Positions 1-64,000 of a DNA stretch of 64,000 bases are shown piece by piece (within the stretch, counting starts at the first letter, position 1; each line of letters opens with the position of its first letter). The notes beneath the pieces were generated by a model. It saw only the letters and a program-made list of their open reading frames with translations. It did not search any database and was not told the origin of the DNA. A program made the position numbers and the translations under genes. The DNA lies in the NCBI RefSeq assembly GCF_014770435.1, contig NZ_CP061739.1, positions 2,170,001 to 2,234,000 of the forward strand, read 5' to 3'. The stretch comes from Psychrobacter sp. 28M-43. GTDB taxonomy: Bacteria > Pseudomonadota > Gammaproteobacteria > Pseudomonadales > Moraxellaceae.

Positions 1-243
1 CGTCCTGATGGCGCATTTTATGTCTATCCAAATATCGTACAGCTAATCAAAGCGGCTGGCCTGTCGTCATGTACTGAATTCTCAGCATGGTTATTGGACA
101 AAGTAGGCGTAGCAGTCGTACCTGGTGATGCGTTCGGTCTTGGCGGCTATATGCGTATCTCGTACGCTACTGATGAGGCAACGCTAAAAGACGCCCTATC
201 GCGTATCGAAAAAGCAGTGGCTGACTTAGACGTTGCTGAATAA
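1..243 (+). CDS. Class I aminotransferase, C-terminal fragment (aspartate aminotransferase-like)
   Basis: Only the last 80 codons lie in the window; the gene begins to the left. Translation from base 1 reads RPDGAFYVYP... and ends ...KAVADLDVAE before TAA. The GAFYVYP segment, the VVPGDAFG segment and the YMRISYA segment, whose Arg binds the substrate alpha-carboxylate in this fold, are typical of the small domain of PLP-dependent fold-type I aminotransferases of the aspartate aminotransferase group. The PLP lysine lies outside the window, so the exact substrate cannot be judged. A strong hairpin terminator follows within 40 bp, making this the last gene of its unit. Confidence 0.85.
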   Translation, partial: RPDGAFYVYPNIVQLIKAAGLSSCTEFSAWLLDKVGVAVVPGDAFGLGGYMRISYATDEATLKDALSRIEKAVADLDVAE

Positions 244-278
244 ATCGTAAAGAGCAATCAGTCTTACCGCTGTTCATA

Positions 279-317
279 AAAAAGACGCCCTATACATTCT
301 ATAGGGCGTCTTTTTTT
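279..317 (+). terminator. Rho-independent terminator of the aminotransferase gene
   Basis: An 11-bp perfect stem (gacgccctata with tatagggcgtc, 284-294 and 300-310) with a 5-nt loop is followed by seven T residues. Confidence 0.93.
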
Positions 318-399
318 ACGCGAGTCTTGGGCATAACTAGGAAAAACACGCTATCTCGTCATTAAAATGATAATTTTTACTAATTATGCAAAAAAAGGC

Positions 400-427
400 T
401 TGACGTATTTTTTAACTTTGCTAGAAT
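400..427 (+). promoter_or_regulatory. Sigma-70 promoter of tRNA-Asn
   Basis: TTGACG at 400-405 and TAGAAT at 422-427 are separated by 16 bp. They lie 73 bp upstream of the mature tRNA 5' end, with no other gene between. Confidence 0.75.
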
Positions 428-499
428 ACGCCCCACTTAGCAAGAACTCGTTAGAGACTTCTAAGGCTCGTTGTAAGCGATTAAACACTTACAGCCTAT

Positions 500-575
500 T
501 CTCCAATAGCTCAGTTGGTAGAGCAACGGACTGTTAATCCGTGTGTCCCTGGTTCGAGCCCAGGTTGGAGAGCCA
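500..575 (+). tRNA. tRNA-Asn (anticodon GTT)
   Basis: A full cloverleaf is visible. The 7-bp acceptor stem pairs TCTCCAA with TTGGAGA. The D arm is GCTC..GAGC, the anticodon loop CTGTTAA has GTT at 533-535, and the T arm CCTGG-TTCGAGC-CCAGG is perfect. The 3' CCA is encoded (573-575). It is transcribed alone from its own promoter and ends at a hairpin at 630-661. Confidence 0.97.
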
Positions 576-629
576 CATTTTAGTAGTAAATTTCTTGAGT
601 CAACTTTGATTCAATTATGGCATTTGCCA

Positions 630-661
630 AAACCCTCATCAATTTGGTGAGGGTTTTTTTA
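630..661 (+). terminator. Terminator of tRNA-Asn
   Basis: The stem aaccctca with tgagggtt is followed by a run of T residues, 55 bp past the tRNA 3' end. Confidence 0.88.
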
Positions 662-673
662 TGCGTATCATTT

Positions 674-939
674 AGGGTCTGTTGAACATTCAAATATGGT
701 ACTGGCAGTGACTATGTTTTAGACAATACACAGTGAAATTTTTGACGCCTAGTCGTTCTAGGTTAGACAATTTCGCCATGTATTGGCAAAAAATAGCCCT
801 GCCCTGAAAGGCTGATCTAAAACCACCTTAAACGTTATTGCAAGCCTAGTTAAGGTCTCGACATTATCGTCGGTTTACGCCTAGTTTGATGCGATTTTAG
901 CGATTAGCATTCCTAATATTTGAATGTTCAACAGACCCT
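674..939. mobile_element. MITE-like non-coding element with 24-bp terminal inverted repeats
   Basis: The segments at 674-697 and 916-939 are perfect inverted copies of each other over 24 bp, beginning agggtctgttgaac. Taking the ends as ggg...ccc (675-938) gives a 264-bp element flanked on both sides by TA, compatible with a TA target duplication. There is no reading frame of note inside. A nested imperfect hairpin lies at 724-786, with a small cctag/ctagg stem at 749-762. The structure (short, non-coding, perfect TIRs, TA flanks) is that of a miniature inverted-repeat element moved in trans by a transposase elsewhere. The family of that transposase cannot be named from this window. It sits just past the tRNA-Asn terminator. 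Confidence 0.8.
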
Positions 940-1004
940 AATATTGGTTATCTATTTTGCCATTTTGATAAGCGCTAATCACTACTTTATCTCATACTTG
1001 ATTA

Positions 1005-1038
1005 CGACAATGATATTTAAAAATGAATATCATTGTCG
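1005..1038. terminator. 13-bp hairpin past the 3' end of arsB
   Basis: Perfect inverted arms cgacaatgatatt (1005-1017) and aatatcattgtcg (1026-1038) surround an 8-nt loop, 35 bp beyond the arsB stop. There is no T tract directly after it on either strand, so it may be a transcript-end stabiliser rather than a classical terminator. The AT-rich arms (aatgatat/atatcatt) also recall a Fur box, but no gene starts here that it could control. Confidence 0.5.
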
Positions 1039-1072
1039 CGATCGGATATTACTATAGTAAGTTTTTCATCAG

Positions 1073-2380
1073 TTAACTTGGCAATAGTGGTAGCCAGAAT
1101 ACCAATGCTAACAATGTCACTAACAACACAGGCGGCGTGATCAGTAGACCAATCTTTATGTACTGTCCCCAGCTAATTTTGTAGTTCTTCTCTGCCAACA
1201 CATGTAGCCATAGTAAAGTAGCTAGACTACCAATCGGCGTAAATTTAGGTCCCAAATCATTACCAATGACATTGGCATAAATCATTAGCTCTCGTGTTGT
1301 TGCAGGCACTTGTGCTTGGTCAATCGCAAGCGCGCCGACTAGGGTTGCTGGCATATTATTCATAACAGAAGCAACTATGGCGGACAAGAACCCAGTTCCA
1401 ACGGTAGCAATCACTGCGCCTTGTTGTCCCAACCAGTTGAGTACTTGCGCCCCATAGGCAGTAAGTCCTGCATTACCCAAACCATATACCACCAAGTACA
1501 TACCGATTGAAAATAGTACGATTTGCCAAGGCGCTTTACGTACTACATCGCTCACCGAGACCACCGCACCACGCCCGCCTTGCCATATGCGACCAGCGAT
1601 TGCCATTAGTGCAACAGCAGCGATACCTGTGACCAGTGAAATAGGCAGCCCCAACGGCTCTGTTGCAAAATAGGCGACCAGTAGCAAACCTAATAGTGGA
1701 AAAGCAGCTCGAAAGACCAATGGATCGGTAATAGCAGACTCTGGAGCGCTGAGTTCGCTAGTCGAGTAGGTTTTTGGAATATGATGCGCATAGATAACCC
1801 ACAACACCAGTAGCGTCGCTAAGACAGACACCATATTGACTGGTACCATCACCGCCGCATAACGACCGAAACCAATATCAAAATAATTGGCACTGACGAT
1901 ATTGACTAAATTTGAGGTGACCAACGGCAGACTTGCCGTATCAGCAATAAAACCAGTCGCTATAATAAATGCTAAAGCTGATGGTGGCGAAAATTTCAGA
2001 CGTAGCAAGATAGCGATGACGATCGGGGTCAGTAGTAGCGCAGCACCATCATTGGCAAAAAAGGCAGAAATAAAAGCGCCGAGCACGACAATCATCGGAA
2101 ACAATAAGCGCCCTTGCCCATTGCCAAGGCGTGCCACATGTAATGCGGCCCAGCCAAAAAACCCTGCCCTATCTAAGATAAGCGAGATGATAATCAGCGC
2201 TACAAAAGTAAAGGTCGCATCCCAGACAATATCCCAGACGATACCCACATCTGATAACTGCACGACGCCAAGCGCTAACGCGACTAAAGCACCACCCATG
2301 GCGCTCCAGCCGATGCCCAATCCTTTAGGTTGCCAGATAACCAAGACTAAAGTGACCACAAAAATAGCAAATGCAAGCAT
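1073..2380 (-). CDS. arsB: Arsenite efflux pump ArsB
   Basis: This inner-membrane carrier expels arsenite or antimonite, either alone using the proton gradient or with an ArsA ATPase. The 435-residue protein has about 12 hydrophobic segments, and its N-terminus ([15 protein letters not shown]) and its [16 protein letters not shown] and [22 protein letters not shown] segments match the ArsB family closely. Family members are usually about 430 residues, so it is full length. AAGG lies 8 nt before the ATG. It is the last gene of the minus-strand arsR-arsC-arsH-arsB unit, 67 bp after arsH. No arsA or arsD lies nearby, so ArsB probably works as a secondary carrier here. Confidence 0.95.
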
Positions 2381-2447
2381 TATACGACCTTACTTAAGCT
2401 GATTTTATTCAGCCGATTTAATATAGGGAATTAGATCGATTAGGGAG

Positions 2448-3221
2448 TTAGATCGATTTTTGATTGACGCGGCTCGATAGTTCTTCAGCACTCTCAACGC
2501 GTTCTGAATAACGATCAGTGAGATAATCTGAACGTCCGCGTGTGAGCCAAGTAAACTTCACTAGCTCCTCACAGACATCGACAAGACGCAGATATAACGG
2601 AGACATATCCATGCGATTGTCATCGTTGAACTCCAAAAATGCTTTGGGTATCGAAGATTGATTGGGGATAGTGATCATCCGCATCCAGCGCCCGAGAATA
2701 CGCATCTGATTAACCGTATTAAAGCTCTGACTACCACCGCTGACTTGCATCAGTGCTAGTGTTTTACCTTGAGTTGGACGCACGCCACCTAGTGACAGCG
2801 GTATCCAGTCGATTTGCGCTTTCATGATACTGGTAATACTGCCGTGACGCTCTGGACTCACCCACAGCATGCCTTCTGACCACTGCGCCAGCTCCCGCAA
2901 TTCCTGTACTTTAGGATGGTCTGAGTCTACATCGTCAGGCAACGGCAAGCCAGATGGATCAAACATTTTTACTTCACAACCATACCAACGTAGCAATCGG
3001 CTCGACTCTTCAGCGGCCAATCTAGAAAACGAGCGCGCACGGACAGAACCGTATAACACTAGTATTTTTGGCGGATGACGTGAGTCATTTGGCGCAACCA
3101 AAGAAACAATATCGATAGGCTGAAGATTATCTATATCAATATTGGGTAAGTCGTCTAAGCTAAATTCTAGCGAAGCAGTAGATTCGGCTTCCAATGCTTG
3201 GTCAACCTCAGTGTTTGTCAT
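2448..3221 (-). CDS. arsH: ArsH, NADPH-dependent FMN oxidoreductase for organoarsenicals
   Basis: The ArsH family uses NADPH and FMN to oxidise trivalent organoarsenicals such as methylarsenite, and also reduces quinones and azo dyes. The 257-residue protein has a disordered, acidic first 45 residues. The flavodoxin-like core follows: the FMN-phosphate loop [12 protein letters not shown], then [21 protein letters not shown], the [11 protein letters not shown] segment, and the [17 protein letters not shown] segment, all hallmarks of ArsH rather than generic NADPH:FMN reductases. GAGG lies 9 nt before the ATG. The start overlaps the end of arsC by 14 bp, suggesting translational coupling. Confidence 0.95.
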
Positions 3222-3615
3222 GAGTAATAACCTCGCCGTCTTCTTTTGTGAAGCTACTTACTGGATTGCCTAACAACTCAAACACACGCTCTGACGGACG
3301 GCATAGAGCAGCGCCTTTATCAGTCACTACGATAGGACGGTTGATTAAAATAGGATGCGCAATCATGGCATCGATAATTTGGTCGTCAGACAACTCAGGA
3401 TTATCTAGACCAAGCTCATCATTGATAGTTTCTTTACTTCTTAACAGCTCTCTAGGCGAAATCTGCATTTGTGCCAACAGCTCCACTAAACGGTCGCGCG
3501 TTGGTGTATTTTTCAGGTATTCCACCACTTCTGGCTCTTCACCTGACGCTTTAATAATGGCAAGTGTGTTACGAGATGTACCGCATTTAGGATTATGAAA
3601 GATTAATGGTTTCAT
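3208..3615 (-). CDS. arsC: Glutaredoxin-dependent arsenate reductase ArsC
   Basis: The enzyme reduces arsenate to arsenite with glutathione and glutaredoxin, making the substrate for ArsB. The 135-residue protein has the catalytic Cys11 in [10 protein letters not shown]. Arg59, Arg93 and Arg106 are present, one position earlier than the R773-plasmid enzyme's Arg60, Arg94 and Arg107, so the active site is complete. It therefore belongs to the glutaredoxin-coupled class, not the thioredoxin-coupled (low-molecular-weight phosphatase-like) class. It lies 44 bp after arsR and overlaps arsH by 14 bp. Confidence 0.96.
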
Positions 3616-3659
3616 AGTGTTTACACCTGTTTTATGTATTTATTAAATTGATAATTGGT

Positions 3660-4022
3660 TTAATCGTTACCTTGCTCAGCAGACTCATCTACTCTGCAGC
3701 CACTCAAACTATCCATGAGTGAGGCACACAATTCTGGATGGCCTGCACAGCAGTCTTGCAGTAAAAACTGAATGACGCTATCCATATGTGAGAGCGACGC
3801 CCGATAGATAATCTGTCGGCTATGTCGCTGTGAGACCACCCACCCTGCTCGTGCCAGCACCGATAGATGCGCTGACATCGTATTGTGTGGCACACCGAGC
3901 TGACGGGCTATTTCACCCGCAGGGAGACCGTTAGGCTCTTGGCTGACCAGCAACCTAAAAGCCTTTAAACGGGTGTCTTGAGAAAGTGCAGCAAAGCTTG
4001 CAGTAGCATTATTTATTTCCAT
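3660..4022 (-). CDS. arsR: ArsR-family arsenite-responsive repressor
   Basis: This small winged-helix repressor (120 residues) releases DNA when As(III) binds. Helices alpha3-alpha4 carry EIARQLGVPHNTMSAHLSVLARAGWV, shown here as two motifs: EIARQLGVP then NTMSAHLSVL. The usual ELCVCDL metal site in the recognition helix is absent. Instead Cys91, Cys92 and Cys99 (DCC...ELC) plus Cys109 sit in the C-terminal helix, an arrangement like the Acidithiobacillus ferrooxidans type of ArsR, where three C-terminal cysteines bind As(III). The start at ATG 4022 has no Shine-Dalgarno and lies close to the predicted transcription start. Confidence 0.93.
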   Translation of the reverse strand: MEINNATASFAALSQDTRLKAFRLLVSQEPNGLPAGEIARQLGVPHNTMSAHLSVLARAGWVVSQRHSRQIIYRASLSHMDSVIQFLLQDCCAGHPELCASLMDSLSGCRVDESAEQGND

Positions 4023-4070
4023 ATGTCCAATAATATAGACATATTAAAAATAGTTCAATATGTTTTGAAC
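4021..4070 (-). promoter_or_regulatory. ars promoter with two overlapping palindromic operator candidates
   Basis: Read on the minus strand, TTGAAC (4053-4058) and TATTAT (4030-4035) are separated by exactly 17 bp. The inverted repeat gttcaa-N6-ttgaac (4053-4070) covers the -35. A second repeat, atatgtc-N10-gacatat (4021-4044), covers the -10 and the first bases of arsR. Such placement suits self-repression by ArsR. Transcription would start within a few bases of the arsR ATG, so the mRNA may be leaderless or nearly so. Confidence 0.65.
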
Positions 4071-4257
4071 AAGGTTATTATTTCTTAGAGGCATCAGGCA
4101 TTAGGCATTAGTGATCATGGCACGACGAGTCAAACCATGATAAGCAATGCATCTTAAGTATTAGAAACTATCAGTTTCGGAAGTAAGACTGGATAGGGAT
4201 AGTATTAAATAATTTGATGCTATGGCTTGATATAATATTACCTGCCCCGGCAACTTA

Positions 4258-4521
4258 TTATTTTTTTGCGCGTTTAAATACCCTACCAACATGAATCAAG
4301 CTGATTAGTTTAATCAATGGTTTGATGAGTAGTTGTGCGCTGCCAAGGATAAATAGCCATGTGCCGTCCGTCGTTAACGACTCTTTCAAAAAGAAAAAGC
4401 TACCAATCAAAAACCAAACAGCGATAAGTAAATCATTCACTGCGCCCAAAGCATCATATCGTCGCTGTATGGCAATATGCTCTTGCCCAATATCAACATC
4501 TAACGCTTTGCGGTCGCTCAA
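4258..4521 (-). CDS. YrhK-domain small membrane protein
   Basis: The 87-residue protein starts at a TTG (4519-4521) with AAGGA 6 nt upstream. It has a short charged N-terminus, RRYD, and two hydrophobic segments (about residues 28-47 and 54-75) around LTTDGTWLFILGSAQLLIKPLIKL. This RRYxx...GSxxF...GTWLFxxGSxQLLIxPxI pattern is that of the YrhK-like domain, whose function is unknown. It lies alone, 235 bp upstream of arsR on the same strand; the long gap argues against a shared transcript. Confidence 0.75.
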   Translation of the reverse strand: MSDRKALDVDIGQEHIAIQRRYDALGAVNDLLIAVWFLIGSFFFLKESLTTDGTWLFILGSAQLLIKPLIKLISLIHVGRVFKRAKK

Positions 4522-4663
4522 AATTTATCCTTTGCTTGCATGTACTTGAGTCATAGATATATCAATTGGCCAGTACCCCTGTCAACAAGCTACTATAGAA
4601 AACCTATTAATTAAGACGTCTGTCCTCAGCCCCACTACCTACCATTTAATAACTTTATTTCAC

Positions 4664-5278
4664 CTATAGAATTTTTAGTCCTGAAAAAAGCATACATGAG
4701 ACGCTAAATATCAATCCTAAATAATATCTAAGATCTTGATTAAAAGGCATTATCATCGATATTTTAGGAAATGATTTAACAACGTAAACTTTACTTTCAT
4801 TCAGACACTTTAACAGTCTCGCATTAGCACTTTCATAGCTAAGCTTCATCACAGAATTCGTAGAATTAAGTAAATTACTACTATAGTTCTCTTCTGATAC
4901 CTCATATTCGTAGACTATATTTATAGAGTGCCAATGTCCTAAGCAAAACTCTCTACCAACAGGAGATATGTTATATCAAACGGTCTTGAAGTTGATTTTC
5001 TCTCCAAATAAATAGACAAATGCATCTACTAAAAAAGTACCCACTATAATAATAGTGATAAGCGAAGAAAATAAGAACATGGTATATAGAAGAAATATTT
5101 CGTACATAAGCTGAATCGCTATAATTTTTTTATAATCATTCTTACAAGAAAAGGAAATATTATAAGAATATAAGTAATTTAGAACTATTTTTGTAAACAA
5201 CAAAGCAAAACCTACAATGCCAAATACAAAGAACCGTATTAGAGCAGTTATAGCCTTCAGAATACTAGAATAGTGAAC
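4664..5278 (-). pseudogene. Membrane protein gene interrupted by an in-frame TGA (DUF3592-like layout)
   Basis: On the minus strand one frame stays open from 5278 down to the stop at 4664 except for a single TGA at 4976-4978 (205 codons in total). The upstream half encodes two hydrophobic segments (ALIRFFVFGIVGFALLF and SSLITIIIVGTFLVDAFVYLF). After the TGA the same frame reads ISPVGREFCLGHWHSINIVYEY, an extracytoplasmic-looking stretch, then YVVKSFPKISMIMPF, then a last hydrophobic segment at the C-terminus. That order (TM, Y-x-Y beta-rich domain, short Pro-containing strand, TM) recalls DUF3592-type proteins; the assignment is tentative. No ATG or GTG occurs in the upstream half (only TTG at 5203), so the start may also be lost. 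The region is much more AT-rich than its neighbours. Confidence 0.6.
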
Positions 5279-5670
5279 TTAAATGAATAGTGACTTACTT
5301 ATAGTTGTCACGTTGGATTAATATATACCTTATGGCTTCAATATAAATGACATCATATGATAATGGTTACTTTTCACAAGTCTCGTATTTCCACATAGAC
5401 TTCTTCTTTACCTATTGCACTTACTCAAACTCACGATCGTAATTCCAAAAGATCATTATATTTATATTCTTTTATTTCATCCATCTATCCAAAAGAGCAC
5501 TGTTTATTGGACGAATACCTATATAAATATAAAGTCAATATATGTTATTGTATATTGATATACTATTAAAGAATTTCCCCGAATAATAATTCGATCAGAC
5601 AAATCAACGTGGCTAGTAATATGCTACTGGCAAAAAGCTCATTTGACATAACTATAATAAGGAAATAATC
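5279..5670. other. AT-rich spacer with a palindrome upstream of the MBL/rhodanese gene
   Basis: No gene is seen. A perfect inverted repeat gtatat-tg-atatac lies at 5550-5563, about 107 bp upstream of the MBL/rhodanese start, and is a candidate operator. AAGGAA just before 5671 is that gene's ribosome-binding site. I could not place a confident promoter. Confidence 0.4.
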
Positions 5671-7020
5671 ATGCTACTAGAGAAAATTAAGACACCTGGA
5701 CTTTCGCATCTATCCTACTTGGTAGGCTCTGGCGGTCAAGCAGCGGTAATTGATCCACGTCGTGACTGTGCGGTATATGTAGAAAAAGCGCGTGCAGCAG
5801 GGCTTGAAATTACTCATATTTTTGAGACACATCGTAATGAGGATTTGGTTTCTGGAGCACCTATCTTGGCCGCAATGACGGGAGCGACAGTTTTACATGG
5901 ACCCAATCCAGAACAACCTGTTGTCTACGCTCAGACCGCACATGATGGTGACTGCTTTTCAATTGGCCAATTAAAAATCCGTGTCTTAGAAACGCCTGGT
6001 CATACTGATGATCATCTTGCTTATGCGCTGTTCGATACAGCGTACCCAGACAAGGCGGTTGGCGTTTTTACTGGGGATGCGCTCTTTGTAGGTGATGTCG
6101 GTCGTACTGACTTCTATCCTGAGCGTCGTAGAGAAGTTGCAGGTTTACTTTATGACTCTTTACAAGACATTTTAGCGCTCGGTGATCAGGCGATTATTTA
6201 TCCAGCTCATGGTGCAGGCTCCGTCTGTGGCTCAGGCATGGCGGAACGTGAGTTTTCTACCGTCGGTCATGAAAGAATGAACAACCCACGTTTACAGATT
6301 ACCGATCGTGAGACATTTATTGACTTCAAGACTAGCGAAAACCATTATCAGCCACCCTATTTCAGATTGATGGAGCGCCTTAATATGGAAGGTGGTGAAG
6401 CGCCTCCAGTCGTTATGCGTCCACGCAACCTTTCGCTCAAACAGCTGCATGACTGCGATGCTGATCATCTCATCGATATTCGTGAACCAATGGCGTATGC
6501 GTCAGGACACCTGCCCGGTTCTATGAGCTTACCTGTCAACATGCTACCTGCGTTTGCTGGATGGTTTATCGAGGAAGGACAAAGCTTGGCCCTGATTGCC
6601 TCTGATGAAGAGCAACTGGCGACTGCGATGGAGCATCTGGTACGTATTGCTTTTGATAATGTTATAGGTGGCTATGTGGGTGTCGTCCCTGCCGCTGCCA
6701 AAGGTGAGCAGATGCAGCAAACCCCTATGATCGATACAACTGAGGTAGAAAGTCGTCTTAATAGTGCTCAAAATTGGACATTGCTCGATGTGCGCGATAT
6801 TGATGAGAGGAATACTAGTGCGATTGAAGGGTCACAGCATATCTATGTTGGTCACCTGAATGAGCGTTGGCATGAGCTTGACCAAAGTCGCCACTATACA
6901 TTGATGTGCGCCAGTGGTGCTCGAGCAACAATAGCAGCAGGGTGGCTCGCTAGTCGAGGTTTTGAGAACGTTGATATCTATCTAGGGTCGATGGGCGCAT
7001 GGCAAGCAACGCATGAGTAA
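5671..7020 (+). CDS. MBL-fold hydrolase fused to two rhodanese domains (persulfide dioxygenase-like)
   Basis: Residues 1-230 form a metallo-beta-lactamase fold of the ETHE1/persulfide dioxygenase type. The metal motif is ETHRNEDLVSGA instead of THxHxDH, as is usual in this subfamily, and the later ligands TPGHTDDH, FTGDALFVGDVGRTD and YPAHGAGS are intact. Two rhodanese-like domains follow. The first (about 262-345, DIREPMAYASGHLPGS) lacks a catalytic cysteine. The second (about 365-448) has Cys413 in MCASGARA. Such fusions are thought to handle sulfane sulfur or persulfides. The protein has no signal peptide, so it is probably cytoplasmic. AAGGAA lies 7 nt before the ATG. It stands alone and ends at a strong terminator. 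Confidence 0.88.
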   Translation: MLLEKIKTPGLSHLSYLVGSGGQAAVIDPRRDCAVYVEKARAAGLEITHIFETHRNEDLVSGAPILAAMTGATVLHGPNPEQPVVYAQTAHDGDCFSIGQLKIRVLETPGHTDDHLAYALFDTAYPDKAVGVFTGDALFVGDVGRTDFYPERRREVAGLLYDSLQDILALGDQAIIYPAHGAGSVCGSGMAEREFSTVGHERMNNPRLQITDRETFIDFKTSENHYQPPYFRLMERLNMEGGEAPPVVMRPRNLSLKQLHDCDADHLIDIREPMAYASGHLPGSMSLPVNMLPAFAGWFIEEGQSLALIASDEEQLATAMEHLVRIAFDNVIGGYVGVVPAAAKGEQMQQTPMIDTTEVESRLNSAQNWTLLDVRDIDERNTSAIEGSQHIYVGHLNERWHELDQSRHYTLMCASGARATIAAGWLASRGFENVDIYLGSMGAWQATHE

Positions 7021-7140
7021 CCCTTTATTCGTAGCTAAAATTTGCAATGAGCTAAAACGCGTCTCAAGTTTTAAACAATAAGTTTTAAGCAAAGCCATTT
7101 TAAAGTGCTGTAACTAAGACATGCTATACCTAAAATAAGT

Positions 7141-7198
7141 ACGACGACCCTTCTTTTATTCAGTATAAGACTGATATAAAAGAAGGGTTGTCGTTTTA
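7141..7198 (+). terminator. Long hairpin terminator after the MBL/rhodanese gene
   Basis: An 18-bp stem (7141-7158 with 7177-7194, one G-U pair) with an 18-nt loop ends in cgtttt. The rest of 7021-7313 shows no gene. Confidence 0.8.
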
Positions 7199-7313
7199 GC
7201 TGACCTTTAAGTGATATGACTTGAGTAAATATAAGTCATAGTACTAGGTTCTAACTCTTACTATATTTCCTTATCTGACTTATCACTCATAAAACATAGA
7301 TACATAAAAAACA

Positions 7314-7350
7314 GACACAAAAAAACCTCAAGCAATCTAATGCTTGAGGC
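7314..7350 (-). terminator. Terminator of the tRNA-Val/tRNA-Asp unit
   Basis: On the minus strand the stem cctcaagca with tgcttgagg is followed by a long T run (A run at 7315-7325 on the plus strand). Confidence 0.9.
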
Positions 7351-7391
7351 GAAACTTGCTTAAACTTAACAGTTTAAATTCGTTTTAAATA

Positions 7392-7468
7392 TGGCGCAGC
7401 GGACGGGACTCGAACCCGCGACCCCCGGCGTGACAGGCCGGTATTCTAACCAACTGAACTACCGCTGC
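7392..7468 (-). tRNA. tRNA-Asp (anticodon GTC)
   Basis: The minus strand gives a complete 77-nt cloverleaf. The acceptor GCAGCGG pairs with CCGCTGC, the anticodon loop is CTGTCAC, the T arm is GCGGG-TTCGAGT-CCCGT, and the 3' CCA is encoded. It is second in the transcript after tRNA-Val. Confidence 0.97.
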
Positions 7469-7505
7469 TTAGGTCTCTTAGCTTGTTTAGCCACTTGCTA
7501 AGAAG

Positions 7506-7581
7506 TGGTGGGTGATGACGGATTCGAACCGCCGACATTCTGCGTGTAAGGCAGACGCTCTACCAACTGAGCTAATCACCC
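7506..7581 (-). tRNA. tRNA-Val (anticodon TAC)
   Basis: The minus strand gives a complete 76-nt cloverleaf. The acceptor GGGTGAT pairs with ATCACCC, the anticodon loop CTTACAC carries TAC, the T loop is TTCGAAT, and the 3' CCA is encoded. It lies 37 bp from tRNA-Asp and shares its promoter. Confidence 0.97.
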
Positions 7582-7661
7582 TTCGAACAATTGCTAGGCA
7601 ATTTATTCAACATCAACTGAGCTCTTAAGTTTGTCACTAAGCTCCGTTGCTGTGGGTGTGT

Positions 7662-7689
7662 ATTATATAGATTTACTGTTGGGTGTCAA
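7662..7689 (-). promoter_or_regulatory. Near-consensus promoter of the tRNA-Val/tRNA-Asp unit
   Basis: On the minus strand, consensus TTGACA (7684-7689) and consensus TATAAT (7662-7667) are separated by 16 bp, 80 bp upstream of tRNA-Val. The following GC-rich bases resemble a stringent discriminator. Confidence 0.9.
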
Positions 7690-7806
7690 ACAGTATTTAC
7701 CACTTTTTTAGATATTTTTTCGATTTTTATTAGGATATCCAGCAAGCATTTGTTTTTATTGACTTTATATTTTCATACAAAACCAATGTTTTTTTAGATT
7801 TAATGC

Positions 7807-8295
7807 TTATTTATTGGCTAATGCTTGCTCTATATCGTTTTTGATGGCTTCTGGCTTGGTCGTTGGTGCATAGCGGTCAATAACCTGACCTTTACTATCG
7901 ACTAGGAACTTGGTGAAATTCCACTTAATACCATCTGTCAGCACGCCACCCTTTTGTTCTTTGAGCCATTCATAGATAGGATGAGCATCTGCGCCATTGA
8001 CATCGGTCTTTGCCATCATCGGAAAGCTGACACCATAATTCTTTTGGCAAAACGCACCAATCTCGTCATTGCTACCTGGGTCTTGGCTACCAAATTGATT
8101 ACAAGGAAAACCGATAACCACCAGTCCTTGATCTTTATACTGTTGATATAGTGATTCTAAGCCTTCAAACTGCGGCGTAAATCCACATTTGCTTGCGGTA
8201 TTGACGATTAATAATACTTTATCTTGGTAATCTGAAAACGCTTGCGAGCTACCATCCATTCGCTCAGCCGTAAAATCGTAAATTGTACTCATCAT
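7807..8295 (-). CDS. Glutathione peroxidase-family thiol peroxidase
   Basis: The enzyme reduces hydrogen peroxide and organic hydroperoxides. The 162-residue protein has the peroxidatic Cys37 in NTASKCGFTPQ, the FPCNQFGSQDP motif and WNFTKFLV (Trp123-Asn124), completing the Cys-Gln-Trp-Asn site. Cys in place of selenocysteine and Cys83 in AFCQKNY, at the usual resolving position, indicate the thioredoxin-dependent bacterial type (BtuE/BsaA-like), despite the family name. AAGGA precedes the ATG. It lies 134 bp downstream of msrB on the same strand, both being oxidant-repair genes. No signal peptide is seen. Confidence 0.92.
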   Translation of the reverse strand: MMSTIYDFTAERMDGSSQAFSDYQDKVLLIVNTASKCGFTPQFEGLESLYQQYKDQGLVVIGFPCNQFGSQDPGSNDEIGAFCQKNYGVSFPMMAKTDVNGADAHPIYEWLKEQKGGVLTDGIKWNFTKFLVDSKGQVIDRYAPTTKPEAIKNDIEQALANK

Positions 8296-8375
8296 TTATC
8301 CTTAAATTGAGGTTTTTATTGTCTTGGGTGTTTATGCACTACTTCTTTTTCTATCATATACATAACAAAGCTATT

Positions 8376-8405
8376 GAAAAGGAAGCACCTTGTACTTCCC
8401 TTTCA
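8376..8405 (-). terminator. Possible weak hairpin between msrB and the peroxidase gene
   Basis: On the minus strand the stem gaaagg-gaag with cttcc-ttttc, containing one bulge, ends in a short T run. It may partly separate msrB from the downstream gene. Confidence 0.4.
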
Positions 8406-8429
8406 CGTTTCTAATAATATTCAGCCTAC

Positions 8430-8855
8430 TTATTTTTCAGACTTATCTAAATCGATAGATACTGAGTTGATGCAATAGCGCATGCCTGTTGTCTCAGTAG
8501 GACCATCAGGGAATACATGACCCAAATGGGCGCCGCAGTTGCTACAAGTGACTTCGGTACGAGTCATGCCTAGCGAGTTATCAACGTGCTCTTCAATCGC
8601 GCTGTTATCGATACCTTGATCAAAACTTGGCCAGCCACAGCTCGCATCAAATTTATTGCTTGAGTCAAATAAGCTTGCACCGCAGCCTTTACAACGGTAA
8701 ACGCCGTCATCTGTCGCATCATTATATACACCTGTAAATGGACGCTCAGTGCCCTTCTCACGCATAATATGATACTCATCAGCGGTTAAACGCTCTTTCC
8801 AGTCAGCTTCAGTCAACTGGCTGATTTCTTCTTTGCTTAGTTGGTTGTCTTGCAT
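8430..8855 (-). CDS. msrB: Peptide-methionine (R)-S-oxide reductase MsrB
   Basis: The enzyme reduces the R form of methionine sulfoxide in proteins. The 141-residue protein has two zinc CxxC pairs (Cys55/Cys58 in [10 protein letters not shown] and Cys104/Cys107 in [12 protein letters not shown]), and the catalytic Cys128 in [11 protein letters not shown]. The CGWPSFD motif is also present. This is the single-domain, zinc-containing type with no MsrA fusion. AAGGA lies 6-7 nt before the ATG. It is cytoplasmic, as no signal sequence is present, and probably works with the peroxidase downstream. Confidence 0.96.
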
Positions 8856-9145
8856 AATTTATCCTTATTCGAGTATTTATTATCTAATCTCGGTAACTAT
8901 TTTATCGCCATATGATTATGAGAACGACGTGCTCTATCTGTTGGTTATCAACGCACTATTCAAGGCATATATAAGAAAAGTACTCTCTATATTGTGAGAT
9001 AGACAGCATGATTGAAGAGATTAATTAAGTTAAATATAGCAAATTAATGTTAGATAATGATGGGTAAAGATGTAATCTTGATACCCATACATTCTATAGT
9101 CTATATAAGAGATTTAGAGCCATATGAATATAAGCTAAATATTAA

Positions 9146-9229
9146 TTGCAAGATATACTTGCAAATACTAATTGAACAGATTGTAAAATCATTTGCAAAT
9201 TAACTATCAATGCAATAATATCTTGCATT
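9146..9229. promoter_or_regulatory. Cluster of three TTGCAA-type palindromes upstream of the XRE-AlaA gene
   Basis: Three palindromes built on the same core lie in 84 bp: ttgcaag-N5-cttgcaa (9146-9164), atttgcaaat (9191-9200) and aatgcaa-N7-ttgcatt (9209-9229). They end 71 bp before the start of a gene whose product begins with an XRE-type helix-turn-helix domain, so autoregulation is a reasonable inference. The rest of 8856-9299 is AT-rich and shows no gene. Confidence 0.6.
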
Positions 9230-9299
9230 AGTGTTCGACTAAAATGTTTAATATATCTCTACACTGAATATTTACTGATTAATAAAGGTTCAAACAACA

Positions 9300-10952
9300 A
9301 TGTCTAACGACAATAGTAAAAGTACGCAAGCGGAACGACTGGTACAGTTGCGCCGTGACAAAGGATTTACTGCTGAGCAGCTAGCACAAGTCATGACAGC
9401 CGCTGGTGCAAAAGTGAGTCGTGGTGCTATCTCAAACTGGGAACGCGGTACCAACGGTATTGTCTCATCCAAGCTACCTACACTCGCACGTATTTTGGGC
9501 TGTAGTGAGGGATATCTGTTGCGCGGCGACCTCAACAATGAGGCTATTGATGCAGACGAGTCGACATCATCTGTAAAGCGCAGTGAACGTCAAGAGATAG
9601 ATACGGCTTCACACACACAGTCAGGTATTAAGACAACTGATGCTCAGTCCACGATAACTTCTACTGCTGGTAAAGAATCAAAAACCAATTCGACAACCAA
9701 TCCGAAAAACGGTCATGCTATGAACACCATAAAAAAATCTGATAAATTACAAAACGTTTGCTATGACATTCGTGGTCCTCTATTGCAGACTGCTAATAAG
9801 ATGGAAGCAGAAGGCAAACGCATATTAAAACTAAACGTGGGTAATCCAGCGCCCTTTGGTTTAGAAGCCCCGCATGAGATTTTGCGTGATGTCGCTATGA
9901 ATCTATCTGAGGCAACTGGCTATTCAGACTCGCAGGGGATTTTCTCAGCACGCAAGGCCATTTTGCAATATTACCAATCAAAAGGATTGCTGTCGGCCGT
10001 TGACGTACGTGACGTATATTTGGGCAATGGGGTTTCTGAGCTTATTGTCATGACCATGCAGGCGTTGATGAATGATGGCGATGAAGTCCTGATTCCAATG
10101 CCAGACTACCCGCTTTGGACGGCAGCAGCCAACCTCGCTGGCGGTACTGCTGTGCACTATCGCTGTAATGAAGAAGATAACTGGCACCCTGATATTGAAG
10201 ATATTAAGTCTAAAATCACGAGTAAAACAAAGGGTATCGTGGTTATTAACCCAAACAACCCGACAGGCTCACTTTATAGTGATGAGCTATTAAAGCAAAT
10301 CATCGAAGTTGCTAAAGAGCATGATTTGATCATCATGGCCGATGAGATTTACGATCGTATTCTCTATGATGATAATATACATACCCCAATGAGCACCCTA
10401 ACTGACGACGTGCTGGTACTTTCTTATAATGGCTTGTCAAAGTCACATCGTATCGCAGGATTTCGCTCAGGTTGGATGATGGTATCAGGCCGCAAACAGC
10501 ACGCAGCTGACTTTATTGAAGGCTTAGATATGCTAGCATCCATGCGCCTTTGCTCTAATGTGCAAGGACAGTATGCTATTCAAACAGCGATGGGTGGACA
10601 TCAGAGCATGCAAGACCTGACTTCTGAAAAGGGTCGCCTATATAAGCAACGTGAAATGGCAGTCTCACGTCTTAATGCTATCAAAGGTATTTCTTGTACC
10701 ATGCCTCAAGGCGCGTTTTACTGTTTTCCAAAAATGGATCCAGAGGTTTACCCTATCACCGATGATATGGACTTTATGATGGATTTGCTCGTTGAAGAAA
10801 ACGTATTGATGGTTCAAGGTACTGGTTTTAACTGGGACAGACCCGATCATTTCCGTCTGGTGTTCTTACCTAACTTGCTTGACCTAGAAAATGCGATGGA
10901 TAGGTTGGACAGATTTTTTGCCAAGAAACGTAAGCAATTTGGTACTGAGTAA
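9300..10952 (+). CDS. alaA: XRE helix-turn-helix domain fused to AlaA-type alanine aminotransferase
   Basis: Residues 13-78 form a Cro/CI-type helix-turn-helix (RLVQLRRDKGFTAEQLAQVM, then GAISNWERG, then LARILGCSEGYLLRG). Residues 79-140 are a Ser/Thr/Lys-rich linker. From Met141 to the end, 410 residues match E. coli AlaA (405 residues) almost throughout: KLQNVCYDIRGPLLQTA, LKLNVGNPAPFGLEAP, NPNNPTGSLYS, ADEIYDRILYDD and the PLP lysine in NGLSKSHRIAGFRSGW. AlaA makes alanine from pyruvate and glutamate. This is not the MocR layout, which uses a GntR-type wing-helix and has lost transaminase function; here the enzyme half looks intact. No good ribosome-binding site precedes Met141, so the fusion start at 9300 is preferred. 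The protein may sense amino acids or PLP; that is inference. Confidence 0.9.
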   Translation: MSNDNSKSTQAERLVQLRRDKGFTAEQLAQVMTAAGAKVSRGAISNWERGTNGIVSSKLPTLARILGCSEGYLLRGDLNNEAIDADESTSSVKRSERQEIDTASHTQSGIKTTDAQSTITSTAGKESKTNSTTNPKNGHAMNTIKKSDKLQNVCYDIRGPLLQTANKMEAEGKRILKLNVGNPAPFGLEAPHEILRDVAMNLSEATGYSDSQGIFSARKAILQYYQSKGLLSAVDVRDVYLGNGVSELIVMTMQALMNDGDEVLIPMPDYPLWTAAANLAGGTAVHYRCNEEDNWHPDIEDIKSKITSKTKGIVVINPNNPTGSLYSDELLKQIIEVAKEHDLIIMADEIYDRILYDDNIHTPMSTLTDDVLVLSYNGLSKSHRIAGFRSGWMMVSGRKQHAADFIEGLDMLASMRLCSNVQGQYAIQTAMGGHQSMQDLTSEKGRLYKQREMAVSRLNAIKGISCTMPQGAFYCFPKMDPEVYPITDDMDFMMDLLVEENVLMVQGTGFNWDRPDHFRLVFLPNLLDLENAMDRLDRFFAKKRKQFGTE

Positions 10953-10970
10953 ATCGTCATACATCATTAA

Positions 10971-11008
10971 AAAAACGCTTATCGGCATGATGCTGATAAG
11001 CGTTTTTT
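10971..11008. terminator. Bidirectional terminator between alaA and pitA
   Basis: The stem aaaacgcttatc with gataagcgtttt carries A and T runs on both sides, serving the convergent genes. Confidence 0.92.
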
Positions 11009-11068
11009 ATTGCGTTGAACCTAGTTATTCAAACTCAGTTATAATAATTCACTGATAAAAACAGCGCA

Positions 11069-12676
11069 TTAAAAAATATTGCTCAATACGAGATAACTGA
11101 TAGCTGACATAGTAGCCGCTGCAGGCAGTGTCACAATCCAAGCCAAGCCAATCGGCTTCATAAGCTTCCAGTTAGTATCTCTGTTGACGATACCGATACC
11201 CAGTACCGCACCTACTAGCGTGTGAGTACTCGATACAGGCAGACCCATCGTCGATGCACCCATCACAACAGCTGCTGCTGCTAACTCAGCTGAGAAGCCT
11301 GAAGCTGGATGCATTTTCGCTAGATTGGTACCAACGGTTTGAATCACTTCTTTACCAATGAACCAAAGACCAACAATTAGTGCTACACCAAAAGTCAGCA
11401 TAACAGCAGGTGGCACAGCAGCTTCAGTAGCGATACTATTAGTACGAATCACATCCATAATGGCGGCAAAAGGACCAACCGCATTGGCGATATCGTTTGA
11501 GCCATGACTAAAGGCAAAAGCTGACGCGGTAAAGACCTGCATCCAGCTAAACATAATGAACGTCGCTTTGGTCAAATCTTCTTTATGCTTACCGCGGATA
11601 CTCTTGGTATAGATATAGGTCGCTAACCATACTAGCGCCGCTATCATCCCCATAATCAAGAAGCCCTGTAGTGTGGTCAGGCCGCTATTAACGTTTTTTA
11701 GACCTTTAAAGACGACTAGAGAAGTCATCACCGCACCACCTGCGGCAGCAATGATAGGTACCCATTGCTTAAGTGCTTTTAGAGTATCAAGGCTACTACG
11801 CTCATTCTCAATATCATAAAGCTTTTTGTAGTAATCAGTTTCTAGGTCTTCAACGATACAATCATCATCTTTATAGATTTCCTGATCACGTAGCATCGCT
11901 GACGTATAGGCCAATTGCTCAGACTCTGTCAAACCATCCAAAAACTCTTTATGGTTTTGCTTTAAGACTTTTTTATTGCCTTTTAGCGTCGCAATATAAG
12001 CTTCAGTTTTATCATTATATTCAATGATATTTTTCTTTATTTGTCCATATAAAAGATAAGACAATACGCCACCTAGTAGCGGCGACAATACCCAAGAAAT
12101 AGCGATGGTTCCAACCGTTCCCCAGTCTACCGTTGATAGCGCCATGTCCGTACCACCTAACGTGATACCTAAAACAATGGAGCTACCAATCACACCGCCA
12201 ATAATGGAATGTGTGGTCGAAACAGGCAGACCTTTCTTTGTCGCAAATAACAGCCAAAATGCTGCTGCAACCAATGCGGAGAGCATGACATAAATGAACT
12301 GATTGGGCGTCACTGATAGACCATCTAGATCGACGATGCCGCTTCGAATCGTATCAGTAACCTCCCCGCCTGCAAGGACTGCTCCCGATACTTCAAATAT
12401 CGCGGCAATACCCAATGCTTGCGGGATAGTCAACGTCCCTGCACCCACCGAAGTACCAAAGGAGTTGGCGACATCGTTACCACCGATATTGAATGCCATA
12501 AAGACACCAAAAGCGGTCGCCACGATGAATAGCGTCGTTTGCTGACGCATGGTGTAATCTAAACCCCACCACAAAAAGTAGGAAGTCATCGCAATCAGTA
12601 AAATGGCAAAAAATAGATTTATTCTCATAGAGCCAACTGGCTTGATTGACTCTGTAGAACTGCTGCTAATACCCAT
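11069..12676 (-). CDS. PiT-family inorganic phosphate transporter
   Basis: This inner-membrane symporter takes up neutral metal-phosphate with protons, at low affinity and high capacity. The 535-residue protein has the two inverted PiT signature repeats, FNIGGNDVANSFGTSVGAG near residue 63 and SHGSNDIANAVGPFAAI near residue 390. The matching segments GLPVSTTHSIIGG and GLPVSSTHTLVGA are also present. Between the halves lies a charged cytosolic loop (about 213-305) typical of PitA/PitB. AGGA stands 11 nt before ATG 12676; Met17 (12628) is an alternative start. It faces alaA convergently and lies 571 bp downstream of pap on the same strand. Confidence 0.94.
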   Translation of the reverse strand: MGISSSSTESIKPVGSMRINLFFAILLIAMTSYFLWWGLDYTMRQQTTLFIVATAFGVFMAFNIGGNDVANSFGTSVGAGTLTIPQALGIAAIFEVSGAVLAGGEVTDTIRSGIVDLDGLSVTPNQFIYVMLSALVAAAFWLLFATKKGLPVSTTHSIIGGVIGSSIVLGITLGGTDMALSTVDWGTVGTIAISWVLSPLLGGVLSYLLYGQIKKNIIEYNDKTEAYIATLKGNKKVLKQNHKEFLDGLTESEQLAYTSAMLRDQEIYKDDDCIVEDLETDYYKKLYDIENERSSLDTLKALKQWVPIIAAAGGAVMTSLVVFKGLKNVNSGLTTLQGFLIMGMIAALVWLATYIYTKSIRGKHKEDLTKATFIMFSWMQVFTASAFAFSHGSNDIANAVGPFAAIMDVIRTNSIATEAAVPPAVMLTFGVALIVGLWFIGKEVIQTVGTNLAKMHPASGFSAELAAAAVVMGASTMGLPVSSTHTLVGAVLGIGIVNRDTNWKLMKPIGLAWIVTLPAAATMSAISYLVLSNIF

Positions 12677-13247
12677 ACGTTAGTACGTCCTGCGTAAGCT
12701 GATTAAAATTATATGAGGTTGATAATACTGCGCTGCTACTCACAGTGCTTATTGCAGCACATAATGAATTAGCAATAGAAAATATATAACATGCGGTTAG
12801 AAGGTCTTGAGCCGATTATTATAGCGGCAAGAAAAAACACGTCCCTCAACATGTCACAAAGCCGCAAGTGATATTGCCAAATCGTCTGATTACAGCATCT
12901 TGCGGCTTATATATTTCATAGCGATATTTGTGGTACTACTAACAGCTATTGTAACAATTTTTGTCGTAATTATTAAGTTATCTATACTAAATAACCAAAA
13001 CACGTTGTTTGCTAAATTAAAATTATTATTTAGCAGAAGCTGTTTTGCGCTCTATTATATTAAATATGAGCACATAATGCATGATGATATTGCGAGATTT
13101 GTAACTGCGATTGTATACGGACAAGACCACACTCTGTAAAAGACAGGATGGCTCGAATATGTTTTGAGCCATTCTACTTAGAAAACATTTGGAAAATACA
13201 ATTATATAAATCTATAAGAGTCCTTAAACTTCAGGCATTTTTAACAA
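12677..13247. other. Spacer between pap and pitA: candidate -10, two hairpins
   Basis: No credible gene is seen. A perfect 10-bp inverted repeat (aagccgcaag 12859-12868 with cttgcggctt 12899-12908) encloses a 30-nt loop upstream of a consensus minus-strand -10 TATAAT (12818-12823) that probably serves pitA. A 7-bp stem, atggctc/gagccat (13148-13172), followed on the minus strand by a T-rich stretch, may end the pap transcript. Confidence 0.45.
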
Positions 13248-14939
13248 CTACTTGCTTTTGGTGATTGCCGACAACTGCTCAATAGCATGATCTAACACAT
13301 CTAAACGCGCCTGACGCTTTTCGTTGGTCGCAACAACACACCATGGCGCCGTCGTTGTATCTGTACGTGCCAGCATATCTGCTGCAGATTGCACGTAGTC
13401 TGACCATTTATCACGGTTACGCCAGTCATCATCCGTTAGTTTAAATTGCTTATGCGGTGTTTCTTGACGATCTTCAAACCGTTTAAGCTGCTCTTTTTTA
13501 TCAATCGCTAACCAATACTTGATAACCAACGTTCCTGCTGCTGCCAAATCTGCCTCGAAACGATTGATTTCATCATATGCTCGTTGCCATTCATCAGGAG
13601 ACGCAAATCCTTCGATACGTTCAACTAACACGCGCCCATACCAAGTACGATCAAAAATAGCAATACGGCTGATACGGTTCGTTTGCTCGTTAGGCAATCT
13701 CGTCCAGAATCGCCACAAGTAAGGATGCTGGGTTTCATATAGCATCGGTGCACCAATATTATAGATTTGATACTCGCGGGGATCTAGCGGAGCAACCAAC
13801 CTTTTGATTGCACCGCCCTTACCGGCAGCGTCCATTCCTTCAAAAGCAAACACCACATGCCGACCTTGACGGGCACGTAGCAACTCAGCAAGCCGCGCTT
13901 GCTTCTCTGCCAATGCCTCACGATAGTCGGACTTACTGATTTTCTTATCTTTAATAGACGTCAGTTGCTTAGGTATCGGTACAGGCTCAAACTGTTTTTG
14001 CTTAGTATCTGAGCTAATTTTCAGTGTCTCGGACTGAGGATGGTTTCTTGATGTTTCCTTGTCATTGTCACTGCTATCTGTCTGACTACTTGCCAGCGCG
14101 GTTTGCATAGCATGTAGCACCAGATGGCAGAAGTTATCAGCGGCCTCTAGTTTATCGTCACCATCAATAATGACCCAATCATCCTGTTGACGCAGCAAGG
14201 TCGCAGCCACTTCATTAAACTTCTCGATGACTTGCTTGTTGTTCCAGTCAATTTGATACAAAAACTGCGGATCTGCTTCATCATCCTCTAAGCGACTGTG
14301 CAACGTTTCGATATCAACATGAAACCAGCATTTTAGTAATTTGGTTTGATTGGCAATGAGATCGTTTTCAAATGCTTTTAGCGTATCTAACTGCTGCTGT
14401 AGATAGTCTTGCCACTGAGCGATAGGAAGCGGATTTTTAATTTTTTGACCTTTATCATTTGATAATGCTTCAAGGTTCTCACTATCTGACGTCGCTAGTC
14501 GCATGACGTTGTATAATAAATCAGCATACCAGTTGCCGAAATATACCATGACATCACCATGGCGCGGCATGGCGCGGGTATGCGCTTGCCAAATGGGTTG
14601 ATAGTTCAATGGCGAATGACCAATAGTGGCCTCAACTTTAAGCAGCCTTGGATCTACCCATTGCCTCAACTGCTTAACGGCGGTACCTTTACCCGCTTGC
14701 TCCATTCCATTAACTAGCACCAATAGACCTGTTGGCTTATTGAGGGTCGGAGGCGTTTGCTGGCGAGTGGCTTTTAAAGCATACTGAGCCGTCACCAATG
14801 CCAGTCTAAGCGAATCCTCATCCAGTGAAAACTGACTTAAAGGATTAGGCTTTAGACGCTGCTCCACAACTTGCTCGCTAAATTGTGTACTTACCGCTTG
14901 TGGTGCTTTTGGTTCAGTAGTATCATTTTTTTGAGACAT
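13248..14939 (-). CDS. pap: Polyphosphate:AMP phosphotransferase (two-domain PPK2, Pap)
   Basis: The enzyme phosphorylates AMP to ADP with polyphosphate as donor, and adenylate kinase then regenerates ATP. The 563-residue protein has two tandem PPK2 domains. The N-terminal one has Walker A NGMEQAGKGTA (about 74-84). The C-terminal one has Walker A EGMDAAGKGGA (about 363), GAPMLYETQHPYLWRFWTRLP, the DRTWYGRVLVERI Walker B/lid segment, and DDDWRNRDKW. The C-terminal set is complete and is the catalytic half in characterised two-domain members. The linker (about 290-335) is polar and longer than needed, making the protein larger than the roughly 475 residues of the Acinetobacter johnsonii enzyme. 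Confidence 0.92.
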   Translation of the reverse strand: MSQKNDTTEPKAPQAVSTQFSEQVVEQRLKPNPLSQFSLDEDSLRLALVTAQYALKATRQQTPPTLNKPTGLLVLVNGMEQAGKGTAVKQLRQWVDPRLLKVEATIGHSPLNYQPIWQAHTRAMPRHGDVMVYFGNWYADLLYNVMRLATSDSENLEALSNDKGQKIKNPLPIAQWQDYLQQQLDTLKAFENDLIANQTKLLKCWFHVDIETLHSRLEDDEADPQFLYQIDWNNKQVIEKFNEVAATLLRQQDDWVIIDGDDKLEAADNFCHLVLHAMQTALASSQTDSSDNDKETSRNHPQSETLKISSDTKQKQFEPVPIPKQLTSIKDKKISKSDYREALAEKQARLAELLRARQGRHVVFAFEGMDAAGKGGAIKRLVAPLDPREYQIYNIGAPMLYETQHPYLWRFWTRLPNEQTNRISRIAIFDRTWYGRVLVERIEGFASPDEWQRAYDEINRFEADLAAAGTLVIKYWLAIDKKEQLKRFEDRQETPHKQFKLTDDDWRNRDKWSDYVQSAADMLARTDTTTAPWCVVATNEKRQARLDVLDHAIEQLSAITKSK

Positions 14940-15257
14940 GATTACACTCGCTATTATTGTTATTGGGCTGCTTTACTAATGAATGACTTATGGGATAGCT
15001 CTCGATAAGATAACTCTCAACATTTCTATCTCATCGCTCATTTTTATCTCATTTAATCATAGCACTGCACCAATTGAGTAAATAATATTGCTGTGTAACA
15101 GATTGGTATTTGTATTCTTAATTATTTTCTTTTAAGGTGAACACAATTTTGGGTATAGGGTAGAACAGTTGTTGAAAGCCTTATAACCCTGAACCACTAT
15201 ATTTAAAACAACCATACTCAAATTTAATTACCCTTTACTTCTACAGGATTCACTGCC
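14940..15257. other. Divergent spacer between pap and the FFLEELY gene
   Basis: AT-rich, no gene. AGGA lies 8 nt before the rightward ATG. I could not assign a confident promoter on either strand. Confidence 0.35.
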
Positions 15258-15971
15258 ATGACCGCTTTAGCTGATTTACAACAGCATTTAACACGTTTTT
15301 GGGCGATGCCTCATCACCAAGATGATGAATTAAATGCTAAGCTCAAAGAAGTACAATCATGGCAACAAGCTCGTCTGCAGCAAACGCATCGTGAGCTATT
15401 CGAACAACCCAAAAACCAGCTAATGGCAGATTACTTCCTCACCCAACTGTATGGCGGTGAAGAATTCAAGTTATTGGCAGAGCAGTTAGCACGTATTCTG
15501 CCAAAAGCAAAAAAGTTAGAACGTCTTGCCAAAGAATCAGCTCTAGAAGCTGGTAGTATGGGCATCCAAGCAGCAATTTTAGCTATTGAGTTAGATTTGC
15601 ATTTGGCTCAGTGGCTACTTGCTCAGGATTTGCCAGTAAACGAAGAGAATATGCTAGCCGCCTATCGTACTGTCGACGAAGAAGCCGAGCGCCGAGTTCA
15701 GATTGCTAATCTAAAAGACGTCTGTTATCGCACGGACAAGCATCTAAATTCGTTTATGCTCAAAAAAGCCTTCGCACTAGCAAAGAGCACAGCCTATCGT
15801 CATAACTTTCAACCACTTTATGACTTTATTGATGCAGGCTTTAAGGCCATGAAGCCTTTGAGCAGCGTCAGCGATTTTATCGAGCCATTTTGCAAGCGCG
15901 AACTGTCAATCGTTGATCAGGTGCATGATTCGGATAATGGCAGTAAGCCAGTAGCGTTTGGTGTATCATAA
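15258..15971 (+). CDS. FFLEELY-motif-type conserved protein, function unknown
   Basis: The 237-residue soluble protein is mostly alpha-helical and has no signal peptide or membrane segment. It carries DYFLTQLYGGEEF at about residues 56-68, corresponding to the eponymous FFLEELY motif of a conserved gammaproteobacterial family, followed by LARILPKAKKLERLAKES. The family has no established function that I know of. It opens a rightward run of genes ending in ubiE-ubiJ-ubiB, with 104 bp between it and ubiE, so it could share their transcript, though a link to ubiquinone synthesis is not shown by the sequence. Confidence 0.7.
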   Translation: MTALADLQQHLTRFWAMPHHQDDELNAKLKEVQSWQQARLQQTHRELFEQPKNQLMADYFLTQLYGGEEFKLLAEQLARILPKAKKLERLAKESALEAGSMGIQAAILAIELDLHLAQWLLAQDLPVNEENMLAAYRTVDEEAERRVQIANLKDVCYRTDKHLNSFMLKKAFALAKSTAYRHNFQPLYDFIDAGFKAMKPLSSVSDFIEPFCKRELSIVDQVHDSDNGSKPVAFGVS

Positions 15972-16075
15972 GCTCAATATGCTAAATGGCCAGTTGACGC
16001 TTACTATTTAACGATTTCTTCCGATAAAGACAATCATACGATAAAGACAATCATAAAAATAAATTCTAGGACAAC

Positions 16076-17179
16076 ATGATGACTGATAATTCAAAAGATA
16101 GCAGCGCTCCTTCTAATCAAGCCACAACAACCAATGGTCATTTGCAAGACAAACTGGTAAAAGACAGTATTGCTCATAATCAGCAGATTAGCGCGCAGAT
16201 ATTACGCAACCAAACAACCAATGTCGTGCCGAGCAAGAATAATAGCATTGCTAGTGACGACAGTAGCGACTTTACTAAAGTTCAAGACCTACCAACTGGA
16301 ACGCCGCAAGGCCAACAAACCACTATGCCAAACAACGACAAAACGACTCGCACAAACCCTTCAGAGCAAACCATAAAACAAACGCTATTCAATCAGCGTG
16401 ATGACATCAATAATCCGCACACGCCTGAAACAGATGGTAATGAGCAGACGCATTTTGGCTATAAGACCGTCAATAAAGCAGAAAAGCAAGCACGTGTGGC
16501 TGACGTATTCACTTCTGTTGCCAAAAAATATGACATCATGAATGACTTGATGTCATTTGGTATTCATCGTCTGTGGAAGCGTTATGCAATTAGTCTATCA
16601 GGCGTACGTGCTGGTCAACATGTCCTTGATATCGCTGGCGGTACGGGCGATTTGGCCAAAGTATTTAGCCGTGAAGTCGGTAGAAATGGCCACGTAGTAC
16701 TATCTGATATCAATGCTGCGATGCTAGAAGTAGGTCGTGAGCGCCTGATCAATGCAGGCTGTAACAACGTTGATTTTGTATTAGCAAACGCTGAGACATT
16801 AGCCCCTTTTGATGACGAAAGCTTTGATTTAGTGACCATTAGCTTTGGTCTACGTAATGTTACTGACAAAGATGCCGCGCTAAAGTCTATGTATCGCGTC
16901 CTAAAGCCAGGTGGTCGTCTATTGATTCTGGAGTTCTCAAAGCCAGTATTTGAGCCACTATCTAAAGCTTATGACTTGTATTCATTTACCGCGTTGCCAG
17001 TGATGGGTAAGCTGATTGCTAATGACGCTGAAAGTTATCAGTACTTGGCTGAGTCAATTCGTATGCATCCTGATCAACAGACACTTAAGCAGATGATGCA
17101 ACAAGCTGGTTTTGAGAATTGCGATTATCATAACTTGACTGCTGGTATCGTGGCTGTCCATCGTGGCTTTAAAGCTTAA
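16076..17179 (+). CDS. ubiE: UbiE C-methyltransferase with a long disordered N-terminal extension
   Basis: The enzyme C-methylates the benzoquinol (and, where made, demethylmenaquinol) ring with S-adenosylmethionine. From about residue 123 (THFGYKTV) to the end the protein matches Ubi[25 protein letters not shown] is represented by [14 protein letters not shown], the SAM motif is [12 protein letters not shown], and the signature [18 protein letters not shown] segment includes [15 protein letters not shown]. UbiE is usually about 250 residues; here some 120 Ser/Thr/Asn/Gln-rich residues precede it. AGGA 6 nt before the tandem ATGs at 16076/16079 supports the long form. It heads ubiE-ubiJ-ubiB. 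Confidence 0.94.
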
Positions 17180-17297
17180 CGATAAAGTACGATTGGTAAG
17201 ACCATTACGTTTAACAAACCATATTGAACCTAACACGAATACACGATGCGCTGATGCAGCTAATGCAAAGGCGCTCACTTAACGATGCGAGAGCCTT

Positions 17298-18002
17298 ATG
17301 CTGACTGTCCTTCTATTAGCTGGAGCCGAAAAGCTAATCAACATTGCCATTGCCAGTGATGAGATTACCAAAGCAGGTTTAGCGCCACTTGCAGGTAAAG
17401 TGTTACGTCTGAATATGGGATTGCCTGAGATTAATTTAGACATCCTGTTCACTCATGAGCGTTTACGCTTTGAGCCAGTCACAACAGAGAGCGTATTTGA
17501 GCCAAGTGGCCAAATGAATGAGTGCCGAAAAGCCAGCATGGAGCGCGCACGTTTTGGTCATAGTCGTCCAGACTGTACCATCACCGTAGATAATGCCGCT
17601 CAACTGCTCAATCTGATGCGCGGCGCTGAAGGTAACCTGCCAATCGCTGGTGATTACAAGGTGCTGATGCAGCTCAAACAACTGGTTGCAGGATTTGATC
17701 CTGACGTGGCTGGACAGCTTGAGCCGTTTATTGGTAAACCAATGGCTAGCCAGTTACATCTTCTTATCTCTCAGCTCAAAGGTAGCTGGCGTCATAGTGC
17801 CAAACGTGCTTTTGATGACGTTAGTGATTGGGCCAATGAAGTGGCTGGCAATAGCACACCTGACCCTATCGAGGTGGTTGAAGTAAATGATCTTAAACAG
17901 CAACTGTTAAAATTACGTGCGGACGTCGAACGAGAAGCAGCCAAACTTGCTGCTATCAAAGAAGAGCAAGCGCAGTTTCTTAATAACTCGTTTCATCAAT
18001 AG
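17298..18002 (+). CDS. ubiJ: Ubiquinone biosynthesis accessory factor UbiJ (SCP2-like)
   Basis: UbiJ is a lipid-binding scaffold of the soluble ubiquinone biosynthesis complex. The 234-residue protein has an N-terminal SCP2-like domain (about 5-125), with a C-terminal helical/coiled region (DLKQQLLKLRADVEREAAKLAAI) as in UbiJ. The placement between ubiE and ubiB, as in E. coli, is decisive because SCP2 sequences are poorly conserved. The gap to ubiE is 118 bp. Confidence 0.88.
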   Translation: MLTVLLLAGAEKLINIAIASDEITKAGLAPLAGKVLRLNMGLPEINLDILFTHERLRFEPVTTESVFEPSGQMNECRKASMERARFGHSRPDCTITVDNAAQLLNLMRGAEGNLPIAGDYKVLMQLKQLVAGFDPDVAGQLEPFIGKPMASQLHLLISQLKGSWRHSAKRAFDDVSDWANEVAGNSTPDPIEVVEVNDLKQQLLKLRADVEREAAKLAAIKEEQAQFLNNSFHQ

Positions 18003-18104
18003 CCGATTGCATCCATCATAAATGAATGCTATTACCGATGGCACTATTTATGATTAAGCGCAGCGCTTACCCCATTTTCGTCTTTGTTTAGAGTACCTAA
18101 CCTC

Positions 18105-19766
18105 ATGCTATTATCGCACCGCGCTCGTCTACTTGAGCTTTGGCGTATCGCCGCAATGTATCGCCTTGATACCCATTTTTCTATCGAAGAAGCACCGCAG
18201 CTGCAACCTTTGGCGCGATTAATTCGCATTCATCCAGCAGCATGGGGCAAAAAGCACCAACCAAATGCGATTAAGTATGCGCTTGAGGACATGGGTACGC
18301 TGTTTTTGAAACTGGGCCAGTTACTCTCAACGCGTCGCGATTTGGTACCGCCTGAAATTATCGCTCAATTGATTCAGTTACAAGACAAAGTTAAGCCTTT
18401 TGACGCTGATATTGCTGTCGCTCAAATTCAGCATCCTAAACATGGTCTTGGCCAGCCGATTGAAACGCTGTTTGCCCGTTTTGATATCAAACCGCTAGCG
18501 GCCGCTTCTATCGCCCAAGTTCATACTGCTGCTCTACATGATGGGCGTGAAGTCGTGGTAAAAGTAGTGCGCCCTGATATTCGCACTGTGATTGTTTCTG
18601 ACTTTGAACTGTTGCGGGAATTGGCAAGTTGGGCATCTGCACGCATTGAGGCGGCACGTGCCATCCATATCATTGATATTGTCGAAGACTATCGGCAAGT
18701 CATGCTCAATGAGCTTGATTTGACACTTGAGGCTGATAATACTACTCAGATGCGTAATAACTTCTTGGGCTCAGCACTGATGTATGTGCCTGAAGTTTAC
18801 GACGCTGCCAAAAACGTGATGGTCATGGAGCGTATCCAAGGCGTCCCTATCTCACAAGTTGAGATGTTTGATCAGTTGGGCTATGACCGTGCAGCGCTTG
18901 CAGAAAAAGGCCTAACGATATTTTTTACCCAAGTCTTCCGTGATAACTTCTTTCATGCTGATATGCATCCAGGCAATGTGTTTGTAGAAACACCACCTGT
19001 GCAAACTTTACATGCAGGTATGGAAGCAGTTGATTTAGGCCATGAACCACGCTATATCGGACTTGATTGCGCCATCATGGGCACTTTATCAAAAGACGAT
19101 CAGCTCATCGTGGCACGGATGTTACTTGCCGTGATGAACAATAACTTTACCGCTGTGGTCGATATTGTTAGCCGTGCAGGTTGGATACCACCAAACGCTG
19201 ATAAGCATGCCTTGATGCGTGATATGAAACGTACCGTCGGTCCTATGCTACAAAAATCAATCGATGATATCGACTTTGCTGGCGTACTGATGCAGATTTT
19301 GGACATTGCACGTAGACATCATATGAGTATCCCGCCGCAGCTGATGCTTCTGCTAAAAACCTTGGTCCATGTGGAAGGACTCGGTCGTGATTTATATCCT
19401 GATCTGGACATTTGGTCACTTGCCAAGCCAATTCTAAGCAGTTGGATTAAAGAGCAATTAGATCCTATGCGTAATCTACAGCAACTGCGCCAACAACTGC
19501 CTGAAATGCTCTTGTCTACTACCGATATTCCTAAACTATTAGATCAAGGACTACAAAGCCTTGCCTCACAGGGCTCTCGTCAGGACAGTCAACTACGCGA
19601 GATACAACAGATTCGCGCTGATATGCTAAACGACCGTCGTCGTGACTGGTTGGCACTGGCAGGGTTTGCTATTTTTATCGCTATCGCTACGCAAGTTATC
19701 GGCTGGCTATCACCTATATTTTATATACTAGCTGTCTTGGTAGTTGTTTGGCGCATCCTAATTTAG
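18105..19766 (+). CDS. ubiB: UbiB, atypical kinase/ATPase of ubiquinone synthesis
   Basis: UbiB is a membrane-anchored ADCK/ABC1-family protein with ATPase rather than protein-kinase activity, needed for early steps of ubiquinone formation. The ATG at 18105 gives 553 residues (E. coli 546); a TTG seven codons upstream is less likely. The family's KxGQ motif is LKLGQLLSTRRDLVPPE. The Ala-rich loop KPLAAASIAQVHTA, the FFHADMHPGN catalytic loop and the LDCAIMG metal loop follow. Two hydrophobic segments close the protein (after about residue 510), as in UbiB. The FVETPPVQ...HEPRYIG loop before the DFG-like motif is slightly longer than usual. Confidence 0.95.
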   Translation: MLLSHRARLLELWRIAAMYRLDTHFSIEEAPQLQPLARLIRIHPAAWGKKHQPNAIKYALEDMGTLFLKLGQLLSTRRDLVPPEIIAQLIQLQDKVKPFDADIAVAQIQHPKHGLGQPIETLFARFDIKPLAAASIAQVHTAALHDGREVVVKVVRPDIRTVIVSDFELLRELASWASARIEAARAIHIIDIVEDYRQVMLNELDLTLEADNTTQMRNNFLGSALMYVPEVYDAAKNVMVMERIQGVPISQVEMFDQLGYDRAALAEKGLTIFFTQVFRDNFFHADMHPGNVFVETPPVQTLHAGMEAVDLGHEPRYIGLDCAIMGTLSKDDQLIVARMLLAVMNNNFTAVVDIVSRAGWIPPNADKHALMRDMKRTVGPMLQKSIDDIDFAGVLMQILDIARRHHMSIPPQLMLLLKTLVHVEGLGRDLYPDLDIWSLAKPILSSWIKEQLDPMRNLQQLRQQLPEMLLSTTDIPKLLDQGLQSLASQGSRQDSQLREIQQIRADMLNDRRRDWLALAGFAIFIAIATQVIGWLSPIFYILAVLVVVWRILI

Positions 19767-19862
19767 TTATAATAGAACAAATGTCTGTAAATAAAGAATA
19801 TTAAATGGATATTGAATATGCTAAGTTAATGCTAAATAGTCACATTATCTATAGGAACCCTC

Positions 19863-21290
19863 ATGTCAGCGCTACCACTGTCACAGACCCATAATACTAA
19901 TAAACCAGACTATAGTGAGGCTATCACAGCTTTGCAAGAACGTTTTGGCAAGCAACTGAGTTTGAACGCTACAGTTCGTGAGCAGCATGGTCATACCATG
20001 ACGTGGTTAGCTAATCAGCCGCCAGATGCTGTATTAACAGTACAGGACAAACAGGAAGTAGCTGCGGCCGTTGAGATTTGCTATCAGCATCAAATGCCAG
20101 TGATTGCTTTTGGTATCGGCTCTTCTTTGGAAGGTCAATTGAATGCTCCCTATGGTGGACTGTGCATCGATATGCATGCGATGGATACTATTTTACAGGT
20201 CAATAATGAAGATTTGACCGTTACCGTTCAGCCCGGCGTGACGCGTGAGCAACTAAACCATTATCTGCGTGATACAGGGCTGTTTTTTCCGATAGACCCC
20301 GGTGCCAATGCCAGTATTGGCGGCATGGTCGCCACTCGCGCCTCAGGTACTAATGCAGTACGTTATGGCACTATGAAAGATGTGGTACTTGCACTAGAAG
20401 TAGTAACTGCAAGTGGCGATATCGTACGAACAGGCACACGTGCCAAGAAGTCTGCGGCCGGTTATGATTTGACGCGCTTGATGATAGGCTCAGAAGGTAC
20501 ACTTGGTATTGTCACTGAGGCCACGCTGAAACTATTTGGTATTAGCGAGTGTATAGGCAGCGGTATTTGTCATTTTTCGACCATCGAAGATGCTTGCCAG
20601 GCCGTAATGCTGACCATTCAGATGTGCTTACCTATTGCTCGTATCGAGCTGCTTGATGCAATGCAAATCAAAGCATGTAATCAATATGCCAATCTCGATT
20701 TAACCGAAACGCCTACGCTATTTGTTGAATTTCACGGTACAGAGGCAAGCGTTGCTGAACAGGCGCAAATGTTTGCTGATATTATCGAAGAGTTTGATGG
20801 TCGTGATTTTGCTTGGGATACCAATGAAGCTGAGCGTAAACGTCTCTGGCAGGCAAGACACAATGCTTATCATGCTAGCTGTGCGTTACGTCCTGAGACA
20901 AGCGCCCTATCGACTGACGCTTGCGTACCTATTTCTCGCTTGGCAGAATGTGTCAGCGCCACTGCAAAAGATATTGAAGCATCAGGGATGATTGGACCAA
21001 TTGTAGGTCATGTAGGCGACGGTAACTTTCATGTTTTATTATTGGTCGATACCAATAATCCTGAAGAGGTAGCTACTGCTGAGGGTATTATCGGTCGTCT
21101 CGCCACGCGGGCTATCGAGATGGATGGTACTTGTACGGGTGAGCACGGGATCGGACAAGGCAAACAAAAATATATGCAGCAAGAACATGGTAATGCGCTG
21201 ATACTTATGGAAGCTATCAAGGCAGCCCTCGACCCTAAAAACATCCTTAATCCAGGGAAAATATGGCCTGAGGCTTTATCTATTTCCTAA
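19863..21290 (+). CDS. FAD-linked D-2-hydroxyacid (D-lactate) dehydrogenase
   Basis: The 475-residue flavoprotein is of the GlcD/DLD (LDHD) family. The FAD-binding PCMH domain has FGIGSSLEGQ, VTVQPGVTREQLN, FPIDPGANASIGGMVATRASG and GSEGTLGIVTEATLKL. The C-terminal FAD-oxidase domain has VGHVGDGNFHVLLLVD and CTGEHGIGQGKQKYM, with the metal-binding histidines of this family. It probably oxidises D-lactate and passes electrons to quinone or cytochrome c. There is no glcE/glcF alongside, which favours a one-subunit D-lactate dehydrogenase over glycolate oxidase. AGGAA precedes the ATG. It follows the ubi genes by 96 bp and ends at a strong terminator. Confidence 0.87.
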   Translation: MSALPLSQTHNTNKPDYSEAITALQERFGKQLSLNATVREQHGHTMTWLANQPPDAVLTVQDKQEVAAAVEICYQHQMPVIAFGIGSSLEGQLNAPYGGLCIDMHAMDTILQVNNEDLTVTVQPGVTREQLNHYLRDTGLFFPIDPGANASIGGMVATRASGTNAVRYGTMKDVVLALEVVTASGDIVRTGTRAKKSAAGYDLTRLMIGSEGTLGIVTEATLKLFGISECIGSGICHFSTIEDACQAVMLTIQMCLPIARIELLDAMQIKACNQYANLDLTETPTLFVEFHGTEASVAEQAQMFADIIEEFDGRDFAWDTNEAERKRLWQARHNAYHASCALRPETSALSTDACVPISRLAECVSATAKDIEASGMIGPIVGHVGDGNFHVLLLVDTNNPEEVATAEGIIGRLATRAIEMDGTCTGEHGIGQGKQKYMQQEHGNALILMEAIKAALDPKNILNPGKIWPEALSIS

Positions 21291-21335
21291 TACTATTAGA
21301 AAAACTAAAACCGTACTAAAGCCAGAGCGATAGCC

Positions 21336-21381
21336 AAAAAAAATGCGCCTGTTTCTTATTAAAAGCAGGCGCATTTTTTTG
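21336..21381. terminator. Bidirectional terminator between the D-lactate dehydrogenase gene and ruvB
   Basis: The stem aaatgcgcctg with caggcgcattt (21341-21351, 21366-21376) has A and T runs on opposite sides. Confidence 0.93.
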
Positions 21382-21395
21382 TTAAATACTAATTA

Positions 21396-22391
21396 CTATA
21401 ACATCTGGTCGATTGCCATCTGTGTCAGTACGCGGCCACGAGCAGTACGCAGCACATAACCTTGTTGAATCAGATATGGCTCTATCACATCTTCAAGCGT
21501 ACCACGGTCTTCAGCCATCGCTGCTGCCACTGCTTCAACACCCGCAGGACCACCATCAAAGCGCTCGTGCAATATTTCGATATAACGTCTGTCTAGATGA
21601 TCAAGACCACGTCTATCCACTGCCAGCATATCTAGCGCGCTACCTGCAATCGCGCCATTAATACTACCATCGCCTCTTACCTCGGCATAGTCACGCACAC
21701 GGCGTAATAGGCGGTTAGCAATCCTTGGTGTACCACGTGCACGGCGCGCAATCTCTACAGCTCCATCTTTACTCATTGGTACACGCATTAGACGTGCTGC
21801 GCGACTGACAATCGTCGTTAGATCAGCGATATTATAAAACTCGAGGCGCTGTACAATCCCAAAACGGTCACGTAGCGGTGAGGTTAACAGTCCTGCTCTC
21901 GTCGTTGCTGCTACCAAGGTAAACGGTGGCAAATCAAGCTTGATAGAACGCGCAGCAGGCCCTTCACCAATCATAATATCTAATTGGAAATCTTCCATCG
22001 CTGGATAAAGTATCTCTTCAATAACCGAGCTCAGACGGTGAATTTCATCAATAAACAGCACATCACCTGCTTCTAGGTTGGTCAGCATGGCCGCCAAATC
22101 TCCTGGGCGTTCAAGCACAGGCCCTGAAGTAGAACGCAAGTTACCGCCCATTTCACGAGCGATAATATTGGCGAGGGTCGTCTTGCCCAGACCCGGTGGA
22201 CCAAATATAAGTGTGTGATCTAGCGCTTCGTCACGGCCACGAGCAGCACCGATGAACACTTCCATCTGCTCACGTACCACCGGCTGACCAATATACTCAG
22301 CCAATAATGCTGGTCGGATATTGGCATCAGGAGCGTCACTTGCACCTTCTAGCGGATTAATTAAACGATCTTGCGTCATAGAATTTATCAT
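21396..22391 (-). CDS. ruvB: Holliday junction helicase motor RuvB
   Basis: RuvB is the AAA+ ATPase that drives branch migration of Holliday junctions with RuvA. The 331-residue protein has Walker [13 protein letters not shown], Walker [11 protein letters not shown], sensor 1 LVAATTRAG, the arginine finger region [14 protein letters not shown], sensor 2 [15 protein letters not shown], and a C-terminal winged-helix DNA-binding domain ([15 protein letters not shown]). It lies 163 bp downstream of ruvA on the same strand, with a terminator-like hairpin between. Met5 is a possible alternative start. Confidence 0.97.
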
Positions 22392-22477
22392 TATATTAAA
22401 AAATTAGTTAACAAATAGCATAACCAAACGCTGCGCATAAGTCATGCAAAACCTCATTAAGCGAGCACTAAAACGAA

Positions 22478-22504
22478 AATAAGCGACATTTAATGTCGCT
22501 TATT
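22478..22504 (-). terminator. Hairpin in the ruvA-ruvB gap
   Basis: Perfect 13-bp arms (aataagcgacatt and aatgtcgcttatt) around one base are followed on the minus strand by a T-rich run (ttttcgtttt). It looks like an intrinsic terminator or attenuator between two subunit genes that normally share one transcript. Confidence 0.75.
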
Positions 22505-22554
22505 AATTTTATACATTATGTGGTTGTCATCGATAGACAGCTAGTTAATATGGA

Positions 22555-23175
22555 TTAAAAGCCGGATAACTGCTGTAAAGTAGCTTTTAATAAGCCTTGA
22601 GTATCAGCAAAAGTATCTCCTTTACTCTTAGCAGCTTTGATCGCTAGCTGAGCTTCTTTTTCTTTATAACCCAAGCTAATCAATGCGCCTTCCACTTCAG
22701 CGATGATACTGCCTTCGTGAGAAATCGTAGTTTCCTGTGGTGTCAATTCAAACGCACCATTATCAACGTCGATATTTTTTAGCTTGTCTTTTAGCTCAAT
22801 TAATAAACGTTGCGCCGTCTTTTTACCGATGCCAGGGATACGAGTTAATGCCGTCTCCGACTCTTGCTCGACGTGCATCTTTAGCTCAGCTGCTGACATT
22901 GCAGACAGCATAGCCAAGGCCATTTTTGCCCCAACCCCGTTAATTTTAATTAACTGGCGAAAGACATCACGCTCTTTTCGATCGATAAAACCGTAGAGCA
23001 ACTGGGCATCTTCGCGAACATGGAAATGTGTCCAAATGCTAGCTTGTTCATTAAGCTGTAACTGACAAAACGAAGGCAATGGCAATTCGATATCATAACC
23101 CACACCAGAGGTCGTCATGATACAAGCCGTCGGTGCCATCAAGTACTGCACCTGTCCGGTAATCAATCCAATCAT
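22555..23175 (-). CDS. ruvA: Holliday junction-binding protein RuvA
   Basis: RuvA tetramers bind the four-way junction and load RuvB. The 206-residue protein has the N-terminal OB-fold (MIGLITGQVQY...VGYDIELP), two helix-hairpin-helix motifs (INGVGAKMALAML and IPGIGKKTAQRLLIELKDKL), and a C-terminal UBA-like domain for RuvB binding (EVEGALISLGYKEKEAQLAIKAA). GAGG lies 9 nt before the ATG. ruvC is not in this unit; it lies alone at 38780. Confidence 0.97.
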   Translation of the reverse strand: MIGLITGQVQYLMAPTACIMTTSGVGYDIELPLPSFCQLQLNEQASIWTHFHVREDAQLLYGFIDRKERDVFRQLIKINGVGAKMALAMLSAMSAAELKMHVEQESETALTRIPGIGKKTAQRLLIELKDKLKNIDVDNGAFELTPQETTISHEGSIIAEVEGALISLGYKEKEAQLAIKAAKSKGDTFADTQGLLKATLQQLSGF

Positions 23176-23253
23176 TATTTACGACCTCTTATGTAAGATA
23201 TTATAAAATCAGCTGCTACTTCATGATTAACAACTACGTTCTACAACACAGTC

Positions 23254-24291
23254 TTATTGGTAAAAGTTCACCATACCTTCAAGACTGGTTGGGCGAATTT
23301 TATGTGCTTGACCTGCAGAGCCGAACGCTTCAAAACGATTGGTACAGATATCTGACATCGCTACCATAGACGCTTTGAAATATTTGCGTGGATCAAATTC
23401 ACTTGGATTTTTTGCAAGGAATTCACGGATAGCGCCAGTTGATGCCAGACGTAAATCCGTATCGATATTTACTTTACGCACACCATGTTTAATCGCTTCA
23501 ACGATTTGCTCAACTGGCACGCCATAAGTTTCGCCGATATCACCGCCATTTTCATTAATAACTTTTAGCCATTCTTGTGGTACTGATGAAGAACCATGCA
23601 TAACAAGATGAGTATTAGGAATACGGGCATGAATCTCTTTTACGCGCTCAATAGATAAAATATCGCCTGTCGGTGGACGTGTGAACTTATAGGCACCATG
23701 ACTAGTACCGATAGCAATCGCTAACGCATCGACATTGGTATCTTTTACAAACTGCTCAGCTTCATCAGCACTGGTCAAAAGCTGCTCATGATCCAATACG
23801 CCTTCAGCGCCAGAGCCATCTTCTTCACCAGCCATACCAGTTTCAAGACTACCTAGGCAACCGATTTCGCCCTCTACAGAGACACCGCAAGCGTGTGCCA
23901 TCTTAACAACTTCGCGCGTGACGCTAGCGTTGTAATCATAGTCCATTGGCGTTTTGCCATCTTCACCAAGTGAGCCGTCCATCATCACTGATGAGAAACC
24001 TAACTGGATTGAGCGTTGGCAGATAGCTGGCGACATACCATGATCTTGATGCATTACTACTGGAATATGTGGCCATTCTTCGATCGCAGCGATAATCAAA
24101 TGACGCAAAAATGCTGACCCTGCATAGTTACGTGCGCCTGCACTGGCTTGGACAATGACAGGTGAATCACAAGCATCCGCAGCCATCATGATTGCACGCA
24201 TTTGCTCTAAGTTATTGACGTTAAAGGCAGGAACACCATAGCTGTGTTCAGCGGCATGATCTAGAAGTTGACGTAAGGATATTAGGGCCAT
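23254..24291 (-). CDS. fba: Class II fructose-1,6-bisphosphate aldolase
   Basis: This zinc enzyme interconverts fructose-1,6-bisphosphate with dihydroxyacetone phosphate and glyceraldehyde-3-phosphate. The 345-residue protein has the zinc/catalytic segments [27 protein letters not shown] (shown as HQDHGMSP and FSSVMMDGS), [24 protein letters not shown] and [10 protein letters not shown], and the phosphate-binding [13 protein letters not shown]. The length and the long VEGEIG loop place it in the CbbA-like group of class II. An extended -10 (TGCTATAAT, minus strand 24431-24439) about 140 bp upstream suggests its own promoter. Confidence 0.96.
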
Positions 24292-24717
24292 AAGACGCTC
24301 TCTGATTGGATTTTGAATAGTATTTTAAAAAACAGCTTAATAGCAATCATTTCACTGTATATTCGACCATACTGACCGTATATAGGCTAGTGAAAGTCTG
24401 AATGATATTGGATATGATTACCACGCGGTGATTATAGCAAAAATTGTTCTGTCTTCGTAGCGGTTGACCGACTATTTGTCAGTCTATACCGTCTCTTGAT
24501 ATCAGTTTAATTTTATAAACTGTCACTTTATAAACTGCCACAACGACATACAACGCAAAAAGCCTTGGCAATCACCAAGGCTTTTCTAGTATTTTGAGGC
24601 TTATAAAGCAATGACCCTTTTTAGAAGTTATTTACCGATAATTATCTATCAGTCGATAGCATCCCAGCAAATCAGTCATTATAGTGCTTAGTTAATAGTA
24701 CTTAGTTATCGCGTAGC
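24292..24717 (-). promoter_or_regulatory. Spacer with the fba promoter and the lipoprotein gene's terminator
   Basis: On the minus strand an extended -10, TGCTATAAT, lies at 24431-24439; no good -35 is seen. The stem aaaagccttgg/ccaaggctttt (24558-24568, 24575-24585) with a minus-strand T run ends the upstream lipoprotein transcript. Nothing else is visible. Confidence 0.6.
24558..24585 (-). terminator. Terminator of the Ala-rich lipoprotein gene
   Basis: An 11-bp perfect stem with a 6-nt loop is followed by TTTTT on the minus strand. Confidence 0.88.
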
Positions 24718-25083
24718 TTAGTACTGTTGCTCTGCGTCAACTGCAACATCATTTGCGCCATTAGCAACAGCGTTAGCGCCATCAGCAACAGCTTCAGCAG
24801 TATTTTCAACCGCTGTGTTAGTGCTTTCAGCAATAGCATCGCCAGTGTTTTCTAGAGCGTCTGTCGCAGCTGCACCAGCAGTGTCAGCGCCTTCGGCAAC
24901 TTCAGTACCAGCGTCTTGAGCAGCAGCTTCAGCTTCAGCAGCAGCAGCATCAGCGTTTGCAGCAGCATCATCGCCAGCAGATTCAACAGCAGCTTCAGTG
25001 TTTTCTTCTGTTTGTTGGCTACATGCAGTGATTGCAAAGGTACCAGCAAGTACGCTAGCAAGTAATAAATGACGTTTTAACAT
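24718..25083 (-). CDS. Small alanine-rich lipoprotein
   Basis: From ATG 25083 (GAGAGG 8 nt upstream) the 121-residue product begins MLKRHLLLASVLAGTFAITACSQQ, shown as a lipoprotein signal with lipobox ITAC. The mature part is a repetitive Ala/Glu/Asp/Asn sequence with recurrent A-E-A, D-A-A and NTA-E-A-V-A units. Nothing in it suggests an enzyme. An acidic helical surface or periplasmic spacer is the most one can say. An upstream in-frame ATG at 25113 would spoil the signal peptide. It has its own terminator and lies between pgk and fba. Confidence 0.8.
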   Translation of the reverse strand: MLKRHLLLASVLAGTFAITACSQQTEENTEAAVESAGDDAAANADAAAAEAEAAAQDAGTEVAEGADTAGAAATDALENTGDAIAESTNTAVENTAEAVADGANAVANGANDVAVDAEQQY

Positions 25084-25340
25084 AATAAACCTCTCGTAAA
25101 TAATGCATGTCAAAATACATGGTCGCGCTATTTTATAGAGTGCGAATCAGACATGCAATAATAATTTTCAGTATATAAATAAATAATTACTGCTTAATAA
25201 TAATCGATGGCTATTGAGCTTACTTATGTCAATAAAAACAAGCAAATCAACAGCCAAAATATTATTTTTACAGACTACCTTAGTTATTTAAAGTTAGTTG
25301 TACGTCTAATGTTACTAAGCTACAGAGTATCGTTAATTAG

Positions 25341-26555
25341 TTAGGCATCTATTTGCAACGCAGCGACTGCCGGAAGTACTTTACCTTCAACAAACTCTAA
25401 AAACGCACCGCCACCTGTTGACATATAGCTCACACCATCAGCAACTTGATATTTATCGATAGCTGCTAACGTATCACCGCCGCCCGCGATAGAAAAACCA
25501 TCGCTGTCTCTTACAGCAGTAGCTAATATCTGTGTGCCTTGCCCGAAAGCATCGACCTCAAAGACACCCACTGGACCATTCCATAAGATAGTTTTTGCAT
25601 TGATAATAGCATCGGCAAGCTGCTTTGCGCTTTCTGGTGCGATGTCCAATATCATGTCATTGTCACCGATCGCATCAACTGATTTGATCGTTGCAGTGGC
25701 TTTTTGCAATGAGCCAGTAAAGTCAGCGAAATCGATGTCATTTTTATCAGCGACTACGACGTACTCAGGCAGCAAAATTTCAGTCTTGGTCATAATGTCA
25801 CGTGCAGTATCGAGCAAGTCTGCTTCGTACAATGAGGCGCCAACACTGTGACCTTGTGCTGCTAAGAAAGTGTTAGCAATACCGCCACCAACGATAATCT
25901 GTGTGCAAACTTCAGCCAAGCTGTGTAGCACTTCTAATTTGGTTGATACTTTTGACCCACCAACGATAGCAAGCATTGGTTGTGCTGGTGTTTCAAGCGC
26001 TAGGCTCAAAGCATCAAGTTCAGCAGCTAACAATGGCCCTGCACACACAGTTTTGTCTGCTTGACGCATTGCTTGCGTAACACCTTCTGTTGATGCCTGT
26101 GCACGGTGCGCTGTACCAAAAGCATCCATCACAAACACATCGCACAAATCAGCGTACTTTTTCGCTAGTGTGGCATCGTTTTTCTTTTCACCGTCATTGA
26201 AGCGTACATTTTCTAATAGAACCACTTCGCCCGATTTTACATTAGCACCTTGAGTAAGGTAATCAGTATTAAGACGTACAGGCGTCGATAGTTGCGAGCT
26301 TAATTTTTCCGTCAAATAGTCAGCAACCGGTGCCAATGAATATACAGCTTCAGGATTGCCTTCTGTTGGGCGGCCTAAATGTGAGCAAACAATTACCGCA
26401 GCGCCTTTTTCGAGCGCCATCTTGATGGTAGGAAGACTGGCTTGCAAGCGCGCATCGCTCGTGACCTTACCGTCTTTAATAGGCACATTCAAATCTTCTC
26501 GAATCAAAACCACTTTATCCGTTAAGTTCAACTCACTCATACGCAAAAAATTCAT
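25341..26555 (-). CDS. pgk: Phosphoglycerate kinase
   Basis: The enzyme transfers phosphate between 1,3-bisphosphoglycerate and ADP. The 404-residue protein has the substrate motif [16 protein letters not shown], the SHLGRP loop, [13 protein letters not shown], and the nucleotide-side motifs [25 protein letters not shown] and the C-terminal [14 protein letters not shown] 5 nt before the ATG at 26555 supports that start over the Met six codons in. It is upstream of the lipoprotein and fba on the same strand, separated by spacers and terminators. Confidence 0.97.
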
Positions 26556-27061
26556 TACCTGCTCCTATGCATCAATATGTCTGTTAATTTGCGATTACTG
26601 TCGTTACTAATATGACCATTATAGTCCGCTCTATATAAATCAGATTCAGTGCTAAGCTTGATCAATCTACTATTTCGTAGCACTCTTACTAACCAGCTTT
26701 ATAAATACGCTATTTTATATCCAAGCTATATAGTCACTATCAGCTTTATTACTTTTTAATGTCTTTTTAACGCTTGGCTCTGACACTTATCAAACCACTT
26801 TGATGAGTCGATCAAGTAAGCAAAATTCAGCGGCGGTGTATTCTACCAGTTTTCTACAACAGTCTCACAAGCAACCTGACACAAATTTCAGCACTTTTAA
26901 AATATTTAGTCTGTATTCTCAGACCATTATCCGATGGCAACAATTGCAGTTGCTAGCTTTAAGCATAGTCAATAAACCGTAACATTTCGTGGTGGTACTC
27001 AGCAGTCAAGCTCTTTATGATAGAAACATTGACAATAAAAATAATCCATTAGGAGAAAATA
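26556..27061. other. Divergent spacer between pgk and the DksA-like gene
   Basis: AT-rich, no credible gene. TTAGGAGA just before 27062 is a strong ribosome-binding site. A weak inverted repeat, gcaac-N7-gttgc, lies near 26938. I see no confident promoter. Confidence 0.35.
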
Positions 27062-27391
27062 ATGAGCATCAACTTAGACACTGCTAAACGAAACTTATTA
27101 AAATTAAAAGATGAGTACGAATCTCGAATTGATAAAATAGAAGATCACATCCAAAATCCGCAAGATGATCTCAATGAACATTGGGAAGATCAGGCCATCT
27201 CCTATCGTCAAAACGACATGCGCAAAAATTTGATGAGCGAGGCACGCCAAAGCTTAATCTATGTCGAAAATGCATTGAACCGAATTGAAAATGGTACTTA
27301 TGGCGAGTGCGAAGTCTGCGGTGAACAGATCGAAGAGCAACGCTTAGAAGCGCTACCCTATGCTACCTTATGTATGGAACACGCTGAGTAG
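27062..27391 (+). CDS. TraR/DksA-type zinc-finger protein, short form
   Basis: The 109-residue protein has an N-terminal helical/coiled-coil region (about 1-75) and a C-terminal zinc finger of the DksA/TraR family: YGECEVCGEQIEEQRLEALP and then LCMEHAE. The zinc ligands are Cys83, Cys86, Cys104 and His107, so the usual fourth Cys is His. DksA itself is about 150 residues and acts in the RNA polymerase secondary channel with ppGpp. The coiled coil here lacks an obvious DxxDxA tip motif, having NPQDDLNEHWEDQA instead, so a DksA-like activity is uncertain. AGGAGA lies 6 nt before the ATG. It converges with thiE. Confidence 0.85.
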   Translation: MSINLDTAKRNLLKLKDEYESRIDKIEDHIQNPQDDLNEHWEDQAISYRQNDMRKNLMSEARQSLIYVENALNRIENGTYGECEVCGEQIEEQRLEALPYATLCMEHAE

Positions 27392-27456
27392 CGCTATCAT
27401 ATTAATACTATATTATAAGACTATTGCTACTCTAAAACCTCTCTAATAAGAGTACT

Positions 27457-28125
27457 TCAAGTAGGTATTTTCCATTTGGAAAATGCCTGCTGCCATTCGT
27501 GACAGCGCTGAGATATGTCCGCTACTGGCAAGTCCATGATATCCCCAACTACTGCTACAAGCGCAATGGGCAAATCTACTAACTCTGATACATTTTCTGC
27601 GGTTAACCCACCTATCACACAGATCGGTATGCCTTGCTGACACCCTTCCATAAGCTGCTGACGTGAAATGATATTAGCATTTGGCTTAGTCGTAGAAGTA
27701 AATACAGCACCCATCGCAGCATAACTTGCGCCGTCATTTTTTGCTTCTTTGATTAGATCTATATCACCATGGCAGGTACGACCGATTATTTGATGCGGTG
27801 AAAGGGACTGTAGAGCATCACCGATACTGCCGTCTGTTTGACCAAGGTGTACCCCAGCGCCAAGTTTTTCGGCCAACTTCACGTCATCATTAATAACAAC
27901 TGGCACGTTATATACTTGAGCTAACTCAACGATTTTTTGCGCCTCATCAAAAAGCTTCAAGGCTCCATCTGGCAGACTAAGAACTTGTTTACGACGAATT
28001 TGTAATAGGGCAATCAATCCTGTCGATAAGGCTGTCTCTAGCTTTTGATATAACAGCTCAAATTCATCATCGTTGGTCAATAAATATAGCTTAGGCATAA
28101 CTGAGGAGAATGGTGAATGACCCAT
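27457..28125 (-). CDS. thiE: Thiamine-phosphate synthase (ThiE-like)
   Basis: ThiE joins HMP-pyrophosphate and thiazole phosphate into thiamine phosphate. The 222-residue TIM-barrel protein has KLYLLTNDDEF, ALLQIRRK (usual LR.K), VHLGQTDG, IIGRTCH, the SYAAMGAVFTSTTKPNA phosphate/pyrophosphate loop, and CVIGGLTAENV. Against canonical ThiE the VQLREK and GxSTH motifs are altered (LQIRRK, GRTCH), and TenI, a ThiE relative, cannot be fully excluded, but the TSTTK loop favours synthase. No other thi gene is adjacent. AGGA lies 9 nt before the ATG. Confidence 0.82.
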   Translation of the reverse strand: MGHSPFSSVMPKLYLLTNDDEFELLYQKLETALSTGLIALLQIRRKQVLSLPDGALKLFDEAQKIVELAQVYNVPVVINDDVKLAEKLGAGVHLGQTDGSIGDALQSLSPHQIIGRTCHGDIDLIKEAKNDGASYAAMGAVFTSTTKPNANIISRQQLMEGCQQGIPICVIGGLTAENVSELVDLPIALVAVVGDIMDLPVADISQRCHEWQQAFSKWKIPT

Positions 28126-28158
28126 AGCATGTATCCTTAATTCTTAAATTCAACACAA

Positions 28159-28191
28159 TAAAAAAGCCGTTATATGATATAACAGCTTTTT
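28159..28191 (-). terminator. Terminator of the PBP7-type endopeptidase gene
   Basis: A hairpin of aaaaagc-cgttata with taaca-gcttttt gives a minus-strand T run, 22 bp past the gene. Confidence 0.82.
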
Positions 28192-28212
28192 TATACATTT
28201 AGAATAGATAGC

Positions 28213-29295
28213 TTATACTGTACGGCGTGTAGCTAAACTATTTAAGATATTTTTAGCATCGCCCCAACGTGTTGCTGAGCTGTTTGCCCCCAAGATAACA
28301 ATAATTGCAGGTCGATTATTGACCCGAGTTTCCATTACCACACAACGTCCGGCTTCATTGATAAAGCCTGTCTTAGAAATACCGATTGGATAGCTGCCGT
28401 CACGAACCAACGTGCTGGTATTACTGGCTTTATAGGTGCGGTTACCACTTGAGTAGTTTGAAACGAAAAAGTCATAGCTCTTAGTGGTAGAAAAACGACG
28501 AATCACATCATAGTTGCCAGCAGCACGTACCATCTTGACCAGATCTTTTGAAGAAGCTACGTTACGCTTATCAAGTCCAGTTGGATCACCAAAAAATGCC
28601 GTGTTCATGCCCAAATCTTGCGCTTTACGATTCATCGCACGCATAAAGGCATCATAGCCACCTGGGTAGTTACGTGCCAGACTCTTCGCCGCTGGATTTT
28701 CAGATTTCATCAACGCCATCAATAGCATCTCAGCGCGGTTTAAACGATCACCTGATTTCAAACGTGAGCTTGCACGCTTTGGACCAACAAAATCTTCTGG
28801 ATCAAGCGTGATTTCTTCACGCATATCAAGGCCAGCATCCAACACGACCATAGCCGTCATAACCTTAGTGATACTAGCCATTGGGCGCGCGATATCAGCA
28901 TCTTTTTCGTAGATAGATTCACCAGTTTCAGCATCGATCACCGCAACACTACGTGAATCCGTGCTAATCGGAATCATATCGCTGCTACCGAATGCCCCAC
29001 GATAAGTTGTATTGTAGCGGGCACTATTGGTGTTATTACTACTAGCAAAGCTATTATTATTCGTGATGTTGGTAGTGCCGTAGCCATTATCGACTTTCTT
29101 AATAGCAGAACCATTAGACTTGTACATTATGTTGCGAGCTTCAGACAAGCTATCAGCGCCGCCCCAACTTAGGCGTGCACTAGAGGCAGTGTCAGTGCTA
29201 CCATTAATTGTAAGTGCGGCTTGTGCAACACTGCCCAAACTCAATGAAATCATAGCAGCGATCAATTGCTGTTTGGTTAACGGTAGTTGCTTCAT
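28213..29295 (-). CDS. pbpG: Periplasmic D-alanyl-D-alanine endopeptidase (PBP7/PbpG-like, family S11)
   Basis: This low-molecular-weight penicillin-binding protein cuts D-Ala-meso-DAP cross-links in peptidoglycan. The 360-residue protein has a signal peptide ending near AQA (residue 26) and a Ser/Asn-rich region of about 75 residues. The catalytic domain has SITK (Ser141-Lys144), SEN (Ser198-Asn200) and KTG (308-310). The order and spacing match S11 serine peptidases, and the lack of a C-terminal amphipathic anchor argues for the PBP7 rather than the PBP5 type. AGGAGG lies 5 nt before the ATG. Confidence 0.9.
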   Translation of the reverse strand: MKQLPLTKQQLIAAMISLSLGSVAQAALTINGSTDTASSARLSWGGADSLSEARNIMYKSNGSAIKKVDNGYGTTNITNNNSFASSNNTNSARYNTTYRGAFGSSDMIPISTDSRSVAVIDAETGESIYEKDADIARPMASITKVMTAMVVLDAGLDMREEITLDPEDFVGPKRASSRLKSGDRLNRAEMLLMALMKSENPAAKSLARNYPGGYDAFMRAMNRKAQDLGMNTAFFGDPTGLDKRNVASSKDLVKMVRAAGNYDVIRRFSTTKSYDFFVSNYSSGNRTYKASNTSTLVRDGSYPIGISKTGFINEAGRCVVMETRVNNRPAIIVILGANSSATRWGDAKNILNSLATRRTV

Positions 29296-29682
29296 TATGC
29301 CTCCTGCTGTCGCTATTACGCCAGTTACATATTGTCTGACGCCAAAAACGTACGTAGCGTTTATAGATGTGTTTGTAAGTACTCACATAGAGCTTTTGTA
29401 TTTTTAGTGTATCATGGTTTACATTTAAGTTTAATCTATCAAACTGATTTAGTAGTTTTTTTTGGCTTCATTCAAACTTTGCTACAACCAATTTATATTA
29501 TAGAAACATCAATTCACACTGCAGCAATACAATTTAACTTCGAATGTTATGATTACTCGTATTTTGTTATATTAATCAGCAGTATTTTGAATATAAAAAG
29601 ATAAAAACAATGGCTGGCATATATTCGTTTTTTATACTATTTGAACCTAATAAAGCGTTCATTCTGACAATCAATAAAGAGT
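29296..29682. other. Divergent spacer between pbpG and the gacA/uvrY homologue
   Basis: AT-rich, no credible gene or small RNA. I searched for GGA-rich loops of Csr/Rsm-type RNAs and saw none. No confident promoter. Confidence 0.35.
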
Positions 29683-29688
29683 ATGGTT

Positions 29689-30324
29689 ATGATTAAAGTA
29701 TTAGTGGTAGATGATCATGATTTGGTACGGATGGGTATTAGCCGTATGTTGTCAGACAGCCCCGATATTGAAGTAGTAGGTGAAGCAGACAGCGGTGACA
29801 TGGCTATCAAACAGGCCAAACAATTACATCCTGATGTGATTTTGCTAGACGTCAATATGCCGAATATTGGCGGGCTCGAAGCAACCAAACGTCTGATACA
29901 ACTCGACATGGGTATCAAGATTTTGGCGGTCAGTAGTATGTCCGCACAGCCCTATCCCTCAATGCTGATCAAAGCAGGTGTTAATGGTTACATTACCAAA
30001 GGCACGCCACTTGATGAAATGATACGTGCGGTCAAAAAGATTTATCAGGGAGGTCGTTATTTCAGTCAGGATGTGGCTGAACAGTTAGCAGATGTTTTAT
30101 TGTCTGATAATGCAAACTCACCTTTTGACTTATTGAGTGACAGAGAAAAACAAGTGGCCATGATGGTTGTTAATTGTCAGAGCCCTCAGCAAATAGCCGA
30201 TCAATTATTTGTTAGCGTCAAGACCATTAATACGTATCGCTACCGTATTTATGAAAAAGTTGGGGTTGATAGTGATGTTAAATTGACACACTTGGCCATT
30301 CGTCATGGTCTGATTCAGCCATAA
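29689..30324 (+). CDS. uvrY: GacA/UvrY-family response regulator
   Basis: This NarL/FixJ-type regulator, in its relatives, is phosphorylated by GacS/BarA and activates small RNAs that titrate CsrA/RsmA. From ATG 29689 the 211-residue protein begins MIKVLVVDDHDLVR exactly as GacA does; the ATG two codons upstream is less well spaced. The receiver domain has acidic pocket DDHD, phospho-Asp54 in LLDVNMP and the TKG lysine. The LuxR-type helix-turn-helix begins SPFDLLSDREKQVA and has SVKTINTYRYRIYEKVGVDSDVKL (SVKTINTYRYRIYEK), near identical to GacA. It lies only 34 bp before pilS, so it probably heads a gacA-pilS-pilR transcript. The matching GacS kinase is not in the window. Confidence 0.92.
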   Translation: MIKVLVVDDHDLVRMGISRMLSDSPDIEVVGEADSGDMAIKQAKQLHPDVILLDVNMPNIGGLEATKRLIQLDMGIKILAVSSMSAQPYPSMLIKAGVNGYITKGTPLDEMIRAVKKIYQGGRYFSQDVAEQLADVLLSDNANSPFDLLSDREKQVAMMVVNCQSPQQIADQLFVSVKTINTYRYRIYEKVGVDSDVKLTHLAIRHGLIQP

Positions 30325-30358
30325 ACCATTTTAGCGTTTATTTTATTACGGCCAGTTT

Positions 30359-32116
30359 ATGAACCCTGCTACCAATCTTAGCTCTGCCATCACTCGTTAT
30401 GTACATCATGACGATACGCTTCCTCTGCCGCAGTTGCGTAAGTTGGGGCTAATATATAGCAGTTATCGTTTCGTCGTTAGCCTGTTCTCTATGCTCATGC
30501 TATACATCTCTGCTCGTACCGGCGATAGCACTTCTTTACCGAGTTTTTTACAACAAACGACTCTGAGCTTCTATGTACTGTTAAGCTTGATATTGCTTGG
30601 ATTATTTTATGTTGTTAGAAAACATATGCGCCGCCAGCTGGCATTCGGACTTGCGTTGGACGTTATTATATTAAGTCTGCTGCTCTACACGACAGGTAAC
30701 CCTGATTTGCAGTTAACCATGCTATACATGGTGGTCGTCGCAGCTAGCTTTATGCTACTACATGGCTCACAAGCATTGGTTATTACTTTACTTGCCATCA
30801 TTCTCGTTATTTATCAGCAATTTTTTTACGCTATTGCTAATAGCATGAGTCTAGCCAATCTAGGTGATGCGCTACTGATGTCAGCGAGTTTTTTGGCAGT
30901 GGGCGGTTTGAGTTGGTCTATCTCTCAACGATTGGTACAGCTTGAAAAGGTCGCGGCAAACCATGCAAAGGAAGTCGAGCGACTAAATGTGATTAATCAA
31001 GAGGTTATCACGCAGATGGTGAATGGTGTTATCGTTATCGATAAGCAACATATTGTCTTAGCAAATCTCGCCGCACATCAGTTGCTGAGCCTTTCGCTTG
31101 TCACGCCTACCACAGCACAAAATACCCTTGACGATACAAAAGAGACTCAGAACAAAGCACTTCTCTCTAATTTCGAGCAGCAACTCAATAAGCAGCATTC
31201 ACAGTTGTTTAATGCCTGCTTGTCGGTAGCATCTGGGCAGTCACGCGCTTTTACCTACGACGTGCCAGCTGTGGCAAATGCCTCAATATTTGGCAAATTA
31301 CGTGTACAAATTATTCCACTAAAAGACGATAGTAAGCTTGTCATATTAGAAGATTTACGCCGTGAGCAAGCCAGTGCTCAACAGTTGAAACTGGCTTCTT
31401 TAGGGCAATTAACTGCCAGTATTGCCCATGAAATCAGAAACCCATTAGCAGCGATATCGCAAGCCAGTCAGCTATTAATGGAAGATGTTGCAGAACAAAT
31501 GGAAGATGACAGTGCATTAACAAGTGAATCGAATGCTGCCATAACCGGCAACCATGAGCTTTATGAAATGATATTTTCACAAACAAAACGTGTAAACCGT
31601 ATCATCGAAGATATTTTAAAGCTGTCTCGTCAGCAGACGGCTACCCAGCAGGTGCTCGAATTGGCTGAATGGATGCCATCGTTTTTGAAGAATTACTTTC
31701 AAGGACACGACATTTTTCTACGAATAAAAACCAAACCCATCATATCATTTGATACTCATCAGTTAGAGCAGATATTAATCAACCTAATCAATAATGGCCT
31801 GCGTTATAGCAGTTATGCTCATCCTCACGCTTATGTGGAAATCGACATTTACTGCGCAGACAACGATGTTATAATCGATATATTAGATAATGGTAATGGT
31901 GTTAGTGCTGGAAATTTAGAACTTTTGTTCGATCCATTTTTTACAACAGATAAAGCTGGTACAGGACTGGGGCTCTATTTATCACAAGCATTTTGTGAAG
32001 CCAATCAAGCACGTTTACTCTACATTCCTGAACATGAGAAAACATGCTTTCGATTAATTGTACCTTCTATTAAGTCTGATAATAAATTTCAAACTATCGT
32101 AGAAAACCTTTCCTAA
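30359..32116 (+). CDS. pilS: Type IV pilus sensor kinase PilS
   Basis: This inner-membrane histidine kinase, partner of PilR, senses PilA in the membrane and controls pilin transcription. The 585-residue protein has six hydrophobic segments in the first 190 residues, a PAS-like region (about 210-335), HisKA with His357 in SIAHEIRNPLAAISQASQLL (HEIRNPLAA), and HATPase_c with LINLINNGLRYS, DILDNGNGV and GTGLGLYLSQ. The six-TM layout separates PilS from generic NtrB-type kinases. A polar insertion (about 385-400) interrupts the dimerisation helices. It follows uvrY by 34 bp and precedes pilR by 78 bp. Confidence 0.93.
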   Translation: MNPATNLSSAITRYVHHDDTLPLPQLRKLGLIYSSYRFVVSLFSMLMLYISARTGDSTSLPSFLQQTTLSFYVLLSLILLGLFYVVRKHMRRQLAFGLALDVIILSLLLYTTGNPDLQLTMLYMVVVAASFMLLHGSQALVITLLAIILVIYQQFFYAIANSMSLANLGDALLMSASFLAVGGLSWSISQRLVQLEKVAANHAKEVERLNVINQEVITQMVNGVIVIDKQHIVLANLAAHQLLSLSLVTPTTAQNTLDDTKETQNKALLSNFEQQLNKQHSQLFNACLSVASGQSRAFTYDVPAVANASIFGKLRVQIIPLKDDSKLVILEDLRREQASAQQLKLASLGQLTASIAHEIRNPLAAISQASQLLMEDVAEQMEDDSALTSESNAAITGNHELYEMIFSQTKRVNRIIEDILKLSRQQTATQQVLELAEWMPSFLKNYFQGHDIFLRIKTKPIISFDTHQLEQILINLINNGLRYSSYAHPHAYVEIDIYCADNDVIIDILDNGNGVSAGNLELLFDPFFTTDKAGTGLGLYLSQAFCEANQARLLYIPEHEKTCFRLIVPSIKSDNKFQTIVENLS

Positions 32117-32194
32117 ATTTATCCTTTGAAAACTATTACGCCCATTTAGACCCAGCTATTGATTTTATAGCCATAAAATACGATGAGATGATGT

Positions 32195-33895
32195 ATGACA
32201 ACAACCGCGCTAGTCGTCGATGATGAAGTAGATTTATGTCGATTGATGCAAATTACCCTAACTAAAATGGGTATCAAAAGTGATGTGGCTTATACATTGT
32301 CGCAAGCAAGAACGTTTTGGCAAGACAATGACTACGATTTTTGTCTGACGGATTTAAAACTACCAGATGGCTCTGGACTGGAGCTGGTAAAAGAAATTAG
32401 CAATAGCTCTAATATTCCAATAGCAGTGATCACGGCTCATGGCAGTATGGATTTAGCTATTGAAGCATTAAAGCTTGGTGCCTTCGATTTTGTCAATAAA
32501 CCGCTAGAACTACCACGTTTACGCCAACTGGTAGAAAATGCCCTAAAAGTTATTCATCAAGATAACGAAGTACAGGCCGCACCGGAATGCTCTCCTGAAC
32601 AAAAAATGCTAGATAGTAGGTTGATTGGTAATTCTGCTGTCATGCATCCCCTTAAAAACACTATTTTAAAACTAGCACGCTCACAGGCACCTGTATTTTT
32701 ATCGGGCGCTTCTGGCACAGGTAAAGAAGTGGTCGCCAGATTGATCCACGATTTAAGTCCACGGCGTGATGGCAGCTTTGTACCAGTGAACTGCGGTGCG
32801 ATACCATCAGAGTTAATGGAGTCGGAGTTTTTTGGTCATAAAAAGGGTAGCTTTACAGGGGCTGTCGCTGATAAACAAGGGCTATTCCAGCAAGCCAATG
32901 GCGGCACGTTATTTTTAGATGAAGTAGCAGATTTACCTTTAGCCATGCAGGTTAAATTGTTACGTGCCATTCAAGAAAAAACAGTAAGGGCAATCGGTGA
33001 TACAAAAGAAGTTCCAGTAGACATCCGCATTTTGTCTGCCACTCACAAAGACCTGAGCCAATTGGTACAAGATGGTGCATTTCGACAAGATTTATATTAT
33101 CGCATCAATGTCATTGAGCTAAAGCTTCCAACACTTAATGCACGCCGTGATGATATTCCTGTATTAGCAGACCACTTTTTGGCGATGATTGCTGATGACT
33201 GGCAATTAGAGTCACCGCCGTCATTGACGATGGAAGCCTGCGAACGCTTACAACGCCACGATTTTGCGGGTAATGTCCGTGAACTACGTAACTTACTGGA
33301 GCGTGCAGTTACGTTAGCTGATACCTCCTACATTGACGTTAGTCATTTAGGTCTTCCTGACATTGAACCTGAGCTTGTAAATACACAAGAGCAAAGTCAT
33401 AGCTCAGCTATCGATAGCTCTGAGCTACCTGCTCGTGACGTAGAAAATCAAATAGACGTTCAATCTAAGAAGAACAGTGAGCAAGCCATTCAATCTAGCA
33501 ATATGGCGACGCCGGTTGAGCAAAGAGCTATCAATTTACATCCTTATCGTACTAACACCAACCACTACCCCTCAATGGTGCAGCATTCGTCAACTAGTAA
33601 TGATAATTCGTCAACCAACGTAGCAAGTACTCATGACAAAGAGTCGCTCCTTGACTCCACCGCCCAACAAGAAACCTCTAAAGACACATCAGGTTTACCA
33701 GAATTGTTTGGCGGTCAATTACCGCCTCAAGGGTTAGAGCATTATTTGCAGGAACAAGAAAAGCAGCTGATTATCACGGCACTCAAACAAACTGGCTGGA
33801 ACAAAACCCAAGCAGCCGAATTATTAGGAACCACCTTTCGTTCTTTACGCTACCGTATGAAAAAGCTCGAAATTTCTGAAGATGCGTTCGACTAA
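32195..33895 (+). CDS. pilR: Sigma-54-dependent response regulator PilR
   Basis: PilR activates pilA transcription with RpoN. The 566-residue protein has a receiver domain (DD at 9-10, phospho-Asp53 in LTDLKLP, K in NKP), an AAA+ domain with Walker A GASGTGKE (171-178), the sigma-54 contact loop GSFTGA (variant of GAFTGA), Walker B GGTLFLDEVADLP, and a C-terminal Fis-type helix-turn-helix (NKTQAAELLGTTFRSLRYRMKK). A Ser/Asn/Gln-rich linker of about 120 residues (about 395-515) between AAA+ and Fis domains makes it longer than the roughly 445 residues usual for PilR. Confidence 0.94.
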   Translation: MTTTALVVDDEVDLCRLMQITLTKMGIKSDVAYTLSQARTFWQDNDYDFCLTDLKLPDGSGLELVKEISNSSNIPIAVITAHGSMDLAIEALKLGAFDFVNKPLELPRLRQLVENALKVIHQDNEVQAAPECSPEQKMLDSRLIGNSAVMHPLKNTILKLARSQAPVFLSGASGTGKEVVARLIHDLSPRRDGSFVPVNCGAIPSELMESEFFGHKKGSFTGAVADKQGLFQQANGGTLFLDEVADLPLAMQVKLLRAIQEKTVRAIGDTKEVPVDIRILSATHKDLSQLVQDGAFRQDLYYRINVIELKLPTLNARRDDIPVLADHFLAMIADDWQLESPPSLTMEACERLQRHDFAGNVRELRNLLERAVTLADTSYIDVSHLGLPDIEPELVNTQEQSHSSAIDSSELPARDVENQIDVQSKKNSEQAIQSSNMATPVEQRAINLHPYRTNTNHYPSMVQHSSTSNDNSSTNVASTHDKESLLDSTAQQETSKDTSGLPELFGGQLPPQGLEHYLQEQEKQLIITALKQTGWNKTQAAELLGTTFRSLRYRMKKLEISEDAFD

Positions 33896-33969
33896 TTTCC
33901 TTTAAACGTCATCTTCAAATATTTTTAAACGTTGGATGGTATGCGCGGTTAATTGACTGCTACGAAAAT

Positions 33970-35457
33970 CTATTCTTTAGTAGCATTTTTTCTAACAAAG
34001 CGAATACCCGAATCAAGCGCGCGCGCTTTTACTAATTCTAATGCTTGCTGTTCCCACGTGTTCTCGCTGCCTGATAAAGTCACATCAGGTTCTACGCCGA
34101 TCTCATCTATTTGTTTGCCTGCTGCCGTCATATAATTGGCCACAGTCAATTTGACGGCTTGCTCATCGTTTAGCGGTATGACCGATTGTACTGAGCCCTT
34201 ACCATAGCTGACTTCACCGATAATAGTAGCGCGTTTTCGTGCTTGTAAACTACTGGCAAGCACCTCTGCCGCTGATGCTGAATAGCGATTTTGTAATACC
34301 ACTAATGGCAAAGGTTTAAGTATCGCATCACCTTGAGTCGATAGTACCCGTGATTTATTTTGACGTGCTTGCACCTGCACCACATCAGTATCATCCATAA
34401 ATAAACTGGCCATACTTACTGCTGATGTCAGTACACCACCTGGATTATCTCGCATATCTAGTAAAATTCCTGATATAGGAGCGTTTAGGTTAATTAAACC
34501 TTCTAGTAATTTCTCACGGCTGTTGTTTTGAAACGCCGGTAATTTAACAATAGCAATGCCATCAACCAGTTTGGTCTCGATAATCTGCGGATGACTATTA
34601 TTACGCTGCAACGTCGTTGTGTGCTTACGGCGACCAGCTTTAGAAGTAATGATATCTACCTGCGTACCGGCAATACCCGATAAGAGCTGCTCAACATCAT
34701 TGACCTGTCGCCCTTCGTCTAGCTTAAACTCATCAACTTGATGCAAATAATCACCAACTGCGATGCCTTTTCTGTCTGCAGGTGAATCATCGATAACCTC
34801 TGTCACGACCCAATATCCTGCCTCTGGCTGGTAATTAACTTTAATACCAATATCACCAACATCACCCTCAGTAAAAGCACGCAGGTTCTCATAAGCTTCT
34901 GCGTCCAAAAACTCAGCATGGCTGTCAAGTTTGGTCAGCATACCGCTCATCGCATTGCTAAATAATTCTTCGTCATTGACCGCATCGACGTATTGACGAC
35001 GTACTAAATCCACCACAGCCACAAATGTCTTTAGCGTCTCAGGAGAGATAGCATTTAGCGATACTTGTGCGACCTCTGCTGGAATGTCCGTATCAATATC
35101 ATCAACATCATCCGTTAGCGCGCTTTCATCTGGCACACTATCTATCGAGTCATCTGGCTCATCGGCGACATCTAACATATCAGCAATGTTCGATAAATTA
35201 TCAGCGTCGTTTTCATCCGCTATCTCATCTGCATTTAAACTGATGAGCTGCAGGCCATTTGTAGGATTATTATTTGTAGAAGCTTTCACCCCTACTCCTA
35301 CTGCTTGTGCATTTATGCTAATCGCACAACCAAGCACACCTATTAAAATTGCAGGCTGCAAAACCGTAGACGCGACTGATGCTTTCCCTACTGATTTACT
35401 TAACCCTTTGGATAAAAAAGAACGTGCAAAAGAAATAAGCTGCATAAAAGAACTCAT
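33970..35457 (-). CDS. C-terminal processing protease (S41, PDZ) with signal anchor
   Basis: This periplasmic tail-specific serine protease trims or degrades proteins and peptidoglycan hydrolases. From ATG 35457 the product is 495 residues, with an N-terminal hydrophobic segment ending near residue 50 (ILIGVLGCAISINAQA). An acidic Asp-rich region follows (about 70-120). Then come a helical domain, a PDZ domain (GDIGIKVNYQPEAGYWVV, shown as VGDIGIKVNYQPEAG), and the S41 catalytic core LDMRDNPGGVLTSAV, NRYSASAAEVLASSL (nucleophile Ser) and YGKGSVQ (Lys). The acidic region is unusual in CtpA-type enzymes. The open frame extends to 35535, but the internal start gives a better signal sequence. It converges with pilR. 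Confidence 0.88.
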   Translation of the reverse strand: MSSFMQLISFARSFLSKGLSKSVGKASVASTVLQPAILIGVLGCAISINAQAVGVGVKASTNNNPTNGLQLISLNADEIADENDADNLSNIADMLDVADEPDDSIDSVPDESALTDDVDDIDTDIPAEVAQVSLNAISPETLKTFVAVVDLVRRQYVDAVNDEELFSNAMSGMLTKLDSHAEFLDAEAYENLRAFTEGDVGDIGIKVNYQPEAGYWVVTEVIDDSPADRKGIAVGDYLHQVDEFKLDEGRQVNDVEQLLSGIAGTQVDIITSKAGRRKHTTTLQRNNSHPQIIETKLVDGIAIVKLPAFQNNSREKLLEGLINLNAPISGILLDMRDNPGGVLTSAVSMASLFMDDTDVVQVQARQNKSRVLSTQGDAILKPLPLVVLQNRYSASAAEVLASSLQARKRATIIGEVSYGKGSVQSVIPLNDEQAVKLTVANYMTAAGKQIDEIGVEPDVTLSGSENTWEQQALELVKARALDSGIRFVRKNATKE

Positions 35458-35572
35458 TTGAATAATAGAGAATACGAATTTATCGTTATATAGCGATTTA
35501 TAAGATAGCACCAAACGCATATTTCGAACTAGCATAGTATTGCAAGTAAATTAAGTAAAATATATCACAAAA

Positions 35573-35606
35573 AAAGGAAAGGATAATAGGTTATCCTTTC
35601 CTTTTC
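35573..35606 (-). terminator. Terminator of gpmI
   Basis: The 15-bp stem aaaaggaaaggataa with ttatcctttcctttt (35573-35587, 35591-35605) is followed by T residues on the minus strand. Confidence 0.88.
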
Positions 35607-35679
35607 AATATCTTCTAATACAGCTGTCAAATCAGTATAAACCACAGTTATTCAAGTACTGTGTTTTAATTCGACTGGT

Positions 35680-37338
35680 CTAGACTGCTGGAACCAATAA
35701 GCTCTCACCTGTCATTTCGGCAGGGGCGTCAACATTCATCAGTGATAAAATAGTCGGTGCCACATCACTAAGTTTACCACCACGGCGTACTTGCAACTTT
35801 TGCTCACCTACATAAATTAATGGCACATGCTCTGTCGTATGCTGTGTATGTACTTGACCACTTTCGTAGTCTTGCATCTGCTCGCAGTTACCATGATCGG
35901 CTGTGATAAGCATATCACCACCAGCAGCTCGGACTGCTGACTCGATACGGCCAACGCATACATCTAAAGCCTCTACCGCTTTTACTGCTGCATCAAAGAT
36001 ACCTGTGTGCCCAACCATATCACCATTGGCATAATTGACCACCAATACATCATACTTACCAGACTCAATCGCTTCTACTAATTTATCAGTGACTTCAGGC
36101 GCACTCATCTCAGGCTGTAGATCATAAGTTGCAACGTCTGGAGATGGCACTAATATACGGGTTTCACCCTGATACTCTTCTTCGCGGCCACCACTAAAGA
36201 AAAACGTCACATGCGCATATTTTTCAGTTTCAGCGATACGTAGTTGAGTTTTTCCTTGATCCTGCAAGTACTCTCCCAATGTATTGGCCAAAGACGTTGG
36301 GTAGTAAGCAATGCTGGTTTTTGGATTGTCAGCTAGGACATCTGAATACTTAGTTAGCATCACAAATGCCGCCAGTTTTGGCTGTTTTTGACGCGCAAAC
36401 CCAGAAAACTCATGGTCTGGCAAGACAAACGCTTGGGCAAGCTCACGAGCACGGTCAGCACGGAAATTCATAAAAATAAGTGCGTCGTTATCATTAACAG
36501 TATATGGCACTTCATCACGTCCAATTACGGTCGTTGGACTGACAAATTCATCGGTCTCACGCGCTTTATAAGCAGCTTGAACAGCGCCATCTGCCCGTGT
36601 CGATAGACGATCAGCTTTGCCTTCAGTAATCAGCTCATAGGCTTTTTGCACTCTATCCCAACGATTGTCGCGATCCATTGCATAGTAGCGTCCAATGATA
36701 CTTGCAATCTGTACGCGACCACCTTCGTAGTGAGCATTCAATTTATCAATATAGTCGCGCAGACGATTGATGTACTTATCAGCAGATTTAGGCGGGGTAT
36801 CACGGCCATCTAAGAAACAATGAATAAAGACATTCTTGGCACCATGGACCAATGCTGAATGACACATACCTTCGATATGGTCTTGATGAGAGTGAACACC
36901 GCCATCAGAAAGCAAGCCCATAATATGGACGTTACCGCCACGCTCATTGGCCGCTTTTACGGCATTGACCAATGCTTCGTTCTTATAAAATTCACGATTG
37001 GCAAGTTCACTTGAGATACGTGTTGAGTCCTGATAAAGAACACGCCCCGCCCCTAAGTTCATGTGACCGACTTCTGAATTACCAAACTGACCATCTGGCA
37101 AACCAACATCTTCCCCTGAGGCAGAAATCAGGCCATGAGGATATTGCTGATAAATCTTGTCTAAATTTGGCATATTGGCAGCAGCGATGGCGTTATCTTT
37201 ATCTTCTTCACGATGACCAAAGCCGTCCAATATCATCAAGACATGCGGTATTTTTTTATTCTGTGCACCGTCTTGGTTATTGCTAAGCTGTGTTTTGTTA
37301 TTATCAATAGAGTCTGATGCTTGTTGGGTACTGGTCAT
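35680..37338 (-). CDS. gpmI: Cofactor-independent phosphoglycerate mutase GpmI
   Basis: The dimanganese enzyme interconverts 3- and 2-phosphoglycerate through a phosphoserine. The 552-residue protein has a 29-residue polar N-terminal tail absent from the usual 510-residue enzyme. The metal Asp38 is in [11 protein letters not shown] and the nucleophile Ser88 in [73 protein letters not shown] and [11 protein letters not shown] complete the two domains. GAGGAG lies 8 nt before the ATG. Confidence 0.97.
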
Positions 37339-37553
37339 ATATTACCGCTCCTCGAGTGAATGAACGCCTATAATGCTGTGTAAGGGAATATAAAGCCCTC
37401 TATATTAACACACATCTTGAAATAGCTGAAAAACTGAGCATTTTTCGTGAGTTTATGAATAATTTTATAGGGTTATCTTGCGATGATTTTTCTATACAAG
37501 ATAATATGAATGCGGCCAATTAACCAAGCTACGTATCAATCTGTAATTCAGAC

Positions 37554-37582
37554 TTGCAATCACTCTTTTCATTGGTTAAGAT
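37554..37582 (+). promoter_or_regulatory. Promoter of 6S RNA
   Basis: TTGCAA (37554-37559) and TAAGAT (37577-37582) are separated by 17 bp, placing the start near 37589, where the closing stem of 6S RNA begins. Confidence 0.7.
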
Positions 37583-37588
37583 AAAACT

Positions 37589-37780
37589 ATTCTGAAGTGT
37601 TGGCTAGTAGATGTTTATTCCCTGAGCCGATAATGCTTTACCAGGATGTGGTACCTATTGTCTCATTGTGTATGCCTGCACCGCTTGCGGTGTATCAGGA
37701 AACCTGCAGAGATGATGACGCATCCGCCCTGAACTTCACGGTTCATGGGTCACCATCTTACAGCGGCACTTCGGTTGTTT
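37589..37780 (+). ncRNA. ssrS: 6S RNA
   Basis: 6S RNA mimics an open promoter and sequesters sigma-70 RNA polymerase in stationary phase. The segment ccctgagccgata near 37619 is shared with E. coli 6S RNA, as is the paired 3' block (cctgaac...ggttca.gggt.ac..c..acagcggca) at about 37731-37767. The 5' end tctgaagtgt (37591-37600) pairs with gcacttcgg (37766-37774) to form the closing stem. Length (about 190 nt) and the long irregular hairpin agree. It is preceded by a good promoter. No ygfA follows, unlike in enteric bacteria. Confidence 0.9.
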
Positions 37781-37824
37781 CATTCGGTTAGTAAATATAT
37801 TCCTTATAATTTATTTACTACCAC

Positions 37825-37864
37825 CAAAAAGCCCCTTTCATCGTTGATGAGAGGGGCTTTTTTC
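37825..37864. terminator. Bidirectional terminator between ssrS and fxsA
   Basis: The stem aaagcccct...aggggcttt with A and T runs on both sides lies 28 bp before the fxsA stop, serving both convergent units. Confidence 0.88.
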
Positions 37865-37887
37865 ATGCTTATGATTTAACTAAATAG

Positions 37888-38520
37888 TTATTCGTCATTA
37901 GCAGATTTAGTAATCTTTTTTACATCTTTAGGGATGTTTTTGGCAGTACCATCAACCGTAGTATGCTGTTTAAACACATCACCAAATGGGTTTTGCTGCT
38001 GTTGACCAAATGGATTCTGGCCATTCATGCCACCTGCGCCACCGAACGGGTTTTGACCGCCCATGCCACCAGCCCCGCCAAATGGATTTTGTCCGCCGCC
38101 CATTTGACCACCCATCTGCTTCGCCATCATTTCCATCATTTTTTGCTGGTTATTCATGACGTAATTATTAGCCAAGTCTTTTAGCTTTTTCTGCACAGGT
38201 GGCAATACTACCAATAGCGCCATTAAATCACTAAGTACCCCAGGAATAAGCAATAAAATACCTGCAGCTGCCATCGCTATACTCTTAATCATCGTGGTCT
38301 CTGGCGGACGCATCGCAGGGTTCATCATGCCACCAGCTTTCATTTGCTGTGCCATTGGATTAAGGGCAGCCATACCTTTGCGCATCAAGGAGATACCGAT
38401 AACCGCGGCGATAATAAACCACATAAACACCCACCAGCCGCTCATAAATTGAGCAAGCAAATACCACAGTAGCATCTCGATAATAAACCAAACGATGGCT
38501 ATACCAACTATCTGACCCAT
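37888..38520 (-). CDS. fxsA: FxsA-family membrane protein with a Gly/Asn/Pro/Phe repeat tail
   Basis: FxsA is a small inner-membrane protein; in E. coli its overproduction relieves exclusion of phage T7 by the F factor. The 210-residue protein has the FxsA core in residues 1-125: two N-terminal hydrophobic segments (VGIAIVWFIIEMLLWYLL and WWVFMWFIIAAVIGISLM, the GISLMRKG signature) and PGVLSDLMALLVVLPPVQ. The C-terminal tail has three imperfect copies of GQNPFGGAGGM and then GQNPFGQQQQNPFG. AGGA lies 9 nt before the ATG. Confidence 0.87.
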   Translation of the reverse strand: MGQIVGIAIVWFIIEMLLWYLLAQFMSGWWVFMWFIIAAVIGISLMRKGMAALNPMAQQMKAGGMMNPAMRPPETTMIKSIAMAAAGILLLIPGVLSDLMALLVVLPPVQKKLKDLANNYVMNNQQKMMEMMAKQMGGQMGGGQNPFGGAGGMGGQNPFGGAGGMNGQNPFGQQQQNPFGDVFKQHTTVDGTAKNIPKDVKKITKSANDE

Positions 38521-38645
38521 AAAGTGTCATCCTATAAAATAAAAACCAATAAATTGAGCGCCATGAAAATTAAAATGGCTAACATATGATGTATATGGGG
38601 ATTGGTTGCTATACTATCAAACTTAAGGCTAATTTTTAAGCCATA

Positions 38646-38745
38646 TAGTCGGTACAATATAATTTGGATAGAAGGAAGGCGGAAGCCAGTACTACGAATA
38701 GTAGGCTAAGCGAGTCTGACATCGTATCCAATTTATATAAGACTA
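38646..38745. repeat. 100-bp imperfect inverted-repeat element upstream of ruvC
   Basis: The ends tagtc..acaatataatttggata (38646-38670) and tatccaatttatat.agacta (38725-38745) are near-perfect inverted copies. Between them lies a GC-richer segment with a small tact/agta stem. It holds no reading frame. It resembles a short intergenic palindromic repeat; whether it recurs in the genome cannot be seen here. Confidence 0.5.
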
Positions 38746-38779
38746 AATATAAAATGACAGGTAAGCAAGACGGAATATT

Positions 38780-39364
38780 ATGGCAATTATTATAGGCATT
38801 GATCCAGGGTCACGCATGACTGGTTATGGGATAGTACAGCAGACAGGTGACAAGCTGACCTATATCGATGCAGGGACGATTCGCACAGATACCAAAGAGA
38901 TGCCTGAACGCCTCAAGCGTATCTTTAATGGACTAACCCGTATCACACAGCATCATTTAAAATATGCTGACGAGCCTATCTATACAGCGATTGAGCAAGT
39001 ATTTATGGCAGAAAACCCTGACTCCGCACTTAAGCTCGGGCAAGCAAGAGGTGCAGCGATTGCAGCAATGGTTGCACTAGATTTAGAAGTGTCAGAATAT
39101 ACGGCTCGGCAAATCAAACAAGCCGTCTGTGGCTACGGAGCGGCGGCCAAAGAACAAGTACAGGAGATGGTCTGCCGGATATTAGCGTTAGAAGTCGTAC
39201 CGCAACAAGATGCTGCCGATGGACTTGCCTGCGCAATTTGTCATGCTCACTCAAGCCATTCAATGAATAAGTTAATATTGAATAGCGCTATGCGTGGTCG
39301 CGGTGCTTCTAAGAAAAAAGGTCGTTGGCGTTTGACTGAAGAAGATTTGGGTAACTTGCGTTAA
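38780..39364 (+). CDS. ruvC: Crossover junction endonuclease RuvC
   Basis: RuvC resolves Holliday junctions by paired nicks. The 194-residue protein has the RNase-H-like fold, with acidic residues Asp8 ([14 protein letters not shown]), Glu72 (IEQVF), Asp144 and Asp147 (QQDAADGLA), so the active site is complete. An extra C-terminal tail of about 20 basic residues ([17 protein letters not shown]) goes beyond the usual 173 residues. It is monocistronic, 15 kb from ruvAB, and ends at a terminator. Confidence 0.96.
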
Positions 39365-39368
39365 AGAT

Positions 39369-39412
39369 CAGCGTTAAAACAGCGAGGCGTTAAGATAGCG
39401 AGGTGTTGAAGC
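39369..39412. repeat. Short degenerate 16-bp tandem repeat
   Basis: The unit gcgttaaaacagcgag is followed directly by gcgttaagatagcgag and a partial third, gtgttgaagcag, just past the ruvC stop. Confidence 0.6.
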
Positions 39413-39462
39413 AGAAACGCGTCAAAATAGATAAACAGCAAAGTAAATATCCCATAAGAAAG

Positions 39463-39489
39463 CACGCGCTATTAGACGCGTGTTTTTTT
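39463..39489 (+). terminator. Terminator of ruvC
   Basis: The stem cacgcg/cgcgtg is followed by seven T residues. Confidence 0.83.
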
Positions 39490-39526
39490 ATGACTATGAG
39501 CATTTCAAAGCTCAAACTACAATAGG

Positions 39527-40477
39527 CTACTCTACAACTGCACTTTCAATCACGGCATCTAAGATATAGGCATACTTTTCATCAGCAGTATCATCTTTAG
39601 TTGGCTCATTAGTCTCTGATAATTCATCGATGTTTAGCGGATAGCGTTGTAAGCGTAATACTTCTTCGTGTTTGCTGTCATGCTGATAGCCATCGATTTC
39701 ACCAACGAATACTCGCCACTGTCCTTCGTGAGTTTTAATGCCCTGATCATTATAAGTAATAGGCTTAACTTGTAGACACTGCTCAGAGTTACCTGCTTCG
39801 CAAGGTACAGTCTCGGAGTTTACTGCCCAAAATACTGTTTCACCCTTACTGTTATATTTCGCTTGTGCAGTAAGCCTACCATTCCAAACCAGAGTCACAT
39901 CGTCGTCGGTAAACTGGGTCAATACTGGGTGATCGCCTTGATCAATTTTGAACTCACTACTGCCCTGCATCAACGTATTCAAAGTGTTTTCTGCCACATC
40001 TAGCTCGCCACAAGACATCTTTGTACTCATACCCTCTTCAGTAGTTAAGGTATGTCCTTCTAATTGATAGCCAGCACTAATCGTATTACAGCCTACGCTA
40101 TAGCTTAGCGTGTCTTGCCCTTGATATTGGTTGAATGCAAGCGTTACCTGACTGTTGATATTCGCAAATTCAGCCATAAGTTGTTCATTGGCGTCGACTG
40201 CGTTTACTAACGTCCAGCGATGATGAGATAAGGTGGTCGTCAGCTTGTCTTGAGTGGTTAATTCGACAGGTTCAGATTCGTCTAATGTAGGGCTCATACT
40301 AGATACCAGACCTTCACTTACGGCTGAGTCTGTCATCTCGCCAGTTTCAGCACCCTCTGATATATCATTTTCGCTAGACGCTGCTTCTTTTTGACACGCA
40401 CTTAGCATCAGACTAACTGCCATCATACTGGGTAATAGCAGTACTTTTAACGTTGGCTTGTTTCGGCTACCTACCAT
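39527..40477 (-). CDS. META/HslJ-domain lipoprotein
   Basis: The 316-residue protein has a lipoprotein signal with lipobox LSAC (about residue 28) and an acidic, Ser-rich linker. A META domain follows (about 85-190: HRWTLVNAVD, SVGCNTISAGYQLEGHTLT, STKMSCGELDVAENTL), as in HslJ, a heat-inducible outer-membrane-associated protein linked to novobiocin resistance. The last 130 residues (VWNGRLTAQAKYNSKGE..., WRVFVGEIDGYQ...LRLQRYPL) form a second beta-rich domain that I do not recognise. It is probably anchored in the outer or inner membrane facing the periplasm. Confidence 0.82.
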   Translation of the reverse strand: MVGSRNKPTLKVLLLPSMMAVSLMLSACQKEAASSENDISEGAETGEMTDSAVSEGLVSSMSPTLDESEPVELTTQDKLTTTLSHHRWTLVNAVDANEQLMAEFANINSQVTLAFNQYQGQDTLSYSVGCNTISAGYQLEGHTLTTEEGMSTKMSCGELDVAENTLNTLMQGSSEFKIDQGDHPVLTQFTDDDVTLVWNGRLTAQAKYNSKGETVFWAVNSETVPCEAGNSEQCLQVKPITYNDQGIKTHEGQWRVFVGEIDGYQHDSKHEEVLRLQRYPLNIDELSETNEPTKDDTADEKYAYILDAVIESAVVE

Positions 40478-40790
40478 ATTACATACCTCTTAGTAAGCTT
40501 GTACAACTTATCTCGCGTACCATCTATGTTTCAAAAATCTATTCAAAAGAAGTCACAATTTAAAAATATTCTTCTTAAATAAACGTTTTAAAAACATAAT
40601 TGATATAACTAAGCTAGATTAACTACTATAACCTTGGCACTATTAACCTATGTAACGAAATGTTGATTTTTATTATGTTTCATAAAAAAACAGCTAACGA
40701 TTGAGGTTAGCTGTTTTGCTTTATGGCGATCAATTTATCGGATAGGTTAATAGATAAATTTTATGATTTAAACTATTTTTCTAGAACCTT
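40478..40790. other. Spacer between the META lipoprotein and GST genes
   Basis: AT-rich; the only structure is the GST terminator at 40685-40717. No gene or clear promoter is seen. Confidence 0.4.
40685..40717 (-). terminator. Terminator of the GST-like gene
   Basis: The stem aaaacagctaac/gttagctgtttt is followed by a T run on the minus strand. Confidence 0.87.
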
Positions 40791-41453
40791 TTAGTCATTC
40801 ACACTGGCAGGTTTGGCTTTAGCCATATTTTTAATACTGAAGCGTTCATTCATCTTTTGATAAAAACGGGCTAGGTTTTCGCCTTGTTCATTAGGATTAA
40901 TTTTTAATACTTTACCAAAATCCAAGCTTAGATATAGCACGATATCCGCAAAACTTAATTGCTCACCTACTAGGTATTCGCGACCTTCTAATATCGTCTC
41001 AAAATACGCCATAGCTTTGACCGCACGAGCAATTGATGGTGCGACGAACTCGGGCACTTGCTCAATACGTTGTGCTTTAGATGGATGACTGTGCTGAAAC
41101 GCGAGCATCAAGTTATACATCACTTCAAACTCTGCAACACGGCGCATAGAGCAAACTTGCGCACGCTGTACCACATCATTACCCATGACCGAACGCTCAC
41201 CATAAACACGATCCAGATATTCACAAACTGCCTGAGAATCATTCAGTACTGTACCATCATCTAAGGTCAAAACAGGTACGGTCTGCATCGGATTCATTTG
41301 CGTAAATGCTTCTGACATTTGCTCATTTGCCGCAAAATCAATATCGATCACATCGACATCATCCATATCATCAACATCGATACCTTTTGAAGCCAATAAG
41401 ATAAGCGCTTTACGTGGATTAGGCGCTGTACGGGTAATATATAGTTTTTTCAT
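40791..41453 (-). CDS. Glutathione S-transferase family protein
   Basis: ATG 41453 is preceded by AAGGAG at 8 nt and gives 220 residues; the open frame extends to 41579 but without such a site. The thioredoxin-like N-terminal domain (MKKLYITRTAPNPRKALILL, shown as YITRTAPNPRKALILL) has the cis-Pro region MNPMQTVPVLTLDDGTVLNDSQAVCEYLD, in which TVPVL and DSQAVCEYLD are the glutathione-contact segments. The helical C-terminal domain has the N-capping LVGEQLSFADIVLYLSLDF. The substrate is unknown. An acidic insertion DVDDMDDVDVIDID at 26-39 is unusual. Confidence 0.85.
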   Translation of the reverse strand: MKKLYITRTAPNPRKALILLASKGIDVDDMDDVDVIDIDFAANEQMSEAFTQMNPMQTVPVLTLDDGTVLNDSQAVCEYLDRVYGERSVMGNDVVQRAQVCSMRRVAEFEVMYNLMLAFQHSHPSKAQRIEQVPEFVAPSIARAVKAMAYFETILEGREYLVGEQLSFADIVLYLSLDFGKVLKINPNEQGENLARFYQKMNERFSIKNMAKAKPASVND

Positions 41454-41612
41454 AGCAAACTCCTTGTAAGAATGATTGGACAGCGATTTAGTGCTGATAC
41501 GCTTTATTATGGTTATTGTACTAATAAGCATAAACGATTGATACGCTATACCACAGTTATAGCCTAATCTGGCCATCATGGCAAAGTGTTATTAATCATA
41601 AAATAGAAATAA

Positions 41613-41646
41613 TAAAAGCCCCATAACCTTGAGTCATGGGGCTTTA
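41613..41646 (-). terminator. Terminator of the peroxiredoxin gene
   Basis: The stem aaagccccat/atggggcttt is followed by T residues on the minus strand, 28 bp past the stop. Confidence 0.87.
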
Positions 41647-41673
41647 TTTAATCACATTTACACATCAGTCTAA

Positions 41674-42312
41674 TTATTTGTTTGGTGCAGGTGTGGTGCG
41701 TAGATACGGCTTAATCTCTTTGTGACCTTTTGGATATTTTGCAGCGATATCTTCATTTTTCACACTTGGTGGAATGATCACATCGTCGCCATCTTTCCAG
41801 TCTACAGGTGTCGCAATGTTATACTCATCCGACAACTGTAGTGCATCAATTACACGGATAATTTCATCAAAGTTACGGCCACAGCTAGCAGGATATGTCA
41901 GCGTTAAACGAACTTTTTTACTTGGATCAATGATAAAGACGCTACGTACTGTATGAGTGCTATCGGCATTAGGATGCATCATGTCATATAGCTCAGCGAC
42001 TTCTTTATTAGGATCAGCGATGATTGGGAAGTTCATATCTGTGCCTTGAGTCTCACCGATATCGCTCGCCCACGCTTTGTGATCTTCTAGGCTATCAACA
42101 GAAATACAAATCGGCTTCACATTGCGCTTTTGGAACTCGCCATTCAGTGCAGCGGCGCGACCAAGCTCAGTGGTACATACTGGCGTAAAATCTGCTGGAT
42201 GCGAGAAGAAAACGACCCAATGATCACCTGCCCACTCGTGAAAATTGATGTCACCTTCTGTGGTTGTAGCGTCAAAATTTGGTGCGGTATCACCTAAACG
42301 TAAATGTGCCAT
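41674..42312 (-). CDS. 1-Cys (Prx6-type) peroxiredoxin
   Basis: The protein reduces peroxides through one peroxidatic cysteine. The 212-residue protein has Cys46 in HPADFTPVCTTELG, the Prx6-type SVDSLEDHKAW segment, FPIIADPNKEVAELY, RSVFIIDPSKKVR, LTYPASCGRNFDEIIRVIDALQ, and a long C-terminal dimerisation domain (TPVDWKDGDDVIIPPSV). The last pattern defines the Prx6 group. AAGGAA lies 7 nt before the ATG. It is cytoplasmic and stands in its own transcription unit. Confidence 0.94.
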   Translation of the reverse strand: MAHLRLGDTAPNFDATTTEGDINFHEWAGDHWVVFFSHPADFTPVCTTELGRAAALNGEFQKRNVKPICISVDSLEDHKAWASDIGETQGTDMNFPIIADPNKEVAELYDMMHPNADSTHTVRSVFIIDPSKKVRLTLTYPASCGRNFDEIIRVIDALQLSDEYNIATPVDWKDGDDVIIPPSVKNEDIAAKYPKGHKEIKPYLRTTPAPNK

Positions 42313-42751
42313 GCTTGATTCCTTAGCTATGTGAATGAACGCTTATATCGACACGTCGGCCTCGCGTTCTATTATTATCATCGACGTGCTCAGCTATCAA
42401 ATATAACATAAAGCACATCCGTAAAAACTGACTTTATCTTAACAAACTGGTTATGAATGTCTTGTGACGGATTGTAATGCGGTTATTCCATTTACCTCTA
42501 AGCTGATGGACAAATTTTTTAATGAATTTTATGGACAAGCAGCTTTGATAAATAATTAAACCACCATCCCTGCATCCCTGCATCCCATAAGCAAAATTCG
42601 CACTATAATCATACTTAACTTTATAACTGCACACAAAAAAGGCCATTCCTAGCGTACTAGAAATGGGCTAACTTGCAAACTACTATTGTTCAGTATTATT
42701 TCAAAATATCTATTTGGATAAGGATACTTTTAAATACTAAGCCAACATAAA
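42313..42751. other. Spacer between glnS and the peroxiredoxin gene
   Basis: No credible gene. It contains three copies of ccctgcat-like units near 42571-42592 and the glnS terminator at 42633-42668. Confidence 0.45.
42633..42668 (-). terminator. Terminator of glnS
   Basis: On the minus strand, gcccatttctag pairs with ctaggaatggcc (one mismatch, one wobble), followed by TTTTTT. Confidence 0.8.
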
Positions 42752-44491
42752 TTAAGCTGGCTTATAACTATCACGTAAGCTAACGATTTGGTTAAATACT
42801 GGCTTATCAGTGCTGTGATCTTCGCTATCAGAGATGAAGTAACCTTCACGCTCAAACTGGAAGCGCGTGCCAGCATCTGCATTGACCAAAGATGGCTCAA
42901 CCACTGCGTTTAGCTCAGTGAGCGAGTTCGGGTTTAGCGCTTGATGAACATCAGCGATGCCACTTGGGTCCTCAGCACTGAATAACTGCTCATACATGCG
43001 GACTGTCGCTGGCACACCTTGACTGGCTGATACCCAATGAATCACGCCTTTGACCTTACGCCCTTCAGGGTTGTTGCCTAAAGTAGCAGGGTCGATCGTC
43101 GCTTTTAGCTCAACGACATTGCCATTTTCATCAGTGATATGTTCAGTGACGGCTAGCACATAAGTATTACGCAGACGAATCTCTGGCTTTTCTGGAGAGA
43201 GGCGCTTGTAGCCTGCAGGCGGTTCAATTTCATAATCACCTTGGTCAATGTATAGCGTTTCGGTGAATGGAATCTCACGCTCACCCATATCGACGTTAGG
43301 ATGGTTGGGCTGAGTCAACCAAAGCGTCTGAGTCGCATCGTCAAAACGTGCATTAACGCTATCGGCTTTTTGCGACTCCCAACTGCTGACCGCTTCACTA
43401 AAGTTAGTAATCGTCACTTTCAATGGCTTTAGCACCGCCATACCGCGACCAGTTGTCGTCTCTAACGATTGACGAACGCTAAACTCTAGCAAACGGAAAT
43501 CAACCACACTATCCGCTTTGGTCACACCCACACGCTCACAAAAATCACGCAAGCCCTCTGGCGTGTAACCACGGCGACGCATGCCAGCGACGGTTGGCAT
43601 GCGTGGGTCATTCCAACCACTGACGATACCTTCATCTACCAGTTGTTTTAGCTTACGCTTACTGGTCAATGTATGATCAACGTTTAAGCGGCTAAACTCG
43701 TACTGATGCGGCGGTACGTCAAAGCCGATTTTTTCAATGACCCAATCATAAAATGGACGATGATCTTCAAACTCAAGCGTGCATAATGAATGGGTAATTC
43801 CTTCTAACGCATCCGAGAGTGGATGAGCAAAGTCATACATTGGATAGATGCACCATTTATCACCAGTCTGATGATGCGCTTGATGCATCACGCGATAGAT
43901 AACAGGATCACGTAGGTTCATATTTGGGCTGGCCATATCAATCTTGGCACGCAAAATAGCCTTTCCTTCAGCGTATTTGCCGTCTTTCATATCGTTGAAA
44001 AGGGCTAGGTTTTCTTCAACACTGGCATCACGATATGGTGAAGGCGTTCCCGCTTCATTAAATGAACCACGGTTTTCTTTGATCTGTTCAGGGGTTTGCA
44101 AATCAACATAAGCGTCGCCTTGCTCAATCAACTGAATTGCCCATGCATGTAGCTGATCAAAATAACCTGAAGCATGATGCGCCTCGCCTGCCCACTCAAA
44201 ACCTAACCACTGCACATCGTTTTTAATATTGTCGATGTAATCTTGCTTTTCAGCAGTTGGGTTGGTGTCATCAAAACGTAGATTGCACACACCGCCGAAC
44301 TCTTTGGCCACACCAAAGTTTAAGCAGATAGATTTTACGTGACCTAAATGCAAGTAGCCATTTGGCTCAGGCGGAAAGCGCGTTACAATTTGCTGGTATT
44401 TTTGCGCATTGACATCGTCACGAATGATATTACGAATAAAATCGTTTTTTGGTTCGTCTTTTTGTGCATTGTTGCTTGAGTGATCACTCAT
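42752..44491 (-). CDS. glnS: Glutaminyl-tRNA synthetase
   Basis: The class I synthetase charges tRNA-Gln directly. The 579-residue protein has the HIGH motif in PPEPNGYLHLGHVKSI, FDDTNPTAEKQ, the KMSKS-equivalent TLTSKRKLKQLV, the acceptor-binding insert (IYPMYDFAHPLSDALEGITHSLCTLEF, in which DFAHPLSDALEGITHS is diagnostic) and the C-terminal anticodon-binding beta-barrels (KVKGVIHWV). The DNPRMPTVAGMRRRGYTPE segment appears as WNDPRMPTVAGMRRRGYTP. These separate GlnRS from GluRS. AGGAG lies 9 nt before the ATG. Confidence 0.97.
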   Translation of the reverse strand: MSDHSSNNAQKDEPKNDFIRNIIRDDVNAQKYQQIVTRFPPEPNGYLHLGHVKSICLNFGVAKEFGGVCNLRFDDTNPTAEKQDYIDNIKNDVQWLGFEWAGEAHHASGYFDQLHAWAIQLIEQGDAYVDLQTPEQIKENRGSFNEAGTPSPYRDASVEENLALFNDMKDGKYAEGKAILRAKIDMASPNMNLRDPVIYRVMHQAHHQTGDKWCIYPMYDFAHPLSDALEGITHSLCTLEFEDHRPFYDWVIEKIGFDVPPHQYEFSRLNVDHTLTSKRKLKQLVDEGIVSGWNDPRMPTVAGMRRRGYTPEGLRDFCERVGVTKADSVVDFRLLEFSVRQSLETTTGRGMAVLKPLKVTITNFSEAVSSWESQKADSVNARFDDATQTLWLTQPNHPNVDMGEREIPFTETLYIDQGDYEIEPPAGYKRLSPEKPEIRLRNTYVLAVTEHITDENGNVVELKATIDPATLGNNPEGRKVKGVIHWVSASQGVPATVRMYEQLFSAEDPSGIADVHQALNPNSLTELNAVVEPSLVNADAGTRFQFEREGYFISDSEDHSTDKPVFNQIVSLRDSYKPA

Positions 44492-44803
44492 CGGGCATTG
44501 CTCCTAACGCAAATTGTCAGTTCATGGTGCGTGCCATCACGCATCACGAAACGTTTAAACTAAAGTGTTAAAATAAAACGAGAATATTAAAATAAAGCGA
44601 GAATATTAAAACTTAGATAGTGCGACCGCATTATCAAAATTTGTTAAAAATGGGTAAAGTTGCGTTATTCTATCAGGTTTCGCAAACGCATTAACAGCCT
44701 GATACATGACACGGGATAAAAAAGCCGTTAGACTACCCGTAACTTTTTAACCACCACTCACAATAGTGCTATTTAAGGCGCTGCAATCAAAAAGGAATAT
44801 CCC
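44492..44803. other. Divergent spacer between glnS and the cyclophilin gene
   Basis: AT-rich with a short tandem repeat (44568-44612). AAGGAA before 44804 is the cyclophilin ribosome-binding site. No confident promoter. Confidence 0.4.
44568..44612. repeat. 19-bp tandem repeat, two and a third copies
   Basis: ttaaaataaaacgagaata (44568-44586) is followed by ttaaaataaagcgagaata (44587-44605) and ttaaaac. One base differs between the two full copies. Confidence 0.8.
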
Positions 44804-45319
44804 ATGGTAGACATGCCACCAGTAGTAGAACTTGAAACTAATATGGGTGCGATCGTTATCGAACTCAACGAAGAAAAAGCACCAAAAACCGTAGAAAACT
44901 TTTTAAACTACGTAAAATCTGGTCAGTATGACGGTACAATTTTCCATCGCATCATTGATGGTTTCATGATTCAAGGCGGCGGAATGGACGCTGAAATGAA
45001 TGAAAAACCAACCAATGCACCTATCGAAAACGAAGCGGACAATGGTCTAAAAAATGACAAAGGTACTATCGCAATGGCGCGTACCCAAGATCCGCATTCA
45101 GCGACTAGCCAGTTCTTCATCAACGTAAAAGACAACGACTTCCTAAACCACTCTGGCAAAAACATGCAAGGTTGGGGTTACACCGTATTTGGTAAAGTAA
45201 CAAGCGGTATGGACGTTATCGAAAAAATGCGCAGCGTACCAACTGGTCGTTTCGGCATGCATGCTGATGTGCCAAAAGAGCCAGTTGTTATCAACTCAGC
45301 AACCATCATTACTCAGTAA
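44804..45319 (+). CDS. ppiB: Cyclophilin-type peptidyl-prolyl isomerase
   Basis: The protein catalyses cis-trans isomerisation of X-Pro bonds. The 171-residue protein is a single cyclophilin domain: [18 protein letters not shown] ([13 protein letters not shown] carries the catalytic Arg), [21 protein letters not shown] and [19 protein letters not shown]. No signal peptide is present, which fits the cytoplasmic PpiB type rather than periplasmic PpiA. AAGGAA lies 8 nt before the ATG. lpxH follows by 123 bp, the order ppiB-lpxH being common in gammaproteobacteria. Confidence 0.95.
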
Positions 45320-45442
45320 TATTCATTCAATAGCAGCTATTCAGTAATAGTTACTTAGCGACAGCTGTGAATGAGCGAGCATTTTTTAGTAGAATTTATT
45401 AAATCATGCTCGCTATACGATAAGTCACGAGGACCAAGATAA

Positions 45443-46327
45443 ATGCAAAGTTTTAATCACTTAATCACAACCCGCCCTCATCAAGTGCGGCAAGTATTGA
45501 TTAGCGATTTGCATTTATCGCCTCAGGAGCCTGCCTTAGTGCAGGCTTTTTTGGCGCTATTAGATGACTGTCTCGCTCTGCCTGCGCTCAAACGCCTCTT
45601 TATATTGGGTGATTGGTTTGAGGTGTGGCTAGGTGATGATACCTACTTGTCCCTATTAAAAGAGAAAAAGTCAGAGGATGAGCAGATAGCACATTGGCTG
45701 ACACCGCTTATCGTCAAGCTCAAGCAGTTACGTATCAATGGCTGTGAGATATTGGTCATGCACGGTAACCGTGACTTTCTGTTAGGACAGCCGTTTTGTA
45801 ATCTGTTCGGCGGTGAGCTAATCAGCGAGCCGTATACTTTGCCTGTTGGTCAGCAGAATTACCGCTTAGAACACGGTGACGCACTCTGTACTGATGATAA
45901 AAAGTATCAATTCTTTCGCAAAATTATGCGTAACCGTTTAACTCAGTGGTATCTACTCAATAAGTCATTAGAAAAACGCTTGGCAATTGCAGATAATATG
46001 CGCAAAAAAAGCCAGCAGAATAATGCGAACAAAGCTGCTCATATCATGGATGTGAATGATAAAGCCGTACGTCAAGCCATCACTACTAGCGATGCATTAT
46101 TGCACGGACATACTCATCGACCAGACGTTCATCAGGTGACTGCTGATAAAAAGCGCTACGTGCTTGGCGACTGGCGATTGTTAGATAAAGATACGCGCCA
46201 GCCGAAAGTTAGCGCCGTGATTGGTGCAGTGACAGATGACGAGCATTCAAATGACGGTTTTAGTAGTAACGATTTAAGCGGTAATGATGCTAAGTTTGAA
46301 TTGTTTGAGTTTACAATGCTTGTTTGA
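45443..46327 (+). CDS. lpxH: UDP-2,3-diacylglucosamine diphosphatase LpxH
   Basis: LpxH makes lipid X from UDP-2,3-diacylglucosamine in lipid A synthesis, as a peripheral inner-membrane dimanganese enzyme. The 294-residue protein has all calcineurin-like metal motifs: ISDLHLSP, LGDWFEVWLGDD, MHGNRDFLLG, EHGDALCTDD and LLHGHTHRPDVH. It is about 50 residues longer than E. coli LpxH, from a 16-residue N-terminal extension and a polar C-terminal tail (DDEHSNDGFSSNDLSGND). Confidence 0.95.
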   Translation: MQSFNHLITTRPHQVRQVLISDLHLSPQEPALVQAFLALLDDCLALPALKRLFILGDWFEVWLGDDTYLSLLKEKKSEDEQIAHWLTPLIVKLKQLRINGCEILVMHGNRDFLLGQPFCNLFGGELISEPYTLPVGQQNYRLEHGDALCTDDKKYQFFRKIMRNRLTQWYLLNKSLEKRLAIADNMRKKSQQNNANKAAHIMDVNDKAVRQAITTSDALLHGHTHRPDVHQVTADKKRYVLGDWRLLDKDTRQPKVSAVIGAVTDDEHSNDGFSSNDLSGNDAKFELFEFTMLV

Positions 46328-46353
46328 CTTGATCGTTGAACCTATCTAAAAAA

Positions 46354-46398
46354 CAAAAGGGTCTGTTGAAATATCAACAGACCCTTTTGTTTTTTACT
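46354..46398. terminator. Bidirectional terminator between lpxH and orn
   Basis: A perfect 16-bp stem (46354-46369 with 46374-46389) with loop aata is followed by T residues. Its arms contain agggtctgttgaa, identical for 13 bases to the ends of the MITE-like element at 674-939. Confidence 0.93.
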
Positions 46399-46445
46399 AC
46401 AATTCTTTTACTATACTTTTAAATAGCTTATCTCTTGCCAGTTTT

Positions 46446-47033
46446 TTAAGGTATTAGCTTAAAGAAATGCTGACGGTAATGCTTTAGCTCACGGATAGAG
46501 TCACGAATATCATCTAAGGCTAAATGACTGCCACCTTTTTCGAAGTTCTTTAAGATATCAGGACGCCAGCGGAAACAAAGCTCTTTGATAGACGACACAT
46601 CAAGATTGCGATAATGGAAGAAACGCTCAAGCTCTGGCATTTGGCGCGCCATAAATCGACGATCTTGGCAGATAGAGTTACCGCACATTGGTGACTTACC
46701 GCTATCAACCCATTTATTCAGGAACTTGATGGTCTCCGCTTCGGCTTCTGCCAATGTCACCGTACTACGACGCACACGATCGACCAATCCTGATTGACCA
46801 TGCTGCTTGGTATTCCAGTCATCCATTTTGTTTAAGACTTGATCCGATACCTTGATCGCAAACACAGGCCCTTCAGCAAGTACATTCAAATCTTCGTCAG
46901 TAACGACAGTAGCAATCTCGATAATCTCATCGTTTAAGGTATCAAGTCCGGTCATTTCTAAATCAATCCACACCAGCCCTTTTTTGCCTTGATTTTTGAT
47001 TTTAATCTTGTTGGGATGGTCACCGGTAGTCAT
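46446..47033 (-). CDS. orn: Oligoribonuclease
   Basis: The 3'-5' exonuclease finishes RNA decay by cleaving di- to pentanucleotides, including pGpG. It belongs to the DEDDh family: motif [11 protein letters not shown], motif II around [11 protein letters not shown], motif [19 protein letters not shown] with the His-containing helix. ATG 47033 (AGGA 7 nt upstream) gives 195 residues; the ATG six codons earlier has no ribosome-binding site. The gene is divergent from rsgA, the same pairing seen in many gammaproteobacteria. Confidence 0.96.
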
Positions 47034-47263
47034 ACAATATCCTATGGTCATTAAATTTTGGGACAGTTTTAAACATAATTTAAAAAACGTATTACGGTTG
47101 AATACTCATATTCAGATAGCATTGCAATGCACTGATTGATTCAAAAAATCTAGCAATCAGCCAAAATATTACAAAACCCCTGTCTGCCGCAGACGCTTTA
47201 GGCTGTATGTTAGCAAATTTTCACGCTACACTTAGCAATATTTTTATAATAGGTCAAAAACCC

Positions 47264-48367
47264 ATGGCATTAATCCGGCAACGCAAACTGACTAAACAAC
47301 AGATTCGTCGCATCGACAAGCAGCAACTGTCCAACCAAGATAGTATTGATGACAGTTTGATGGATGGCGTGGTCATGGCGCATTACGGTAAGCAACTAGA
47401 AGTACAAGTCACTAGCCTGCCAGCTGTCATACCTGAGCAGCCAGAGATTGCACCTGATGATCCTGAGCCGTTTTGGCAAACGCTTGAATTGAATGATATC
47501 TGGCGCTGTCATGTGCGTACCAATCTACCGATGCTAGCTGCTGGTGATCAAGTACGCTGGAATGCCGATTCTAATACTGGCTTTGGTCGTATCGAAGCGG
47601 TCAAACCGCGTACATCACTGGTTTCTCGTCCTGACCGCTATCATAAGCTCAAACCTGTTGCCGCCAACGTCGATATTTTGGCGATTGTTTTTGCACCATT
47701 ACCTGCCGCCGCACCAACGCTGATTGATCGCTATCTCGTGGTATGCCATCATGCAGGTGTCAAACCACTATTGGTACTCAACAAAGCCGATTTATTGGCA
47801 GAAGAGAACGGCGTAGACACCAATGAATTATTGGCGCAGTATGCCGCACTTGGCTATGAAAGTGTTCTAACTTCGGTCGATTGCCCTGAAAATATCGCTG
47901 AGAGCGATGAGCAAGAAGGCCTTGATGAACTAAAGCGTTATATAGATAAAAAGCTGGTGATCTTCGCGGGTCAATCTGGCGTCGGCAAAAGCAGTTTAAT
48001 CAATGCCCTTCTACCTGACTCTGGACAGAGCGTCAATATCATCTCACAAAACTCTAAGCTTGGTCAGCACACCACGACGACCAGTCGACTGCTGCCATTC
48101 AACCCCGAAGACCTCACTCAAGGCGGTATCGTAGATACACCAGGGATTCGTGAGTATGGTATTTGGCATCTTACTCCTGATGATATTATTTCAGGCTTCG
48201 TCGAGCTGGCACCATTGTCCGGTGATTGCCAATTCCGTGACTGTCGTCACACCCATAACAGCAAAGGCTGCGCACTATGGCAAGCAGTGGCTGATGGTGA
48301 GGTATTGCAGCGCCGCGTTGAAAATCTCGTCACGCTACGAGAAGAGGCAGATACTAAGCCTTATTAG
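47264..48367 (+). CDS. rsgA: Ribosome small-subunit biogenesis GTPase RsgA
   Basis: This circularly permuted GTPase releases RbfA late in 30S assembly. ATG 47264 (MALIRQRKLTKQQ) gives 367 residues; the frame is open to 47207, but those residues are unlike the family start. An N-terminal OB domain (VRTNLPMLAAGDQVRW) is followed by G4 VLNKADLL, G1 AGQSGVGKSSLINALLP, G2 TTTTSRLL and G3 DTPGIREYG. The zinc knuckle CQFRDCRHTHNSKGCA follows. The G4-G1-G3 order is the family hallmark. Confidence 0.96.
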   Translation: MALIRQRKLTKQQIRRIDKQQLSNQDSIDDSLMDGVVMAHYGKQLEVQVTSLPAVIPEQPEIAPDDPEPFWQTLELNDIWRCHVRTNLPMLAAGDQVRWNADSNTGFGRIEAVKPRTSLVSRPDRYHKLKPVAANVDILAIVFAPLPAAAPTLIDRYLVVCHHAGVKPLLVLNKADLLAEENGVDTNELLAQYAALGYESVLTSVDCPENIAESDEQEGLDELKRYIDKKLVIFAGQSGVGKSSLINALLPDSGQSVNIISQNSKLGQHTTTTSRLLPFNPEDLTQGGIVDTPGIREYGIWHLTPDDIISGFVELAPLSGDCQFRDCRHTHNSKGCALWQAVADGEVLQRRVENLVTLREEADTKPY

Positions 48368-48588
48368 TATTTGGATTGTTACTGTTCGCTTTAATTAAAC
48401 ACGGTCTTGTGAGTAGATATTTTTATTAGGCTGAGAAGATCCATAGATAGGTGCAATAACCGCTCAATTACTGCCCGTGTCATCGCCCGTTTACTATAGA
48501 TGGCCTTATCGGTATAATAGCGCCTTGTTCATTATCATTGGGCTGTCTTCTCAGCTTAATAGAACACTTATTTTTTTGGAGGTATGGT

Positions 48589-49044
48589 TTGGATCGTGCG
48601 CTGGAATTTGTGGGCAACCACCCGTTTTTATTTGGTATATTAGCCGTACTTGCTATACTGTTTTTTACGATTGAAAACAAACGTAGCGGTAGAAAAATAT
48701 CGCCTAACACGCTTGGCATGATGGTCAATTCTCAAAACGCGCAACTTATCGATATTCGCGCTAAGAAGAAGTTTGAATCAGGCTATATTCAGGGCAGCCG
48801 CAACATACCGTTCACTGACCTCAAAGACCGCTTAGAAGAGATTCGCGCGATTGAGCAGCCAGTGATTATCATCTGTGACATGGGCGTCCAAGCAGGCGCT
48901 GCGATTCAGATGATTGGTAAAGATAGTGTCTATCGCTTAGAAGGCGGTATTGGCGGCTGGCAAGGCGCTGGCATGCCGTTGGTTGGTGTAAAAGACGCCA
49001 AAGCAAAGGCTAAAGGTAAAACAAAACCAAGTCTAAGCAAGTAA
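48589..49044 (+). CDS. yibN: Membrane-anchored rhodanese-like protein YibN
   Basis: A TTG at 48589 has TGGAGGT 6 nt upstream and is the best start, giving 151 residues; the open frame extends to 48538. One N-terminal membrane segment (FLFGILAVLAILFF) is followed by a rhodanese domain (LIDIRAKKKFESGYIQGSRNIPF) with a catalytic Cys in VIIICDMGVQAG and RLEGGIGGWQGAGMPL. The tail is Lys-rich. As in E. coli, it is followed by grxC and secB. The domain would face the cytoplasm. Confidence 0.9.
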   Translation: MDRALEFVGNHPFLFGILAVLAILFFTIENKRSGRKISPNTLGMMVNSQNAQLIDIRAKKKFESGYIQGSRNIPFTDLKDRLEEIRAIEQPVIIICDMGVQAGAAIQMIGKDSVYRLEGGIGGWQGAGMPLVGVKDAKAKAKGKTKPSLSK

Positions 49045-49387
49045 CAGACCTGTATAGGCGCTTAAGTGAAGCGTTTGTACAAATCGCTTAGCTGATGTCT
49101 ATGTGACCTGACTGACGCTATATAAAAAAGACACCTCTTTATTGGGTGTCTTTTTTTGTGGTTTATTTTTTATATTCTATTTATCATGTTTTATAGCACT
49201 AAAATACGTTTTGAGCCAAAACGGCTTGAATTTGTTGTGCCCATCCCCACTTTAGTAATCAGCATCACCGAGTGCATTTTTACTTTACTCATTGATAACA
49301 GACTATACCAACGCTTAGACTATGATAATTTATTATGCTCTCCATAATACGTTTGTTATCCCATAAATTTATAAATAAGGATTTACC
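49045..49387. other. Spacer between yibN and grxC
   Basis: Apart from the yibN terminator (49124-49158), no gene or clear promoter is seen. The terminator means grxC is transcribed largely from its own promoter. Confidence 0.4.
49124..49158 (+). terminator. Terminator of yibN
   Basis: The stem aaaaagacacc/gggtgtcttttt is followed by a T run. Confidence 0.88.
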
Positions 49388-49651
49388 ATGACTGTATCTG
49401 TAAAAGTTTACACTACCCCTATCTGCCCATACTGCTCAAACGCCAAACAACTACTAAAAACCAAAGGTGTTGATTATGAAGAAATCGGCATGCACGATAT
49501 GAGCAGCGAAGAGCGTCAAGCGTTAATGAAAAAAACCAATAATTACCGCACTGTGCCGCAAATCTTCGTTGGTGAAACCTTTGTCGGTGGTTTTGATGAA
49601 CTTAACCAAATGAACCAGCAAGGCAAACTTGACGAGCTATTGGCAGGTTAA
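49388..49651 (+). CDS. grxC: Glutaredoxin 3
   Basis: The small dithiol oxidoreductase uses glutathione. The 87-residue protein has the active site CPYCSNAK, the cis-Pro segment TVPQIFVGETFVGGFDEL and the family length of about 83. It can supply electrons to the ArsC encoded in this window, since that reductase is of the glutaredoxin type. AAGGA lies 6 nt before the ATG, and the same AGGATTTACC leader precedes secB. Confidence 0.96.
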   Translation: MTVSVKVYTTPICPYCSNAKQLLKTKGVDYEEIGMHDMSSEERQALMKKTNNYRTVPQIFVGETFVGGFDELNQMNQQGKLDELLAG

Positions 49652-49667
49652 TCTGCTACCTTTCTTT

Positions 49668-49780
49668 ACTGTCTGTCTTTATTTATGTAAAGATAGACAG
49701 TGGCACGTTTTAATAGAGTAGTAAGAAGTAATAATAAAAAATATCGAGACAATACCAAAAAATAGTCTCGATTTATATTA
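49668..49780 (+). terminator. Two hairpins between grxC and secB
   Basis: A 13-bp stem ctgtctgtcttta/taaagatagacag (49669-49700, one wobble) and an 8-bp stem atcgagac/gtctcgat (49743-49772, then T-rich) lie in the gap. The second is the better terminator candidate. Confidence 0.5.
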
Positions 49781-49843
49781 CAATGAACTTTTATTAAAAT
49801 GACGATTTGCCCAATCATTTGATTTAATTTTAGAGGATTTACC

Positions 49844-50296
49844 ATGGCTGAAGAACAAGCACAACCACAATTGGCACTAGAACGCATTTACGTGAAAGAC
49901 ATGTCACTTGAAGTACCAGGCGCTAGCGTATTCACCAAAGAGTGGAACCCAGAGCTTGATATCAATTTGTCTAGCAACGCTGAAAAACTAGATGACGATC
50001 ATTATCAAATCATCCTAACTGTGAGCGTTACTGCCAAAAATGCGGAAGAAGCAGCATTTATCGCTGAAGTGCATCAAGCAGGTATCTTCTTACTAAAAGA
50101 TATTCCAGAAGATCAAATCGGTCAAATCTTGGGCGCATACTGCCCTAACGTGTTGTTCCCATATGCTCGTGAAGTCATCAGTGACATCGTGACGCGTGGT
50201 AGCTTCCCACAATTGCTACTAGCACCTGTGAACTTTGATCAAGCGTATGCACAGAGCCAACAGCAAGCACAAGTTGATGCTCAAGGTAATGCATAG
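49844..50296 (+). CDS. secB: Protein-export chaperone SecB
   Basis: The cytosolic tetrameric chaperone keeps preproteins unfolded and passes them to SecA. The 150-residue protein has the SecB landmarks [75 protein letters not shown] lies 6 nt before the ATG. The C-terminal tail ([12 protein letters not shown]) lacks the zinc-binding-like residues but is short, as is common. Confidence 0.97.
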
Positions 50297-50340
50297 GCAT
50301 TAATTAAAATATATGAGATCTACCAGTCGTATATTTGATA

Positions 50341-50378
50341 AAAGGCCGTTTACTTATAATGAGTAAGCGGTTTTTTTG
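50341..50378 (+). terminator. Terminator of secB
   Basis: The stem ccgtttactta/tgagtaagcgg is followed by seven T residues. Confidence 0.87.
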
Positions 50379-50413
50379 TGGGTGTTTTTTATGAGGTGTA
50401 AAATCATTGGCCA

Positions 50414-50441
50414 TAAAAAAACCCTGCTATTAAACAGGGTC
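50414..50441 (-). terminator. Terminator of adk
   Basis: The stem accctg/cagggt is followed by seven T residues on the minus strand. Confidence 0.8.
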
Positions 50442-50488
50442 TTCAACGACTACATCGACTGGCTAAATTACTTAGCTAACATCGATAA

Positions 50489-51477
<989 letters not shown>

Positions 51478-52758
51478 CTATGGCACTTGTTGATTAATCT
51501 CCACGTTGACCTGATTTTGTTCTGCACTGATTACCACTGGATTGCCTGAGAGGTCGCCTGACTCTGCGGTAGCATTGCCACTATGGCTGATACGAGCGAT
51601 GACCGCTAGCTGTACTTTATCAGAACGAGCCGATCCTAGGGTACGCTCTGGCATCATAGCATCAAGATCACTTAGGCTAATAACCGCTTCACCTTGTTTG
51701 ATATTGCTAATCGGTAGACGCTTAGCAGCAAATGGTGGACCACCTTTCACGTCACGTATCGCTACAAATAGCGTATCGTCAGCTTTTACCAATGGTAACA
51801 GACTAGCATTAATTTTGATGGTCACTTCGACGCCTTCAGAGGCTTGCTGCTGCTGCATCACCACATTAGCACTAAGCTCATCTAGACTTGATAGCGCTTG
51901 CGTATGATCACCCGGTTTGGCCGCGATACTGTCACGCAGACGTTTAATCCAGCCTTGCGCTTGATCGAAGTTACTAGCACGTGCTTCACCCATCGCCATA
52001 AGCATTTGTGCGCCTTCATGTTCTGGGTTTGTGACTAGTATGTTTTCTAACACTCGGCGGCTATTGGCATCTAACTGACCTTTATTAGCAAAGAAACTGA
52101 TCTGCGCATAAGTGGTCGCAATCTCTTCGTTATCAGGTGATAGACGATAAGCGCGCGACAACGCTTCTAGTGCCGAATCAGTCGCCTCTAAGGATAAGAA
52201 CAGCTCCGATAGGCGCATCCAGCGATTATAGTCACTGGCATGACGATAAACGTTAGTCTGCATGGCACTAATCAGCTGATTACCATCCTCAATTGCCCAA
52301 GCAGGTGGCTGATCGATTCTACCTGTCAGTAAGTCATCCGCCACTTGACCGACTTTGTCCTCGCTTGCCCACAGCTCAAAGACAGGTGTGCGATCACCGA
52401 CCATCAGATATGCCATGGCCGTTAATACAGGTACCCAAACCATAATAATCAATCGGCTTTTGATACCTGGCGTGATCATCGGTGACACTTCACGCTGAGC
52501 ATCCAAAAGCTGACGTTCAAGCTCAAGTTTTTGGTTTTGATAGTGATGGTCATCAATGATACCACTGTCTTTGTCTGTTTTCAGCTCTGCTAGTCGCTCA
52601 CGAAACACAGCAACGTTGATATCCAGCAGTTGATTGTCTACGGGCTTACTATGCGAACGCGGTGCTCTTAACCACGGCTTAATGGTTATAACACCTAATA
52701 GTAGAGCGACAAGTAAACTTAGCGCAATAAATAAGCCAACAGTAGAAAATATGGTCAT
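51478..52758 (-). CDS. ccmI: Cytochrome c maturation protein CcmI
   Basis: CcmI holds apocytochrome c for haem ligation. The 426-residue protein has two N-terminal membrane segments (LFIALSLLVALLLGVITI and RLIIMVWVPVLTAMAYLMV) around a coiled, charged loop. A periplasmic TPR domain follows (about 175-290: DYNRWMRLSELFLSLEATDSALEALSRAYRLSPDN, represented by MRLSELFLSL and ALEALSRAYRLSPD). A C-terminal beta-rich domain (about 305-426: LFVAIRDVKGGPPFAAKRLPIS) completes it. The start overlaps the ccmH stop by 4 bp (ATGA). Confidence 0.93.
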   Translation of the reverse strand: MTIFSTVGLFIALSLLVALLLGVITIKPWLRAPRSHSKPVDNQLLDINVAVFRERLAELKTDKDSGIIDDHHYQNQKLELERQLLDAQREVSPMITPGIKSRLIIMVWVPVLTAMAYLMVGDRTPVFELWASEDKVGQVADDLLTGRIDQPPAWAIEDGNQLISAMQTNVYRHASDYNRWMRLSELFLSLEATDSALEALSRAYRLSPDNEEIATTYAQISFFANKGQLDANSRRVLENILVTNPEHEGAQMLMAMGEARASNFDQAQGWIKRLRDSIAAKPGDHTQALSSLDELSANVVMQQQQASEGVEVTIKINASLLPLVKADDTLFVAIRDVKGGPPFAAKRLPISNIKQGEAVISLSDLDAMMPERTLGSARSDKVQLAVIARISHSGNATAESGDLSGNPVVISAEQNQVNVEINQQVP

Positions 52759-53318
52759 TTTTTGCCCCCAAGGCTTGTAGTGTCGTCTTTGTCATCGTTA
52801 TTGGCTCGTGACAATAAGCGATCAAGTTCTGCTTTTTCAGCGGCAGACAACGCTTTAACGTGGTTGTCTACTGCTACACCACTCTCGCCGCTGGCGACAA
52901 GCTGACGGCGTTTACTTTGCCAAAACCAACCGACTAATAAAACGATTAATAATAATGGCGGGAAAAACCATAAAATCCATGTTGAAGGACGTACTGGTGG
53001 CTTATAACTGATAAAGTCGCCATAACGCTCTTGCATATAGGCTCGGATTTCGCCATCACTACGACCATCTTTTATCAAATCATAGGTTTTTTGCTTTAAG
53101 TCTTGCGCAATTGGCGCATCAGACCCTGCCAAGTTTTGGTTTTGACATTTCGGGCAGCGCAGCTCTTCGATGAGACCGCGATACTGGGCTTCTTGTTGCA
53201 CAGAGTCAAAATCATAGACATCAATGGCAGCAAAGCTTGCCATACTCAATAGACAAGCGATAAACAAGCTTGCTAACTTTATGGTCGCCTTTCTTATTTG
53301 GTAGGCTATCATTTGCAC
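52755..53318 (-). CDS. ccmH: Cytochrome c maturation thiol oxidoreductase CcmH
   Basis: CcmH reduces the apocytochrome CXXCH disulfide or resolves the CcmG mixed disulfide. The 187-residue protein has a signal peptide ending near residue 30 (FIACLLSMASFA). The family motif LRCPKCQNQNLAGSDAPIA follows with Cys55 and Cys58, then YMQERYGDFISYKPP and one membrane segment (ILWFFPPLLLIVLLVGWFW). The short cytosolic tail means the TPR part is the separate ccmI gene, the split type, unlike fused E. coli CcmH. Confidence 0.95.
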   Translation of the reverse strand: MQMIAYQIRKATIKLASLFIACLLSMASFAAIDVYDFDSVQQEAQYRGLIEELRCPKCQNQNLAGSDAPIAQDLKQKTYDLIKDGRSDGEIRAYMQERYGDFISYKPPVRPSTWILWFFPPLLLIVLLVGWFWQSKRRQLVASGESGVAVDNHVKALSAAEKAELDRLLSRANNDDKDDTTSLGGKK

Positions 53319-53986
53319 GCCTCCGCAACTTGGCTTGGATCTGGACTGACACCATTATTACTAGCGTCATTGAGCACCATCAAGCAAGGCGTGATACGAC
53401 TTTGCCAATTGCTCTCATTGATCTCACCGATGATATGCTGACGAATAATTCCATCACCATCAACGATGAAAGTCTCAGGCGCACCAGTCAGACCTAAGTC
53501 AAGAGCGAACTGCCCTGACAAGTCCTGAATAGACATAGAGAACGGGTCGCCACCGCGATTCAGATACCCTAACGCATCACCAATATCATCTTTGTAGTTT
53601 ACGCCCACCAAGTTAACACCGCGCTCTTCTAGTTTCATTAGAAAAGGATGCTCAATGATACAAGTTGGACACCAGGAGCCCCAAATATTCATGAGGAATG
53701 GCTTATCTGGCAAGTTGTCATTGGTCATGATACGACTGGTATCTGATAATAATGGCAACTCAAAAGCAGGTACTGGACGCTCAAGCGCTGTATTGGTCAC
53801 GATATCAGTCGGTTTGCCCAAACGCATATAGAGCATAGCGACCAAACCAATAAAGATAACCAGCGGAATCAAAAACCCAATTTTAAGTTTTTTCTTAGTT
53901 TTTACTTTATTGCTGCTCGCAACTTTAGGGTCGTTGACAACCTCTTGCTGAGCTTTTTTATCAGGTTCATTGTTTGAGGTAGTCAT
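53309..53986 (-). CDS. ccmG: Thiol:disulfide interchange protein CcmG/DsbE
   Basis: This periplasmic membrane-anchored thioredoxin acts in cytochrome c maturation. The 225-residue protein has a basic, 35-residue cytosolic N-terminus, longer than usual, then a membrane anchor (KIGFLIPLVIFIGLVAMLYM). The thioredoxin fold has the active site WCPTC (Cys106, Cys109), PFLMNIWGSWCPTC and the cis-Pro GAPETFIVDGDGII. It is 1 bp from ccmF and overlaps ccmH by 10 bp, so the four genes are translationally coupled. Confidence 0.95.
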   Translation of the reverse strand: MTTSNNEPDKKAQQEVVNDPKVASSNKVKTKKKLKIGFLIPLVIFIGLVAMLYMRLGKPTDIVTNTALERPVPAFELPLLSDTSRIMTNDNLPDKPFLMNIWGSWCPTCIIEHPFLMKLEERGVNLVGVNYKDDIGDALGYLNRGGDPFSMSIQDLSGQFALDLGLTGAPETFIVDGDGIIRQHIIGEINESNWQSRITPCLMVLNDASNNGVSPDPSQVAEACK

Positions 53987-53987
53987 A

Positions 53988-56018
53988 TTAACGCTCCCCT
54001 ATCTTTGTAGCTGACGTATCCAAATCTGCAACCGTCGCAAAGCCTGATTTTTTGGCCGCGATTTGCGCAGGTGTTTTGGTTTTTTTGATACGGTAACGAT
54101 TGTCTAGCATACTGAGCAATGCGCCAAACGCCATGATAAGCGCGCCCAACCATATCCAGCGGATAAGCGGTTTGACATAGATACGGAAAGCCCATTCATT
54201 GCTATCTTCAGCAATCGGCTCACCAAGTGCTACGTAGACATCGCGCATCAGATTGGCATCAATCGCAGCCTCTGTCATCGGCATCATACTGATAATATAG
54301 TTACGCTTTTCAGGATATAACGTGGTCACTTCTTGACCGTCTTTACTGACTGTTACTTCTGCTTGCGTAGCGTCAAAGTTACTGCCTTTTACTTCACTAA
54401 AACCTTTTACCGTAAAGTCATAGCCTTGCACATTGACACTGTCATTAGGCCCTAATGCCACATCACGCTCAATGCTTAACGTACTGGTAAATGCAATGCC
54501 GATGACCGCAATGATGACGCCAATATGAGCGGTCTGTTGACCCCAATAACTTAGACGCAACTGGCGTAAACCGTTTAAGCGACTTGGTGCATTTTTTGTT
54601 TTGTCTTTGAAATCGACAACCATCCATAACAACACCCAAAAGCTCACAGCCAATGTGACACCGATATTTAGCATCGCTGATGGACTGGTGAAATAGGTAA
54701 TAATGGCGGCCAATACCAAACTGCTCACCGCGATAACCATACCAGCACCCAATAACGGGCGGCTGTCTTGTTTCCAGCGGATATTAGAGCCCATACCCAT
54801 CGCCACCAGTAGCAGCCATGTCAACGGCACAAACAGGGCGTTGAAGTATGGAGGGCCAACAGATACCTGACCTAAGTTAAAGGCATCAGCAATAATAGGA
54901 TATAGCGTACCAAGTAGTACCACTAAGGTTGAAATTAGAATAATAACGTTATTAATTACCAAAAATGATTCACGTGAGATAAGTCGATACTGACTCTCGA
55001 CCGTCAAACGCCAGCCACGTATAGCAAACATCAATAGACCACCGCCGACGATAATACCGAGAATGACTAGAATCACTAGACCACGCGTCGGATCAGCGGC
55101 AAATGAATGCACCGAGGTAATGACACCTGAACGTACTAAGAACGTGCCAAGCAAGCTAAGCGCAAAAGCAAAGATTGCGAGCATGATTGTCCATGCTTTA
55201 AATACACCGCGTTTTTCGGTGACAGCAAGTGAATGCAGTAGCGCCGTCCCTGCCAACCACGGCATCAATGAAGCATTCTCTACCGGATCCCAGAACCACC
55301 AACCGCCCCAGCCAAGCTCATAATAAGCCCACCATGAGCCAAGCGCGATACCGACTGTTAAGAAACCCCAAGCGGCCAATGCCCATGGACGCGACCAGCG
55401 TGTCCATACCGCATCCAAACGCCCTTCCCACAGTGCTGCCATACAAAACGCAAATGGCACAACCATGCCTACGTAACCCATATAGAGCATCGGCGGGTGA
55501 ATAATCAAACCAAAATCTTGCAATACAGGGTTTAGATCCGCGCCATCAACAGGTAGATTGGGTAATGTGCGATCAAATGGCGATGAGGTAAAGATAAGCA
55601 TCGCTAGCATCATCATTTGCACGCCTGCTAGTATCACCAGCACTCGCGCACGCATAGACAACGGCAACCCACGACTAAAGTAAGAAACCAATGCACACCA
55701 AGTGGCCATGATGGTCATCCACAATAGCAGCGAGCCTTCATGCCCGCCCCATGTCGCCGATAGCTTGTAATACCAAGGCAGCAATGTATTGGAATGCTGA
55801 GTGACGTAGACGAGACTAAAATCGTTGTAATAAAAGCCTGCCATCAGCGCAGCAAATGAGGTAATCATTGCCGCAAATTGTGCCCATGCCAGACTTGGCG
55901 CCAAACGCTGCCAAGCGACGTGGTCACGCATGACGCCAATGGTTGGTAGTACTACCTGCAAAATCGCCAATATAAAAGCGGCCAGCAAGGCAAAATAACC
56001 CAATTCTGTGATTAACAT
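53988..56018 (-). CDS. ccmF: Haem lyase subunit CcmF
   Basis: CcmF carries out stereospecific haem attachment to apocytochrome c with CcmH and CcmI. The 676-residue protein, with about 15 hydrophobic segments, has the tryptophan-rich WWD motif WGGWWFWDPVENASLMPWL, the GHEGSLLLWM segment, the LNPVLQDFGLIIHPPMLYMGYVG region (shown as NPVLQDFGLIIHPPML) with haem-ligand histidines, and a late periplasmic domain. A 20-residue polar tail follows the last membrane segment. It is first in ccmF-G-H-I; no ccmABCDE precedes it, and 283 bp of gene-free DNA separate it from the upstream DUF445 gene. Confidence 0.96.
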   Translation of the reverse strand: MLITELGYFALLAAFILAILQVVLPTIGVMRDHVAWQRLAPSLAWAQFAAMITSFAALMAGFYYNDFSLVYVTQHSNTLLPWYYKLSATWGGHEGSLLLWMTIMATWCALVSYFSRGLPLSMRARVLVILAGVQMMMLAMLIFTSSPFDRTLPNLPVDGADLNPVLQDFGLIIHPPMLYMGYVGMVVPFAFCMAALWEGRLDAVWTRWSRPWALAAWGFLTVGIALGSWWAYYELGWGGWWFWDPVENASLMPWLAGTALLHSLAVTEKRGVFKAWTIMLAIFAFALSLLGTFLVRSGVITSVHSFAADPTRGLVILVILGIIVGGGLLMFAIRGWRLTVESQYRLISRESFLVINNVIILISTLVVLLGTLYPIIADAFNLGQVSVGPPYFNALFVPLTWLLLVAMGMGSNIRWKQDSRPLLGAGMVIAVSSLVLAAIITYFTSPSAMLNIGVTLAVSFWVLLWMVVDFKDKTKNAPSRLNGLRQLRLSYWGQQTAHIGVIIAVIGIAFTSTLSIERDVALGPNDSVNVQGYDFTVKGFSEVKGSNFDATQAEVTVSKDGQEVTTLYPEKRNYIISMMPMTEAAIDANLMRDVYVALGEPIAEDSNEWAFRIYVKPLIRWIWLGALIMAFGALLSMLDNRYRIKKTKTPAQIAAKKSGFATVADLDTSATKIGER

Positions 56019-56301
56019 ACGGTCTAACCTTGTTTACCTTGGATACAATTAAGGGTTCACCGATGGCATTGCTAGCCACTGGCAAACGCTAATAGTCCTT
56101 TATGCGGTCATAGTTTACGGTTAAAAACTGAGGTTTCAATTGCTGTAGAAGCACATAAAACCCGCTACTATCATTGTGACGTACCAATATGAATGATTGA
56201 TACAAAATGCTTATCTGTTGTTAATTTTACATTTTTTAGTTATTCAAAGCTTATTCAATACAGCCGTTCATGACTAATTAAAAATACTTATTAATGCATT
56301 A

Positions 56302-57633
56302 TTACATCGAGGGGAAAAATACTAACACTAAATGCAACCAACCTGCTAGAAAACCAGTCAAACCGCCCAAAACAATCAACGTCATCTCATCCTCACGGAA
56401 AGCTGGACGCAACAGGTTCTGAAACTCATTTGGCGTGAGCGCACGTATTCTATCGCGAAACAGACCAAATATCTTACTGGCTCGGCTTTCATTTAGCTCA
56501 GGATCTCGTAGTGGTACCATCGTTGCGACAATAGATTTGTCGATAATAGTATTTTTAAGTTGGCCATAATCCCGGCGACCCAATCCCACACGTAATGTCG
56601 TGCTAATCACTGGTGACTCTAGCACCGTATATAGATGCGATTTCATCAGATCACGCGTTTGCGCTGAGCGATCACCATACATCATCTCATTCATGATGTT
56701 TTCTAGAGTGACCAAATCTTTTACCACAATTTCAGCAAAAACCTCAGAAACTTCCTCTTGGCGCTTCATAAAGCCGCCTTGCAAACGATATTTTGCGATA
56801 TGTGGTATGACGGGTTTGATAAATGGAAAGCGACTCTGCACCGAAAACAGCTTCAAATAAGGTATAAAATGCGGCTCTACTGGATTAAACACCATCCAAA
56901 TGGCAATCCAATTGGTGAGAAAACCCCAAATCGCGGCAAAGAACGGTACGGTCCAATGCTGCGGCACCACCAAAAATATAAACATCTGGATAATACCAAA
57001 TACCAGACCAATCAAAGCACTGATGTGCCAGATAAAATCGATCTCTTTTTGCCCAACCTTTAGAAACATATTGACCATCAAGCGACGATCGTTTTCCATG
57101 GTGTTGACAATCATTTTGCGCATATCGACCAAGTCTTCGACATGATAAGTCAAATCTGTCACAAGCGACTGCATAATACTGGGTAGCTCTTTGTGGGCTT
57201 GCGCATAGACACGGCGCTTTAGTGCGTAAGGTAGATTGCCCCACAATGCTGGCGAGTGATCTAGCATAATCTCATCAATCAATGGCTCAAGGTTTTTGTC
57301 CACCGTATCAGTGACAAATATCGCCATTTGCTCAGGCTCCATCGCTTTAAAAAACTCATCAAGCGACCCGAGTTTTGAGAGCGTCTGGTCAACGATAACC
57401 CCTGATATCTTGCCCGCTTTGCGCGGAACGATACCTTGCCAACCAATACCTGGCAACCCAAAAAATGGGAAGTTAGGAATACGAATACCCCAAAACTTGA
57501 CCGGATAGAACAGCATCTTGAGCGCCATCCACACATGTACCCAAGTGACGAATGCCGTCACTGGTGGGATGGTCAGCATGGCAAAGAACTCTGGGTGCTC
57601 AGCTATCGTCTGCCATAATGAATTTACGTCCAT
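56302..57633 (-). CDS. DUF445 family membrane protein
   Basis: The 443-residue protein has the DUF445 layout. The family signature appears twice, near the N-terminus (VTWVHVWMALKMLFYPVKFWG, of which ALKMLFYP is the core) and in the middle (FLTNWIAIWMVFNPVEPHFIP, core NWIAIWMVFNP), each after a membrane segment. A last hydrophobic segment ends the protein (LIVLGGLTGFLAGWLHLVLVFF). Long helical soluble parts lie between. The family's function is not established; it is known as YheB/YjiN-like. It is transcribed toward ccmF but 283 bp away. Confidence 0.88.
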   Translation of the reverse strand: MDVNSLWQTIAEHPEFFAMLTIPPVTAFVTWVHVWMALKMLFYPVKFWGIRIPNFPFFGLPGIGWQGIVPRKAGKISGVIVDQTLSKLGSLDEFFKAMEPEQMAIFVTDTVDKNLEPLIDEIMLDHSPALWGNLPYALKRRVYAQAHKELPSIMQSLVTDLTYHVEDLVDMRKMIVNTMENDRRLMVNMFLKVGQKEIDFIWHISALIGLVFGIIQMFIFLVVPQHWTVPFFAAIWGFLTNWIAIWMVFNPVEPHFIPYLKLFSVQSRFPFIKPVIPHIAKYRLQGGFMKRQEEVSEVFAEIVVKDLVTLENIMNEMMYGDRSAQTRDLMKSHLYTVLESPVISTTLRVGLGRRDYGQLKNTIIDKSIVATMVPLRDPELNESRASKIFGLFRDRIRALTPNEFQNLLRPAFREDEMTLIVLGGLTGFLAGWLHLVLVFFPSM

Positions 57634-58126
57634 GACTTATCTAGTCCCTGACAGGTTGATTGTCGTTGCTAATATTGTCGCTACTGATAGCGAAACTTTA
57701 GCAAAATGAGAACGTTTCAAAAGACGCTCCGTCCATAATAACTACTATAAAATAAATCGCCTGATTTTAGCATACTTGCTATTTATTAGCACATATAGAC
57801 CAGCGCCAAGTTGTGACTAAAGATGACATGATTCATATCGTCTGTTAACCAATAAAAACTCGAATATAAGCCAGTGCTTGGTCAGTAGATAATCAAGACA
57901 AAATATATGACTGAGTACTGCGCCTGCTCATTTGTTCTGTTATAATTTGTAGTGCAATAACAAAGACTACCTGCGTATAAATGACTGCATGACGATTTCA
58001 CCCCATACCCTTCTATGTGATTGAAACCATTTGCATTATCTTTTAGACTCACCGCACTTTGGTTAACCAACCTGCCCTCTTATTTTTCTTTTATTGACTC
58101 ACTGACCGTTTGGGCTCTGATCTTCT
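57634..58126 (+). promoter_or_regulatory. Divergent spacer with a candidate mrdA promoter
   Basis: An extended -10, TGTTATAAT (57938-57946), lies about 180 bp before mrdA; no good -35 is seen. No gene or notable repeat is visible in the rest. Confidence 0.5.
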
Positions 58127-60112
58127 ATGAATAAACCGATAACTCCCAATACCGAACAGGTCAACAGTACCTTTACCAATCGTATTATCATCTTTGGGAT
58201 TATAATATTGATTGGTTTGGGCGGTTTGATAACACGTTATGGGTATTTGCAAGTCTACGCTCATGATCAGTACACAACGCAAGCCGATAACAACCGTATC
58301 AAACTGATATCTGCGCCGCCTAGTCGTGGGTATATTTATGATCGTAACGGGGTAATACTGGCAGACAACCAGCCAGTCTTTACAGCGATGCTCAGCCCTG
58401 ATGAGGTCGAAAACCCTGAGCGCACGTTGCATCTACTCGCGCCGATTTTTGATTTAACCGATACAGATATCACTGATATCTTGGCGCGTCTAAGTAAAAA
58501 TAAAAATGACCCTGTGACGATTAAGATTGATTTAACAGAAGCACAGTTGGCTCAGTTTAGTGAACGTAAGCCATTCTTCCGTGGGGTCTCTATTCAGAGC
58601 AAGCTTACGCGCTCTTATCCTTATGATGAACTGTTTGCTCATGTCATCGGCTATGTCGGACGTATCAATGACAAAGAGTCAAAGCGTATTGATAAAGACC
58701 GTTACGCTGGTACTGACTTGATTGGTAAGATTGGTATCGAAGATTACTACGAAGATATTTTGCTTGGGCAACCGGGTTATCAATCGGTAGAAACAGACGC
58801 ACATGGCAATATTTTACGCCAGCTGGATACCAAGCCGCCGATAGCGGGTAACGATATTACGTTGAGCTTGGATTACGGTTTGCAAACCATCGCCCAGCAG
58901 CAACTTGATGGACGCCGCGGTGCAATCGTTGCTATAGACCCAAAAAACGGTGACGTCTTGGCATTTGTTAGTAATCCAAGCTACGACCCTAACCCTTTTA
59001 TATCGGGTATCTCTTTTAAAGATTATGATGATCTGCGTGAAGATTTGGATCAGCCGCTGTATAACCGTGCACTACAAGGTACCTACCCACCTGGCTCTAC
59101 TATCAAGCCATTTGAGGGTTTGGGCGGTATTCATTATGGTCTACGCGATTGGAATAGCACCATCTATGACCCTGGTTATTTTAGCTTACCTGGTGACACG
59201 CATCGATTCCGCGACTGGAAACGTGGCGGTCATGGTACGGTAGATCTAAAAAAATCCATCGCGATGTCGGTCGATACTTATTATTATAAGTTGGCTTATG
59301 AGATGGGCATTCAGCGTCTGCACGATTGGATGGTACGCTTTGGTTTTGGTGAAGATACTGGTATTGATTTACCTAATGAAAAATCAGGCATCATGCCATC
59401 ACCAAAATGGAAAAAAGACACTTACGATAAAGACTGGCTACCGGGCGAAACGATCTCGGTCAGTATTGGACAAGGGTATTTCTTGGCCACACCGCTACAG
59501 ATTGCCAACGCTACAGCCATGACAGCCAGTAAAGGTCAGCACATTACTCCGCATTTATTAAAGAGCAGTGACGGTGCTGCGGACGTCAAAATCATCACTA
59601 AGCCAGATGGCAAAATCGACTACAACGGTAAGCCGTCCGACTGGTTGCGTATGCATGATGCGATGGAAAGCGTGGTAGAAAACGGTACAGGACGCGGTAT
59701 CTATACCCCGCGCTATCGTATCGCTGGTAAAACAGGTACCGCACAGGTGAAATCTATCGCGCAGGGCAAACGCTATGACAAATCAGCGATTGATAAGCGC
59801 CACTGGGATCACGCTTGGTTTAATGGTTTTGCCCCAGTAGAAGACCCGCAGATTGCCCTTGCGGTATTGGTCGAAAATGGCGGCGGTGGTAGTGCTGTTG
59901 CAGCACCTATTGGCCGTGCTCTATTTGATTACTGGGTATTACAACGTAAGACAGATCCTGTGCTGCCACCTTCTGCTGATGAGCTAAAAGTCATTAAACG
60001 CCAAAAAGCTTTTGAAAAAGCGATGCGTGATGCCATTCGCGATAAAGAAGCAAAAGCGTTAGAAGAAAAAGAAGCCGCGGAAGCTGAAGCGGCAGCAGCG
60101 ACGTCTGAGTAA
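58127..60112 (+). CDS. mrdA: Penicillin-binding protein 2 (peptidoglycan D,D-transpeptidase MrdA)
   Basis: PBP2 is the cell-elongation transpeptidase of the rod complex. The 661-residue protein has a cytosolic tail, one membrane anchor (IIIFGIIILIGLGGLITRYGY), the pedestal domain (PPSRGYIYDRNGVILADN), and the transpeptidase domain with PPGSTIKPF (catalytic Ser), SMSVDTYYY and KTGTAQ. The last 35 residues are Lys/Glu/Ala-rich and helical, an extension beyond typical PBP2. Its usual partner rodA (mrdB) is not adjacent; rsmD follows by 69 bp. Confidence 0.95.
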   Translation: MNKPITPNTEQVNSTFTNRIIIFGIIILIGLGGLITRYGYLQVYAHDQYTTQADNNRIKLISAPPSRGYIYDRNGVILADNQPVFTAMLSPDEVENPERTLHLLAPIFDLTDTDITDILARLSKNKNDPVTIKIDLTEAQLAQFSERKPFFRGVSIQSKLTRSYPYDELFAHVIGYVGRINDKESKRIDKDRYAGTDLIGKIGIEDYYEDILLGQPGYQSVETDAHGNILRQLDTKPPIAGNDITLSLDYGLQTIAQQQLDGRRGAIVAIDPKNGDVLAFVSNPSYDPNPFISGISFKDYDDLREDLDQPLYNRALQGTYPPGSTIKPFEGLGGIHYGLRDWNSTIYDPGYFSLPGDTHRFRDWKRGGHGTVDLKKSIAMSVDTYYYKLAYEMGIQRLHDWMVRFGFGEDTGIDLPNEKSGIMPSPKWKKDTYDKDWLPGETISVSIGQGYFLATPLQIANATAMTASKGQHITPHLLKSSDGAADVKIITKPDGKIDYNGKPSDWLRMHDAMESVVENGTGRGIYTPRYRIAGKTGTAQVKSIAQGKRYDKSAIDKRHWDHAWFNGFAPVEDPQIALAVLVENGGGGSAVAAPIGRALFDYWVLQRKTDPVLPPSADELKVIKRQKAFEKAMRDAIRDKEAKALEEKEAAEAEAAAATSE

Positions 60113-60181
60113 CTATACGTTTGAGTCATTAATAGTATAAAAAGTAAAACCTAGCAAAGAGTTGGTAAGCGAGACACGATA

Positions 60182-60868
60182 ATGAAAAAAGCCTCAAATG
60201 GACGCGCACCAAAGAATAACCGTAAGGCGAAAAGTGCGGCAGCGGGTGATGTGCGCATTATCGGTGGTCAGTTTAAGCGCCGTATTGTAAGTTTCATCGA
60301 TGCAGATGGCCTGCGTCCGACCCCAGATCGCTTACGGGAGACTTTATTTAACTGGCTACTCGCTGACATTCATGATGCGCATGTACTTGATAGCTGTGCT
60401 GGTAGTGGCGTATTAGGATTTGAAGCGCTATCTCGCGGCGCTGCCCACACGACATTTATCGAAATCAATCCAGCACAAAGCAACATGCTACGTCAGAGTG
60501 CTGAGCAATTACGTCTTGAAGCTGCTGCTTATCAAATCATCACTGGCACTGCTGAGCAAGTATTGCGTCAAGAGCAGCTGACTGTGCGCCCCTTTGACAT
60601 TGTATTTATCGATCCACCTTATGCTCAGGATTTATGGCAGCCTATTTTGACTGCGCTTATTACCTATACCTTAATCAATACTGAAACACTAATTTATTTA
60701 GAAGCTGATAAAGATTTGTCAGCACAGCTTAAGCAATTGGAAGCGTCGCTAAATGAGAATTTAGCCCCCCAATCAAGCGCCACTCAGCAACCAATCGCTT
60801 TTGAATGCTTGAAACAAACCAAAGTCGGACAAGTTGTCGCTGGACTTTATCGTCTATCATCGTCATAA
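60182..60868 (+). CDS. rsmD: 16S rRNA (guanine966-N2)-methyltransferase RsmD
   Basis: The SAM-dependent enzyme methylates G966 of 16S rRNA. The 228-residue protein starts with a Lys/Arg/Ala-rich tail (KKASNGRAPKNNRKAKSA) and then has the family block VRIIGGQFKRRIV, GLRPTPDRLRETLFNWL, the SAM motif VLDSCAGSGVLGFEALSRGA, and the catalytic DPPYAQDLW. A polar insert (about 190-205) lies before the last strand. It is downstream of mrdA and followed after 210 bp by rplM. Confidence 0.96.
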   Translation: MKKASNGRAPKNNRKAKSAAAGDVRIIGGQFKRRIVSFIDADGLRPTPDRLRETLFNWLLADIHDAHVLDSCAGSGVLGFEALSRGAAHTTFIEINPAQSNMLRQSAEQLRLEAAAYQIITGTAEQVLRQEQLTVRPFDIVFIDPPYAQDLWQPILTALITYTLINTETLIYLEADKDLSAQLKQLEASLNENLAPQSSATQQPIAFECLKQTKVGQVVAGLYRLSSS

Positions 60869-60979
60869 TTGTCGGGTTAATGAAAGCCGTTAACGTATTT
60901 TACAAATGTTTAGAACCGCTAAAAACTGGCCGACGCTGCAGTTTAATGTATATAAGGCGAAAATAAACCCCAATGCAGC

Positions 60980-61008
60980 TTGCAAGCGTAGGCGCTACTG
61001 CTTATAAT
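60980..61008 (+). promoter_or_regulatory. rplM-rpsI promoter
   Basis: TTGCAA (60980-60985) and consensus TATAAT (61003-61008) have an exact 17-bp spacer. Transcription would begin near 61015, leaving a leader of about 65 nt. Confidence 0.88.
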
Positions 61009-61014
61009 GTGCAG

Positions 61015-61078
61015 TCTGTTTTTTGAGAGCCCCGTTCCCAGCTAAACTCTCAACGAATTCTAATTTTAAGGTTTTATC
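61015..61078 (+). promoter_or_regulatory. rplM leader with a stem-loop, possible L13 autoregulation site
   Basis: The stem ttgagag (61023-61029) with ctctcaa (61047-61053) encloses a 17-nt loop just upstream of the ribosome-binding site. In E. coli, L13 represses its own operon at the mRNA leader, so this hairpin is a candidate target. The assignment is inference. Confidence 0.5.
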
Positions 61079-61507
61079 ATGAAAACACTTAGTGCAAAAC
61101 CAGCTGAAGTGACCCATGACTGGTATGTCGTAGATGCTGACGGCAAAACCCTTGGTCGCTTAGCCACTCAAATCGCAACTCGCTTACGTGGCAAGCACAA
61201 GCCTTCTTTTACTCCGCACGTTGATACTGGTGACTTTATTGTTGTTATCAATGCTGACAAAATCACGGTAACGGGTAAAAAAGCACAAGACAAAAAGTAC
61301 TATCGTCACAGTGGCTACCCAGGTGGTATTAAAGAAACCAACTTCAATAAGTTGCTTGCACATAAGCCTGAAGATGTTCTACACAAAGCAGTTAAGGGTA
61401 TGCTTCCAAAGGGCCCTCTTGGCTATGCGATGATCAAGAAGCTGAAACTTTATGCGGGTACTGATCATCCACATACTGCACAGCAACCTAAAGAACTAGA
61501 CATCTAA
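61079..61507 (+). CDS. rplM: Ribosomal protein L13
   Basis: L13 is an early-assembling large-subunit protein. The 142-residue protein has [28 protein letters not shown] (core [10 protein letters not shown]), [32 protein letters not shown] and the C-terminal [24 protein letters not shown]. The length equals that of E. coli. AAGG lies 8 nt before the ATG. It is co-transcribed with rpsI, 10 bp downstream. Confidence 0.98.
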
Positions 61508-61517
61508 GGATATACTT

Positions 61518-61904
61518 ATGGAACGCAATTACGGAACTGGTCGCCGCAAGACGTCTACTGCTCGTGTATTTTTATCAAAAGGTACTGGTAGTATCGTTGT
61601 TAACGGTAAGCCACTTGACGAATACTTCAGCCGTGAAACTTCACGCATGGTTGTACGTCAACCATTAGAACTACTAGACTCTGTTAACGCATATGACTTA
61701 TATGTAACTGTTGCAGGCGGTGGTATTAGTGGTCAAGCTGGCGCAATCCGCCACGGCATCACACGTGCATTAATCGAAGCTGACGAAACTTTGAAGCCTG
61801 CCCTAAAAGCAGCTGGTTTTGTTACTCGTGATTCACGTCAAGTTGAACGTAAGAAACTGGGTCTACGTAAAGCACGTAAACGTCCACAGTTCTCAAAACG
61901 TTAA
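61518..61904 (+). CDS. rpsI: Ribosomal protein S9
   Basis: S9 lies in the 30S head and its C-terminus reaches the P-site tRNA. The 128-residue protein has [15 protein letters not shown], the [23 protein letters not shown] block, [28 protein letters not shown] (tail KRPQFSKR as in other bacteria). AAGGA lies 7 nt before the ATG. A strong terminator follows at 61987-62027. Confidence 0.98.
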
Positions 61905-62236
61905 TCAAAACTCTCTCTTATCTTTTTGCTGCTGTTGTCTTTTTCTCAGAGCTTCAGTAGCAAAGTTAAATAAGAGTCTGGTTTTGCAAAACCTTATAAG
62001 CTGGTCACAGCTTATAAGGTTTTTTTATGCCTACTGATAGCGTGTTGATTATCTGATTGTCTTCATCAAACCAGCTTTGTTTTATGGTGATAATTAACCT
62101 GAGTACTTTGTTTCGACACTACAAAGTAGATCGTCTGTAGAAATTCTAACTTGCAAAGCATTGAACGCTACCCCATCATATCAGTAACTTTTTATTATTA
62201 GCCATGATGCCTCAAACCGTGCTGCAGAAGGATATT
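61905..62236. other. Spacer after rpsI
   Basis: It holds the rpsI terminator and a ribosome-binding site (AAGGA at 62228-62232) for the acyltransferase. No gene is seen. Confidence 0.45.
61987..62027 (+). terminator. Terminator of rplM-rpsI
   Basis: A long stem, aaaaccttataagct/agcttataaggtttt, with a short loop is followed by T residues. Confidence 0.93.
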
Positions 62237-63325
62237 ATGAAAGCGCCAGAACAATTTGACCCTAGCAAGCCATCTGCCAATAGCAGCGTGCCGCCTAGCA
62301 TGAAACAGTCGGCTAAGTCGCCTGCGATACCGGCTGGCACACCGACGATTACTCAAAATCATAAGCGTACAGCGCAAGCAGATAACAAGCCATTTCAGTG
62401 GCAGTTTTTATCACCAAAGAATTGGGGCATTTGGTTATTGTTTTTGATAATGCTACCAATGATATATCTGCCGTTACGCTGGCAGTTTTGGCTAGGTCGT
62501 AAGCTCGGTATATTGATTTATAAAGCTGCTGGCTCACGTAGACGCGATACGCTAATCAATCTGAAGTTGGCATTTCCAGAGAAGCCCGAAGCTGAACGTG
62601 AATTAATGGCCAAGCAAGTATTTGTCAATCAAGGCATTGGTGTGTTTGAAACGTTATGCGCTTGGTTCAGGCCAGATGTATTTACTAGAACTGTATCCAT
62701 TTCGGGTTTACAGCATATTGTTAATGCGCAAAATGAGCAGCGACCAGTTATCCTGCTCGGTGCGCATTATACGATGCTAGATTTGGGTGGTCTCTTATGT
62801 GCGCAGTTTTTCCCTGTAGATTGTATGTATCGTACGCAAAACAATCCTTTATTAGACTGGTTTATTTATAATGGTCGTACCAATATATTTGGTAAGCAAA
62901 TCTCTAGTCGTGATATGCGAAGCTTAGTTACCTCTATCAAAGCAGGACACGTCATTTGGTATTCTCCTGATCAAGATTATGGTCTCAAGCAAGGTGTCAT
63001 GGCGCCATTCTTCGGTGTGCCAGCCGCGACGATTACTGCATCGCGTCGCATGGCGAAACTGGGTAGCAAAGCACAGCCGCCAGCTGTCATGGCACTGCAT
63101 ACTTATCGGCAAACACCTGACAATTTGCCGCGTGGTAAACGTCCCCATTATCATTTGACGATTACGCCAGAGTTAGATAACTACCCAAGTAAAGATGAAG
63201 TCGCTGATGCCACTCGGGTGAATGAAGTCTTAGAAGGACTCATTCGTATTGATCCTACACAGTGGATGTGGTTCCATCGCCGCTTCAAACATGGGCCAAA
63301 CGGTCGTACTGATATCTATAAGTAA
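62237..63325 (+). CDS. LpxL/HtrB-family lipid A acyltransferase
   Basis: This inner-membrane enzyme adds a secondary acyl chain to Kdo2-lipid IVA. ATG 62237 has AAGGA 4 nt upstream and gives 362 residues; a pair of ATGs at 62204 lacks such a site. After a polar, Pro/Ser-rich 55-residue N-terminus comes a membrane segment (IWLLFLIMLPMIYLPL). The acyltransferase fold has the HX4D motif in GAHYTMLDLGG, VDCMYRTQNNPLLDWFI, and IWYSPDQDYGLKQGVMAPFFGVPAAT. QWMWFHRRFKHGP ends the domain. Whether it is LpxL (laurate) or LpxM (second chain) cannot be decided here. Confidence 0.9.
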   Translation: MKAPEQFDPSKPSANSSVPPSMKQSAKSPAIPAGTPTITQNHKRTAQADNKPFQWQFLSPKNWGIWLLFLIMLPMIYLPLRWQFWLGRKLGILIYKAAGSRRRDTLINLKLAFPEKPEAERELMAKQVFVNQGIGVFETLCAWFRPDVFTRTVSISGLQHIVNAQNEQRPVILLGAHYTMLDLGGLLCAQFFPVDCMYRTQNNPLLDWFIYNGRTNIFGKQISSRDMRSLVTSIKAGHVIWYSPDQDYGLKQGVMAPFFGVPAATITASRRMAKLGSKAQPPAVMALHTYRQTPDNLPRGKRPHYHLTITPELDNYPSKDEVADATRVNEVLEGLIRIDPTQWMWFHRRFKHGPNGRTDIYK

Positions 63326-63433
63326 GCCTTTATTCCCAAAAATACTGGTGAAGTTTGCTATACTTTGCGGCTAATATTTTGCATTTTAGCTATGCACTGA
63401 TAATAATTTGATAAACAAAATAACGGATTTTCC

Positions 63434-64000
63434 ATGAGCAATAACAGTACTCCTGACAACCAAGCTTCTGATACTTCAACTGAAGCCAAGCGCATTCTGA
63501 CTGGTATCAAACCGACTGGTATTCCGCACTTAGGTAACTATGTTGGCGCGATTCGTCCAGCGATTGAGTCTATTCAAAATAGTGATCATGAAGCGTTTTT
63601 CTTTTTAGCAGACTACCATGGCATCATCGGCTGCTATGACCCTGCTATCATTCATGAGTCGACTAGAGCCATTGCCGCTACGTGGATTGCTTGTGGTCTA
63701 GACCCAGAGCGCGTCACGTTCTATCGTCAGTCAGACGTGCCTGAGATTCCAGAACTTGCTTGGATTTTGAACTGTTCATGTGCCAAAGGTTTGATGAACC
63801 GCGCCCATGCCTATAAAGCAGCCGTTGATATCAATACAGAAAAAGCTGATGTCGATCCTGATCAAGGTGTCACCATGGGTCTGTTTGGTTATCCCGTACT
63901 AATGGCAGCTGATATCTTGATGTTTAATGCGACCCACGTGCCTGTTGGTCGTGACCAAGTGCAGCATATCGAGATGGCGCGTGATATCGCAGGTACTTTT
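63434..64000 (+). CDS. trpS: Tryptophanyl-tRNA synthetase, N-terminal fragment
   Basis: The class I synthetase charges tRNA-Trp. The first 189 codons are in the window and the gene runs off the right edge. After a 19-residue polar tail comes [24 protein letters not shown] ([10 protein letters not shown] and PHLGNYVGA, the HIGH-like motif). FFLADYHGI, the [33 protein letters not shown] block (core [13 protein letters not shown] and [12 protein letters not shown]) follow. KMSKS lies outside. The [27 protein letters not shown] segment places it in the longer subgroup of TrpRS. Confidence 0.95.

Follow-up and report, generated by a model that had tools for sequence, protein, structure and literature searches.

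Why does an alanine transaminase carry the DNA-binding domain of a repressor, and does it act through that domain on its own gene? The question arises in Psychrobacter sp. 28M-43, where we analysed a stretch of 64,000 nucleotides (NZ_CP061739.1, positions 2,170,001 to 2,234,000; hereafter the window). The original prediction described a complete AlaA joined by a polar linker to a Cro/CI-type (XRE) domain, with three TTGCAA palindromes upstream, and proposed that the protein could repress its own gene. Comparison with relatives leads us to a similar answer: XRE-AlaA is most likely a transaminase that represses its own gene via predicted operators (probability about 0.8), and the enzyme probably limits its own production. 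The gene and its parts are:

9283 to 9288, plus strand: TAAAGG, Shine-Dalgarno-like by its position ahead of the first Met
9300 to 10952, plus strand: XRE-AlaA fusion gene, an open reading frame of 550 amino acids with orthologues across the genus
9333 to 9527, plus strand: Cro/CI-type (XRE) domain, residues 12-76, from Pfam
9417 to 9449, plus strand: SRGAISNWERG, residues 40-50, presumed recognition-helix region, placed by analogy
9546 to 9710, plus strand: variable polar linker, residues 83-137
9711 to 10922, plus strand: AlaA transaminase domain, residues 138-541, from the alignment to 4cvq; PLP lysine K381 in GLSK

Both halves of the fusion were recognised by homology, as predicted. In a Pfam search with the whole protein, HTH_3 scored above its cut-off (23.8 bits, cut-off 23) and HTH_19 below (28.7 bits, cut-off 30.2), and with the N-terminus alone both passed (HTH_19 33.1, HTH_3 28.7). 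The domain also matched HTH_31 and phage repressor families, the P22 C2 repressor being its best PDB relative (E 8e-5), and no GntR model stood among the matches listed. Residues 138-541 found E. coli AlaA (4cvq) as best PDB match over the full-length catalytic domain (E 3.3e-166), and the NPNNPTG and ADEIYD motifs and the PLP lysine are present in the alignment. Thus, the transaminase half is an intact AlaA domain by sequence, with predicted activity. The NCBIfam alanine aminotransferase equivalog PRK08363 scored 349.7 bits against a cut-off of 534, a model perhaps built from other lineages; the second-closest aminotransferase in the same genome is 28% identical.

Selection acts very differently on the three segments, with median dN/dS among Psychrobacter loci of 0.039 for the XRE domain, 0.013 for AlaA and 0.71 for the linker (600 random pairs, of which a dS filter kept 56, 57 and 53, respectively). 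Such strong purifying selection on the XRE codons points to a translated domain under constraint, next to a drifting linker with a median identity of 38%, and indirectly rules out a start only at Met141, which would leave the N-terminus untranslated. S40, I44, N46, W47 and E48 are invariant across 94 XRE loci, and the linker varies from 27 to 81 residues in 94 XRE loci. Shine-Dalgarno-like matches precede the first Met in 76 of 98 XRE loci and an inner Met in 26 of 46, counts that do not discriminate between the starts. Enzyme and DNA-binding domain therefore lie in one constrained chain.

The upstream region carries two inverted repeats with the common pattern TGCAA-N7-TTGCA, arranged around a putative promoter:

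9146 to 9164, no strand: distal dyad TTGCAAG-ATATA-CTTGCAA, perfect, found by inspection and comparison across loci
9193 to 9198, plus strand: putative -35 hexamer TTGCAA, 17 nt upstream of the -10
9210 to 9228, no strand: proximal dyad ATGCAA-TAATATC-TTGCAT (ATGCAATAATATCTTGCAT), the best conserved dyad in the comparison across loci
9216 to 9221, plus strand: putative -10 hexamer TAATAT, within the proximal dyad

The TTGCAA hexamers of the original prediction do exist, at 9146, 9159 and 9193, but they are not three palindromes: the first two are the arms of the distal dyad and the third is the putative -35, and the proximal dyad had been missed. We rejected an enrichment of TTGCAA as such in the window (31 found, 42.4 expected). 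A TTGnnn lies exactly 17 nt upstream in 77 of 77 proximal-dyad matches, and TAATAT in the middle of this dyad is therefore assigned as the -10; a generic promoter scan gave one candidate in the region against 3.1 in shuffled sequence, so the promoter assignment rests on conservation. Since the proximal dyad encloses the -10, a protein sitting there would cover it. A dyad operator of 17 bp is typical of the Cro/CI repressor class. No helical phasing of the two dyads was established, their spacing being 52-82 bp with a mode of 64 (P 0.06).

Orthologous loci in relatives were marked by the divergent gene upstream of alaA, which served as query and which we take to be msrB-like from its sequence:

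8430 to 8855, minus strand: divergent msrB-like open reading frame

The XRE domain was found in all 105 same-genus genomes examined (100 aligned from residue 10 or earlier and the other five were read individually), and in the inspected loci of genera g27, g28, g29, g32 and g35 (Moraxella-like), L300 excepted. Other genera carry different N-termini on the same enzyme. In g23 and g25, AlaA begins with a domain starting 'MSQKKS...' (SQKK); g23 is Acinetobacter, its protein being 88.7% identical to Acinetobacter baumannii records, and a match over the whole domain was seen in at least 118 of 173 g23 genomes, with a short AlaA of about 415 residues in others. A third domain, '...DPNFVGELKKGR' (FVGEL), occurs in g37, and a fourth extension, starting MYFVNKKN (MYFV), in four loci of g26 (L245, L246, L247 and L257); for the latter, no Pfam match above cut-off was found and no operator was recognised upstream. 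AlaA has no N-terminal extension in the inspected loci of g24, g30, g31, g33, g34 and g36. Of the AlaA N-termini from outside the family, 36 were inspected and none matched the XRE, SQKK or FVGEL profile, these being a subset of the matching genomes chosen for long open frames and best matches, so that rarer cases are possible.

For the comparison of domains with upstream DNA, we assembled 213 distinct loci with up to 350 bp upstream, each of which had to differ from the rest in its first 300 nt and to have 150 bp or more of upstream sequence. They comprise 98 XRE, 54 SQKK, 7 FVGEL and 4 MYFV loci and 50 without any of these (22 Acinetobacter, 9 from other family genera, 16 from outside the family, L300, the paralogue L163 and L002, another aminotransferase). 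The msrB-like gene lies divergently upstream in 87 of 98, 53 of 54, 7 of 7, 4 of 4 and 34 of 50 of these groups, respectively, and was not seen in most of the remaining loci of the set.

The original prediction had called for a survey of AlaA in Moraxellaceae for the XRE domain and co-occurring sites, and domain and sites were found to co-occur. The XRE dyad was present in 87 of 98 XRE loci (against about 0.15 of 98 in shuffled sequence) and in 0 of 115 others, SQKK direct repeats in 53 of 54 SQKK loci and 0 of 159 others, and ATAGG-N6-CCTAT in 7 of 7 FVGEL loci and 0 of 206 others, with shuffled means of at most 0.25 loci per group for all three patterns; these counts are associations and not independent trials, since the patterns were picked after reading the loci and the loci share descent. 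One comparison of upstream dyads omitted duplicates and loci with less than 250 bp upstream. Domain and site are also absent together: in L300 (G270, genus g35), AlaA lacks the XRE domain although its genus is an XRE genus, and the dyad is missing as well, and the SQKK repeats occur in 0 of the 22 Acinetobacter loci without the SQKK domain. An operator-like site in the target promoter thus co-varies with the domain. The 11 XRE loci without an exact dyad are L041, L124, L131, L133, L134, L135, L136, L145, L149, L243 and L244, most of them from the outlying genera g27, g28, g29 and g32; in L131, L133 and L145 a dyad is present that departs from the pattern at a single position. L041, from Psychrobacter, has an intact fusion and no dyad in its 182 bp of upstream sequence, which differs from that of near relatives, perhaps through a contig end or a rearrangement.

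The Acinetobacter domain offers a second view of the same arrangement. It has a profile match to StbA of R388 (7pc1, E 1e-6) and is thus related to it in sequence. GCAA-N7-GCAA lies upstream in 35 of 35 SQKK loci examined, and the first two repeats are 11 bp apart in 11 of 11 among the SQKK loci listed. A strict form of the repeat pair is found in 33 of 60 Acinetobacter genomes, always as a single copy, against 0 occurrences of the reversed control; a comparison by eye placed 32 of these some 95-115 bp upstream of alaA in the same orientation, the 33rd being in G230, where alaA is split. A -10-like hexamer follows 14-15 nt after the proximal repeat in 52 of 52 Acinetobacter loci with such a repeat. 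Stand-alone relatives of the domain number 25 on Acinetobacter, Moraxella and Psychrobacter plasmids, 36-54% identical among the matches listed. Twelve of these were examined, the other 13 being Moraxella bovis records with the same match, and GCAA-N7-GCAA was found within 260 bp upstream in 9 of the 12 (8 of 11 distinct upstream regions; shuffle rate 0-12.5% per plasmid locus), the three without it all being Psychrobacter plasmids. The Moraxella bovis plasmid loci L336 and L337 have identical upstream DNA containing GCAAAAAGTTAGCAA, close to the alaA repeat GCAAAAAGTAAGCAA. Domain family and repeat therefore go together outside alaA too.

Several further observations were made on these loci. 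In L336 and L337, a 'hypothetical protein' adjoining stbB resembles an unannotated StbA, with an upstream array of GCAAA repeats spaced by 11 bp. In L162 (G230:C1 near 1736487-1738032), the Acinetobacter alaA appears in two matches and looks interrupted, with its repeat pair retained, and L163 (G234:C47) is an additional AlaA-like gene that is more distant, at 58% identity and on a long branch in the tree. Acinetobacter loci without SQKK (L223-L242, L143 and L157) have an inverted repeat AGATT-N10..16-AATCT upstream of alaA in 21 of 22 cases, mostly as ATAGATT...AATCTAT, which is absent from 35 SQKK loci and may serve another factor as its operator or form a hairpin in the leader. TALE repeats were rejected as relatives of SQKK, for they outrank StbA only by summed pieces, none of which passes alone. 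A close phage relative of the XRE domain was likewise rejected: the two best hits, in Moraxella phages Mcat18 (L324) and Mcat15 (L325) at 54.8%, are XRE-AlaA itself, and genuine phage proteins are 37-42% identical to the domain among the matches listed. Beyond the annotated attL, both phage records contain an XRE-AlaA gene with no CDS annotated there, either as Moraxella catarrhalis host DNA in the record or because the attachment site lies beside alaA; the dyad is present in L325.

How would such a protein act? AlaA acts as a dimer. We propose that this dimer would present two XRE domains to one dyad, and that binding over the -10 box, perhaps aided by the upstream dyad, would block RNA polymerase, so that the AlaA level would be held by negative feedback. 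Other genera have unrelated DNA-binding domains at this locus, accompanied in each case by a different operator-like repeat, and these domains seem to act likewise. The self-repression of the original prediction is supported by comparison, through the dyads on the gene's own promoter and their co-occurrence with the domain, and is the best reading of the sequences. The effector part of that proposal fares less well. If the repressor were gated by ligand, its DNA binding would be switched by the active-site state (PLP/PMP, alanine, pyruvate or glutamate), as that of PutA is by substrate. By analogy with AlaA in general, for which this is established, the fused enzyme would bind the relevant metabolites, and trigger enzymes are described as acting on transcription when substrate is absent (PMC8249747). 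Against this, if mildly, speak a linker that is conserved neither in sequence nor in length and the presence of three different domains on one enzyme, which together make a dedicated allosteric interface unlikely. Ligand gating is therefore possible but rather doubtful, and we favour simple sensing of the enzyme's own level, given the drifting linker and the apparent use of unrelated, exchanged domains to the same end in other genera.

The remaining alternatives concern what the domain does at the dyads. The link between protein and dyad comes from sequence comparison, and 11 of 98 XRE loci have no exact dyad; the dyads might belong to another transcription factor, with the XRE domain doing something else. 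Yet each of three unrelated domains co-varies with a repeat of its own, domain and repeats are jointly absent in 22 of 22 Acinetobacter loci, and plasmid relatives of the Acinetobacter domain have the same repeat upstream, all of which makes this improbable. Activation of alaA rather than repression would suit the distal dyad, which lies upstream of the -35 in a place open to activators, but we give it little chance, as the best conserved dyad encloses the -10 and the proximal Acinetobacter repeat stands 14-15 nt before a -10-like hexamer. XRE proteins commonly have several targets, and XRE-AlaA might regulate a wider set of genes or tether the enzyme to the chromosome; weak sites may exist elsewhere, a 3-mismatch search of the 3.1 Mb genome returning 230 places against 105 in the control, too loose for use. 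TGCAA-N7-TTGCA occurs nine times in that genome against eight in the reversed control; two of the nine are the alaA dyads, and six of the other seven lie inside open reading frames of at least 100 amino acids. In 40 Psychrobacter genomes, the stricter TGCAAG-N5-CTTGCA has 45 sites in 36 genomes (reversed control, 0), of which 36 are at alaA and nine at scattered places. Coordinates placed 35 of the 36, at 102-338 bp upstream of the first aligned alaA codon, and the one in G018 was placed by reading locus L299. G001, G015, G024 and G026 (L022, L015, L014 and L018) have no exact distal-type site; they keep the proximal dyad and have a distal dyad with a mismatch. With exact sites elsewhere at control level in the own genome and scattered in the 40 genomes, we rejected a regulon, and a wider role is very improbable. 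Repression of its own gene by XRE-AlaA thus stands as the preferred reading.

The history of the locus suggests that domain and operator moved together. In a tree of 52 aminotransferase domains, the g37 sequences group in a supported clade surrounded by genera without extensions, and the XRE, SQKK and MYFV genera stand apart from it on a side that has full support. Both g28 and the Psychrobacter side have XRE, and SQKK and MYFV fall close by; XRE is thus either older there and was later replaced, or was gained twice. By sequence, at least three acquisitions (XRE, StbA-like and FVGEL) are needed; a common fold of FVGEL and XRE is possible, yet they fall in separate clades and have different operators. 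If the 5' part of an autoregulated gene was fused to alaA together with its operator, both would be gained in one step, an inference best supported for SQKK. No donor was found for XRE, the closest phage hits being XRE-AlaA itself and the plasmid hits distant, and the FVGEL domain had no match in the phage search. On balance we lean towards a general account, in which one enzyme gene, at one locus within one family, would have come under feedback of its own on three or more separate occasions. It would each time have captured the 5' portion of an autoregulated regulator along with the promoter-operator (in Acinetobacter, from a plasmid stbA-like gene), and loss of both would have released it again. 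AlaA would then serve as a natural chassis on which self-limiting enzymes arise, with its dimer standing in for the dimer domain of the regulator.

To conclude, XRE-AlaA can be set beside several known systems. MocR/GabR proteins have a GntR-type winged helix and a mostly non-catalytic aminotransferase-like domain. Like them, XRE-AlaA has a helix-turn-helix before a fold-type I aminotransferase-like domain; unlike them, it has a Cro/CI domain and intact AlaA motifs, and is thus by sequence not a MocR protein, as originally proposed. With E. coli AlaA (4cvq) it has the catalytic domain in common, the DNA-binding extension being found only in XRE-AlaA of the two. The P22 C2 and Cro/CI repressors are the nearest relatives of its N-domain, although XRE-AlaA has no peptidase or phage context and the AlaA dimer would take the place of the regulator's dimer domain. 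PRK13355, 'bifunctional HTH-domain containing protein/aminotransferase', presumably names this architecture, as an automatic label without operators. StbA of R388 is the counterpart of the Acinetobacter domain: its plasmid has 9-bp direct repeats spaced by 2 bp (PMC3098194), matching the 11-bp period of the Acinetobacter repeats, and a Moraxella bovis plasmid relative adjoins stbB; the Acinetobacter domain differs in being fused to a chromosomal AlaA and in its repeat sequence (R388: TTGCATCAT). In the open-licence PMC literature, as far as our search covered it, we found no paper on an XRE-AlaA fusion, on PRK13355 or on a helix-turn-helix-bearing AlaA in Acinetobacter or Psychrobacter, nor any description of domain and operator being exchanged together at a single enzyme locus.

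The closest functional parallel is with PutA, NadR and BirA, which have been named as trigger enzymes with a DNA-binding domain, PutA being described as a proline dehydrogenase and transcriptional repressor (PMC8249747). XRE-AlaA likewise has a metabolic enzyme and a DNA-binding domain in one chain and, by its predicted operators, would work as these enzymes do; unlike them, it is a transaminase, domain and operator have been exchanged jointly from genus to genus, and level-sensing is favoured over a ligand switch. If true, our reading would account for a promoter element that is conserved in Psychrobacter, Moraxella and Acinetobacter, and the domain swaps made by nature could serve as material for building synthetic feedback control. 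It makes testable whether ligand coupling is required in trigger enzymes, or whether a DNA-binding domain tethered to an enzyme dimer is enough. It would also add an enzyme-repressor fusion to the short list of PutA, NadR and BirA, with the unusual feature that repeated domain exchange is matched by operator exchange at one locus.
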